A program made the translations under genes and the position numbers. This document shows, in pieces, positions 1-41,310 of a stretch of DNA of 41,310 nucleotides. The notes beneath the pieces were generated by a model. That model saw only the letters and a program-made list of their open reading frames with translations, made no database searches and was not told the DNA's origin. Every line of letters begins with the position of its first letter. The stretch's first letter is position 1. The DNA lies in NCBI GenBank assembly GCA_029865465.1, contig JAOUGW010000003.1:1-41310 (forward strand), in the 5' to 3' direction. Source of the stretch: Gammaproteobacteria bacterium (GTDB taxonomy: Bacteria > Pseudomonadota > Gammaproteobacteria > Steroidobacterales > Steroidobacteraceae).

Positions 1-456
1 GTAGGCCTTGGGATTGCCGAGCGGGATCAGGACGACTGGCACACCGGCTTCGGCGAGTTGCGCGAGGCTCGCGAGATTGGCGGCGATGGCATTCGGCCCG
101 GCGGGTTCTTCGCCATGGATGCCGGAAAGAACCCACAGCGCCTCGCCCCGATGCGGCGTCCGCCATGACTTGATCGCGACGCCTTGCGTCCCGGGATAGC
201 TGTAGATGGTTTCGGGCAGCCAGCCATGCCGGGTCGACAACGCATCGAAGCGTCCCATGATCGTGCCGAGCGGGAGCCGCCCGTCGGCCGCGTAATCGCC
301 GGTTGCGGCGGTCGTGATCGAGTCGTCCGCGTGCACGAGGGGCGACGCCAGCAAGCCGAGCACCCAGCCGAGCGCGACAGCCACCGGTCCTGCGATTCCG
401 CTGCCGTGCGCCGTCGCGCGATGCCTGCCCCACGTGTCGTCCTGGTTACGCATCAT
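1..456 (-). CDS. Exported M14/succinylglutamate-desuccinylase-like hydrolase (3' end outside window)
   Basis: The minus-strand frame is open from ATGATG at 456 to the window edge, giving the first 152 residues. A hydrophobic stretch at residues 21-43 ending before ADDS looks like a signal peptide, so the product is probably exported. Residues 108-121 read WVLSGIHGEEPAGP, which matches the HxxE zinc-binding motif (His114, Glu117) of M14 carboxypeptidases and the AstE/AspA deacylases; the second zinc His and the catalytic Glu would lie outside the window. A GGGAG ribosome site sits 5 bases before the first ATG. The gene follows the APC permease by 29 bases on the same strand and is probably the last visible member of the long operon. 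Whether it is a carboxypeptidase or an amide deacylase cannot be decided from the fragment. Confidence 0.72.
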   Translation of the reverse strand, partial: MMRNQDDTWGRHRATAHGSGIAGPVAVALGWVLGLLASPLVHADDSITTAATGDYAADGRLPLGTIMGRFDALSTRHGWLPETIYSYPGTQGVAIKSWRTPHRGEALWVLSGIHGEEPAGPNAIAANLASLAQLAEAGVPVVLIPLGNPKAY

Positions 457-485
457 CAATCTCCCGACCGGAATTTGCAGCGTGT

Positions 486-1775
486 TCAGGTGCTGCGCCT
501 GCGCATCAGCCAATAGAGCGGCAGGCCGGCAACGCCGAGCACCAGCGACCAGACGAAGGGCTCGCGACCGAGCCCGATGAACGCGAAGATGACGTATGCG
601 GTGCCGAGGATGCCGAGCACGAACAGGCTGCCCGGCAGCTTGCGGTCGCCGCGGCGCACCAGCGCCACCAGCGCGATCGCGCACAGCAGGTAGAGCGGCA
701 GGTTGGCGGCCGTCACGACCTGTGACAGGAACGTGAAGCCGTCCACCATCGACTTGCTGTAGTTCATCAGCACCATCACGGTGGCGAGCACTCCGGTCAG
801 CGCCAGGGAGATCCACGGCGCTCCGCGCGCATTGAGGCCACGCACGACGGGCGGCAGGAAACCATGGCGTCCCATCGAAGCCGTGAGTTCGCTGACCACC
901 AGCGTCCAGCCGTTCAGCGCGCCGAGGCCGCTGATCACCACGAACACCGACAGCAGGCGGCCATTGCCTGCGCCGAGGAACTGGTCGAGGAGGTCGGCGA
1001 ATGGCGCCGAGGACTGCGCGAGTCGATCCTGCTCCAGCAGCAGCATCGCCATCGCCGACACGCCGATATAGATGACGGCCATCAGCAGCGTGCCGAAGAG
1101 CGTCGAGCGCGGGATGTTCTTCTCCGGATCGCGCACCCGGCCGGCCGGTACTGCTGCCGATTCGATGCCGAGCATGGCGAACAACGCGATCGTCGACGCC
1201 GCCATCACGGCTTCCAGCGTGATCGGCGTGGTGGGCGGATGGCGCGTGTAGACGGACGGCTCGGTGAGCAGCAGCCACGCGCCGAGGCCGAGGATGACGA
1301 GCATCGGCAGCAACTTGAGGGTGGTCGTGACGATCTGCACGCCACCGCCGGCGCGAACACCGAGCAGATTGACGCCGTCGAACAGCCAGATCAGCGCCAT
1401 GGCGAGCACGGCGGGCGACACCCCGTCGAGCCCCGGCAGCACCTTGCCCAGGTAGCCGACGAGGCCGATCGCGAGCGCCGCGTTCGTGATCCAGCAGGAG
1501 ACCCAATAGCACCAGATCGCGATGTAGGCGGGCAGCTTGCCGGTGGTCTGCTCGATGTAGGCGTAAGGCCCGTCGGCTGCAGGAAACTCGCGGGCGAGTT
1601 GCGCGAACACGCGCGCGATCATGGTCATGCCCAGCACCGTGACGCCCCAGCCCAGCATCGCGTTGAAGCCGTAGGGCGCCAGCGATGCCGGCAGCACGAA
1701 GATACCCATGCCGATCGTGTTGCCGACCACCAGGGCCGTGCACATCCAGAATCCGAGTTCCTTCGGCTGTCGCAT
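486..1775 (-). CDS. APC-superfamily amino acid permease (APA/AdiC-PotE-like)
   Basis: A 429-residue inner membrane transporter with about twelve hydrophobic segments. The first helix carries the unwound-helix motif of the APC fold (GNTIGMGIFVLPASLAPYG, residues 19-37), and the later loop RVRDPEKNIPRST is typical of the APA branch (arginine/agmatine, putrescine/ornithine and cadaverine/lysine antiporters). Length is normal for the family. The frame stays open upstream to 2381, but that part lies inside the aminotransferase gene in another frame; the ATG at 1775 is chosen because it has an AAGGGA ribosome site and follows the aminotransferase stop by 5 bases. Its place after two aminotransferases, a dehydrogenase and a CoA-transferase suggests it imports, or exchanges, the amino acid or amine that the operon degrades. 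The exact substrate is unknown. Confidence 0.88.
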   Translation of the reverse strand: MRQPKELGFWMCTALVVGNTIGMGIFVLPASLAPYGFNAMLGWGVTVLGMTMIARVFAQLAREFPAADGPYAYIEQTTGKLPAYIAIWCYWVSCWITNAALAIGLVGYLGKVLPGLDGVSPAVLAMALIWLFDGVNLLGVRAGGGVQIVTTTLKLLPMLVILGLGAWLLLTEPSVYTRHPPTTPITLEAVMAASTIALFAMLGIESAAVPAGRVRDPEKNIPRSTLFGTLLMAVIYIGVSAMAMLLLEQDRLAQSSAPFADLLDQFLGAGNGRLLSVFVVISGLGALNGWTLVVSELTASMGRHGFLPPVVRGLNARGAPWISLALTGVLATVMVLMNYSKSMVDGFTFLSQVVTAANLPLYLLCAIALVALVRRGDRKLPGSLFVLGILGTAYVIFAFIGLGREPFVWSLVLGVAGLPLYWLMRRRST

Positions 1776-1780
1776 TCCCT

Positions 1781-3109
1781 TCACGCGCTCTTGCCTTGCA
1801 GCGCCTCGTCGAGCGCAGTGCGCAACAGGCCGATGGCCTCGTCGATTTCCGCGGTCGTCGTCGAGAGCGGCGGCATGAACCGCAGCGTGCTGACGCCGCA
1901 CGCAAGCAGCAGCAGGCCGTTGTGGTAGCCGCGCGTCACGAGCCGGTCGCACAGCGCCCGCGCGGGTGTCCGTTCGGCGTCGTTCTCGATCAGCTCCATG
2001 CCGATCATGAGTCCCCTGCCGCGGACTTCGCCAATGCACGGATAGTCGCGCATCATCTCGCGCAGGCGCCCCATGAAATGCTCGCCTGCGCGCGCAGCGT
2101 TGGCTGCGTACTCCGACTGGACGAGGTCGAGCGTCGCGATGGCAGCCGCGCAGCTCAGCGGATTGCCGCCGAAGGTGTTGCCGTGCGCGCCGCGCTTCCA
2201 CTGCTCCATCAGGCTCTTCCTGGCGATGATCGCGCCGATCGGCATGCCGGAGCCGAGACCCTTGGCGCTCGTCATGATGTCGGGTTTCACGCCCGAGTGC
2301 TCGCACGCCCACATCTTGCCGGTGCGGCCGACTCCGGACTGCACTTCGTCGAAGATCAGCAGGATGCCGTGTTCGTCGCACAGGGCACGCAGCCCGGCCA
2401 GGAACCCTTCAGGCGGCCACAGGTAGCCACCTTCGCCCTGCAGGGGCTCGACCATGATCGCGGCCACTTCCGCAGCCGGCACGTTGCGCTCGAACAGCAT
2501 GCGGATGTAGTCGAGCACCGCCTTGCCCTGGTCCGCGCCCGCGAACAGGGGCCGGTACGGGTTGGGGTAGGGCACGTGCGTCACGCCGGGCATGGTCGGT
2601 GCGAAGCCCTTCTGCTGCGTGTACTTGCTCGACGTGAACGACAGCGAGCCCATCGTGCGGCCGTGGAAGGCGCCGAGGAAGCCGATGAACCGCGGCCGGC
2701 CGGTCACGTAGCGTGCGAGCTTGATCGCGCCTTCGACCGACTCCGTGCCGGACTGGCAGAGAAAGCTCATCACGGGTTCACCCATCGGCGCGACTTCCGC
2801 CAGGCGTTCCGTCAGGCGGGTCATGTTCTCGTGCCAGTAGTCGCTCGAGACGTGCAGGAACTTGTCGGCCGCCGCCTTGATGGCCCCGACCACTCTTGGA
2901 TGGGCATGACCCGTGGAGCAGACCGCGATGCCGGCGACGAAGTCGAGGAACCGATTGCCGTCGACGTCCCACACTTCGGTACCGCGTCCGTGCGACATCA
3001 CGAACGGATAGTCGCGCGGGTACGATGGCGAAGCGACGGACACGTCGCGCGCGAGCATGGCCCGGGCGTTCGGGCCGGGGAGGGCGGTCTTGATATGCGG
3101 ATTCGTCAC
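1781..3109 (-). CDS. Class III PLP-dependent aminotransferase (GabT/omega-amino acid type)
   Basis: A 442-residue fold-type I aminotransferase. It shows the substrate-loop region VCSTGHAHPRVV, the PLP-binding Asp in LLIFDEVQSGVGRTG, the Schiff-base Lys in TSAKGLGSGMPIG and the following GNTFGGNPLSCAAA. These are standard for the 4-aminobutyrate, acetylornithine and related omega-aminotransferases, which move a terminal amino group to 2-oxoglutarate or pyruvate and leave a semialdehyde. The frame is open ten codons further up, but the GTG at 3109 has a CAGGAG site 7 bases ahead and gives the usual N-terminus. It lies 26 bases after the CoA-transferase beta gene and 5 bases before the permease gene. 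Together with the dehydrogenase and CoA-transferase it could form an amine to semialdehyde to acid to CoA-ester route; the substrate is not determined. Confidence 0.9.
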   Translation of the reverse strand: MTNPHIKTALPGPNARAMLARDVSVASPSYPRDYPFVMSHGRGTEVWDVDGNRFLDFVAGIAVCSTGHAHPRVVGAIKAAADKFLHVSSDYWHENMTRLTERLAEVAPMGEPVMSFLCQSGTESVEGAIKLARYVTGRPRFIGFLGAFHGRTMGSLSFTSSKYTQQKGFAPTMPGVTHVPYPNPYRPLFAGADQGKAVLDYIRMLFERNVPAAEVAAIMVEPLQGEGGYLWPPEGFLAGLRALCDEHGILLIFDEVQSGVGRTGKMWACEHSGVKPDIMTSAKGLGSGMPIGAIIARKSLMEQWKRGAHGNTFGGNPLSCAAAIATLDLVQSEYAANAARAGEHFMGRLREMMRDYPCIGEVRGRGLMIGMELIENDAERTPARALCDRLVTRGYHNGLLLLACGVSTLRFMPPLSTTTAEIDEAIGLLRTALDEALQGKSA

Positions 3110-3135
3110 GGTAGGCTCCTGGAGGGAATCCCGCC

Positions 3136-3921
3136 TCAAGCGGGAAGTCGCACGGGGCGGCGGTGCGCCTCGCGGGTGCGCGCGTGCAAAGCGCGCAGGG
3201 TCTCGAGTTCAACTGCCGTCGGCGGCGCAATCGTCCCGACGGTTGCAGCGACTTTGAGCGGCCAGCCGGTTGCGGCGCGGGCCGCATCGACCGTCGCGCC
3301 GTCAAACAGGGCCGACAACTGCAGTTCGTCGCTGTCCGGGTGCGGCTTCAGCACGCCGTAGTCGGTGATCACGGACTGCGGGCCCGTGCCACGCATCGAC
3401 GTCTTTGCGCGCGCACCATGGCCTTCGAGAAAACCGCCGCTGGTGCGGAAATCCAGCTGCGCGACGAGGCTGCGCGGCGTGGCCTTCAGCATCACGAAGA
3501 CCTGCCTGGCATGGGCGGCGATCTCCGTGGCGCCGCCCGCGCCGGGCAGCCGTGTCTTCGGCGCGTGGTACGGACCGATCACGGTGCTGTTCAGGTTGCC
3601 GTGTCGGTCCACCTGTGCGGCGCCGAGAAAGCCGACGTCCACGCGGCCGGCCTGCAGCAGGTAACTGAAGACTTCCGGCAGCGGGATGACGCACGCCGCG
3701 GTGTCGGCGAGTTCGCCGTCGCCGATCGACAGCGGCAGCACGTCCGGGCGCGTCCCGACCGTGCCGGATTCGTAGATCAGCACGACATCGGGCGCGTGCG
3801 TGAGTCGCGCCAGGTTGCACGCGGCGCTCGGCAGGCCGATGCCGACGAAGCAGACGCAACCGTCCCACAGCATGCGCGCCGCGGCAACGGTCATCATTTC
3901 GTCGCGAGTCCAGTCGCTCAT
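3136..3921 (-). CDS. CoA-transferase family I, beta subunit (GctB/IpdB-like)
   Basis: A 261-residue beta subunit of a two-chain family I CoA-transferase. The motif VVLIYESGTVG (about residues 43-53) holds the glutamate that forms the CoA thioester in active members, and GFLGAAQVDRHGNLN followed by KTRLPGAGGATEIA is the typical GctB/IpdB core. Because the Glu is present, a true transferase is more likely than the hydrolase-type IpdB that lacks it. The ATG at 3921 overlaps the alpha-subunit stop (ATGA at 3921-3918), so the subunits are translationally coupled; open frame above this start overlaps the alpha gene and is discarded. The partner acid is unknown; glutaconate- or 3-oxoacid-like dicarboxylates are used by relatives. 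Confidence 0.87.
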   Translation of the reverse strand: MSDWTRDEMMTVAAARMLWDGCVCFVGIGLPSAACNLARLTHAPDVVLIYESGTVGTRPDVLPLSIGDGELADTAACVIPLPEVFSYLLQAGRVDVGFLGAAQVDRHGNLNSTVIGPYHAPKTRLPGAGGATEIAAHARQVFVMLKATPRSLVAQLDFRTSGGFLEGHGARAKTSMRGTGPQSVITDYGVLKPHPDSDELQLSALFDGATVDAARAATGWPLKVAATVGTIAPPTAVELETLRALHARTREAHRRPVRLPA

Positions 3922-4769
3922 GCGACCTGCCGCAGGCTGGCGAGGAACGTGGCGTGGTCGCGACTCGCCAGCACGTGCCGGTTCATCCAGGCGAGGAAGC
4001 CGGCGCGTTCGCGCGCGATCGCATCCCAGCGCTGGTAGAAAGCATTGTCGCGCGGGTAGCGACCGTGCACGTACGATGGATACGCGCCGCCCGGACACTG
4101 CGCCACGGCGCTCACGATCCAGTGCGGCAGCACGATGCCATTCATGGCGGGCGGCAATTCCTCGACGATTTCCTCGACCGTGACGATCAAGGCGCGGGCA
4201 GCGAACGCGGCCTCACGCTGGGCGCCGATGATGCCGTGCATCGCCACGTTGCCGTGCCGGTCGGCACGCTGCGCATGCAGGATCGTGACTTCCGGATTGA
4301 TTGCAGGGACCGCTGCCAGCCGCTCGCCCGTGAACGGGCAATCGACGCTGCGGATGCGCGGGTTGACGGACGGCAGGTCGGTGCCGAGGTAGCCGCGCAG
4401 CGTGGCGAACGGCAGTCCTGCGGCACCTGCGCTGTAGGCTGCGGCCACGCCGGCATGGGTGTGCTCGTCGATTTCGAGCGGAGCCGGCCACTGGTGTTCG
4501 ATGGCATCGCGCAGTCGATGCAGCGAGCCCACGCCCGGATTGCCGCCCCAGGAGAACGTGAGCCTGCTCGCGCACCCCATGCCGATCATCTGGTCGTAGA
4601 TCAGGTCGGGCGTCATGCGCACGAGGTGCAGGTTGCGGCGACCCTGCCGGATGATCTCGTGACCCGCGGCGAACGGGATCAGGTGCGTGAAACCCTCGAG
4701 CGCGACGCAGGCGCCGTCCCGGACGTGTGCCGCGATCGCGTCACTCAGCGCAGTGACCCTCGCTGTCAC
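3918..4769 (-). CDS. CoA-transferase family I, alpha subunit (GctA/IpdA-like)
   Basis: A 283-residue alpha subunit. It starts VTALSDAIAAHVRDGACVAL and contains EGFTHLIPFAAGHEIIRQG, FSWGGNPGVGSLHRLRDA and DCPFTGERLAAVPAI, a pattern characteristic of the glutaconate CoA-transferase alpha family. The chosen start is GTG at 4769, which overlaps the stop of the aldehyde dehydrogenase gene (GTGA at 4769-4766); the reading frame extends to 4958 but there it only shadows the dehydrogenase. The gene also overlaps the beta gene by four bases, so dehydrogenase, alpha and beta form a run of three coupled genes. This tight coupling suggests the CoA-transferase activates the acid made by the dehydrogenase. 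That link is inference. Confidence 0.87.
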   Translation of the reverse strand: MTARVTALSDAIAAHVRDGACVALEGFTHLIPFAAGHEIIRQGRRNLHLVRMTPDLIYDQMIGMGCASRLTFSWGGNPGVGSLHRLRDAIEHQWPAPLEIDEHTHAGVAAAYSAGAAGLPFATLRGYLGTDLPSVNPRIRSVDCPFTGERLAAVPAINPEVTILHAQRADRHGNVAMHGIIGAQREAAFAARALIVTVEEIVEELPPAMNGIVLPHWIVSAVAQCPGGAYPSYVHGRYPRDNAFYQRWDAIARERAGFLAWMNRHVLASRDHATFLASLRQVA

Positions 4770-6336
4770 GATTCGACCACGGTGCGCGACTGTTCGCGCT
4801 GGTATTGCGCGAGGTAATAGAACGACGCGATGGCCTTGCCGGTGGATCCGGAGCCTTTCCAGCCGCCGAACGGCTGGTAGCCGGGCCAGGCGCCGGTCGT
4901 GGCGCCCTGGCGTCGATTTGCATAGGTGACGCCGGCTTCGATGTTCTCGTGAAACCACGGTACTTCGTCGGCGTCACCGTAGAACCCCGCCGTGAGCCCG
5001 AGGCTCGTATCGTTCGCCAGCTGCATGGCCTCGTCGCGATCCTTGACCCGCTGCAGCATCAGGATCGGCAGGAACATCTCGTGCCGCCACAGCGGATGCG
5101 AGAACGGCGCTTCCGCAAGCACGGGCCGCACGTAATGGCCGCGCGCGAATTCTGCCGGATCCAGCGCGTCCGCACCCGTGATCAGCGTGGCGCCGCCCGC
5201 CTGCAGTTCCCGCAGGTAGCGCGCGTGATTCATCGCGGCGCTGGCGTTGATGACCGGGCCGAGCCAGTGCTCGCGGTGGCGCGGATCGCCGATGCGGATC
5301 GCGTCGATCTGCCTGCGCATGCGTTCGATCAATTCGTCGGCGACCGCGCGGTCGACATACAGGCGCGAGAGGGCGGAGCACTTCTGGCCACCCATGCCAT
5401 AGGCCGAACGGACGATACCCGCGGCAGCATCGTCGAGATTGGCCCGCGCCGTGACGATGCAGGGATTCTTGCCGCCCATCTCGGCAATGCACGGACGCGG
5501 CCAGGGTCCCGACACCATGCGCTGCAGCAGCTGCGTGCCGACGGCAACGGAACCGGTGAAGGTGATGCCGGCAGTCGCGGGATGCGATGACAGGGCTTCG
5601 CCGACGTCGCGGCCCGATCCCGAGAGGTACTGGAACACGCCGGGAGGCAAGCCCGCATCACGGATGCAGTCCGCGAGCAAACGCCCGGCCCACGGCGTGT
5701 CGGTTGCGCCTTTGACGACGACGGTATTGCCGGTGACGAGCGCAGCGGCGGTCGGGCCGCCGGCGAGCGCAAGTGGAAAATTGAAGGGCGCTATCACGAC
5801 CCACGCCCCATATGGGCGCATTACGCTGCGGTTGCGTGACACGACGTTCGGCAGCGGGTCGTTCGGCAACTCGTGCTCGTAGCCGCCGTGCTGCTCGAAG
5901 TCGTCGGCGTAGTGCCGGAAGAAGTCCACCGTCTCCTGCGCCTCGCCGAGCGCCTCCATCCGGTTCTTGCCGACCTCGAGCGTGAGTGCCGCCGCGATCT
6001 CGTAGACGCGCGCTGCCATGACGTCCGCGACGCGGCGCAGCAGGCGCACTCGTTCGCTGGCGGGTGTGGTGCGCCAGGCAGGGAAGGCGCCGTGCGCGGC
6101 ATCCATGGCGGCGTGCGCGTCCTGCCCGGTCGCCAACGCGAACTCGCCGAGCTGGATTTCGCCGTCGATCGGGCTGCTGCGAGATACGTAGCGTTCGGCG
6201 GGCGTGTCCTGCCACGCAGGAACAGCGCGTGACGACCGCCGAGCCTCGATTGCACGGTGGTCAGCGCCGCATCGAAGCGCTCGTGCATTTCAGGTGGCGG
6301 GTCGAACATCGTGGCGTAGGTGAGGCGAAAGCTCAT
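4766..6336 (-). CDS. Aldehyde dehydrogenase, P5C/glutamate-semialdehyde dehydrogenase-like, with a 1-base frameshift
   Basis: An NAD(P)-dependent aldehyde dehydrogenase resembling RocA-type 1-pyrroline-5-carboxylate dehydrogenases. Visible are VVVKGATDTPWAGRLL, the general-base Glu in CIAEMGGKNP, the catalytic Cys in GMGGQKCSALSR and the C-terminal GYQPFGGWKGSGSTGK. The ATG at 6336 begins MSFRLTYATMFDPPPEMHER and runs to LFLRG in one frame; from about 6211 the protein continues as QDTPAERYVSRSSPIDGEI in the next frame, and the main frame then stays open to 4766. Adding one C in GGCAGG (near 6212) would join them into about 523 residues, the family's normal length. Without repair the longest open frame begins only at a TTG at 6136 and lacks the N-terminus. 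It may be a sequencing error or recent inactivation. The gene sits 22 bases after the upstream aminotransferase and overlaps the CoA-transferase alpha gene. Confidence 0.85.
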
Positions 6337-6358
6337 GGCAGGCTCGATTCGATGGGTT

Positions 6359-7672
6359 TCAGGCGGGGAAGAAGCGCGCCAGCAGGAGATCGAGCAGCGC
6401 CAGCGCGTCGGCGAGGTCTCGCTCGTCGATGACGAGCGGCGGGGCGACCAGGATCAGGTTGCCGCGCGCACCGAACGAGACGCCCTCGTCGAGCGCGGCT
6501 TGCAGCAATGATGCGAGTGCAGGCGGCGTCTGTGGCCAGGGGGCCAGCGGTTCACGCGTGTCGCGATCAGCGACGAGTTCGAGCACGGCAAACAGTCCAT
6601 GCCCGCCGCGCACGTCGCCGATGACCGGATGCCGTTCGGCCAGTCGACGCAGAGCGCGCGCCAGCCCTGCACCGAGGTGGCGCGAGCGCTCGATCAGGCC
6701 CCCTTCGCGGTAGGCATCGATGGCCGCCACGCCCGCAGCGCAGGACAGCGGGTGTCCGCAGTACGTCAGGCCGGTGACGAGCACCTGGTGCTCAAGCCGT
6801 GCGGCAATCTCGCGCGACACGACCACGGCGCCGAGCGGCATCATCGCGCCCGTGAGGCCTTTCGCGAGCGTGATGGCGTCCGGCCGTCCGGCCTCGCCGT
6901 GGCGCTGCCACGCGAACCATTCGCCGCAACGGCCGAAGCCGCTCATGACCTCGTCGGCGATCAACGGAATGCTGCGCTGCCGCGTGATGCGGCGCACTGC
7001 CGGCCAGTAACTGTCCGGAGCGACGATGCCGTTGGAGCCCGCGTTCGGTTCGACGATGACGGCGGCGACACGGTCGGCGCCGAAATGATCGATGCGCTGC
7101 CCGATCGCGGCGGCGGCCAGCTCGCCGCATTCCGCAGCGTCCTTGCTGCCGAAAGGGCAGCGGTAGGCATAGGGCGGTTCGACGTGGGTGACGCCCATTG
7201 CGTCGGGGTCGATCATGGCCCGCGTTCGAGCGTCGCCGGAGAGAGCCATCGCCAGGTGCGTCGAGCCGTGGTACGAACGATCGCGCGCCACCATGACGCC
7301 CTTCGGCTTGCCGAAAGCCTGCCGCACGATCTTCACGGCGTGCTCGTTGGCGTCGGCGCCACCCAGCGTGAAGAACACGCGACCACCCTCGAAGCCGCTC
7401 AGTTCGAGCAGGCGGGCGGCGAGGTCGGCGCGCGGCTTTGCGCCCCAGGCGTTGGTCACGAAACACAGTTGCTCCGCCTGCGAGCGGATTGCCGCGACGA
7501 CGCGCGGATGCTGGTGTCCGAGATTGCTGCACTCCGCGAGACTGCTCATGTCGAGCACGCGGCGGCCGTCCTCGAGATGCAGCCAGGCGCCGGCGCCACC
7601 CACGACGGTGGGTGCGTTCCAGGCGGACTGCGCGCACCAGCTGTGCAGGACGGTATCGCGCTCGCCGGTCAT
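6359..7672 (-). CDS. Class III PLP-dependent aminotransferase (second copy, taurine/beta-alanine:pyruvate-like)
   Basis: A 437-residue fold-type I aminotransferase, distinct from the one at 1781-3109. Key segments are SSLAECSNLGHQHPRVV, VFFTLGGADANEHAVKI, the Tyr-His in DRSYHGST, the PLP Asp in LIADEVMSGFGRCGEW and the catalytic Lys in TLAKGLTGAMMPLGAV. The FxxGGADANE and FGRCGEWFAWQRHG segments are those seen in taurine:pyruvate and beta-alanine:pyruvate type enzymes. It starts at ATG 7672, 22 bases after the peptidase stop, and the dehydrogenase follows after another 22 bases. Two aminotransferases in one operon suggest either two related amine substrates or two steps of one pathway. The substrate cannot be read from sequence alone. 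Confidence 0.88.
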   Translation of the reverse strand: MTGERDTVLHSWCAQSAWNAPTVVGGAGAWLHLEDGRRVLDMSSLAECSNLGHQHPRVVAAIRSQAEQLCFVTNAWGAKPRADLAARLLELSGFEGGRVFFTLGGADANEHAVKIVRQAFGKPKGVMVARDRSYHGSTHLAMALSGDARTRAMIDPDAMGVTHVEPPYAYRCPFGSKDAAECGELAAAAIGQRIDHFGADRVAAVIVEPNAGSNGIVAPDSYWPAVRRITRQRSIPLIADEVMSGFGRCGEWFAWQRHGEAGRPDAITLAKGLTGAMMPLGAVVVSREIAARLEHQVLVTGLTYCGHPLSCAAGVAAIDAYREGGLIERSRHLGAGLARALRRLAERHPVIGDVRGGHGLFAVLELVADRDTREPLAPWPQTPPALASLLQAALDEGVSFGARGNLILVAPPLVIDERDLADALALLDLLLARFFPA

Positions 7673-7694
7673 GCGGCCTCAGCGACAGGGGAGA

Positions 7695-9335
7695 TCATGG
7701 ATTGTGCGCCCCGCAGCGCTTGATCTGCTCGAGCAATGCATCGGGCGACAGGGGTCGCCCGAGCAGGTCCTGCAGCAGCCGTCTCGTGTCGCGTTCGGAG
7801 CCGTAATGCAGCAGCTGCCTGCTCTGCCATGCGTACCAGCGGCGATTGCCGGTGTCGAACGGCCCGATCGCCGCCGCCGTGCGCGCGCGTATCTCGGCCG
7901 TCAGCAGCGCACCGAGCCCGTAATTGACCATGTAGCCCGGATTGCCCGCCAGCTGCACGCGCATCGCCCACCACGGAACCTCTGGATGCGGGACCACGCG
8001 CAGGTATGCATGGGTGATGTCGGTCCACACTTCGTTCGGGTCCAGGGCCGGATCGCGCAGCAGGCGCAGTTCGAACAGTGACCAGGCTGCGTCCAGCATC
8101 ACGTTCGCAAACAAGGCCCGCATCGACGCGCTCTCGGCGACTGCCGCTCCAAGGTAGCGACGCTGCCAGGCCGGCTCGTGCACGCTCCACGACGGGACAT
8201 CTGCAAACGCTTCCGTGAACAGCGTGTCGGGCCAGTCCATGTAGGCAGGCCGTGTGCGTATCGCGCTCACGTGCACGGCATGACCGTTCTCGTGCACCAG
8301 TTCGTTGAGCGAGAACAGGCCCCCGACCGGGTAGGTTCCCAGCACTCGCGCAACCGGGCGATGCCATTCCCCCTGCACCATGCGGCCGCGGACGAGAAAG
8401 TCGCTGTAGGCGAGGGGCGATTTGTCCGGGCGCGGTTCGAGATCGAACACGATGCCGAGCTGCACGAGGTCTGCCCCGAGGTCGCGGAAAAAACGCTGAT
8501 TCACGGGCAGCAGGGCCGCGGCCGGAATGCGAGCCTGCAACTCGCGGTTGGCCGCTCCGTTGACGTACCGGAAGTCCCACGGCTCGATGGGATCGGCGGG
8601 GTTCGCGTCGCGCCAGGCTGCGAGCACCTGCACGAGCCAACGCTCGACCTCCATCGTCGTGACGCCGATGGCGCGAGCTGCCGCGTCGATCTCCGAGCCG
8701 TTCTTGCGCGCCTCGGCGGCCGCCAGCGCGATCATGCGTCGATACGGGCTGTCAGCCTCGCCCCGGCCATTGAGCGCTGTCCAGAGCGGCACGAAGGCGT
8801 CGAAGATCGCTCTGCGGCTCGCGCGGTCGTCGACGACGTGCAGCAGTTGCAGTGCGGTGCCACGATCGATCGTGCCGCCGTCGTGCTGCAGGCGATTGCC
8901 GTGCTCGACGTAGCAACTGACCAGCGCTGCACGCAGCGAGGAGTAGTCGAGGTCGCGGCGCTGGGCATCGGCGCACGTGCGTGCCTGGACGCCGGCAGTC
9001 GCATCGTCGGTTTCCAGTTCGGTCACCGATTTGCGCATCGCTGCCAGGGCGTCCCGGTCGGCGGCGCCAAGCTTGCCGGATTCAATGCGGGCAAGCGCCT
9101 CGTCGAGCTGCTTGCGCTGCGGGTCGAGCTGGGCCTTCCACGCCGCAAGCTCCTTGCCGCGGTATGACGTCGCACCACCGGATTCGATGTAGCCGGCGGC
9201 GCCCACGGCATCGAGGTAGTCGAGGAAAGCAGATTCGGCCGAGGCGACCGTCAGGTTCGGAGGCGTGTCCGCTCGTGCCGCAGGAAGCGTGGCACCAAGA
9301 GCGAGCAAGACAAAGGCCATGCGGATCCCCGGCAT
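7695..9335 (-). CDS. Exported gluzincin metallopeptidase (HENGH; M3/M32-like fold)
   Basis: A 546-residue secreted, largely helical protein. MAFVLLALGATLPAARA forms a clear signal peptide (cleavage after about residue 22). The zinc motif HENGH lies at residues 348-352 inside ELVHENGHAVHVSAIR, and a glutamate in TLFTEAFADV (Glu375) is placed as the third ligand of a gluzincin. The length and the helical C-terminal half fit an oligopeptidase-like fold of the M3/M32 kind, although I cannot name the exact family. It probably trims peptides in the periplasm. In the operon it precedes the first aminotransferase by 22 bases, which fits supply of amino acids or peptides to the enzymes downstream. A 68-base gap separates it from the TerB-HIRAN gene. 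Confidence 0.75.
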   Translation of the reverse strand: MPGIRMAFVLLALGATLPAARADTPPNLTVASAESAFLDYLDAVGAAGYIESGGATSYRGKELAAWKAQLDPQRKQLDEALARIESGKLGAADRDALAAMRKSVTELETDDATAGVQARTCADAQRRDLDYSSLRAALVSCYVEHGNRLQHDGGTIDRGTALQLLHVVDDRASRRAIFDAFVPLWTALNGRGEADSPYRRMIALAAAEARKNGSEIDAAARAIGVTTMEVERWLVQVLAAWRDANPADPIEPWDFRYVNGAANRELQARIPAAALLPVNQRFFRDLGADLVQLGIVFDLEPRPDKSPLAYSDFLVRGRMVQGEWHRPVARVLGTYPVGGLFSLNELVHENGHAVHVSAIRTRPAYMDWPDTLFTEAFADVPSWSVHEPAWQRRYLGAAVAESASMRALFANVMLDAAWSLFELRLLRDPALDPNEVWTDITHAYLRVVPHPEVPWWAMRVQLAGNPGYMVNYGLGALLTAEIRARTAAAIGPFDTGNRRWYAWQSRQLLHYGSERDTRRLLQDLLGRPLSPDALLEQIKRCGAHNP

Positions 9336-9403
9336 GCCCGAATCATAGCCATGACACCCGCGAAGAGCGATCCCGGGCCGTCACGGGCGCAGGCGCCTCC
9401 CAT

Positions 9404-10261
9404 TCAGCGCGACAACACCGCGAGCACCAGCAGGGCGGCGGCGACCCCGACGATCACCGCGAGCACTCGGCCCCGGCGACCTGCTCCTGCCGGAGGTCGT
9501 GAGGAAGCCAGGCCCTGGGAGTCGATGGTCTCGCTGCCGGCAGGGAAGATACGCACCTGCACGACGGGGATGGGGCTGCGCCCCGAACTGCGAATGCGAA
9601 CGATGTGCGCACTGTAGTCGCGCCCTGGTTGCAGCAGTGGAACCAACTGCCGGCACTCCGCGGCGGGAACGAAGCCGATCTGCGCGCCGTCAGGCAGTTT
9701 GACTGCGATCGCGTCGTCACCACCCGCGCCGGCTGCGGTGGGATGGAGCGTCACGGCCAGTCCCGCCGACGCTTGTCGCGCGATCAGCGCCGGCCGACCT
9801 TCCTGCCGCACTCCGGCCACCATGAACGTGACGTCGAGGATTGGCGCGGTCCTGGCAGGCGCCGCCGCAGCAACAGCGCCCGGCGCTGCGGCGGCCTGCG
9901 CTCGTGCCGACGAATCGGATCTTTCCGCTTGCGTGCGCACCGCGTGCGCATGCTGCCGGGCCTCGAAAGGCAGCACCGCTTCGACCGCGCGATAGACCTC
10001 CGTGTATTCCTCCGCCGTGATCCTGCCGTCGGCGAGCACGCGTTCGATCACGACGCGCAGGAATCGAGCGGCCGGCATTGCGGCGGCGTCGGCATCGTTC
10101 AGCCACTGCCGCAGCCCCGCGATCTCCTCCGGCGCCAGTCGACCGTCGGCGGTCACGGCCTGGCACAACGACAGCAGCTCCGCGCCGAGTTCGGACGCAA
10201 GTTGCGGCCTGGTCAGTGCGAACTGGCGGGTGAGGTAGGTCGGCAGCCCGGTCTCGGTCAT
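9404..10261 (-). CDS. TerB-HIRAN fusion protein with C-terminal membrane anchor
   Basis: A 285-residue protein with an unusual domain order. Residues 20-98 carry two TerB-like helical repeats marked by TADGRLAPEE and LADGRITAEE. An Ala/Arg-rich linker (about 104-140) follows. Residues 143-238 resemble a HIRAN domain, with AIAVKLPDGAQIGFVP and LVPLLQPGRDYSAHIVRI in the expected places. Residues 266-283 form one hydrophobic segment with only two residues after it, so the protein should be a tail-anchored inner membrane protein with both domains in the cytoplasm. TerB domains are known from stress and tellurite-resistance systems and HIRAN from DNA-processing proteins. What the fusion does here is unknown. 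Its ATG at 10261 overlaps the SMP-30 stop (ATGA), so the two are coupled. Confidence 0.75.
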   Translation of the reverse strand: MTETGLPTYLTRQFALTRPQLASELGAELLSLCQAVTADGRLAPEEIAGLRQWLNDADAAAMPAARFLRVVIERVLADGRITAEEYTEVYRAVEAVLPFEARQHAHAVRTQAERSDSSARAQAAAAPGAVAAAAPARTAPILDVTFMVAGVRQEGRPALIARQASAGLAVTLHPTAAGAGGDDAIAVKLPDGAQIGFVPAAECRQLVPLLQPGRDYSAHIVRIRSSGRSPIPVVQVRIFPAGSETIDSQGLASSRPPAGAGRRGRVLAVIVGVAAALLVLAVLSR

Positions 10262-11130
10262 GCAGATGCCTCACCCGCTGTTGCGACATTCGCGCAGAGC
10301 ACGCGGCCCTGGCGTGAGGCGCGCGCAATGTCGCCCACGGAGGAAGGTGCGGTGAGCATGTACAGCGTCCTGCCATCGGAGCCGCCGAGCGCGCATGCGA
10401 AGCAGGGCTGGTCCGTTGCGACCGTGGCGACGATCTCGCCTCCCGGCGCGAACAGGACACATTCGGGGCCGATCGCGTTCGCGATCCAGACGTGGCCGTT
10501 GCGGTCGAGGCAGATGCCGTCCGGCGCGCGCATGCCGACCGTTGCCCAGACACGCCGGTTCGACAGGGCGCCATCCGCTGCGATGTCGAACGCAGTCAAT
10601 CGCAACGCCAGTGTTTCGGCGACGATCAGCGTCGTGCCGTCCGGCGTGATCACGCTGCCGTTCGGGAAATGCATTTCCGTGCTTGCGGTGTGCACGCTGC
10701 CGTCCGGATCGACACGTGCGAGCACGGCCGTCGCGTGGTCCGCGAGCACGCCTTCGACGCCGCGCGCGTGCAGCGCCTGGTCGAGATCGAATCCGAAGTT
10801 GCCGACGTAGGCCCGGCCCAGCCGGTCGACGACCATGTCGTTGCAGTGGAACGTTGCGAGGACCGAGAGGTCGGCGTGGACCTTGATGCCATCGGCATCG
10901 ACCCGGAGCACCTGCCTGCGGTGCATCGACACCACGAGCAGCCGTCCGTCCGGCAGCCAACCGAGGCCGCTCGGCTGGTCGTCGATTTCGAGTTCGGCGC
11001 GCACGTTGCCGCTCGAGTCCATCGACTTGACCGCGTGATCGTAGAAATCGCTGAACCACAGCCGGCCATCGTGCCAGCGGGGTCCCTCACCGAAATAGAG
11101 CCCATCGGCGATCACCGTTGCTCGTGTCAT
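10258..11130 (-). CDS. SMP-30/gluconolactonase-like family hydrolase
   Basis: A 290-residue six-bladed beta-propeller of the SMP-30/gluconolactonase/LRE-like group, which opens lactones using one divalent metal. Candidate metal ligands appear in the right order: Glu15 in YFGEGPRWHDGRLWFSD, Asn97 in HCNDMVVD, Asn157 in HFPNGSVITPDG and Asp204 in RAPDGICLDRNGHVWIAN. There is no signal peptide, so it should be cytoplasmic. The ATG at 11130 follows the protease stop by 14 bases; the open frame above it only shadows that gene. The 3' end overlaps the TerB-HIRAN start. A lactonase in this operon could act on a cyclised pathway intermediate, but this is a guess. Confidence 0.88.
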   Translation of the reverse strand: MTRATVIADGLYFGEGPRWHDGRLWFSDFYDHAVKSMDSSGNVRAELEIDDQPSGLGWLPDGRLLVVSMHRRQVLRVDADGIKVHADLSVLATFHCNDMVVDRLGRAYVGNFGFDLDQALHARGVEGVLADHATAVLARVDPDGSVHTASTEMHFPNGSVITPDGTTLIVAETLALRLTAFDIAADGALSNRRVWATVGMRAPDGICLDRNGHVWIANAIGPECVLFAPGGEIVATVATDQPCFACALGGSDGRTLYMLTAPSSVGDIARASRQGRVLCANVATAGEASA

Positions 11131-11144
11131 GTCCGCTCCCCCGG

Positions 11145-12119
11145 TCAGCGCCCGACCTTGATCTGCAATTCGTTGCGACGGTAATCGATCACCAGTGTAT
11201 CGAGTACGCCAAGCACGTCCATGCCGATGATCAGTGCCGGCTTCGATACCAGCTGCCAGTGCTCGAAGATGTTCAGGTCGGCGAACAGGATCTCGGCGTT
11301 CTTCACCAGCAGGTCGCCCGCGACGATGCTCGGAATCCGCACCCGCGCCGCCTGCTGCACGTCCTCGGTGACGCCGATGATCGCATCGTCCTCCTGGCCG
11401 CGCTCGCCGCGCCGGCGGGCGAGGGCTGCGCGCAGTGCGAGGTTGCCGACGGTCGCCTGTGCGCCCGAGTCGATCAGGGCCGTGGTGCGCACCGGGCCGA
11501 CCATGACCTCGATGCGCATGCCGCGGTTCACGCTGTACTTGAACGGCACCGTCGAGAACCCGGCAGGAGCCGCGGCACCGTGCGAGCGCACGATGCTGAT
11601 CCGGTCCTTGCGGAACTCGATGTGGATGCGCTTGTCCTTCATGCCTTCGCCGCCGAGCACGCCGTCCGCGCCACCGAATGCGTCGGCGACGATGGGTAAG
11701 GTGGCGTTCTCGATCACCAGTTCGCCGAACTCGAGTGTGTCGGCGTGGACGGCCTGCACGATGGCCGAGCCGGTAACGCCGCGCAGTCTCACCGGCTTGG
11801 CGCGCAGCGGCAGACGGGCATCGTCGACCACGCGCTGGATGACGGCCGAGCGGGTGGCGCCGGTGTCCAGCACCAGCCGGTACGGCCCCTTGCCGTTGAT
11901 CAGGACGGGGGCCCAGATGCGGCCGATCCGGTCGCGCGTCGTGGGCGCGACGTAACGCGGTTCGGGCGCGCTGACAACCACTTCCTCGATGCGCTGGGGC
12001 CCGGGTACCTCGGCCTGCGCCAGCGCATGGGACGCCGGCAGGGTGGCGAGAACGACACACACGGCTTGCGCGAGCGTGGGCGCCGAAGTCTGCCGGCAGG
12101 TGCGGAATCGCGCGACCAT
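11145..12119 (-). CDS. Exported retropepsin-like aspartic protease (two catalytic motifs)
   Basis: A 324-residue protein beginning with a signal peptide (hydrophobic AVCVVLATLPASHALA, residues 19-34). It has two aspartic-protease signatures: RLVLDTGATRSAV (Asp85) and TALIDSGAQATVGN (Asp217), each followed by later hydrophobic-hydrophobic-Gly segments such as ADGVLGGEG and ALIIGMDVLGVLDTL. This is the bacterial single-chain retropepsin-like arrangement with two copies of the catalytic lobe. A TTG six bases upstream of the ATG at 12119 is a possible start, but the ATG has an AGG site at a better distance. It is the first gene of the long minus-strand operon and is divergent from the plus-strand metal-transport genes. 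The substrate is unknown. Confidence 0.82.
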   Translation of the reverse strand: MVARFRTCRQTSAPTLAQAVCVVLATLPASHALAQAEVPGPQRIEEVVVSAPEPRYVAPTTRDRIGRIWAPVLINGKGPYRLVLDTGATRSAVIQRVVDDARLPLRAKPVRLRGVTGSAIVQAVHADTLEFGELVIENATLPIVADAFGGADGVLGGEGMKDKRIHIEFRKDRISIVRSHGAAAPAGFSTVPFKYSVNRGMRIEVMVGPVRTTALIDSGAQATVGNLALRAALARRRGERGQEDDAIIGVTEDVQQAARVRIPSIVAGDLLVKNAEILFADLNIFEHWQLVSKPALIIGMDVLGVLDTLVIDYRRNELQIKVGR

Positions 12120-12208
12120 GCTCAACCTATATCACGTCCCGGGCGCGCAGCGGGCAAGGCCCGCGGCATTCCGCTAGTATCTCCGGCATTGGCAAGGAGT
12201 GAGTCGTC

Positions 12209-12520
12209 CTGAGTCCTTCCCGTCGTCACTGGCTCGTCGGCTTGGCACTGATTGCGTTCCTCCTGGCGCAATCGGCGGCGTTGCTGCATGAACTCAGTCA
12301 TGCCGCCGGCGGGCCCGACCGGCAGCTCCCTGCCGGCGAGCGCACGACACTCTGCAAGGAATGCGTCTCACACGCACCGCTGCTGGCCATGGCCGGCAGT
12401 GCCGCGTTCGTATTCTTCCTGACGCTCCAGGTCTCCGGCACGCTGCGGCCCCGCCGCTTCGACGCCCCGGTGCTGCGCGCTGCGCACCGGGCTTTTCTCG
12501 CCCGCGCGCCTCCTCGCTGA
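12209..12520 (+). CDS. Small membrane protein with His and Cys-x2-Cys motifs (DUF2946-like)
   Basis: An open frame of about 103 residues with no ATG. An AAGGAG site at 12194-12199 points to a CTG start at 12209; a TTG at 12242 would give 92 residues but has no ribosome site. The protein has an N-terminal hydrophobic segment ending in LLHELSHAAGG, then TTLCKECVSHAP, then a second hydrophobic segment (LLAMAGSAAFVFFLTL). The His pairs and CxxC in short loops resemble small DUF2946-type proteins that accompany metal-transport genes; I recognise the pattern but not a firm family. A TAGTAT at 12174-12179 could be the -10 box. It lies 69 bases before the porin gene and probably belongs to the same transcription unit. 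Confidence 0.5.
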   Translation: MSPSRRHWLVGLALIAFLLAQSAALLHELSHAAGGPDRQLPAGERTTLCKECVSHAPLLAMAGSAAFVFFLTLQVSGTLRPRRFDAPVLRAAHRAFLARAPPR

Positions 12521-12542
12521 ACGATCGATCCGGTCGATCATG

Positions 12543-12561
12543 CCGGCCGCCTTGCGGCCGG
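12543..12561 (+). other. Perfect hairpin between small membrane protein and porin genes
   Basis: CCGGCCGC (12543-12550) and GCGGCCGG (12554-12561) are exact complements around a CTT loop. The stem lies 22 bases after the small membrane protein stop and 28 bases before the porin start. There is no T-run, so it may be an attenuator, an mRNA-processing or stability element, or a weak terminator that lowers downstream expression. Confidence 0.45.
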
Positions 12562-12589
12562 GCAGCCTTCGTTCAACGAGGATCATCCG

Positions 12590-13972
12590 ATGGGACACCT
12601 TTCCCGGATCATTGCGCCCGTGGCGATTGCGGCCATGGTGGCCCCCGCCGCCGTCCAGGCGGCCGACGATGTCGAGGCACTGCGTGCCGAGATCGCTGCC
12701 ATCAAGGCCGAGTACGCGCAGCGCGTGACCGCGCTCGAAGCCCGCATCGATCAGTTGGAGACGACGGCAACGACGGCGGCCGCGGCACCGGTCGAGCCGC
12801 CGCCTGTGCCGGCGGCACCCGCCCGTACTTCCTCCGCGTTCAATCCGTCCATCTCGGTGATCCTGGCCGGCAATTACGCCGACCTGTCGCAGGATCCTGG
12901 CGATTTCAACTTCGCCGGCTTCATGCCGAGCGGCGGCGAGATCGGTCCGGGCGAGCGCAGCTTCAACCTCGGCGAATCCGAGGTCACGTTTGCAGCCAGC
13001 GTCGATCCGTATTTCACCGCCGCGCTGACCATGGCCCTGTCTGCCGCAGGCGAAACAGGCGTCGAGGAGGCGTTCGCTCGCACCACCTCGCTGCCCGCCG
13101 GATTTTCGGTGAAGGGCGGGCGCTTCTTCTCGGGCTTCGGCTACCTGAACGAGATCCACGCGCATGCCTGGGATTTCGTCGACCAGCCGCTCGTGTACCA
13201 GGCGTTCTATGGCGGGCAGTACGGCCAGGACGGCTTGCAGGTGAAGTGGCTCGCACCGACGGACCTGTTCCTCGAGTTCGGCGCGGAAACGGGTGGTGGC
13301 GGTGAGTTCCCGGGTACGCGCCTCGGTCGCAACGGGCTCAACGGCACGACGTTGTTCACGCACCTGGGTGGCGATCTCGGCGACTCGATCGGGTGGCGCG
13401 CGGGATTGTCGTGGCTGGGCATGGACGCGGAGGACCGCGCCTACGAGGACGTCGACAGCGCCGGCAACGCGGTCGTCAATTCGTTCACCGGCAGTTCCGA
13501 GACGTGGATCGCCGACGCGACGTTCAAGTGGACGCCGGCGTCCAGCACCCGGCGCCAGGCTCTCAAGCTGCAGGCGGAGTACATGCGTCGCACCGAGGAT
13601 GGGTCGCTCGCCTACGACGTCGGCGGTGCGGGGCTCAACGACTCGTACCGCAGCGAACAGGATGGCTGGTACGTGCAGGGCGTGTACCAGTTCAATCCGC
13701 GGTGGCGATTCGGCGTTCGCTATGACGAACTCGACCCGGGTTCGACGCGCATCGGCCTCGTCCAGAGCGGCGACCTGCTGGCGGCCGACTTCCCGCTGTT
13801 GCTGCCGGCGTCGCCGAGCCGCATCACGACGATGATCGACTTCAGCCCGAGCGAGTTCTCGCGCCTGCGCGCGCAGTACGCATGGGACGACTCGCGCGAC
13901 GCCGACACCGACCGGCAGCTGCTCCTGCAGTACATCTACGCTCTCGGCGCCCACGGCGCGCACAAGTTCTAG
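12590..13972 (+). CDS. Porin-like outer membrane beta-barrel protein with N-terminal coiled coil
   Basis: A 460-residue exported protein. The signal peptide ends at VAPAAVQA (about residue 25). It is followed by a coiled-coil-like segment, DVEALRAEIAAIKAEYAQRV, with heptad Leu/Ile spacing, then a Pro/Ala linker. The rest is rich in alternating aromatic and polar strands (for example GWYVQGVYQFNPRWRFGVRYDEL) and ends in Phe, as outer membrane barrels do. It has no TonB box or plug. This layout resembles OprP/phosphoselective-type porins and zinc-associated porins. The last eight residues, GAHGAHKF, carry two His. It is followed after 9 bases by the ZnuA-like gene, so a role in letting a metal ion through the outer membrane is likely but inferred. 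Confidence 0.8.
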   Translation: MGHLSRIIAPVAIAAMVAPAAVQAADDVEALRAEIAAIKAEYAQRVTALEARIDQLETTATTAAAAPVEPPPVPAAPARTSSAFNPSISVILAGNYADLSQDPGDFNFAGFMPSGGEIGPGERSFNLGESEVTFAASVDPYFTAALTMALSAAGETGVEEAFARTTSLPAGFSVKGGRFFSGFGYLNEIHAHAWDFVDQPLVYQAFYGGQYGQDGLQVKWLAPTDLFLEFGAETGGGGEFPGTRLGRNGLNGTTLFTHLGGDLGDSIGWRAGLSWLGMDAEDRAYEDVDSAGNAVVNSFTGSSETWIADATFKWTPASSTRRQALKLQAEYMRRTEDGSLAYDVGGAGLNDSYRSEQDGWYVQGVYQFNPRWRFGVRYDELDPGSTRIGLVQSGDLLAADFPLLLPASPSRITTMIDFSPSEFSRLRAQYAWDDSRDADTDRQLLLQYIYALGAHGAHKF

Positions 13973-13981
13973 GAGACCGGC

Positions 13982-14887
13982 ATGATAAGTCCTGTCCGCG
14001 GCCTGTGCGTCGCATGTGCGCTGATCATCGGGCTGCCGGCACACGCAGCCATCAAGGTGCTGGCCACCACGTCCGACTGGGGTTCGCTGGTGACGGAACT
14101 CGGTGGCGACAAGGTCAACGTCTACACGGCCACCAGTCCGCTGCAGGACGTGCACCGCGTCGATGCCAAGCCGAGCCTGGTGGCGCGTGCCCGTTCGGCC
14201 GATCTCGTCGTCGCGACAGGCGCTGAACTGGAGATCGGCTGGCTGCCGGTGCTGTTGCGGGAATCCAGCAACTCGAAGATCCAGCCGGGCGCCCCCGGTT
14301 ATTTCGAAATCTCCTCGGCGCTGCGACTGCTCGACATCCCGACGGCAGTCGACCGCTCGATGGGTGACGTGCATCCGCTCGGCAATCCGCACGTGCAGCT
14401 CGATCCGCGCAATATCGCGACCGCTGCGAAGGCGCTGTCGGTGCGGCTGGCGCAAGTCGATGCGCCAAACGCGGCTTATTACCAGCAGCGCGGCGCGGAT
14501 TTCCAGGCGCGGTGGCAGCAGGCGATGACGCGGTGGAGCGCACAGGCAGCGACCCTGAGGGACGTCCCGGTGGTCGTCATCCACAAGGACCAGACCTACC
14601 TGATCCACTGGCTCGGCATGAAAGAACTCGCTGCGATCGAGCCCAAGCCCGGCGTGCCGCCGAGCGCGGGGTATCTCGCGGGCCTCGTCTCCCGGCTCGG
14701 CGCCACGCCGCCGAGGATGATCCTGCGCAACGCCTACAACGACCCGAAGGCCTCCGACTGGCTCGCGGAACGGGTGAAGGCGCCGGTGGTGCTGCTGCCG
14801 TTCTCGGTCGGCGGCACGCCCGAGGCGAAGGATCTTTTCGGCCTGTTCGACGACACGCTTCGCCGCCTGCAGGCAGTTGCCAGATGA
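13982..14887 (+). CDS. Metal ABC transporter substrate-binding protein (ZnuA/TroA-like, cluster A-I)
   Basis: A 301-residue periplasmic binding protein with signal peptide (cleavage after about residue 22, LPAHA). It follows the family pattern: KVLATTSDWGSLVTELGGDKV at the mature N-terminus, a first metal His at 58 (LQDVHRVDAKPS), further His at 131 and 137 (GDVHPLGNPHVQLDP), a His at 201 (VVIHKDQTYLIHWLG) and a late acidic residue near the C-terminus. It lacks the long His-rich loop of typical zinc-specific ZnuA. Zinc or manganese are the known cargoes of the cluster; zinc is favoured by the His ligands but not proven. Its stop overlaps the permease start (ATGA at 14884-14887). Confidence 0.87.
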   Translation: MISPVRGLCVACALIIGLPAHAAIKVLATTSDWGSLVTELGGDKVNVYTATSPLQDVHRVDAKPSLVARARSADLVVATGAELEIGWLPVLLRESSNSKIQPGAPGYFEISSALRLLDIPTAVDRSMGDVHPLGNPHVQLDPRNIATAAKALSVRLAQVDAPNAAYYQQRGADFQARWQQAMTRWSAQAATLRDVPVVVIHKDQTYLIHWLGMKELAAIEPKPGVPPSAGYLAGLVSRLGATPPRMILRNAYNDPKASDWLAERVKAPVVLLPFSVGGTPEAKDLFGLFDDTLRRLQAVAR

Positions 14888-15666
14888 ACGATCTCGCCGG
14901 GGATTTCAGCATCCTGTGGCCGGCCCTCGTGGCCGGCATCCTGGTCGTGCTCTCGCACGTGCCGCTCGGGCAGCAGGTGCTCAGGCGCGGCATCGTCTTC
15001 ATCGACCTCGCCATCGCACAGGTCGCGGGCCTCGGCGTGATCGCCGCGCACTCGTTCGGCATGGAGCTGCAGGGGTGGGCGACGCAGGCCGCCGCGGTGG
15101 TCGCGGCACTGCTCGGTGCGCTGCTGCTGACGTGGACCGAGCGCAAGCGTCCCGAGGTGCAGGAGGCCTTGATCGGCGTGCTGTTCGTGCTCGCGTCGAC
15201 CGCGCAGATCCTGCTGCTCGCCAACAACCCGCACGGCGGCGAGGAACTGAAGGACCTGCTGGCCGGGCAGATCCTCTGGGTCTCGACTGACCAGCTGCTG
15301 CGGGCCGCGGTGCTCACCGCGGTGTTCCTGGTCGTCTGGTTCCGCTGGCGCAGCCGCATCGGCGCTATCGGCTTCTACGTGCTGTTCGCGCTGATGGTCA
15401 CGATGTCCGTGCAGCTCGTGGGAGTCTATCTCGTGTTCACCACGCTGATCGTGCCCGCGCTCGCAACGTACCGGCACGCGCGCAAACGGCAGCTGGTGCT
15501 GGGCTATGCCGTCGCGTTTGCGAGCTACATCGTGGGTCTCGCCGTCTCGCTGTTCACGGACCTGCCGTCGAGCCCGGTAATCGTCTGGGCGATGGCGGTG
15601 CTCGGCATCCTGTTGCACCTCACGGCGCGTGGCAACGGCGAGCAACGGCGAGACGAGGAGGGTTGA
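14884..15666 (+). CDS. Metal ABC transporter permease (ZnuB/ABC-3 family)
   Basis: A 260-residue inner membrane protein with seven to eight hydrophobic segments. The N-terminal part (VPLGQQVLRRGIVFIDLAIA, then GLGVIAA) and the later RIGAIGFYVLFALMVTMS, VGVYLVFTTLIVPA pattern are those of the ABC-3 permeases that pair with ZnuA/TroA binding proteins. It is coupled to the binding protein by a 4-base overlap. No ATP-binding subunit (ZnuC) follows: the next gene is convergent. The N-terminus lacks the usual LGxHVvLRRMAFxGDA form. The ATPase must be encoded elsewhere or the pair works differently. Confidence 0.87.
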   Translation: MNDLAGDFSILWPALVAGILVVLSHVPLGQQVLRRGIVFIDLAIAQVAGLGVIAAHSFGMELQGWATQAAAVVAALLGALLLTWTERKRPEVQEALIGVLFVLASTAQILLLANNPHGGEELKDLLAGQILWVSTDQLLRAAVLTAVFLVVWFRWRSRIGAIGFYVLFALMVTMSVQLVGVYLVFTTLIVPALATYRHARKRQLVLGYAVAFASYIVGLAVSLFTDLPSSPVIVWAMAVLGILLHLTARGNGEQRRDEEG

Positions 15667-15668
15667 AT

Positions 15669-15694
15669 GCGGCTGCCGCCATGGCGGCAGCCGC
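15669..15694. terminator. Bidirectional terminator palindrome
   Basis: GCGGCTGCCGCC (15669-15680) and GGCGGCAGCCGC (15683-15694) are perfect complements around AT, giving a 12-pair GC-rich stem. It begins 2 bases after the metal permease stop and ends 20 bases before the stop of the convergent amino acid permease. It has no T-run, but its position between two converging genes fits termination from both sides. Confidence 0.6.
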
Positions 15695-15714
15695 GACCGA
15701 CGCGGCGACGGGGT

Positions 15715-17061
15715 TCAACCGCCGCGCGGCTTGCGGAATGCGTAGTACGAGCCGACGACGACCGCGAGCGTCAGCAGGCTGAAATAGAACTGGCTCGCGA
15801 GCCCCGGCGTCGCCGCCATCGCGACCAGCACCGCGAACATGGCGCCGATCGTCGCGTAGCTGAGCCAGGGGAACAGCCAGACGCGCACGGCCCTGGTTTC
15901 GGTTTCCGGATGCCGGCGGCGCAACCGGATGTGCGCGACGGCAGTCATCAGGTACACGAACAGGATCACCGTGCCGGTCGTGCTGATCAGGAAGGCGAAG
16001 ACCCGGTTCGGCGAGACGATCGCGATGATGACGCCCAGCACGCCGACTGCCGAGCCGAGCAGGATCGAGCGCGCGGGCACGCGGTGCGAATTCACCTCGG
16101 CCAGCCAGCGCGGCGCGTCGCCGCGGTCCGCCATCACGTGCAGCACGCGCGAGCAGACGTACACCGCGGAATTGAGGCACGAGAGCACGGCGGTGAGGAT
16201 GATGAAGCTCATCACCGCGCTGCCCCACTTGAACCCCATGACATTCAGCGCCAGCGTGAACGGCGATTCGCCCGGCTTGACCATCGGCCAGGCGACGACG
16301 GAGACGATCAGCCCCAGCGACACCACGTAGAACAGGAGGATGCGCCAGGTGATCGTCGTGGCCATGCGCACGACGGCCTTCTCGGGATCCTTCGATTCGG
16401 CTGCCGCGACGGTCGTGATCTCCGCGCCCACGAGCGAGAAGAACACCGTCGTCACGGTGGCCACCACCGGCACCCAGCCCTTGGGAGCGAAGCCGCCATG
16501 GTCCGTGAGGTTCGCGAACGTCGCGCCTGCCGGCGCCGTGAGACCGGACGCATAGGCCGCCGCAATCAGGATGAAGGCGATGATGGCGGCCACCTTGATC
16601 GACGAGAACCAGAACTCGAACTCACCGTAGGAGCGCGCCGAGAGCAGGTTGACGGCCGTCATGACGGCCATGAGCGCGAGGCCGATCTGCCACATCGGCA
16701 GGTCGATCCAGAGCTGCAGTATCTGGGCACCGGCGATCGCTTCGATCGGCACCACGACGATCCAGAAGTACCAGTAGAGCCACCCGGCGATGAAGCCGGC
16801 GGCGTCGCCCAACCCGGCGCGCGAGAACTCGGTGAACGTCCGCACGGCAGGATGGGTGATGGCCATCTCGCCGAGCATGCGCATCACGATGAACACGATC
16901 GTACCCGCCAGGATGTACGACAACAGGGCCGCCGGGCCGGCCGCTGCGATCGCGGCACTGCTGCCGACGAACAGGCCGGCGCCGATGACCCCGCCGATCG
17001 TGATCATCGTAATGTGGCGCGGCAGCAGTGTCCGGCTCAGTTCGTGGCGTGGTGCGTGCAA
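15715..17061 (-). CDS. Amino acid permease, APC superfamily AAT family (GabP/AroP-like)
   Basis: A 448-residue transporter with twelve predicted membrane segments. The first reads MITIGGVIGAGLFVGSSAAI, the typical AAT-family helix 1, and EFSRAGLGDAAGFIAGWLYWYFW and GAEITTVAAAESKDPEKAV are the usual later signatures of GabP, AroP, CycA and relatives. These are proton-coupled importers of amino acids or 4-aminobutyrate. The start ATG at 17061 gives a short polar N-terminus, MHAPRHELSRTLLPRHI, as in the family. It stands alone: convergent with the metal transporter genes and divergent from the TRAP binding-protein gene, 152 bases away. Substrate is not determined; GABA-like substrates would fit the omega-aminotransferases in the minus-strand operon. 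Confidence 0.88.
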   Translation of the reverse strand: MHAPRHELSRTLLPRHITMITIGGVIGAGLFVGSSAAIAAAGPAALLSYILAGTIVFIVMRMLGEMAITHPAVRTFTEFSRAGLGDAAGFIAGWLYWYFWIVVVPIEAIAGAQILQLWIDLPMWQIGLALMAVMTAVNLLSARSYGEFEFWFSSIKVAAIIAFILIAAAYASGLTAPAGATFANLTDHGGFAPKGWVPVVATVTTVFFSLVGAEITTVAAAESKDPEKAVVRMATTITWRILLFYVVSLGLIVSVVAWPMVKPGESPFTLALNVMGFKWGSAVMSFIILTAVLSCLNSAVYVCSRVLHVMADRGDAPRWLAEVNSHRVPARSILLGSAVGVLGVIIAIVSPNRVFAFLISTTGTVILFVYLMTAVAHIRLRRRHPETETRAVRVWLFPWLSYATIGAMFAVLVAMAATPGLASQFYFSLLTLAVVVGSYYAFRKPRGG

Positions 17062-17213
17062 GTTGGAAGCCCCGGGATGTCTGCAGTGGCGCGCACCGTC
17101 CTATGGCGGGTCAGCCGTGTCAAGTGATCGGCGTTCAGGCGCGGTACGCCGCCGCACGCGTGCTGCTATCGTATGGCGACCGTCCGGAGCCATCGTCCAG
17201 TGAGGAAGCGCGG

Positions 17214-18314
17214 GTGAAACGCAGGTCGCTACTCAAGGCCGCCGTGCTTGGCGGGGGTGCCGCCGTGGCCGCGCCGGCCATTTCCAGGGGCCTGCTGGAA
17301 TGGCGCATGGTCACGAGCTGGCCGAGGGGCTTACCCGGGCTGGGCACCGGCGCCGAACGGCTCGCCGCGAACATCACCGCGATGAGTGGCGGACGGCTGA
17401 CGATCAAGATGTATGCGGCCGGCGAACTCGTGCCCGCGCTCGAATGCTTCGGCGCGGTCGCGAACGGCACCGCGCAGATGGGTCACGACGCGGCCTATTA
17501 CCACGCCGGAAAATCCGAAGGCTGCGCGTTCTTCACTGCATTCCCATTCGGCTTCGCCATGGGCGAAATGGCCGCGTGGATCAAGCACGGCAACGGCCAG
17601 AAGCTCTGGGACGAACTCTACGCGCCGTTCGGCATCCGTGCTTTCCAGGCCGGCAGCACCGGCACGCAGATGTTCGGCTGGTTCCGCCGGGAGGTCCGCT
17701 CGCTCGCCGACCTGCAGGGGCTGAAGTTCCGGACCCCGGGGAACCAGGGGCGCGTGCTGCAGAAGCTGGGCGTCACTCCGGTCTCGCTCCCGGGTGGCGA
17801 GATCTTCCCCGCATTGCAGTCAGGCGCGATCGACGGCGCCGAATGGGTCGGCCCGTACAACGACCTCGCGCTCGGCTTCTACCAGGTCTGCCGGTACTAC
17901 TACTCGCCCGGCTACCACGAGCCGGGGCCCGCGTTGCAGCTCATCGTCAACGAGCAGGCATGGCGCGCGCTCACGCCCGAACTGCAGGCCATCGTGCGGA
18001 CGGCTGCCGATGCCGCCACGACCGACATGTACGCGGAGTACACCGCGCAGTCGGGCCCGGCGCTGCGCACGCTCGTGCAGAAGCACGGCGTAATCGTGCG
18101 CAGCCTGCCGGAGGACGTCCTGATCGCGTGCGGCGAGAAGTCGAACGAAGTGCTGAACGAGATCCACGCCGGGGACACGTCGCCGAACCGGATCGTCCGC
18201 CGCATCATCGAAGACTTCCTGGCGTTCCGGCAGGACGTCGTGCCGTGGACGCGCGTCGGCGAGCAGGCCTTCGTCAATGCCCGCCGGCTGCCGTTCGAGT
18301 TCAGGCTGAAGTAA
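17214..18314 (+). CDS. TRAP transporter substrate-binding protein (DctP/TakP-like)
   Basis: A 366-residue periplasmic binding protein. The N-terminus, VKRRSLLKAAVLGGGAAVAA, is a twin-arginine (Tat) signal. The start is GTG at 17214, with GAGGAA at 17202-17207; a longer open frame upstream is ignored because it lacks a signal. The core KFRTPGNQGRVLQKLGVTPV, then GGEIFPALQSGAIDGAEWVG, and YYYSPGYHEPGPALQLIVN, match the TakP branch of DctP proteins, which bind 2-oxoacids or similar carboxylates; the Arg in LKFRTP normally holds the carboxylate. The membrane subunits are on the opposite strand at 20013-22157, separated by two YbjQ genes and an M48 peptidase. Confidence 0.9.
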   Translation: MKRRSLLKAAVLGGGAAVAAPAISRGLLEWRMVTSWPRGLPGLGTGAERLAANITAMSGGRLTIKMYAAGELVPALECFGAVANGTAQMGHDAAYYHAGKSEGCAFFTAFPFGFAMGEMAAWIKHGNGQKLWDELYAPFGIRAFQAGSTGTQMFGWFRREVRSLADLQGLKFRTPGNQGRVLQKLGVTPVSLPGGEIFPALQSGAIDGAEWVGPYNDLALGFYQVCRYYYSPGYHEPGPALQLIVNEQAWRALTPELQAIVRTAADAATTDMYAEYTAQSGPALRTLVQKHGVIVRSLPEDVLIACGEKSNEVLNEIHAGDTSPNRIVRRIIEDFLAFRQDVVPWTRVGEQAFVNARRLPFEFRLK

Positions 18315-18336
18315 TGATTCCTAAGAAGAGGCGCTC

Positions 18337-18651
18337 ATGGAACTGTCCAATCTCGAGGTCATTCCCGGCCGGCAGGTCGTCCGCCACCTGGGGCTCGTGC
18401 AGGGCTCGACGGTCCGCAGCAAGCACGCCGGGCGGGACATCATGGCGGGGCTGAAGAACATCGTCGGTGGCGAGCTCAAGGGCTACACCGAGTTGCTGAT
18501 AGAGGCTCGCCAGGAGGCGATCGAGCGCATGGTGGCGCAGGCGCAGGCGGTCGGTGCAAACGCGGTCATCAACGTGCGCTTCTCGACTTCGAACATCACC
18601 TCCGGCGCTGCCGAGGTCATGGCGTACGGCACCGCGGTATACGCCGAGTGA
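18337..18651 (+). CDS. YbjQ/UPF0145 family protein
   Basis: A 104-residue soluble protein of the YbjQ (UPF0145, once called heavy-metal-binding) family. It has the family core: VVRHLGLVQGSTVRSKHAG, GGELKGYTELLIEARQEAIERM, then GANAVINVRFSTS and the closing VMAYGTAVY. YbjQ proteins form compact pentamers; their role is not firmly known. ATG at 18337 has AAGAGG ahead. It is 22 bases after the TRAP binding protein and 7 bases before a second YbjQ-type gene, so the three are probably co-transcribed. Confidence 0.85.
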   Translation: MELSNLEVIPGRQVVRHLGLVQGSTVRSKHAGRDIMAGLKNIVGGELKGYTELLIEARQEAIERMVAQAQAVGANAVINVRFSTSNITSGAAEVMAYGTAVYAE

Positions 18652-18658
18652 GCGCGGC

Positions 18659-19114
18659 ATGGAACTCCTGATCCAGCTCGGATTCGTTGCGCTCCTGCTG
18701 CTCGTCGGGCTCGTATTCGGACGGGCGGCGGAACAGCGGCATTTCCGCGACCTCGAACGCCGCGAGGCAGAGTTCGCGAACGTCCTCGTCTTCAACGAAC
18801 GCACGCCACCGCAGCGCCCCTTCCGGGAGGCTGCGCTCGTGGTAGGGTCCGTTGTCGTCGCCGAGGACTATTTCAAGCGCATGGCGGCGGCCCTCAAGAG
18901 CCTGGTCGGCGGGCGGCTCACGGCCTACGAGTCACTGATGGACCGCGGCCGCCGCGAGGCGATCCTGCGGATGAAGGCGGAGGCACGAGCGCGCGGCGCA
19001 CGAGTCGTCTTCAACGTGCGCTTCGAGACCGCCTCGCTGGCGGAGGCAGGGGCGGGGGCGCGTCCGATGTTCTCGGCCGAGTTCATCGCGTACGGCACGG
19101 CACTGGTCGAATGA
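18659..19114 (+). CDS. Membrane-anchored YbjQ-like protein
   Basis: A 151-residue paralogue of the preceding gene. Residues 2-22 (ELLIQLGFVALLLLVGLVFG) form a membrane helix; a charged linker follows (EQRHFRDLERREAEFANVLV). The C-terminal half, about residues 50-151, repeats the YbjQ core with ALVVGSVVVAEDYFKRM, GGRLTAYESLMDRGRREAILRM, GARVVFNVRFETAS and FIAYGTALVE. The two genes are therefore a tandem pair, one soluble and one anchored. The ATG at 18659 lies 7 bases past the first YbjQ stop. The M48 peptidase follows after 22 bases. Confidence 0.8.
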   Translation: MELLIQLGFVALLLLVGLVFGRAAEQRHFRDLERREAEFANVLVFNERTPPQRPFREAALVVGSVVVAEDYFKRMAAALKSLVGGRLTAYESLMDRGRREAILRMKAEARARGARVVFNVRFETASLAEAGAGARPMFSAEFIAYGTALVE

Positions 19115-19136
19115 GCGAAGACGGACCCCGGTCGCC

Positions 19137-19961
19137 GTGGTGAGCTACGAGAACCCGCAGGTCCCTCACGAAGTCAACGTCTCGCGCGAGAGCGTGCTGG
19201 CCGAGTTCGTGCGCCTCGCGACCGGCCTGTGCCTGGTCGTGCTCGCGGTAGCGGCGGTGCTGTACTTCTGTGGCGGGGCGCTGGCGCGGCTCGTGCCATA
19301 TTCCACCGAGCAGCGCTGGGTCGGCGGGCGCGTACTCGCGCCGATCAGCGAGCCGGCGGACGTTGCCGACGCGGCACGAGTCCGCGCGTACCTGCAGGAG
19401 CTGGCCGACGACCTCGCGCGACACATGGCGCTGCCGGCGGGGATGCGACCCGTCGTGCACTGGTCCGACACAGACGTGCCGAATGCGTTTGCGACGCTCG
19501 GCGGACACGTCGTCATCACGCGCGGGCTGTACGCCCGGATGCCGAGCGAGAACGCGCTCGCGATGGTCCTGGCGCACGAACTCGCGCACTTGCGCGAGCG
19601 CGATCCGATCAGCGCGGTGGGCGGGACGGCATCGCTCGCACTGGTGCTCGGATTGCTCGGCGGGGACGTCGAGCAGCTCGCGCCGCAAGTCGCGCAGGCA
19701 GTCCAGCTTGGCTACTCGCGCCGTGCGGAGCGGCGTGCCGACGATGCTGCCGTCGAGGCGATCGTTGCCCGGTACGGGCACGCCGGTGGGGCGGCGGCGG
19801 TGTTCGAGGTGCTCGCCGGGTACGCCGGGCCGCTTCGTGGCGCGACCCCGACGCTGCTGTCCACGCATCCCGCGGACGACGACCGGATCGCGAGGCTCAA
19901 GCAGGCGGCGCAGCAATGGGATCCGGTGCGCCAGCCGCTGCGACCCGTCGACGAGCACTGA
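19137..19961 (+). CDS. M48 family membrane metallopeptidase (HtpX/BepA-like domain)
   Basis: A 274-residue protein. One strong membrane helix (residues 27-45, TGLCLVVLAVAAVLYF) precedes the peptidase domain. The zinc motif HELAH is at 147-151 (MVLAHELAHLRERDP), and SRRAERRADDAA around residue 198 gives the third ligand Glu. The later THPADDDRIARLK matches the M48 closing motif. The start is GTG at 19137 or the adjoining GTG at 19140; an upstream ATG at 19111 is out of frame and stops quickly. M48 enzymes degrade misfolded membrane or outer-membrane proteins. It follows the anchored YbjQ gene by 22 bases and is convergent with the TRAP permease gene. Confidence 0.87.
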   Translation: MVSYENPQVPHEVNVSRESVLAEFVRLATGLCLVVLAVAAVLYFCGGALARLVPYSTEQRWVGGRVLAPISEPADVADAARVRAYLQELADDLARHMALPAGMRPVVHWSDTDVPNAFATLGGHVVITRGLYARMPSENALAMVLAHELAHLRERDPISAVGGTASLALVLGLLGGDVEQLAPQVAQAVQLGYSRRAERRADDAAVEAIVARYGHAGGAAAVFEVLAGYAGPLRGATPTLLSTHPADDDRIARLKQAAQQWDPVRQPLRPVDEH

Positions 19962-20012
19962 GTTCGAACGGCACGCAATCGACGGCCCCCGGCGTGCGAG
20001 CCAGGTCTGCGT

Positions 20013-21581
20013 CTATTTCCTGCCGTCGACGTCGTCCGGCGCAAAAAGGTCCTGCAGATCGTCCTGGTAGGGGAGCGGCCGATCCGGCGCTGGCCCGTCG
20101 AACAGGTCGCCGAAATCGTCCGCCACCGGCGAACCGGACGGCGTGGTTGGGGCGCCCGGGCCGCGCGCATCCTCCCGCAGCGGCGCTTCGTGCGCGAACA
20201 ACCGGTCCGGCAGGTACGTCGCGAGAGCCGGCACTGCCCACAGCAGGCCCAGCCCGATCACCTGCAAGACTACGAACGGGAGCACGCCCTTGTAGATGTC
20301 GAGCGTCGTGAGCATCTTCCCGGCCACGCCGCGCAGGTAGAACAGCGCAAAGCCAAAGGGCGGCGTCAGGAAGCTCGTCTGCAGGTTCACGCCGATCATC
20401 ACGCCGAGCCAGACCGGATCGACACCCAGCTTGATCAGCGCCGGCGCCGCGATCGGCACGACGACGAAGATGATCTCAAACGTATCGAGGAAGAAGCCCA
20501 GGAAGAAGATCACGAGCATCACGGCGAGCACGGCCGTGAAGGTGCCGCCCGGCAGCGACGACAGCGCGGCGTGCACCAGGTTCTCGCCACCGAGTCCGCG
20601 GAACACGAGGCTGAACACGCTCGCACCGAGCAGGATCACGAACACCATCGAACTGATCGAAAGCGTCGTACGCATCACCTCGCGCAGGATCGACAGGCTG
20701 AAGCTGCGGTTCGCCGCGGAGAGCGCCATGGCGCCGACCGCTCCCACGGATGCCGATTCAGTCGGCGTCGCGATGCCCGCGAGAATGGAGCCGAGCACGG
20801 ACAGGATCAGCAGCAGCGGCGGGGCCAGCGCCTTCAGCACGCGGTTGGCGAGACCGGCGCGCTGCGCTTCGCTCATCGCGAGCGGCGGGCACGACTTCGG
20901 ATCGAAGATCGATTTCGCCAGGATCCACAGCAGGTACAGTCCCACCAGCACGAGGCCCGGCAGCATGGCGCCGGCGAACAACTGGCCGACCGAAATCGGA
21001 TCCGGAGACAGGTTGCCGAGTTCGAGCTGTGCCTGCTGGTTGGCACCCTGCAGGATGTCGCCGACGAAGATCAGCACCGTCGACGGCGGAACGATCTGGC
21101 CGAGGGTGCCTGCCGCGCAGATCGTGCCTGCGGCGAGTTTCGGGTCGTAGCCCGCGCGCATCATCGCGGGCAGCGACAGCAATCCCATCGTCACGACGGT
21201 GGCGCCGACGATGCCCGTGGATGCCGCGAGCAACGCGCCCACGATCACCACGGAATACCCGAGGCCGCCGCGCAATGCCCCGAACAGCTCGCCCATGGTG
21301 GTGAGCAGGGCCTCGGCGATCTTCGAGCGTTCGAGCATCACGCCCATGAAGACGAAGAGCGGCACGGCCACCAGCGTCTCGTTGGTCATCGTGCCGAAAT
21401 AGCGTCCGACCAGGGCGGAAAGAATCGCGACGTCGAACACGCCCAGCACGATCCCGAGCGTCGCGAAGATCAGCCCGACGCCGGCGAGCGTGAACGCCAC
21501 CGGATAGCCCAGCAGCACGGCGCCGATCGTCGTCGCGAACATCGCGACGGCCAGCACTTCGCCGATCAGCACGGGGCTCAT
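20013..21581 (-). CDS. dctM: TRAP transporter large permease subunit with acidic C-terminal tail (DctM)
   Basis: A 522-residue inner membrane protein with about 12-13 hydrophobic helices. PLFVFMGVMLERSKIAEALL, GYSVVIVGALLAASTGIVGA, AAGTLGQIVPPSTVLI and GIATPTESASVGAVGA are standard DctM signatures. The protein uses sodium-driven transport together with DctQ and a DctP binding protein. It is about 50 residues longer than ordinary DctM: after the last helix (ends near residue 466) comes a polar tail rich in Pro, Asp and Gly. This tail holds DDFGDLF (from 488) and DDLQDLF (from 507), an apparent short repeat. The gene lies 24 bases after the DctQ stop. Confidence 0.92.
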   Translation of the reverse strand: MSPVLIGEVLAVAMFATTIGAVLLGYPVAFTLAGVGLIFATLGIVLGVFDVAILSALVGRYFGTMTNETLVAVPLFVFMGVMLERSKIAEALLTTMGELFGALRGGLGYSVVIVGALLAASTGIVGATVVTMGLLSLPAMMRAGYDPKLAAGTICAAGTLGQIVPPSTVLIFVGDILQGANQQAQLELGNLSPDPISVGQLFAGAMLPGLVLVGLYLLWILAKSIFDPKSCPPLAMSEAQRAGLANRVLKALAPPLLLILSVLGSILAGIATPTESASVGAVGAMALSAANRSFSLSILREVMRTTLSISSMVFVILLGASVFSLVFRGLGGENLVHAALSSLPGGTFTAVLAVMLVIFFLGFFLDTFEIIFVVVPIAAPALIKLGVDPVWLGVMIGVNLQTSFLTPPFGFALFYLRGVAGKMLTTLDIYKGVLPFVVLQVIGLGLLWAVPALATYLPDRLFAHEAPLREDARGPGAPTTPSGSPVADDFGDLFDGPAPDRPLPYQDDLQDLFAPDDVDGRK

Positions 21582-21605
21582 CGGGGATCCGTGCCGGCGC
21601 CGCGC

Positions 21606-22157
21606 TTACAGGCGCTCATCGGTCACCTTGTCCTCGTCGTGATCGACGATGCCGCGGCCCGCGAGGTACAGCGAGCGCCGCGCGATCAGCGCGAGCCCCT
21701 GCACGAACAGCAGCGCGCACAGCACCCAGAGCAGCGACTTCAGCAGGTACAGTCCGGGCATCCCGTCCGCCGTGGCCGAGGACTCGCGGATGCCCCAGGA
21801 GGACAGCACGAACGGCGCCGACGTCACGGCGAGGATCGCCAGCCAGGGGAACAGGAAGAACAGGGTGCCGAGGATGTCGACCCACGCCCGGCCCCGGTCG
21901 CCGAGCCTGCCGTACATCACGTCGACGTTGACGTGCCCACGGTGCAGCATCGTGTAGCCGGCGCCGGCCATGAAGACCGCGGCGTGCTGCCAGACGTAGA
22001 GTTCCTGCATCCACGGGAAGCCGACGTTGAGTGCATAACGCAGCACGACGACCGTGAAGCAGGTGAGCACGCAGCCGAGCGTCAGCCACGCGACGGTGCG
22101 GCCGATCCAATCGTTCACGGCGTCGACGCCCTGGACGAAGCGGTGGAGCAAAGTCAT
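21606..22157 (-). CDS. dctQ: TRAP transporter small permease subunit (DctQ)
   Basis: A 183-residue protein with four membrane helices, the DctQ layout. FVQGVDAVNDWIGRTVAWLT opens it; the region FPWMQELYVWQHAAVFMAGA holds the conserved WxxE-type motif, and HRGHVNVDVMYGRL follows. The open frame extends to 22403 but that part overlaps the flavodoxin gene. I take the ATG at 22157, although no good ribosome site is visible. The C-terminal cytoplasmic end is acidic (DHDEDKVTDERL). It precedes the large permease gene directly. Its likely binding protein is the DctP-like protein at 17214-18314 on the other strand. Confidence 0.87.
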   Translation of the reverse strand: MTLLHRFVQGVDAVNDWIGRTVAWLTLGCVLTCFTVVVLRYALNVGFPWMQELYVWQHAAVFMAGAGYTMLHRGHVNVDVMYGRLGDRGRAWVDILGTLFFLFPWLAILAVTSAPFVLSSWGIRESSATADGMPGLYLLKSLLWVLCALLFVQGLALIARRSLYLAGRGIVDHDEDKVTDERL

Positions 22158-22243
22158 CGAGTCGATTTGCGAGGTGAGTAATGCTGGCCGCGGCTCATGA
22201 CCGCAGAGCATCGCACAAAAGCCGGCTGCGCAGCCTGCGCGGC

Positions 22244-22735
22244 CTAGAACAAGCCCAGTCCCAGGCCGGCTGCCAGCGTACCGCCGAGTTCCTCGCAACG
22301 CTGCCGGTCGGTGAGTTCGATGGTCTTGGGCCGGAGGATCTCGGCCGGGACCTGTGCATGCGTAATGACCAGCACCGGCGGCGCGACCGGCTTGAGCCGC
22401 CAACCGAGCGCGATGCGTTCGAGCTGGCGGATCGCGCCCTGGCCGTCACTGCCCGCGCAGACCATCGCGGCGTAGGGCCTGCCGTTGATCCGGTCGAGCG
22501 CCGCGTAATAGGTGCGGTCGAAGAAGTCCTTCATCAGGCCACTCATCGAGGCCAGGTTTTCGGGCGTCGCGAAGAGGTAGCCGTCGGCGGCGAGCACGTC
22601 GTCCGGCTGCGCGTCCTGAGCGCGGAGCAGCACCGTGCGCACGGCAGGTTCCACGGTCGCACCGCGGACCGCGGCCTCGGCCATCTGCCGCGTGCCGCCG
22701 GTCATCGAGTGGTAGACGATCAGCAGGGTTTTCAA
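22244..22735 (-). CDS. Flavodoxin-like/NAD(P)H-dependent oxidoreductase family protein
   Basis: A 163-residue protein with a flavodoxin-type fold. The N-terminus reads KTLLIVYHSMTGGTRQMAEA, the FMN phosphate-binding loop of flavodoxins and WrbA-like proteins. GYLFATPENLASMSGLMKDF corresponds to the loop over the flavin ring. The start is TTG at 22735 with AGGAG six bases ahead. It is 62 bases downstream of the bufC stop and may be transcribed from the bufferin promoter if the hairpin at 22758-22800 lets polymerase through. It is followed by the TRAP small permease gene. The electron partner is unknown. Confidence 0.8.
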   Translation of the reverse strand: MKTLLIVYHSMTGGTRQMAEAAVRGATVEPAVRTVLLRAQDAQPDDVLAADGYLFATPENLASMSGLMKDFFDRTYYAALDRINGRPYAAMVCAGSDGQGAIRQLERIALGWRLKPVAPPVLVITHAQVPAEILRPKTIELTDRQRCEELGGTLAAGLGLGLF

Positions 22736-22757
22736 GGCGGCTCCTGTGGTCCCAGGC

Positions 22758-22800
22758 GAAGCGGGGCCGGGCTGACCGAAGTCGCACCGGCCGTCGCTTC
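22758..22800 (-). terminator. Possible terminator hairpin after bufC
   Basis: GAAGCG (22758-22763) pairs with CGCTTC (22795-22800), and GGCCGG (22765-22770) pairs with CCGGCC (22787-22792), leaving a 16-base loop and a small bulge. It overlaps the bufC stop and lies ahead of the flavodoxin-like gene. There is no T-run, so termination is uncertain. Confidence 0.35.
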
Positions 22801-23644
22801 ATTCTAGCGAGGCCGCGATCGATCGAGGGGGATGCCCGCTCTGGCAGTCGGCACGGGATCCCGTCGGATCCTCCGGTTTGCAGGTGAGCGCGGCAACGCA
22901 GCCATCGGTCAGCCATTGCTTGAGCAGGCTCGCCGCGCGCGCCGGCGCGGTTTCCGCGCCGACCCGGGTCGCCAGCCCTTCGCAGAGTTCACCGAACGTG
23001 GCGCCACGGCGGGCTGCATCGAACGCCCATGCCTCGTCCGGCTGCAGTGAGCGGAACGTCGTCGCGAGATCGCGACGCCAGACGAGCCACTCGGTCGTCG
23101 CGCTGGGGGCGTCGATCGGCGACTCTTTCGCGTCCGACAGGTCCGTGCGCCATGCCTGCACGGCGTCGGCACGGACTGCGACTCGCTGCAGGCCAGGGCA
23201 GAAGGCGATCTGCAGGCAGGGCCAGTCCTCTGGCGCGAACGAGCTTGCCGCATCGAGCCCGACGGGCTCAGCGTCGGGGCCGTCGAAGACGGTGCCGAGC
23301 GTCCATTCCCAGCGTGCGATGTCGGCCAGGACGCCGCCGCCATGCGCTTGCAAGTGATCGGCCAGTTGCCCGCCGAACCAGCGGATCGATGCATGGTGCG
23401 GTGGGTGCGCCTCGACGTAGGTCCGTGCCATTGCGTCGAACGGAGCTGCCCCCATCGCCTGCACGAGTGCCGGGAAGCTTTCGCGCAGGGCTGCGGTCAG
23501 TCGCAGTCTGTAGGCATTTGCATAAATGGCGAGCCGCCCGGGCGCGTCGAGTCCGTGCACTTGCCGCACGCCGGCGACGATCCCTGGCGTAGCGCGCAAC
23601 ACGTGCTCCTGCAGGGCGAGCTGCAGTTCGCGCAGGGCATTCAT
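22799..23644 (-). CDS. bufC: BufC/HvfC-like partner protein (DUF2063) of the bufferin-modifying enzyme
   Basis: A 281-residue protein with the DUF2063 (HvfC/BufC) N-terminal domain. [40 protein letters not shown] and FPALVQAMG are characteristic. In known bufferin systems this protein forms a complex with the DUF692 enzyme and brings the precursor peptide to it. The ATG at 23644 overlaps the bufB stop (ATGA, 23644-23641), so the two are coupled. The C-terminal 25 residues are less ordered ([18 protein letters not shown]). Known roles come from Caulobacter and methanobactin-type homologues; here the assignment rests on family and gene order. Confidence 0.85.
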
Positions 23645-24465
23645 GCGGCGGCCTGCAGCGCCTGCCGCGATATCGCGCGCGCGATGTCGAGTTCGGCGAC
23701 GAGGTCCGCCAGGTCAGGGATGTTGTCGTCGCGTTCGATCATCGTCGTGACGCTGCCAAACCGGCGCACGGCGTGCCGATACAGCTCCCAGACGGCCTCG
23801 CTCACCGGCGCATCATGGGTATCCACGACATGATTGCCGTTGTGTTCGTGTCCCGCGAGATGAATCTGGCGGATCCGCTGGCGTGGCAGAGCGTCGAGGT
23901 AGGCGCGCGGATCGAAGCCATGATTGACGCTGCTGACGTAGACGTTGTTGACGTCGAGCAGCAGTTCGCAGTCCGCAGCCTCCGCGACGGCGCGCAGGAA
24001 ATCCCACTCGGGCATCTCGGACGCAGTGAACTCAACGTAGCTCGAGACGTTCTCGAGCAGGATCCGCCGACCGAGGACATCCTGTACGCGACTGACGCGC
24101 CCGGCCACGTGGCGCAGCGTCTCCTCGGTGAATGGCAGCGGCAGCAGGTCGTGCAGGTTGCGCCCGGCCACGCCGGTCCAGCACAGGTGATCGGACACCC
24201 AGGCTGGCTCCACGCGGGCAACCAGGCGACTGACGTCGCGCAGGTAGTCGGCATCGAGGGGGTCGGTGCCGCCGATCGAGAGCGAAACACCGTGGAGTGC
24301 GACGGGGTAGTCCCCGCGTATGTGTTCCAGGTGGCGCAGCGGCGCGCCGCCTGGCACCAGGTAGTTTTCCGTGATCGCCTCGAACCAGTCGACGCGCGGC
24401 CGCTCCTGGCGAATGGCGTCGTAATGGACGGGCCGCAGTCCGAGGCCGAATCCCAGTGTATTCAT
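23641..24465 (-). CDS. bufB: BufB, DUF692-family multinuclear non-haem iron oxidase (MNIO)
   Basis: A 274-residue TIM-barrel enzyme of the DUF692 family, related to MbnB. Likely iron ligands are visible in order: His in [11 protein letters not shown], His in [10 protein letters not shown], Glu and Asn around [13 protein letters not shown], Asp-Asn in [19 protein letters not shown], His in [22 protein letters not shown], and the Glu-Arg-Asp-Asp in [11 protein letters not shown]. Such enzymes turn cysteines of precursor peptides into thiooxazole-type groups that bind copper. The ATG at 24465 follows bufA2 by 53 bases; the open frame upstream only overlaps that gene. It is the only MNIO gene in the window, yet two precursor genes are present. 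Confidence 0.92.
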
Positions 24466-24518
24466 GGGTCGCGCAGGTGCCACGCGACGGAGCGCTCTCC
24501 GTCGCGCAGCACGTCCTG

Positions 24519-24779
24519 TTACTTCTTCGCGCCGTCCATCGCGGCCCTGGCTTCCGTGCACTGCTGCTCGGTCAATTCGAGGAAGCCCGACCCCTTGCAC
24601 GAGTTCTGCCCTTTGCAGGCGTTGGTTGCGGTCTTGCACGCGGACTGGCCCTTGCACCCGTTCACGCCCATGCAGTGGATCTTGGCGTCCTCGGCGTGCG
24701 CCGTGCTGATTCCGACGGAGGTGAAGAGCATCGCGGCGGCCGTCGCGAGGGCGGCGCCGGTGGTACGTCTGGCTGACAT
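24519..24779 (-). CDS. bufA2: BufA2-type bufferin precursor (Cys-rich, exported)
   Basis: An 86-residue precursor. Residues 1-29 form a signal peptide ending in STAHA, so the mature part is about 57 residues in the periplasm. It contains six cysteines (36, 42, 48, 55, 61, 74) in a repeating pattern, with [10 protein letters not shown] and [10 protein letters not shown] as near copies. This is the BufA2-type bufferin signature: cysteines are modified by the BufB-BufC pair and the product binds copper. It heads the operon bufA2-bufB-bufC. ATG at 24779 has AGGAGA ahead at 8 bases. An ECF-type promoter lies 104 bases upstream and is shared with the second bufferin gene at 38119. Confidence 0.92.
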
Positions 24780-24857
24780 TGGATCAATCTCCTGCTGAAG
24801 CGGCTGTTCTTGACGGACGACCGGCGATCGTTCCTGGAGGTACGGGGTGCCGGCCGC

Positions 24858-24876
24858 GCCCTCCGAATTGGAGGGC
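24858..24876 (-). other. 5'-leader stem-loop of bufA2 mRNA
   Basis: On the minus strand GCCCTCC and GGAGGGC (24876-24870 and 24864-24858) pair perfectly around a five-base loop, AATTC. The stem begins 7 bases after the -10-like box, that is about where transcription should start. A hairpin at the extreme 5' end could protect the message from decay or regulate it. Confidence 0.5.
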
Positions 24877-24883
24877 TCGACCG

Positions 24884-24913
24884 TTAGTCGGTGCGAACGG
24901 CAGGAAAATTACA
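24884..24913 (-). promoter_or_regulatory. ECF-type promoter of the bufA2-bufB-bufC operon
   Basis: Reading the minus strand, TGTAA (24913-24909) is followed by 18 bases and then CGACTAA (24890-24884). The same two boxes with the same spacer length precede the second bufferin gene (38024-38053), while the spacers are unrelated. The boxes look like the -35 and -10 elements of an ECF sigma factor promoter. The element lies in the gap between the glycerophosphodiesterase stop and bufA2. Confidence 0.75.
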
Positions 24914-24962
24914 GTGCGACGGAGAAAGTCCGGCGCCAGGTGGTCGCGAGCCTCGGCTGCGC

Positions 24963-26180
24963 TCAGTTCAGGCCGGTGCAGTTGGCATAGAACGTCGTGG
25001 TCGCGGGCCAGTCGCTGAACACGGCGCGCACGTGGGCCTGTCGCGCGAGGACGTCGAGCACGTGCAGGACGTCGCTGTCCTTCCTCAGCGCGGCATCGAC
25101 GGTCTGGTAGTACCAGCCGTTCCGGCCGGCACCGAGCGTGCCGGAGCGCTCGAGGCTCCATGCGACGAGCTCGAGTCCGGCCGCCCGCGCATCACGTGCG
25201 CTTGGCGACGGCACGATCGCTCCGCGGTCATCGACCGTCAGCAGCGCGAACAGCGGCGGCGCCCAGATTCGGACGCCCTGCGCTTGCAGTCGCTTGAACT
25301 CGGCGGCATCGGGCAGCTGGCTCGCGCTTTCGGCGTCCTCGAGATAGACGGCTTGCCGTCCGAACTCGGGTTCGCGCTCGATCCAGTAAAGGATGTCCGG
25401 GAGGTTGAACGACTGCGGCCACACGGCCCCCGGCGGCACGCCCGCCGCCTTGTAGTCATCGATCAGGCGCTGCGCGTATTGCGCCTGGGTCATGCCGTCG
25501 TAAGGCATGCCGACGACCGGCTGTTTCAGCTCGGGGACCATCTGCACGCCCAGTTCCCGCAACAGTGCGATGCTTTCCGCGTGCGACACCAGGGTGCCGG
25601 TGCCGGGACCCAGCGCGTCAGGAGCCGCACTGCCGCCCCACACGTACTCCTCGACGGTGCGCGCGCGCGGGTCGAAGCCGTCCCGCTTGCCGCGCAGCGT
25701 GCGGAATTCAGCGAGCGTGATGTCGCTCGTGCGGCACTCCGCGGCAGCGGGCGCGAGCAGCGCGCCCCCGGCGTCGAACTGCGCCGGCCGAAAGGGTTGC
25801 ACGCAGCTTGCGGCGAGGGGCGTCAACAGGATGTCCGTCGTCGTGTGCAGGTCGTCCTGCGCGTGACGGCAGACGAGCTGCTTGTCGCGGGTGAACGTAA
25901 CGTCGCACTCGATGATCCCCGCGCCCATTGCCGCGGCCGCAACGTACGATTCACGCGTGTGCTCCGGGTAGTGCAGCGGCGCGCCGCGGTGGCCGAGCGA
26001 GAACGACGTGCGACGGACCGGATCGCCGATGCAGGCCGCCAGTTCCCGCTTCAGCGGTCCGTCTTCGAGGCCGGCGACGAGCGTGACGGGCCGCGGATCC
26101 GGGCGCGGCGCGACGATGTCCGTGGCGCCTGCGGCGAACGAGGCGAGTGCGGCGACGAGCAAGGTCCCGTATCGATGCAT
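24963..26180 (-). CDS. glpQ: Exported glycerophosphodiester phosphodiesterase (GDPD family)
   Basis: A 405-residue periplasmic enzyme that splits glycerophosphodiesters to sn-glycerol-3-phosphate and an alcohol. The start at 26180 (ATG, with GAGGG ahead) gives a signal peptide, HRYGTLLVAALASFAAG. The active-site segment SLGHRGAPLHYPEHTRES carries the first catalytic His and Arg; GIIECDVTFTRD holds the metal ligands Glu and Asp; LVCRHAQDDLHTTTD the second His; and VPELKQP and AVWPQSFNLPDI follow as in GlpQ. The open frame ten codons above the chosen ATG lacks a ribosome site. Divergent from the MTA salvage genes (129-base gap). It is upstream of the bufferin operon, which has its own promoter. 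Confidence 0.9.
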   Translation of the reverse strand: MHRYGTLLVAALASFAAGATDIVAPRPDPRPVTLVAGLEDGPLKRELAACIGDPVRRTSFSLGHRGAPLHYPEHTRESYVAAAAMGAGIIECDVTFTRDKQLVCRHAQDDLHTTTDILLTPLAASCVQPFRPAQFDAGGALLAPAAAECRTSDITLAEFRTLRGKRDGFDPRARTVEEYVWGGSAAPDALGPGTGTLVSHAESIALLRELGVQMVPELKQPVVGMPYDGMTQAQYAQRLIDDYKAAGVPPGAVWPQSFNLPDILYWIEREPEFGRQAVYLEDAESASQLPDAAEFKRLQAQGVRIWAPPLFALLTVDDRGAIVPSPSARDARAAGLELVAWSLERSGTLGAGRNGWYYQTVDAALRKDSDVLHVLDVLARQAHVRAVFSDWPATTTFYANCTGLN

Positions 26181-26309
26181 GGCGGTTGTCCCTCGGCCAG
26201 ACGCGTTCATGATCTCATGGCAGGACCCCCGGGCGCGCGGAAAACCCCGGTTCCCGGCGGCGCGCAGTCTCGTTTAATCTGCGGTGCACCAGGCGACAGG
26301 GCGGCAGGC

Positions 26310-27188
26310 ATGGCAAAGGCGGTATTGGGGATCATCGGCGGGTCGGGCGTCTACGATCTGCCCGGCATCGAAGACGTGCGGGAGCGCGCCGTCTCGACGC
26401 CCTGGGGCGAGCCATCCGACCGGTTGCGCGTCGGGCGCGTCGGCACGACCGACGTCGTATTCCTGCCGCGTCATGGGCGGGGACACCGCATCCCGCCCCA
26501 CGAGATCAATTACCGCGCCAACGTCGACGCCCTGAAGCAGCTGGGCGTAACCGACCTCGTATCGTTCTCGGCCTGCGGCTCGTACCGGGAAGAATTGAGC
26601 CCGGGGACGTTCGTCCTGGTCGACAACTTCGTCGATCGCACCGTGCACCGTGCGAGCTCGTTCTTCGGTACTGGCTGCGTCGCGCACGTGTCACTCGCCC
26701 ATCCGGTGGGGCCAGCCCTGCAGGACCGCGTCGAACGGGCCGTCCAGGCCGAGGGCATTCCCTACCGGCGCGGCGGCGTGGCGGTCTGCATGGAAGGACC
26801 GCAGTTCTCGACGCTGCCGGAATCGCTCGGCTACCAGCGGCTCGGCTACGACATCGTTCACATGACGTCGATGCCCGAAGCCAGGCTCGCGCGCGAAGCC
26901 GAGATCACCTATGCGGTGATTGCCATGGTGACCGATTACGACTGCTGGCACGAAGTGCACGGTGCCGTCGACGTCGCGAGCCTGCTGAGCGTAATGGCAG
27001 AGAACAGAGGCAAGGCGCAACGTGTGTTCGCGCGATTGGCCCTGGGGTTTCCGGCGCAGCGCGTGCCCTGTCCGGTGGGCTCCGACCGGGCGCTCGACGG
27101 CGCGATCCTGACGCACCCCGACGCGCGCGATCCCGTGCTTGTCGCGAAGCTGCAGACGGTTGCGGGCCGCGTGCTGCGTCCGGCCTGA
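26310..27188 (+). CDS. mtnP: S-methyl-5'-thioadenosine (or thioinosine) phosphorylase
   Basis: A 292-residue purine nucleoside phosphorylase of the MTAP family, which releases the base from methylthioadenosine and yields 5-methylthioribose-1-phosphate. GIIGGSGVYDLPGI and FLPRHGRGHRIPPHEINYRA bind phosphate; CMEGPQFSTLPES and MTSMPEARLAREAEI contact the ribose and methylthio group. The base-site motif VTDYDCWH has two Asp as in adenine-specific enzymes; the gammaproteobacterial thioinosine-specific type is recalled to differ there, so MTA is favoured. The start at 26310 is the first ATG that gives the family N-terminus; the long open frame above shadows the GDPD gene. A TTTAAT at 26273-26278 may be the -10 box. 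The gene heads a three-gene set with mtnA and an aldolase. Confidence 0.9.
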   Translation: MAKAVLGIIGGSGVYDLPGIEDVRERAVSTPWGEPSDRLRVGRVGTTDVVFLPRHGRGHRIPPHEINYRANVDALKQLGVTDLVSFSACGSYREELSPGTFVLVDNFVDRTVHRASSFFGTGCVAHVSLAHPVGPALQDRVERAVQAEGIPYRRGGVAVCMEGPQFSTLPESLGYQRLGYDIVHMTSMPEARLAREAEITYAVIAMVTDYDCWHEVHGAVDVASLLSVMAENRGKAQRVFARLALGFPAQRVPCPVGSDRALDGAILTHPDARDPVLVAKLQTVAGRVLRPA

Positions 27189-27201
27189 GCGGATCGCGCG
27201 C

Positions 27202-28299
27202 ATGCGGGTCAACGGACAGGCCTTCCGCACGATCTGGCAGACCGATGCCGGCGGTGACGTGGCGGTCATCGACCAGACGCTGTTGCCGTTCGTGTTCGAA
27301 GTACGGACGCTGCGCCGGGTCGAGGAAGCGGCAACCGCTATCCGCGACATGGTGGTGCGTGGCGCGCCGCTGATCGGAGTGACGGCAGCCTACGGCGTGG
27401 CGCTCGCGCTGCGCGAGCACCCGGGCGACGCCAGCCTCGCAACGGCCATCGACTCGCTGGTTGCGACACGGCCGACGGCAGTCAACCTGCGTTGGGCGGC
27501 GGAGCGCATGCGGCGCGTCGTGGCGCCGTTGCCGCCCGTCGATCGGGCCGCGCGGGCGTACACAGAGGCCGCGGCGATGGCCGAGGAAGACGTCGCATCG
27601 TGTGCAGCCATCGGCCGGCACGGGCTCACGCTGTTGCGCGAACTGGCTCACGGCAGGGGCGGTGAGCCCATCAACGTCCTCACTCACTGCAACGCTGGCT
27701 GGCTCGCGTGCGTGGACTGGGGCACGGCACTCGCGCCGGTGTACGCCGCGCACGAGGCCGGTCTTCCCGTGCACGTGTACGTCGACGAAACGCGACCGCG
27801 CAGCCAGGGTGCCTTCCTCACGGCATTCGAACTCGGTGCGCACGGCGTCCCGTACACGGTGATCGCCGACAATGCCGGCGGTCACCTGATGCAGCAGGGC
27901 GAGGTCGACGTCTGCATCGTAGGCAGCGACCGGACGACGGCGACCGGCGACGTCGCGAACAAGATCGGCACGTACCTCAAGGCGCTCGCTGCGCGCGACA
28001 ACGGAGTGCCGTTCTATGCGGCGCTGCCGTTTTCGACGATCGACTGGACGATGGACGACGGCGTCCACGAGGTACCGATCGAGGAACGCTGCTCGCGTGA
28101 AGTCACGCACATGCGCGGGCGCACGGCCGGTGGCAACCTCGACGAAGTGGAGGTCGTCGCGCCCGGCAGTCGCGTGCGCAACCCGGGATTCGACGTCACG
28201 CCCGCGCGCCTCGTCACCGGCCTCATCACCGAGCGCGGCGTGGCGGCTGCGAGCAGGGCGGGCCTGGCCGCGCTTTATTCCGGGCACGAAAGACACTGA
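27202..28299 (+). CDS. mtnA: S-methyl-5-thioribose-1-phosphate isomerase
   Basis: A 365-residue isomerase of the eIF2B-like family that converts methylthioribose-1-phosphate to methylthioribulose-1-phosphate. The markers are AIRDMVVRGAPLIGVTAAYG, the catalytic Cys in LTHCNAGWLA, the catalytic Asp in IVGSDRTTATGDVANKIGTY, and PFYAALPFSTIDW. Length is normal. ATG at 27202 lies 13 bases after the phosphorylase stop; the aldolase follows after 11 bases. The three genes form a compact salvage operon. Confidence 0.94.
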   Translation: MRVNGQAFRTIWQTDAGGDVAVIDQTLLPFVFEVRTLRRVEEAATAIRDMVVRGAPLIGVTAAYGVALALREHPGDASLATAIDSLVATRPTAVNLRWAAERMRRVVAPLPPVDRAARAYTEAAAMAEEDVASCAAIGRHGLTLLRELAHGRGGEPINVLTHCNAGWLACVDWGTALAPVYAAHEAGLPVHVYVDETRPRSQGAFLTAFELGAHGVPYTVIADNAGGHLMQQGEVDVCIVGSDRTTATGDVANKIGTYLKALAARDNGVPFYAALPFSTIDWTMDDGVHEVPIEERCSREVTHMRGRTAGGNLDEVEVVAPGSRVRNPGFDVTPARLVTGLITERGVAAASRAGLAALYSGHERH

Positions 28300-28310
28300 G
28301 GACGGGGCGC

Positions 28311-28946
28311 ATGCGCGACCATCGCGAAGAGATCATTGCCGTCACGCACGCGCTCGACGACGCGGGCATGGTGCCGAACAAGTCAGGCAACGTGTCCTGC
28401 CGGGCCGCAGGCGGTTTCGCGATCACGCCTGCCGGTGTTGCCTATCGCGAACTCGTGCCCGCGCACATCGTGACGTTGCCGCTCGACGCGCCGGTGCCTG
28501 CCGTGGAGCCACGGCCTTCGTCCGAATGGCGCATGCATGCTGCCATTTATCGTGCGCGTCCTGAGGTCATGGCAATCATCCATACGCACAGTCCGCGAGC
28601 GACGGCACTCGCAGCTGCGGGCCGCGGCATTCCGCCATTCCACTACATGATCGCGCTGGCCGGCGGCGACGTGCGCTGCATGCCGTATGCCACGTTCGGC
28701 ACGTCCGAACTGGCCGACTCGGCGGTGCGCGGACTCGCAGGCCGGCGTGCGTGCCTGCTGGGCAATCACGGGGTAATGGCAGTCGGCGACAGCCTGGCCC
28801 GCGCCCATGCGGTGGCCGTCGAGGTCGAGAACCTTGCGGACGCGTATCTCTCGATGCTGTCCGCAGGGCTGGTGCCGCAGCTGCTCGACGACGCGGAGAT
28901 TCAGCAGGTGATCGCCAGGTTCACCGACTACGGCCGTCTGGGCTGA
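28311..28946 (+). CDS. ald2: Class II aldolase of the DHAP shunt (Ald2-like)
   Basis: A 211-residue class II aldolase/adducin-domain protein. Zinc ligands and base are present: Glu in SSEWRMHAAIYRARPEV, the His pair in AIIHTHSPRATALA and the His in LLGNHGVMAVG. N-terminal NKSGNVSCRAAGGFAITPAG is the phosphate-binding region. Members of this group cleave 5-methylthioribulose-1-phosphate into dihydroxyacetone phosphate and 2-methylthioacetaldehyde; others are fuculose- or ribulose-phosphate aldolases or the MtnB dehydratase. Placement right after mtnP and mtnA, with no other Mtn genes, favours the DHAP shunt. RBS GAGGACGGGG precedes the ATG. Confidence 0.85.
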   Translation: MRDHREEIIAVTHALDDAGMVPNKSGNVSCRAAGGFAITPAGVAYRELVPAHIVTLPLDAPVPAVEPRPSSEWRMHAAIYRARPEVMAIIHTHSPRATALAAAGRGIPPFHYMIALAGGDVRCMPYATFGTSELADSAVRGLAGRRACLLGNHGVMAVGDSLARAHAVAVEVENLADAYLSMLSAGLVPQLLDDAEIQQVIARFTDYGRLG

Positions 28947-29049
28947 GTCGCGAGCTTCGGGCGCAGCCAGCTGCCCGCCAGTAGCCGAACGGCGCGTTGA
29001 TGATGAACGTGACGCCGATGGCAAGCAGGTACGCAAGGGTGTCGGTCAT
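28921..29049 (-). CDS. Small putative membrane protein, possibly truncated
   Basis: A 42-residue frame from ATG 29049. The first 25 residues (DTLAYLLAIGVTFIINAPFG, then YWRAA) form one hydrophobic helix ending in an FGYWR motif that I associate with a family of small bacterial membrane proteins about 50-60 residues long. After that the sequence turns Arg/Ser-rich and polar, unlike such proteins, and the frame ends inside the aldolase gene on the other strand. It may be a decayed or frameshifted remnant, or a real short protein. No clear ribosome site is seen. Confidence 0.35.
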   Translation of the reverse strand: MTDTLAYLLAIGVTFIINAPFGYWRAAGCARSSRLSPDGRSR

Positions 29050-29203
29050 GAGTGGGTGCTCAGTGTTCCGTGCGGCACGATGGCTGCAAGACCCGCAAGG
29101 GTAGGGCGGCGGCAGCCGTCCTGCCAGGCCTGGCCCTGGCGATCGGTGCGATGATGGCACCGAGGGGCGCGCGCTGGATCTCCGACGCCCGACCTTCCTC
29201 AAA

Positions 29204-29232
29204 TTGAAAGTGTCGCCCTGTTCCGCTATAGA
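29204..29232 (+). promoter_or_regulatory. Sigma70-type promoter of the TonB-dependent receptor gene
   Basis: TTGAAA (29204-29209), a 17-base spacer and TATAGA (29227-29232) make a near-consensus housekeeping promoter. Transcription should start near 29239, leaving a leader of about 67 bases before the receptor ATG. The rest of the gap from 29050 to 29203 shows nothing I can name. Confidence 0.7.
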
Positions 29233-29260
29233 CTGGGTCGCATCGCGTGACTGACCTGGG

Positions 29261-29282
29261 GACTGGCCTATGTTGGCCGGTC
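29261..29282 (+). other. Leader stem-loop ahead of the TonB-dependent receptor
   Basis: GACTGGCC (29261-29268) and GGCCGGTC (29275-29282) pair over eight positions, one of them G-U, around TATGTT. The stem lies between the promoter and the ribosome site GGGGAGAGAG (29291-29300), 8 bases from the latter, so it could affect translation or message stability. Confidence 0.45.
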
Positions 29283-29305
29283 GGGTGATTGGGGAGAGAG
29301 TTCGC

Positions 29306-31669
29306 ATGGTTGCTAATCGGTATTCGCCGCGGATCACGGCGGCGGTGGCGGCCGCGCTCGGCCTTGTGGCACCAGCGGGGGCCGCGTTCGCCCAGCCTGT
29401 GACCGACGACGGCACCGTGCTCGAAGAAATCATCGTCACTGCGACCCGCCGCGAGGCGAACGTCCAGGACGTTCCCTTCAACATGGTCGCACTCGGGCCC
29501 GAGTCGCTCGCGGACCTGCGCATCACGAACCTGGCCGAGTTCACCCGGGCTGTGCCGGGACTTTACGTACCGAACCAGGGACCGCGTTCCAGCAACCTGA
29601 TCACCGTCCGCGGCCTGAACGTGAGTTCGCTGAGCGACACCATAGCCATCGGCAACGGCACGGGAGGCACGGTCGCGACTTACCTGGGCGACATACCGCT
29701 GTTCGTGGACCTGCAGATGATCGACGTCGAGCGAGTCGAAGCGCTGCTCGGCCCGCAAGGCACGCTGTATGGCGCCGGCACACTCGCGGGCGCCATCCGC
29801 TACCTGCCGAATCGCCCGGATCCTGCTGGTTTCGAAGCCTCGGCGGGCGGCCGTCTCTACTCGATCAACGAGAGCGACGGCATGGGCACGGATGTGTGGG
29901 GCGTAGTCAACGTGCCGCTGGTTCAAGATCGCGTGGCCCTGCGGGTCGCCGCGGGTTATGTCGACGATCCGGGTTTCATCGACTACGACTACATCGTGCG
30001 CGAGCCGGGCGTTTCCAATCCCGATCCCGACTTTGGCGACCCCGCGGATGTCGCGGCCAACCTGCGCAAGCAGGAGGACGTCGACACGGAAGAGACATTC
30101 ACCGGCAGGCTCGGCCTGTTCTGGCAGGTGACCGACGCCATCGACGCCAACCTGAGCTATTACTACCAGGACCAGCAGGTCGGCGGGCGCACGGTCAACC
30201 ACGACGAGGCGTTCGGTACGGGACGCTACGTGGCGGCAAGCCGCTTCCTCGAGCCGAACGACAAGACCAATCACCTGCTGGCGCTCGAACTGACATGGGA
30301 TCTCGGTTTCGCCGAGCTGACGTCGGCCACGGGCACATCGAAGTTCGAGTCGTTCGGCAAGCGCGACCAGACCGACTTCCTGATGGACCTCGATTACGGC
30401 TACGAAGACTTCCCCCAGTTCGCGGCCTACGCGACCGACGACATCGAGGAAAAGACGTTCAACCAGGAACTGCGCCTCGTCTCCCAGGGCACCGCGAAGT
30501 GGAGCTGGATCGCCGGCGCTTTCTACAACCGTTACGAGGGCGATGGAGTCGCTGCGGAGTACACGCCCGGCATTCCGGAATGGTACGGACTGCCTGCCGG
30601 GACCTCCGACCTGGAATATCTCGCCGTTTCCGCACGCACGTTCGAGGAAATGGCGCTGTTCGGCGAGATCGGATACCAGCTGACCGATCGCTGGCAGGTG
30701 ACGGCAGGTGCGCGCTGGTTCGACTACGACGACCAGCTCGCACTCGAAACCTCGTTCCCGTTCTTCGATACCGTGCTGAACGACGACAACAAGACCGGCG
30801 ACAACGACGCCATCTTCAAGTTCAACACGTCGTTCAAGTTCACGCCGGACGTGATGGGTTACCTGACGATCAGCGAAGGCTACCGTCAGGGCGGCCTCAA
30901 CTCCGGCCCGCCTTGCCAGGACCCCATTCCCGACGAGCAGACGTTCTGCCTCAAGGAGAACGAAGTCCTGATCAAGCCGGACACGACGACCAACTACGAG
31001 GTCGGCCTGCGCAGCCTTTGGCTCGACGGCCGGCTGATCGTGAACGCGGCCATTTACCGGATCGACTGGAACGACATCCAGGTCAACGGCACCAGCGACG
31101 TCGGCGAGGTTCCGATCACCGTCAATGGCGGCACGGCCGAGACTCGTGGCATCGAATTGTCGACGCGGTGGTCGATCACGGACACCCTCGAACTCGCGGC
31201 GAGCATCGCCTTCAACGATGCCCAGCTCACCAGCGACGCCCCGGGGCTGGTCGACGGCGAAGACGCGTTCGACGGCGACCGCCTATCGGGCTCGCCGGAA
31301 CAGCAGGGCACGCTGCTGCTCGACTACACGCGACCGCTCGCCAACGGCTGGACGCTGAACGCGAACTACACGTTCACGGCGGTCAGCGACGTGTATACGA
31401 AGGTGGGGTTGCGCAACAACGGCGAAGCCCTGCCAGGATACGCGATCCACGGTGCCGCGATCGGGATGGGCATGGGCCCATGGACGGCGAGCCTGTATGT
31501 CGAGAACCTGTTCGACAAGTACGCGATCACGTCGGTGCGCCGCGATCCGAGCTACATCCGGCCGGTCGAGCGCGCTGACCTGGCGCCGATCGATTCACGC
31601 ACGTATTTCCAGAGCATGCTGCGGCCGCGCACCATGGGCCTGGAAGTCACGTACCGCTTCGATCTCTGA
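29306..31669 (+). CDS. TonB-dependent outer membrane receptor (plug and barrel)
   Basis: A 787-residue receptor. After the signal peptide (AALGLVAPAGAAFAQ) comes a TonB-box region, VLEEIIVTATRREANVQDVP, then a plug with VRGLNVSSLSDTIAIGNG and ERVEALLGPQGTLYGAGTLA. The barrel has many aromatic strands and ends in TMGLEVTYRFDL, with the final aromatic-x-aromatic pattern. The group (Fe-siderophore-like receptors of environmental proteobacteria, without a carboxypeptidase-like N-domain) takes up unknown substrates. The start is ATG 29306, with GGGGAGAGAG ahead; the frame is open a little further but without a ribosome site. It is followed after only 7 bases by a TPR-sulfotransferase gene. Substrate unknown. 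Confidence 0.93.
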   Translation: MVANRYSPRITAAVAAALGLVAPAGAAFAQPVTDDGTVLEEIIVTATRREANVQDVPFNMVALGPESLADLRITNLAEFTRAVPGLYVPNQGPRSSNLITVRGLNVSSLSDTIAIGNGTGGTVATYLGDIPLFVDLQMIDVERVEALLGPQGTLYGAGTLAGAIRYLPNRPDPAGFEASAGGRLYSINESDGMGTDVWGVVNVPLVQDRVALRVAAGYVDDPGFIDYDYIVREPGVSNPDPDFGDPADVAANLRKQEDVDTEETFTGRLGLFWQVTDAIDANLSYYYQDQQVGGRTVNHDEAFGTGRYVAASRFLEPNDKTNHLLALELTWDLGFAELTSATGTSKFESFGKRDQTDFLMDLDYGYEDFPQFAAYATDDIEEKTFNQELRLVSQGTAKWSWIAGAFYNRYEGDGVAAEYTPGIPEWYGLPAGTSDLEYLAVSARTFEEMALFGEIGYQLTDRWQVTAGARWFDYDDQLALETSFPFFDTVLNDDNKTGDNDAIFKFNTSFKFTPDVMGYLTISEGYRQGGLNSGPPCQDPIPDEQTFCLKENEVLIKPDTTTNYEVGLRSLWLDGRLIVNAAIYRIDWNDIQVNGTSDVGEVPITVNGGTAETRGIELSTRWSITDTLELAASIAFNDAQLTSDAPGLVDGEDAFDGDRLSGSPEQQGTLLLDYTRPLANGWTLNANYTFTAVSDVYTKVGLRNNGEALPGYAIHGAAIGMGMGPWTASLYVENLFDKYAITSVRRDPSYIRPVERADLAPIDSRTYFQSMLRPRTMGLEVTYRFDL

Positions 31670-31676
31670 GGCCGGC

Positions 31677-33179
31677 TTGGCGGCCGGGCAACGGGCACCG
31701 TCGATTCTCGAGCGTGGTGTCGTCGCGGCCGAACGCGGTCGCATCGCCGAAGGGCTCGCGCAGATCCGCGAGGCCTGCGCGGCCGATCCAAGCAATCCCG
31801 AGCCGCAGGCGCAACTGGCGCGCTGGCTCTCCAGGCTCAACCGCAACGACGAAGCACTGGCGGCTGTCGCGCGGGCACTCGCGCTCGTGCCGCAATCGGC
31901 GGCGTGCTGGGACACCGTCGGCGTCGTCCTGAGTCGCGCTGGTCGCCACGAGCAGGCAGTTGCGTGTTTCCAGCGCGCGGTTGCTTTGGAGGCCGACCAC
32001 GCCGGGATGCATTTCAATCACGCGGCCTCGCTGAAGTTCCTCGGGCGGTTCGCCGAGGCGGAAGCGGCATACGAGGCGTGCATTCGCTGCGATCCGACGT
32101 TCTGGCGCGCGCATTCCGCCCTGGCCACGACCCGCAGGCAGACTCCCGGGCACAATCACGTGGTTCGGCTCGAACGGCTGCTCGCGGCTGGACCGCTCGA
32201 ACCCGACGCCGAACTGCACTTGCGTCACGCACTGGCGAAAGAGCTGGAGGACATGGGGCAGGACGACGAGGCGTTCGCGCATCTGCTCGCCGGCAACGCG
32301 CGCAGACATGCGGCGACCGGCTATCGATTCGAACGGGACCAGAGGCTCTTCGACGCGGTCATGCGCCTGTTCCCGGACCCGTTGCCGGTTCCTTCCCACG
32401 AGGACAGGGTGGGCGGCGAGGGCGCCGGCGCTCCGATCTTCGTAGTGGGCCTGCCGCGCACCGGCACGACGCTCGTCGAACGCATCCTCTCGAGCCATTC
32501 GCAGGTCGCATCCGCGGGGGAGTCGCAGAATTTCGGCGTACTGCTGAAGCTCGCGTGCCAGACGCCCTCGCCCCAGGTCCTCGACGAAGCCACGCTTGCG
32601 CAATCGCTGCGTGTCGACCTGCCGGCGCTCGGCCGCGATTACATCGAGCGGACCCGACCCCCAGGCCAGCCGCAACCGCGCTTCGTCGACAAGATGCCGC
32701 TCAACTTCTTCTACCTGGGCCATATTGCCCGGGCGCTGCCCGCCGCGAGCATCGTCGTCCTGCGCCGCCATCCACTCGACACCGGCCTCAGCAATTTCCG
32801 CCAGCTGTTCGCGACCGGGGTTTCGTACTACGACTACGCTCGCGACCTGCGCGACATTGGACGCTATTACGGGCAGTTCGAGCGACTCATCGCGCACTGG
32901 CAGGTCACGCTGCCGGGAAGAGTGCACGAAGTCTGGTACGAAGCGCTCGTCGCCGGGCAGCGCGCCGAGACCGAGCGGCTGCTCGCGCATTGCCGTTTGC
33001 CCTGGGAAGAGGCGTGCCTGCACTTCGAGCACAACGTGAGCCCCGTTGCCACGGCGAGCGCGGTACAGGTCAGGCAACCCATTTATGCCAGCAGCGTCGG
33101 TCGCTGGCGTCGCTTCGAGCGACACCTGCAGCCGCTGATCGACGAGCTGCGGGTGGCTGGCGTGCAGGTGACGGGCTGA
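31677..33179 (+). CDS. Tetratricopeptide-repeat sulfotransferase family protein
   Basis: A 500-residue protein. Residues 10-200 contain TPR-type helical repeats (for example GLAQIREACAADPSNPEPQA and EAEAAYEACIRCDPTFWRAH). From about residue 252 it has a sulfotransferase domain: the 5'-phosphosulfate loop VVGLPRTGTTLVERILSSHS, the 3'-phosphate contact region VVLRRHPLDTGLSNFRQLF, and RFVDKMPLNFFYLG. It should transfer sulfate from PAPS to an unknown acceptor. The start is TTG 31677, with GAGG six bases ahead; the frame above it overlaps the receptor gene. It is very likely co-transcribed with the receptor. It ends one base short of the convergent receptor's stop codon. Confidence 0.87.
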   Translation: MAAGQRAPSILERGVVAAERGRIAEGLAQIREACAADPSNPEPQAQLARWLSRLNRNDEALAAVARALALVPQSAACWDTVGVVLSRAGRHEQAVACFQRAVALEADHAGMHFNHAASLKFLGRFAEAEAAYEACIRCDPTFWRAHSALATTRRQTPGHNHVVRLERLLAAGPLEPDAELHLRHALAKELEDMGQDDEAFAHLLAGNARRHAATGYRFERDQRLFDAVMRLFPDPLPVPSHEDRVGGEGAGAPIFVVGLPRTGTTLVERILSSHSQVASAGESQNFGVLLKLACQTPSPQVLDEATLAQSLRVDLPALGRDYIERTRPPGQPQPRFVDKMPLNFFYLGHIARALPAASIVVLRRHPLDTGLSNFRQLFATGVSYYDYARDLRDIGRYYGQFERLIAHWQVTLPGRVHEVWYEALVAGQRAETERLLAHCRLPWEEACLHFEHNVSPVATASAVQVRQPIYASSVGRWRRFERHLQPLIDELRVAGVQVTG

Positions 33180-33180
33180 A

Positions 33181-35238
33181 CTACATCCGCAGTTCGACCG
33201 TCAGGACCGTGCCGCGTCCCGCCGCGTCCAGGCCCGAGCCGAACTCCCGGTAACGTCGGTCGCCGAGGTTGCCGAACTGCAGCGAGGCGTAGACGTGGGC
33301 GTTCGCCTCCCAGGCTGCGCGGACATTCAACGTAGACCAACCCGGCGTGCTGCCCGGACGGATGCGCGGGTCAATTTCGTCACGCGGGCTGTAGCGGTCC
33401 TGCTGGCCGGCGAAATTCACCCAGCCGTCCAGCGTCCAGCGCGTCGCAGGCCGCCAGGTGATCCCTGCGCTGCCGTTGAGCGGCGGGATGCGGTCGGCCG
33501 GATAGTCGTCACCGGCAAGAGTTTCCTCGCCGTGCGTCCAGGTGAGCTGCGTGCGCCACTCGACTGAATCCGCAAGCCGGTGCCGCAGGGCAAACTCGGC
33601 GCCGTAGAGCACGAGGCTCGCAGCGTTCCGGCTCTGCACGACCAGGCGTCCCGAGTCCGTCACCGCGCCGGTCAGTGCGCTCGTGATCTTGTCGCGGTAG
33701 CGCGAGTAGTAACCGACGAGTTCGCCCTCCAGGCGATCGTTCAGCACCTTCCAGCCTGCGTCGAGCGTCGTCACGTGTTCCGGCTGCAGGTCCGGGTTCG
33801 GAACGTTGAAGCGGTTGCCCGGGCGATCGCCGAACGTACCGAGGTCGAACACGTTCGGCGCGCGGAAGCCCTGGCCCAGGTTCGCGATCAGCCGGACGTC
33901 CTCCGACAAGGTGTAGGCAACGCCCAGGTTGCCCGCAAACCCGTCGTCGTCGACGGTCGTGGCATCGAACGTGCTGCTTGCAGGCAGGCGCGTGCGACTG
34001 GTGCTCCAGCGCAGGCCACCGAGCACGTCCAGCCGTTCGCCCACGGACCAGTCGTCCGCGACGAACACTCCGGCCTGGAACATCGTCGACCCATCGGGAA
34101 AGCGCGGCACGCGCATGCTCGTCGTGCCCGTCGCGATGTCGGTCCGCGTGCGCGACGACTCGACGTCGTCGCGGTAGACGTCGATGCCGTAAGTGAGCTG
34201 ATGGCTTGCGTCGACCGCCTTGCTGGCCTGGAACGTCAGCCCGCGGCTCGTGTCGTCGTTGCTTTCGCGGTCTTCGTTGCGCGAACCGAAGTCCCTGTTG
34301 CGCCGGCCATCCTCGATCCGCTGCTGGCCGACCTGTGCTTCGGCGCTGTCCCAGGCGCCGGTCGGGCGACTCCCGCGCCAGCGCAACTGCACGAAATCGC
34401 GACGCTGCGGCTCGAACCAGTAGAGCGCGGATGCCGGTTGCGACTGGCCGTAGCCCGGTGTGAGTTCGTCGTACCGCGGTGTGCGTGGCTGCTCCGAGTA
34501 CTGCAGCGACAAAGTGAGTTCGTTGCCCTCCGTTACCGTCGCGCGGACCTTGGCGTCGGCCGCGCGCGCGGTGAAGCGCGTGAACGGCGAATCCTCGCCG
34601 CCACCGGCGCGACGTTCGTTGACGTCCTGGTAGGTCGCGCCGCCGCTCATGACCAGTCGCTCGTGGCCGAGGGCGACTTCCGCGCGCGACAACGTCGAGT
34701 CGTCGGCGCTGCCATACATCGATCGCAGCAGCCCGCGAACCTGCCATTCGCTGCCTGCGATGCGGGGCTCCAGGGTCAGCATCTGCACCACGCCGCCCAT
34801 CGCGTCGCTGCCATACAGCGCGGACATCGGGCCGCGCACGACCTCGATGCGGGAGAGTGACTGGCTGTCGACCAGCGCGACATACTGGTTGGGCGCGTTG
34901 CGGAAGATCGCGTCGTTGAGGCGGAAGCCGTCAACGACATGCAGCACCTCGGAGCCCTTGAGGCCGCGCAGGATCACGATGCCCTGGCCGGGTGTCGTCT
35001 GCTGGACGTAAGCACCGGCCTGGCCGCGCAGCGCCTCCATCACGGTCTGCGGGGCTGCCGCCCGGATTTCGTCCCGGCCGATGACGTCCGTCGCCACCGG
35101 GACGTCGAACGTGGACTCGGCACGCCGCGTCGCCGTGACCTGGATCGTCTCCAGGGCCTCGGCAGAATGCGCGGGCACCAGTGGCAGCAGCGAGCCGGCC
35201 AGCAATGCGGCGAGCGAGGTGGGCTGACCTGTTTTCAT
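33181..35238 (-). CDS. TonB-dependent receptor, haem/haemoglobin-type
   Basis: A 685-residue outer membrane receptor starting at ATG 35238 (MKTGQPTSLAALLAGSLLPL signal peptide; a TTG 15 bases upstream is less likely). TonB box ALETIQVTATRRAES is followed by a plug with IVILRGLKGSEVLHVVDGFR, IEVVRGPMSALYGSDAMGGV, and a barrel containing NLGQGFRAPNVFDLGTFGDR and NPDLQPEHVTTLD, a motif shared with HmuR/HemR- and lactoferrin-type receptors. It ends in GTVLTVELRM. Haem or another iron source is therefore the likely cargo, but copper- or cobalamin-type cargo cannot be excluded. It is divergent from nadA (152-base gap) and convergent with the sulfotransferase. Confidence 0.9.
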   Translation of the reverse strand: MKTGQPTSLAALLAGSLLPLVPAHSAEALETIQVTATRRAESTFDVPVATDVIGRDEIRAAAPQTVMEALRGQAGAYVQQTTPGQGIVILRGLKGSEVLHVVDGFRLNDAIFRNAPNQYVALVDSQSLSRIEVVRGPMSALYGSDAMGGVVQMLTLEPRIAGSEWQVRGLLRSMYGSADDSTLSRAEVALGHERLVMSGGATYQDVNERRAGGGEDSPFTRFTARAADAKVRATVTEGNELTLSLQYSEQPRTPRYDELTPGYGQSQPASALYWFEPQRRDFVQLRWRGSRPTGAWDSAEAQVGQQRIEDGRRNRDFGSRNEDRESNDDTSRGLTFQASKAVDASHQLTYGIDVYRDDVESSRTRTDIATGTTSMRVPRFPDGSTMFQAGVFVADDWSVGERLDVLGGLRWSTSRTRLPASSTFDATTVDDDGFAGNLGVAYTLSEDVRLIANLGQGFRAPNVFDLGTFGDRPGNRFNVPNPDLQPEHVTTLDAGWKVLNDRLEGELVGYYSRYRDKITSALTGAVTDSGRLVVQSRNAASLVLYGAEFALRHRLADSVEWRTQLTWTHGEETLAGDDYPADRIPPLNGSAGITWRPATRWTLDGWVNFAGQQDRYSPRDEIDPRIRPGSTPGWSTLNVRAAWEANAHVYASLQFGNLGDRRYREFGSGLDAAGRGTVLTVELRM

Positions 35239-35390
35239 CCTGGACGCGGTCAAACGGGCTGCGAATCATAGCGTGGCAACGGCGGGTGGGGTGGGACAGC
35301 GGCTGCGCCGCGGCCGGGCGAGCCGTCCCATCCCGGGTCCGCTAGAATGCCGCACAAGGCTGCAGCCGGCAGCCGCGATGGGGCCTGCAC

Positions 35391-36455
35391 TTGAAGACCG
35401 CCCGGGATATCTACCGCGACCTGCAATCGAGCCTGGGGGACGTCCTGCCCGATGCAGAACTGTTCATCAAGGCGGAGGTCGCCGCCGAGGTGCTCCGGCT
35501 CAAGGTCGAGCGGGACGCCGTGATCCTCGGGCACAACTACATGGAACCCGCGCTGTTCCATACGGTTCCGGACTTCCAGGGCGACTCGCTCGAACTCAGC
35601 CGCCGCGCCGCCGAGACCGACAAGCCGGTCATCGTGTTCTGCGGCGTGCGCTTCATGGCCGAGACCGCGAAGATCCTCAATCCAACCAAGACGGTGCTGC
35701 TGCCGACGGAGAAAGGCGGTTGCTCGCTGGCAGAGAGCATCACGGCGGCCGACGTCCGCGCCTTGCGCGAAGCCTATCCGGGCGTGCCGATCGTCACCTA
35801 CATCAACACCTATGCCGACGTGAAGGCCGAGTGCGACATCTGCTGCACCTCGAGCAACGCGGCAGCGGTCGTCGAATCGCTGAAATCCGACACGGTGATC
35901 TTCCTGCCCGACGAGTTCCTCGCCCGCAACGTCGCGCGCGAGACGGGACGCCACGTCATCGTGCCGTCAGTGCTGCGCAAGGGTGCCCTGGCGGCCAGTG
36001 GCGACGACACCACGGTCGAGCACACGATGATCGCGTGGAAGGGTCGCTGCGAAGTGCACGAGCTGTTCACGCCCGAAGACGTCGATGTGGTCCGCAGGCA
36101 GTACCCCGACGTCATGATCCTGGCGCATCCGGAATGCAGCCCCGAGGTCACCGCCAAGGCGGACTTCTCCGGCAGCACGACGGCAATGATCAGGGCGGTG
36201 GAGAAATCGAAGGCAAAGCGCTTCCTGCTGCTCACGGAATGCTCGATGGGCGACAACATCGTTGCCGCCAACCCGGGCAAGGAAATGCTGCGGCTCTGCA
36301 GCCACCGCTGTCCGCACATGCACGAGATCACGCTCGAGCAGACGCGCGACTCGCTTAAGTTCATGCGCTGGGAGATCGACGTGCCCGAGGACATCCGGGT
36401 GCGCGCGTTGCGAGCCGTCGAACGCATGCTGGCCGTCGGGCCGAAAATCGATTGA
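35391..36455 (+). CDS. nadA: Quinolinate synthase
   Basis: A 354-residue [4Fe-4S] enzyme that condenses iminoaspartate and dihydroxyacetone phosphate to quinolinate, the first ring of NAD. Typical segments: VILGHNYMEPALFHTVPDFQ, VFCGVRFMAETAKILNP, EKGGCSLAESI (Cys111), AHPECSPEV (Cys249) and LRLCSHRCPHM (Cys303/307); the three cluster ligands are among these. The start is TTG 35391, because no ATG or GTG is in frame nearby and the N-terminus then has family length. A TAGAAT at 35343-35348 could be the -10 box. It overlaps nadB by four bases. A DHAP-consuming enzyme and the DHAP-producing aldolase lie in this same window, but no linkage is implied. Confidence 0.95.
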   Translation: MKTARDIYRDLQSSLGDVLPDAELFIKAEVAAEVLRLKVERDAVILGHNYMEPALFHTVPDFQGDSLELSRRAAETDKPVIVFCGVRFMAETAKILNPTKTVLLPTEKGGCSLAESITAADVRALREAYPGVPIVTYINTYADVKAECDICCTSSNAAAVVESLKSDTVIFLPDEFLARNVARETGRHVIVPSVLRKGALAASGDDTTVEHTMIAWKGRCEVHELFTPEDVDVVRRQYPDVMILAHPECSPEVTAKADFSGSTTAMIRAVEKSKAKRFLLLTECSMGDNIVAANPGKEMLRLCSHRCPHMHEITLEQTRDSLKFMRWEIDVPEDIRVRALRAVERMLAVGPKID

Positions 36456-38020
36456 GCGAGCCCATCCGCAGCGACGTACTCGTGATCGGCTGTGGCATCG
36501 CCGGCGGCACGGCCGCGCTCGAACTCGCGGAGGCGGGCCTGCAGGTCGTCGTCATCACGCGCGCCGACCGCCCGGAGGAGTCCAACACCTACTGGGCCCA
36601 GGGCGGCATCATCTTCCGTGGCGAGCAGGACTCGCCGGAAGCGCTCGCGGCCGACATCATCCATGCCGGCGCCGGGTTGTGCCACGAACAGGCGGTGCGC
36701 ACGCTCGCAGTCGAAGGCCCGCAGCTCGTGCAGTCCATCCTGATCGACAAGCTCGAGGTGCCGTTCGACCGCACGCCCGATGGCCGGCTGGCGCTCGGGC
36801 GCGAGGGCGGGCATTCGGTCGCGCGCATCGTGCACGCCAAGGACGCTACCGGTCGTGCCATCGAGAATGCCATCGTCGACTCGCTGCGGCGTCACCCTAA
36901 CGTCACGTTGCTCACGCACCACACGGCGGTCGACCTGCTGACGCCTGCGCACCAGGGCCGCGACCGGCGGGCGGTCTACGAGCCCCTTTCGTGTGTCGGC
37001 GCCTACGTGCTGGACCAGCGCAGCGGCGCGATCGGCCGCTGCCTCGCCCGCACGACCGTGCTGGCGACGGGCGGGCTCGGCCAGATCTTCCTGCGCACGA
37101 CCAATCCGGCGGGGGCGCGCGGGGACGGGCTGGCGATGGCGTACCGCGCGGGCGCGCGAGTGATCAACACGGAGTTCGTGCAGTTTCATCCGACCGCGTT
37201 CTATCACCGCACGGCGCCGTGCTTCCTGATCACGGAGGCAGTCCGGGGCGCGGGCGCGCGCCTCGTGGACGAGCAGCGTCGTCCGTTCATGGACCGCTAC
37301 GATCCCGAATGGAAGGACCTCGCGCCGCGCGACGTGGTCGCGCGCGGCATCCATGCGGAAATGCTGCGGCAGGGCGTGCCCAACGTTTACCTCGACGTCA
37401 TGTCGTACGTGCCCGCCGACCGTATTCGCGCGGAGTTTCCGGAGATGTACCGCAGCTGTCTCGAGTACGGCATCGACATCACGCGCGACCTGCTGCCCGT
37501 GGTTCCTGCGGCCCACTATTCCTGTGGCGGCGTCTGGGTGGACGAGAACGGCGAGTCGACGGTGCAGCGGTTGTTCGCCGTCGGCGAGGTCGCGTGCTCA
37601 GGCCTGCACGGAGCCAACCGGCTCGCGAGCACTTCCCTGCTGGAAGGGCTCGTCTGGGGGCACCGTTCCGCGCTGCGCATCGCCGAGCGTCTGGCTGCGG
37701 GCAACGGTGCGCGCCTCGACGACATTCCGCCGTGGCAGGCAACGGGTGCGGAGCTGCCCGATCCGGCGTTGATCGCGCAGGACATGAGTTCGTTGCGGCA
37801 CATCATGTGGAACTACGTGGGCCTGGTGCGCACGACGCGCCGGCTGTTGCGCGCGATCGAAGCCCTGCGCAACCTCGAAGTCGAGGTCGAGCGCTTCTAC
37901 CGCGCCGCCGCGATGACCGACGACCTGATCGGCCTGCGCAACGCCGTGCGCGTGGCGCTGATCGTGACGCTGGCCGCGTGGGCGAACCCCGAGAGTCGCG
38001 GCTGCCACTATCGCGAGTGA
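36452..38020 (+). CDS. nadB: L-aspartate oxidase
   Basis: A 522-residue FAD enzyme oxidising L-aspartate to iminoaspartate for NadA. The FAD-binding motif VIGCGIAGGTAALELAEAG is at residues 11-29. ESNTYWAQGGIIF, ATGGLGQIFLRTTNP, the substrate Arg/His region VQFHPTAFYHRTAP and VVPAAHYSCGGVWVDENGES are standard for NadB. The start TTG at 36452 overlaps the nadA stop (TTGA), so the two are coupled. The C-terminal helical domain is complete. Its stop is only 3 bases before the -35 box of the bufferin promoter. Confidence 0.95.
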   Translation: MSEPIRSDVLVIGCGIAGGTAALELAEAGLQVVVITRADRPEESNTYWAQGGIIFRGEQDSPEALAADIIHAGAGLCHEQAVRTLAVEGPQLVQSILIDKLEVPFDRTPDGRLALGREGGHSVARIVHAKDATGRAIENAIVDSLRRHPNVTLLTHHTAVDLLTPAHQGRDRRAVYEPLSCVGAYVLDQRSGAIGRCLARTTVLATGGLGQIFLRTTNPAGARGDGLAMAYRAGARVINTEFVQFHPTAFYHRTAPCFLITEAVRGAGARLVDEQRRPFMDRYDPEWKDLAPRDVVARGIHAEMLRQGVPNVYLDVMSYVPADRIRAEFPEMYRSCLEYGIDITRDLLPVVPAAHYSCGGVWVDENGESTVQRLFAVGEVACSGLHGANRLASTSLLEGLVWGHRSALRIAERLAAGNGARLDDIPPWQATGAELPDPALIAQDMSSLRHIMWNYVGLVRTTRRLLRAIEALRNLEVEVERFYRAAAMTDDLIGLRNAVRVALIVTLAAWANPESRGCHYRE

Positions 38021-38023
38021 GGG

Positions 38024-38053
38024 TGTAAGAACGGGCAGTTCCGGTGCGACTAA
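38024..38053 (+). promoter_or_regulatory. ECF-type promoter of the bufA1-doxX operon
   Basis: TGTAA (38024-38028), an 18-base spacer and CGACTAA (38047-38053). The element is identical in both boxes and in spacer length to the one before bufA2 (24913-24884, minus strand). It begins 3 bases after the nadB stop and lies 65 bases ahead of the bufferin start. The ECF sigma gene at 39082-39702 is the likely reader. Confidence 0.75.
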
Positions 38054-38070
38054 GGTTCGTGCAGCCGCTC

Positions 38071-38088
38071 TTGCCGGCCGCACGGCAA
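38071..38088 (+). other. 5'-leader stem-loop of bufA1 mRNA
   Basis: TTGCCG (38071-38076) and CGGCAA (38083-38088) pair around GCCGCA, 17 bases after the -10-like box. It is smaller than the bufA2 leader hairpin, but both bufferin leaders carry one. A short A-run follows (38092-38097). Confidence 0.35.
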
Positions 38089-38118
38089 CCGAAAAAACCT
38101 CACGACAGGAGCCTCCCC

Positions 38119-38442
38119 ATGGATTCGAGCCCCAAGTTCAAGCGTCCCGCTGCCGCCGTCACGTTCGGCCTCGCGCTGGGCGCCGCACTCAGCCTGGCCG
38201 CAGTTGCCGCGAACGCCGCGGACGCCCCGGGCGCCAAGCGCGACAAGTGCTACGGCGTCGCGCTGAAAGGCAAGAACGATTGCGCCGCAGGGGCGAATTC
38301 CTGCGCCGGCACGTCGACCGCGGACTACCAGGGCGATGCCTGGAAGTACGTCCCGGCCGGCACCTGCGAAAAGACGGCATCGCCCACTTCGCCGACGGGA
38401 TTCGGCCAGCTCGCCGCGTTCAAGCCCGCGAAGAAGGGCTGA
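38119..38442 (+). CDS. bufA1: BufA1-type bufferin precursor (DUF2282)
   Basis: A 107-residue exported precursor of the DUF2282 family. Signal peptide residues 1-33 end in ANA; the mature protein has four cysteines, 44, 55, 62 and 83, in [22 protein letters not shown] and VPAGTCEK, which is the family signature. In Caulobacter bufferin 1 the two inner cysteines become thiooxazoles that bind copper and the outer two form a disulfide; the same spacing is seen here. ATG 38119 has AGGAG ahead. The usual bufB and bufC genes do not follow; instead a DoxX gene starts 5 bases after the stop. Modification may be carried out by the BufB/BufC encoded at 22799-24465. Confidence 0.92.
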
Positions 38443-38447
38443 CAGCG

Positions 38448-38927
38448 ATGCAAGCCATCCTGGCACTGTGCGAACGCATTCCACACTCGCTGATCGCGCT
38501 GCTCGGCCGGTTCTCGATCGCGGCGGTGTTCTGGAAGTCGGGACAGACCAAGATCGAGGGCTTCGCGCTCGACCTCTTCGGCGGCGAGTTCCAGCTCGGC
38601 TGGCCGCGGCTCGCCGAATCGACGGTCCCGCTGTTCCAGGAAGAGTACGCGTTGCCGCTCGTGCCGCCGGCAATCGCGGCCTACGCGGCGGCCACGGCGG
38701 AGCACGTGTTTCCAGTGCTGCTGCTGCTCGGGCTGGGTGCGCGCTTCTCGGCGCTCGCCCTGCTCGTGATGACGCTCACGATCCAGGTCTTCGTGTACCC
38801 GTCGGCCTATCCCACGCATGGCGTCTGGGCGACCGTGCTGCTGTACCTCCTGGCGCGCGGGCCCGGGCAGTACTCCGTGGATCACTGGCTCCGGTTGCGC
38901 TCGTCGTCCGCGGGGGCGCGCGCATAG
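38448..38927 (+). CDS. DoxX-family membrane protein (BufD-like)
   Basis: A 159-residue inner membrane protein with four hydrophobic segments. LIALLGRFSIAAVFWKSGQT matches the DoxX N-terminal helix and its conserved loop; EHVFPVLLLLGLGARFSALA and PTHGVWATVLLYLLARGPG follow. DoxX-type proteins are the usual last gene (bufD) of bufferin operons. It starts 5 bases after the bufA1 stop. Its last 46 bases overlap the 3' end of the anti-sigma gene on the other strand. Function is unknown beyond the association with copper buffering; redox relay has been proposed for other DoxX proteins. Confidence 0.87.
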   Translation: MQAILALCERIPHSLIALLGRFSIAAVFWKSGQTKIEGFALDLFGGEFQLGWPRLAESTVPLFQEEYALPLVPPAIAAYAAATAEHVFPVLLLLGLGARFSALALLVMTLTIQVFVYPSAYPTHGVWATVLLYLLARGPGQYSVDHWLRLRSSSAGARA

Positions 38928-39085
38928 GCGCGCATCGATTCGCGCAGGAAAGCGGCCTGCCGGCGGAAATTGCGGCACGGACGGCACATGGCGACGTGGA
39001 CGAGGACGCTCGCCTGCTCGCCGAGCGTCAGCGGACGCTCCAGCTCTTCCGACATCTTCTGCGTGGCTTCGCGACACTTCATCAT
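38882..39085 (-). CDS. Soluble zinc-finger anti-sigma factor (ZAS, zf-HC2)
   Basis: A 67-residue protein with no membrane segment. It contains Cys4, then HVAMCRPC with His30, Cys34 and Cys37, that is the HxxxCxxC zinc motif of ZAS anti-sigma factors such as RsrA and ChrR. A tail of basic residues follows (RNFRRQAAFLRESMRAYARA). It should bind and block the ECF sigma factor encoded just before it; their genes overlap (ATGA at 39085-39082). The ATG at 39085 is used; longer frames only overlap the sigma gene. The zinc-thiol site could sense oxidation or copper. The short length means it covers only the sigma-binding domain. Confidence 0.82.
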   Translation of the reverse strand: MMKCREATQKMSEELERPLTLGEQASVLVHVAMCRPCRNFRRQAAFLRESMRAYARAPADDERNRSQ

Positions 39086-39702
39086 GGTGCTGCCTCCTGC
39101 TCGCCGAACCAGTGCTGCTCCAGGCAACCGCGCAGGCGCAGCCGCGCGCGATGCAGGTTGACGTTGAGGTTGCTGGTGCTGATCCCCACCGCGCGGCAGA
39201 TTTCCGGGCTCTCGAGTTCGACGAACTCGCGCATCATGAAAACCCGTGCCTGCTGTCCGGGGAGGTGGTCGAGACAAGCCTCGAATACGCGCCAGAACTG
39301 GTCGTCCTGCAGCGCAGCGTGCGGATCGCCCCAGTCGGCGGGTGCGGCTTCCCTGGTCCAGTGCCCGTGCCGCTCGAAGAACCCGTCGGGCACCGGATCC
39401 GGTTCCGCGTCCTCGACCGGGGCCGCCGCGTAACGGGTTTGCGCCCGCAGCTGGTCCGCAATCTTGTGCCGCAGGATGCCGAAGACCCAGCTGCGATACG
39501 CCGCCTTCCCCGCGAACGAGCCCGCTCCGCGCAGCGCCCCGATGAATGCCTCCTGCACGGCGTCTTCGGCAAGGCTCGGATCCGACAGCTGCAGCGTCGC
39601 GAACCGCACCATGCGTCGCCGCAGGTCCTCGACGAACTGCGGGTCGTGCAGCGGGTTCGCCACGCTGGCCGACGCGGCCTCCGGGTCACCTCGTTCGGTC
39701 AT
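39082..39702 (-). CDS. ECF-subfamily RNA polymerase sigma factor
   Basis: A 206-residue extracytoplasmic-function sigma factor. Region 2 is at about residues 25-88 (DPSLAEDAVQEAFIGALR, then YRSWVFGILRHKIADQLR). A 40-residue linker with WTREAAPADWGDPHAAL leads to region 4 (about 140-195: HLPGQQARVFMMREFVELES, and STSNLNVNLHRARLRLRGCL). The gene is coupled to a ZAS anti-sigma and convergent with bufA1-doxX. The best guess for its target is the TGTAA-N18-CGACTAA element before both bufferin genes; I do not see that element in the 70 bases upstream of the sigma gene itself, so autoregulation is not obvious. Confidence 0.9.
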   Translation of the reverse strand: MTERGDPEAASASVANPLHDPQFVEDLRRRMVRFATLQLSDPSLAEDAVQEAFIGALRGAGSFAGKAAYRSWVFGILRHKIADQLRAQTRYAAAPVEDAEPDPVPDGFFERHGHWTREAAPADWGDPHAALQDDQFWRVFEACLDHLPGQQARVFMMREFVELESPEICRAVGISTSNLNVNLHRARLRLRGCLEQHWFGEQEAAP

Positions 39703-39772
39703 CCGCAGCGATCTCCCCGGGGCCGGACGGTCGCGCCGCTGAAGCCGGCGAGATCGTCACGGGGCCCGCGCA

Positions 39773-40201
39773 TCAGCCCAGGACTCGGATCAGCTCCCGC
39801 ACGGTCATGCAGACCAGCAGCAGCGACCCGAACGCGAAGACCGTAAACCGTACGACAACTCTGTTGATCGTGGACTGCACCAACGAGTGTAAGACGCGGC
39901 TGCCGACGTAGCCCCAGGCAAGGCTCAGCGTTCCCGCGGCGCCGCCGCCCGTGAGTACGATGAAGAACATCAGCGCGTAGAAGATCGTGGGTTGCTCATG
40001 GAGGTGGTTGTAATTGTCGGCGACGGACCGGGCGTGTTCTGGCATCCGGTCAGCGTACGTGCCCGGGTGTGCCGCTTCCTGCGGATCGATCCCCGCGCGC
40101 TTCATGGCGGGAATGCGCGTGGCATACAGCCAGGCCCACATCACGAGCGTCCAGCCCACGAGCGCCAGGACGGGCAACAGGAATTCAGTGGTGGTCGGCA
40201 T
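39773..40201 (-). CDS. MAPEG family membrane protein
   Basis: A 142-residue integral membrane protein with four helices, the usual size and fold of the MAPEG family (membrane-associated proteins in eicosanoid and glutathione metabolism). The motif NYNHLHEQPTIFYALMFFI and the later AWGYVGSRVLHSLVQST are the family signatures. Bacterial members often have glutathione-dependent activities, but the specific role is unknown. The ATG at 40201 follows the upstream reductase stop by 35 bases, and the ECF sigma gene starts 70 bases downstream of its stop. The open frame above it belongs to the frameshifted neighbour. Confidence 0.88.
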   Translation of the reverse strand: MPTTTEFLLPVLALVGWTLVMWAWLYATRIPAMKRAGIDPQEAAHPGTYADRMPEHARSVADNYNHLHEQPTIFYALMFFIVLTGGGAAGTLSLAWGYVGSRVLHSLVQSTINRVVVRFTVFAFGSLLLVCMTVRELIRVLG

Positions 40202-40236
40202 CGGTCGTCCCTCTCTGTGACACTGTGTTGCGCGGT

Positions 40237-41287
40237 CTACTTGTCGAGCACTTCGAAAGCCAGCCCGGCGTGCGTCTGCAGGCGTTCGACGATGCGGTCG
40301 CCGAAGATCGCTGCGGGCGTCCAGAAACCGCCGGCCACGCTCTCCCTGGGGATGTCGCTCGCCAGGCAGGCCGCCGCCTGGCCAAGCATCCTGGCGGTCG
40401 AGCCGTAGCCGGGATCGCGGTCGCCCGTGACGCGCGTGCGCAGGACGTCGCCCTGTTGCGTGCGGCCGAAGAAACGCAGGTCGAAGCCGCCCTTGCGCTG
40501 CTCTTCCGGGCTCGGGCCTTCGCCCGGCGCAGGCAGCACGTGCTTCTCGAGCAGTGTGCGCACCGTGCCGATGGAGCCTGCGACCATGAATGCGCCGAGT
40601 CCGGCACCGGTCGCCGCGGCCGTCAGTCGGCCGCGCAATCCCCGCCCCGTCAGCACGGCCTCGTCGTACCGGAACTCCGGGCCGTAGGCGTCGTGCAGCA
40701 ACGCGTTGGTTCGATGCACCAAACGAGGCCACGGTGCCGCCGGAAAAACCGCCACGCATGGAGCGGACACGCATCTTCACGGTCGTGCACGGCTGGCCGA
40801 AACGCACCCTGGACTGCTGCTGCAGGTAGTGCACGCCGAGGTCGGACGGAATGGAATCGAACCCGCAGTTGTGCACGATGCGCGCGCCCGAGGCCTGTGC
40901 CGTCTTTTCGTACTGGTGGATCATGCGTCGCATCCACTGCACCTCGCCGGTAAGGTCGCAGTAGTCGGTGCCGGTCTCGGCGCAGACGCGCACGAGCGGT
41001 TCGCCGTACAGCGCGTACGGGCCCACCGTGGACACGATCGCCCGGGCGCTCCTGCACAGCTGCAGCAGCGAGGCTTCGTCCGCAGCATCGGCTTGCAGCA
41101 GCGTAAGCTTGACGGCGCCCTTGCCGAGGGACTTGCGCAGTGCCTCGAGTTTCGGGAGCGACCTGCCGGCCGCGGCCCAGCGCAGCTTGCCGTCGAGGCC
41201 GAACTCCTCTATCAGGTAACGGGCAAGGATCTGGCCCACGAAACTGGTGGCGCCGAAGACGACGACGTCGTATGGCTTGGTGGTCAT
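40237..41287 (-). CDS. Saccharopine dehydrogenase-like / trans-acting enoyl reductase family protein, with a 1-base frameshift
   Basis: A NAD(P)-binding protein of about 350 residues. ATG 41287 begins MTTKPYDVVVFGATSFVGQ, the Rossmann dinucleotide site; the middle reads ARIVHNCGFDSIPSDLGVHY and MRGGFSGGTVAS. At that point, near 40722, the frame changes: LVHRTNALLHDAYGPEFRYD and the rest (to GLAFEVLDK) continue in another frame to 40237. Removing one T from the TTT (minus strand, 40723-40721) would join the halves with the family-typical GGTVASLVHR. Read as is, the first frame runs on, out of register, into the MAPEG gene. It is either a sequencing error or a recent inactivation. The family includes glycosyl-lipid enoyl reductases and saccharopine-type oxidoreductases; substrate unknown. 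Confidence 0.83.
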
Positions 41288-41310
41288 AGGGGCGCCATCT
41301 TAGATCAATG

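Follow-up and report, generated by a model that had tools for sequence, protein, structure and literature searches.

In Caulobacter crescentus, a single ECF sigma factor, SigF, controls two unlinked operons, CC2907-2905 and CC3254-3257, whose promoters closely resemble each other, were both mapped by 5'RACE and share the motif GTAACC-N16-CGAA (PMC3511200). Each operon combines a precursor annotated as DUF2282 with its own DUF692 and DUF2063 genes (PMC3511200), the SigF-NrsF regulon is induced by copper (PMC8224329), and the anti-sigma factor NrsF has six predicted membrane segments (PMC3511200, PMC8224329). In Neisseria, SigE is encoded beside the ZAS-family anti-sigma factor MseR, in an operon under its own control, and also governs the distant gene msrA/B (PMC2893595, PMC3240639); its promoter consensus is GTMAGBWTT-N12-13-CGTCTAAH (PMC2893595). 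The copper-induced gigPABT operon of Cupriavidus metallidurans is divergent from an ECF sigma/anti-sigma pair, rpoQ-rsqA, whose anti-sigma factor is predicted to be membrane-bound; that article found nothing to show that gig transcription is initiated by RpoQ, and the passages used here mention no second operon (PMC10304878). A survey of Buf1 and Buf2 clusters describes precursor, MNIO, DUF2063 and DoxX genes, with sigma genes in Buf1 clusters and none in Buf2 clusters; many precursors had no linked MNIO gene, and modification in trans was suggested (Antoine et al., 2025; PMC12452194).

We analyzed a window of 41,310 nucleotides from a gammaproteobacterium of the family Steroidobacteraceae (contig JAOUGW010000003.1) whose predicted wiring resembles the Caulobacter system, with what would be a different switch. 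In both, one ECF sigma factor is paired with two unlinked operons, but the anti-sigma factor in the window is a 67-aa zf-HC2 protein of the ZAS type, as in Neisseria and unlike the predicted membrane proteins of Caulobacter and Cupriavidus. The distant target would be a second bufferin operon, where Neisseria SigE has msrA/B and the gig excerpt has no counterpart. The two precursors are a DUF2282 protein, BufA1, and a BufA2, whereas both Caulobacter precursors are annotated DUF2282, and the bufA1 unit lacks the DUF692 and DUF2063 genes that accompany each Caulobacter precursor. We found no support for CC2907 as a BufA2, the BufA2 model having no match in 14 control genomes, Caulobacter vibrioides included.

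The earlier note had taken control by one sigma factor to be undescribed for such a gene pair. This stands for the pair itself, as we found no description of BufA1 and BufA2 under one sigma factor in open-licence PMC full text. It goes too far for the arrangement, which is known from two unlinked such operons in Caulobacter (PMC3511200), and for the promoter, which resembles that of Neisseria SigE/MseR in its layout (PMC2893595). The novelty lies in the type of sigma factor in this role, in a BufA2 operon as predicted target and in a possible split pathway. A likely promoter can now be assigned to a sigma/anti-sigma family often found beside copper-peptide genes, and the predicted regulon is open to test: it would place a Buf2 operon under control in trans, from the sigma factor's predicted promoter, though the survey found no sigma genes in Buf2 clusters.

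The two bufferin loci and their common element

Profile matches agree with the earlier description of the genes at both loci, including an ECF sigma gene with a ZAS anti-sigma gene next to bufA1 (Table 1). The bufA2, bufB and DUF2063 genes together make a Buf2 cluster, with NF050166 and NF050167 above cut-off and a match to PF09836. The other locus has the DUF2282 precursor of a Buf1 cluster and no MNIO or DUF2063 gene in the same operon: doxX lies directly behind bufA1, and the sigma and anti-sigma genes are convergent with the pair. Five additional frames of the window had no NCBIfam match.

Table 1. Coordinates of the genes and predicted elements in the window
Feature	Position	Strand	Details
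bufC, DUF2063 partner protein	22799..23644	-	PF09836 75.8 bits
bufB, MNIO bufferin maturase	23641..24465	-	NF050167 389.3 bits, cut-off 310; PF05114 380 bits
bufA2, Buf2-type precursor	24519..24779	-	86 aa, 6 Cys; NF050166 89.9 bits, cut-off 60
Hairpin in bufA2 leader	24858..24876	-	CCCTCC/GGAGGG arms; one C-to-T change in first arm in G004
bufA2 promoter element (predicted)	24884..24913	-	-35 TGTAA 24913-24909, -10 CGACTAA 24890-24884, spacer 18
bufA1 promoter element (predicted)	38024..38053	+	TGTAA-N18-CGACTAA; starts right behind nadB stop codon 38018-38020
bufA1, DUF2282 (Buf1) precursor	38119..38442	+	107 aa; PF10048 84.7 bits, cut-off 22.4
doxX, DoxX-family membrane protein	38448..38927	+	PF07681 55.5 bits
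ZAS-type anti-sigma	38882..39085	-	67 aa, H-x3-C-x2-C (HVAMCRPC); PF13490 31.6 bits; NF052368 69.5 bits, cut-off 50
ECF sigma factor, TIGR02943 family	39082..39702	-	TIGR02943 237.8 bits, cut-off 162.2

As the earlier note had claimed, an identical TGTAA-N18-CGACTAA stands before both precursor genes. A pattern search allowing N16-20 finds exactly these two copies in the window, each directed toward its gene, 104 bases from the start codon of bufA2 and 65 from that of bufA1, and the highest count of TGTAA-N16-20-CGACTAA in 100 dinucleotide shuffles of the window was 0. We also reject a recent duplication as the origin of the two elements, again in agreement with the earlier note, because the genes differ and the spacers bear no resemblance by eye. 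The distance from GT to the -10 box is 22 bases, inside the published Neisseria SigE range, and total spacing and layout are thus similar to that promoter, while both boxes deviate at some letters, the -10 being CGACTAA here and CGTCTAA there. The Caulobacter motif is not matched: the window sites have GTAAGA or GTAATT, and CGAC. The whole 104-base leader of bufA2 folds slightly better than shuffled sequences (z -2.06), and its hairpin persists in G004 with a single C-to-T change.

The genome-wide search proposed beforehand covered the 3.36 Mb draft source genome (G000; 91% complete, 367 contigs) and found TGTAA-N16-20-CGACTA nowhere else than at the two bufferin genes. The many chance copies that the earlier note had named as grounds for rejection thus did not appear, for exact copies. 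About 0.04 copies of the 12-base composite would be expected genome-wide at fixed spacing, from the base composition of the window. Since the pattern read backwards also has two genome matches, copy number alone gives no enrichment, and the remarkable part is the placement before bufferin genes. One-mismatch N18 copies are not above background (10, including both window copies, against 23 for the control). We inspected by eye the open frames downstream of the remaining eight and recognized no bufferin gene; with fewer sites than the control, we rejected them as additional regulon members in the source genome.

We consider it very likely that both elements are promoters of the ECF sigma factor encoded beside bufA1, which would thereby control both bufferin operons. 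A common element at both operons, together with its frequent occurrence near relatives of the sigma factor elsewhere, makes one stress switch the most likely explanation for both. The ZAS protein would keep the sigma factor inactive until metal or thiol-oxidising stress frees it; the signal is probably copper, as we infer from the literature. The freed sigma factor would then transcribe the adjacent bufA1-doxX and, 13 kb away, bufA2-bufB-bufC, with predicted starts 6-8 bases after CGACTAA. Unlike the autoregulated SigE of Neisseria, the sigma gene itself has no element in its upstream region and so shows no sign of autoregulation, which we rejected on this ground.

The element beside relatives of the sigma factor

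The genus set comprises nine genomes, one 100% complete and the others 65-91%, with five of the six sigma-negative congeners being drafts of 65-86%. The sigma gene (E up to 1e-20) occurs in three of the nine (G000, G004 and G007), which are also the three in which the exact element is found. G004 carries both bufferin elements, on two contigs (bufA2 at L109, bufA1 at L099), and the comparison of orthologous upstream regions suggested in the earlier note shows them intact: all 12 box bases are kept at each (24/24), with 4 and 5 of the 18 spacer bases changed. Because G000 and G004 are close, this conservation is weak evidence (p 0.19 for bufA1, 0.018 for bufA2). In G007, the element precedes an FAD oxidoreductase gene that is followed by the sigma homologue.

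The exact element (N17-19) has 34 matches in 60 genomes, the source genome included, and 30 were examined as loci. Four are the bufferin promoters of G000 and G004 and one is the oxidoreductase-sigma locus of G007; the other 25 had no match to the window bufferin genes within 1.5 kb (tblastn, E up to 1e-3). Among these 25 are two overlapping loci (L090/L105, G040:C2) with a pair of exact elements separated by 1.1 kb; one element lies about 95 bases upstream of a match to an ECF sigma factor with 23% identity.

We also scanned genome contigs of other Pseudomonadota for the sigma factor and kept the best 80 of at least 592 stretches (295 relatives) as loci L003-L082. Fourteen of these (L003-L016) encode proteins 44-58% identical to the window sigma factor, and the other 66 reach at most 34%. 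Among these best 80, exact TGTAA-N16-19-CGACTA occurs at 4/14 closer loci and 0/66 distant ones, with 1 and 2 matches for the reversed control. A relaxed rule tolerated a single mismatch, accepted either A or T as the third base of the -10 box, took spacings of 17 or 18 and counted sites outside the sigma gene up to 1.5 kb from it. It was set once the Neisseria consensus was known and is no blind test; the strict counts are the 4/14 and 0/66 given above. Sites under this rule occur at 7/14 closer loci and at 19 of 32 loci of sigma homologues (L122-L153; 29 of the 32 non-own sigma places in our phylum sample and three from the genus search), against two of the 66 distant loci (Fisher p 3e-5 and 6e-10, respectively). 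Wrong spacings predict 0.5, 3.5 and 2.0 sites in the 14, 32 and 66 loci, where 7, 26 and 2 were seen. At position 6, which the rule does not score, 35 of the 48 sites (22 within 10 kb in the 14 loci and 26 in the 32) have a G, giving a consensus of TGTAAG.

These counts leave out eight matches that fall within sigma genes, before the anti-sigma gene, and become 23/32 and 7/14 with them; such matches apparently represent conserved region 4 coding sequence. Three examples, at L012 (5042-5069), L013 (7307-7334) and L144 (1945-1972), would mislead a motif scan.

The genes behind these sites vary. Six sites precede the sigma gene itself (L008, L009, L014, L125, L134, L138). At L012 and L013 the site stands before a DoxX gene, and the next gene encodes an EGKCG-repeat precursor. 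Genome G309 has one element before the sigma gene and, about 590 kb from there, a further one in front of an EGKCG precursor. Other sites lie before genes for TIGR03169 (SelD-type) FAD oxidoreductases (L015, L123, L135) and ArsS radical SAM proteins (L003, L127, L141), all above NCBIfam cut-offs; to our knowledge, neither has a known role in such a regulon. In Uliginosibacterium gangwonense (L010), a one-mismatch element precedes bufA1, followed by bufB, bufC, doxX and then convergent ZAS and sigma genes. The bufA1 unit of the window looks like a cassette of this type minus bufB and bufC.

This distribution bears on two other explanations. The 12-base likeness of the two upstream regions might be fortuitous, given that the reversed pattern is equally frequent in the source genome and that one-mismatch copies do not exceed background. 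Both copies nevertheless stand before bufferin genes, oriented toward them and equally spaced, both are kept in G004, and other genomes show the element associated with the sigma family. Placement and comparison across genomes led us to reject chance as highly improbable, though the genome counts do not exceed the reversed control. A dimeric regulator is also compatible with two conserved boxes at a fixed gap, so the boxes could form the site of a repressor or another DNA-binding protein instead of a sigma factor. Against this, neither box repeats the other as judged by eye, a spacing of 17 or 18 fits the published layout of the Neisseria SigE promoter, and the sites lie near sigma genes, in several loci directly before them; we regard such a regulator as very unlikely. 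The preferred reading remains recognition by the sigma factor.

BufA2 operons in genomes with and without the sigma factor

Of the 397 genomes in a phylum sample, 31 have the sigma factor (E up to 1e-40) and 35 match the BufA2 model. The two co-occur no more often than by chance, in three genomes (G000, G355, G453) where 2.7 are expected. We scanned 465 bases upstream of BufA2 genes, taking 30 of 48 BufA2 places and G004 and then 15 more stretches (one with an already scanned gene), which together cover all 35 BufA2 genomes; the sigma-negative ones number 27 in the first round and five in the last. The element is present at 3/4 BufA2 loci of sigma-positive genomes (G000, G004, G355) and in 0/32 sigma-negative genomes (p 0.0006), or at 2/3 against 0/32 if G004 is left out (p 0.005). 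The exception is G453, which has the sigma factor and a bufA2 operon and no element within the 465 bases. In G355, the sigma gene is on a different contig from both bufA2 genes, and the second, unlinked bufA2 also has a one-mismatch site, inspected later and outside the main count.

Five further BufA2 operons of sigma-negative relatives (L177, L179-L182) gave one match, at L180, of a differing type that ends in GGTCTA. When every kind of MNIO operon unlinked to the sigma gene is counted, 7/17 have a site, against 4/26 in sigma-negative genomes (p 0.06); the 26 are those MNIO operons of the relatives that entered the analysis as new loci. This is only a trend, and we did not retain general control of all unlinked MNIO operons in trans. 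A different ECF-like element, TG(T/A)AA(T/C)A-N-(A/C/G)GGTCTA, occurs at several such operons, bufferin or MNIO, in sigma-negative relatives (L180, L188, L193, L202; L190, L197) and suggests that the same genes have a second, distinct sigma factor.

The bufA2 copy in the window could be read mainly by another ECF sigma factor of the same cell, both elements still being ECF promoters. ECF boxes look alike, the GGTCTA-type element shows a related form at such operons, and at position 6 the bufA2 copy departs from most family sites in having no G; it reads TGTAATTT instead of TGTAAGAA. On the other hand, its -10 is the same CGACTAA as that of bufA1 and unlike the GGTCTA type, the exact element was found within the genus only in sigma-bearing genomes, and none of the 32 sigma-negative genomes has it at BufA2. 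We therefore think it unlikely that a different sigma factor dominates at bufA2. The earlier note's prediction of one sigma factor for two separate bufferin operons is strengthened, as a prediction, by the association with the sigma family, the retention of both sites in G004 and the 0/32 count.

A possible split pathway and the history of the two units

As the bufA1 unit has no maturase genes, BufB and BufC, if co-regulated with it, may act on BufA1 in trans. The genome contains two MNIO genes as found here, bufB (23.6-24.5 kb, on the window contig) and one on contig C252, and the C252 enzyme is a rival candidate for BufA1 maturation. The latter belongs to a third bufferin locus (L112), an operon of bufA1-like, bufB and bufC genes that lacks the element. 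A more tentative proposal, which we hold to be possible rather than probable, is that of a split pathway: the maturase-less bufA1-doxX and bufA2-bufB-bufC would have been gained as two inserts 13 kb apart, one sigma factor would synchronize the maturase with both precursors, and one MNIO/partner pair would modify both bufferin types. If BufB and BufC do mature BufA1 as well, this would be an example of a peptide pathway divided over two loci yet coordinated.

Both units look like inserts gained by the lineage, judging from their shared distribution. Within the genus, BufA2 is above cut-off in G000 and G004 only. Loss elsewhere, above all of bufA2BC, is possible too, as are genes missing from drafts. 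At the compared end of nadB, G004 is 99% identical to the source genome, and G007, the closest congener after it, has 87% nadB identity. The nadB search gave a cut copy in G001 and none in G002, and G006 has a short contig remainder after nadB with no MAPEG match. In three sigma-negative congeners (G003, G005, G008), a convergent MAPEG gene comes within about 20-75 bases after nadB, at the place that bufA1-doxX-ZAS-sigma takes in the window; G007 has another gene behind nadB, without the element. G007 also lacks bufA2BC, and its flanks are joined: the alignment to the window runs to 24963 on the GDPD side and resumes at 22831, beside an FMN-reductase/flavodoxin-like gene, with 12 bases between.
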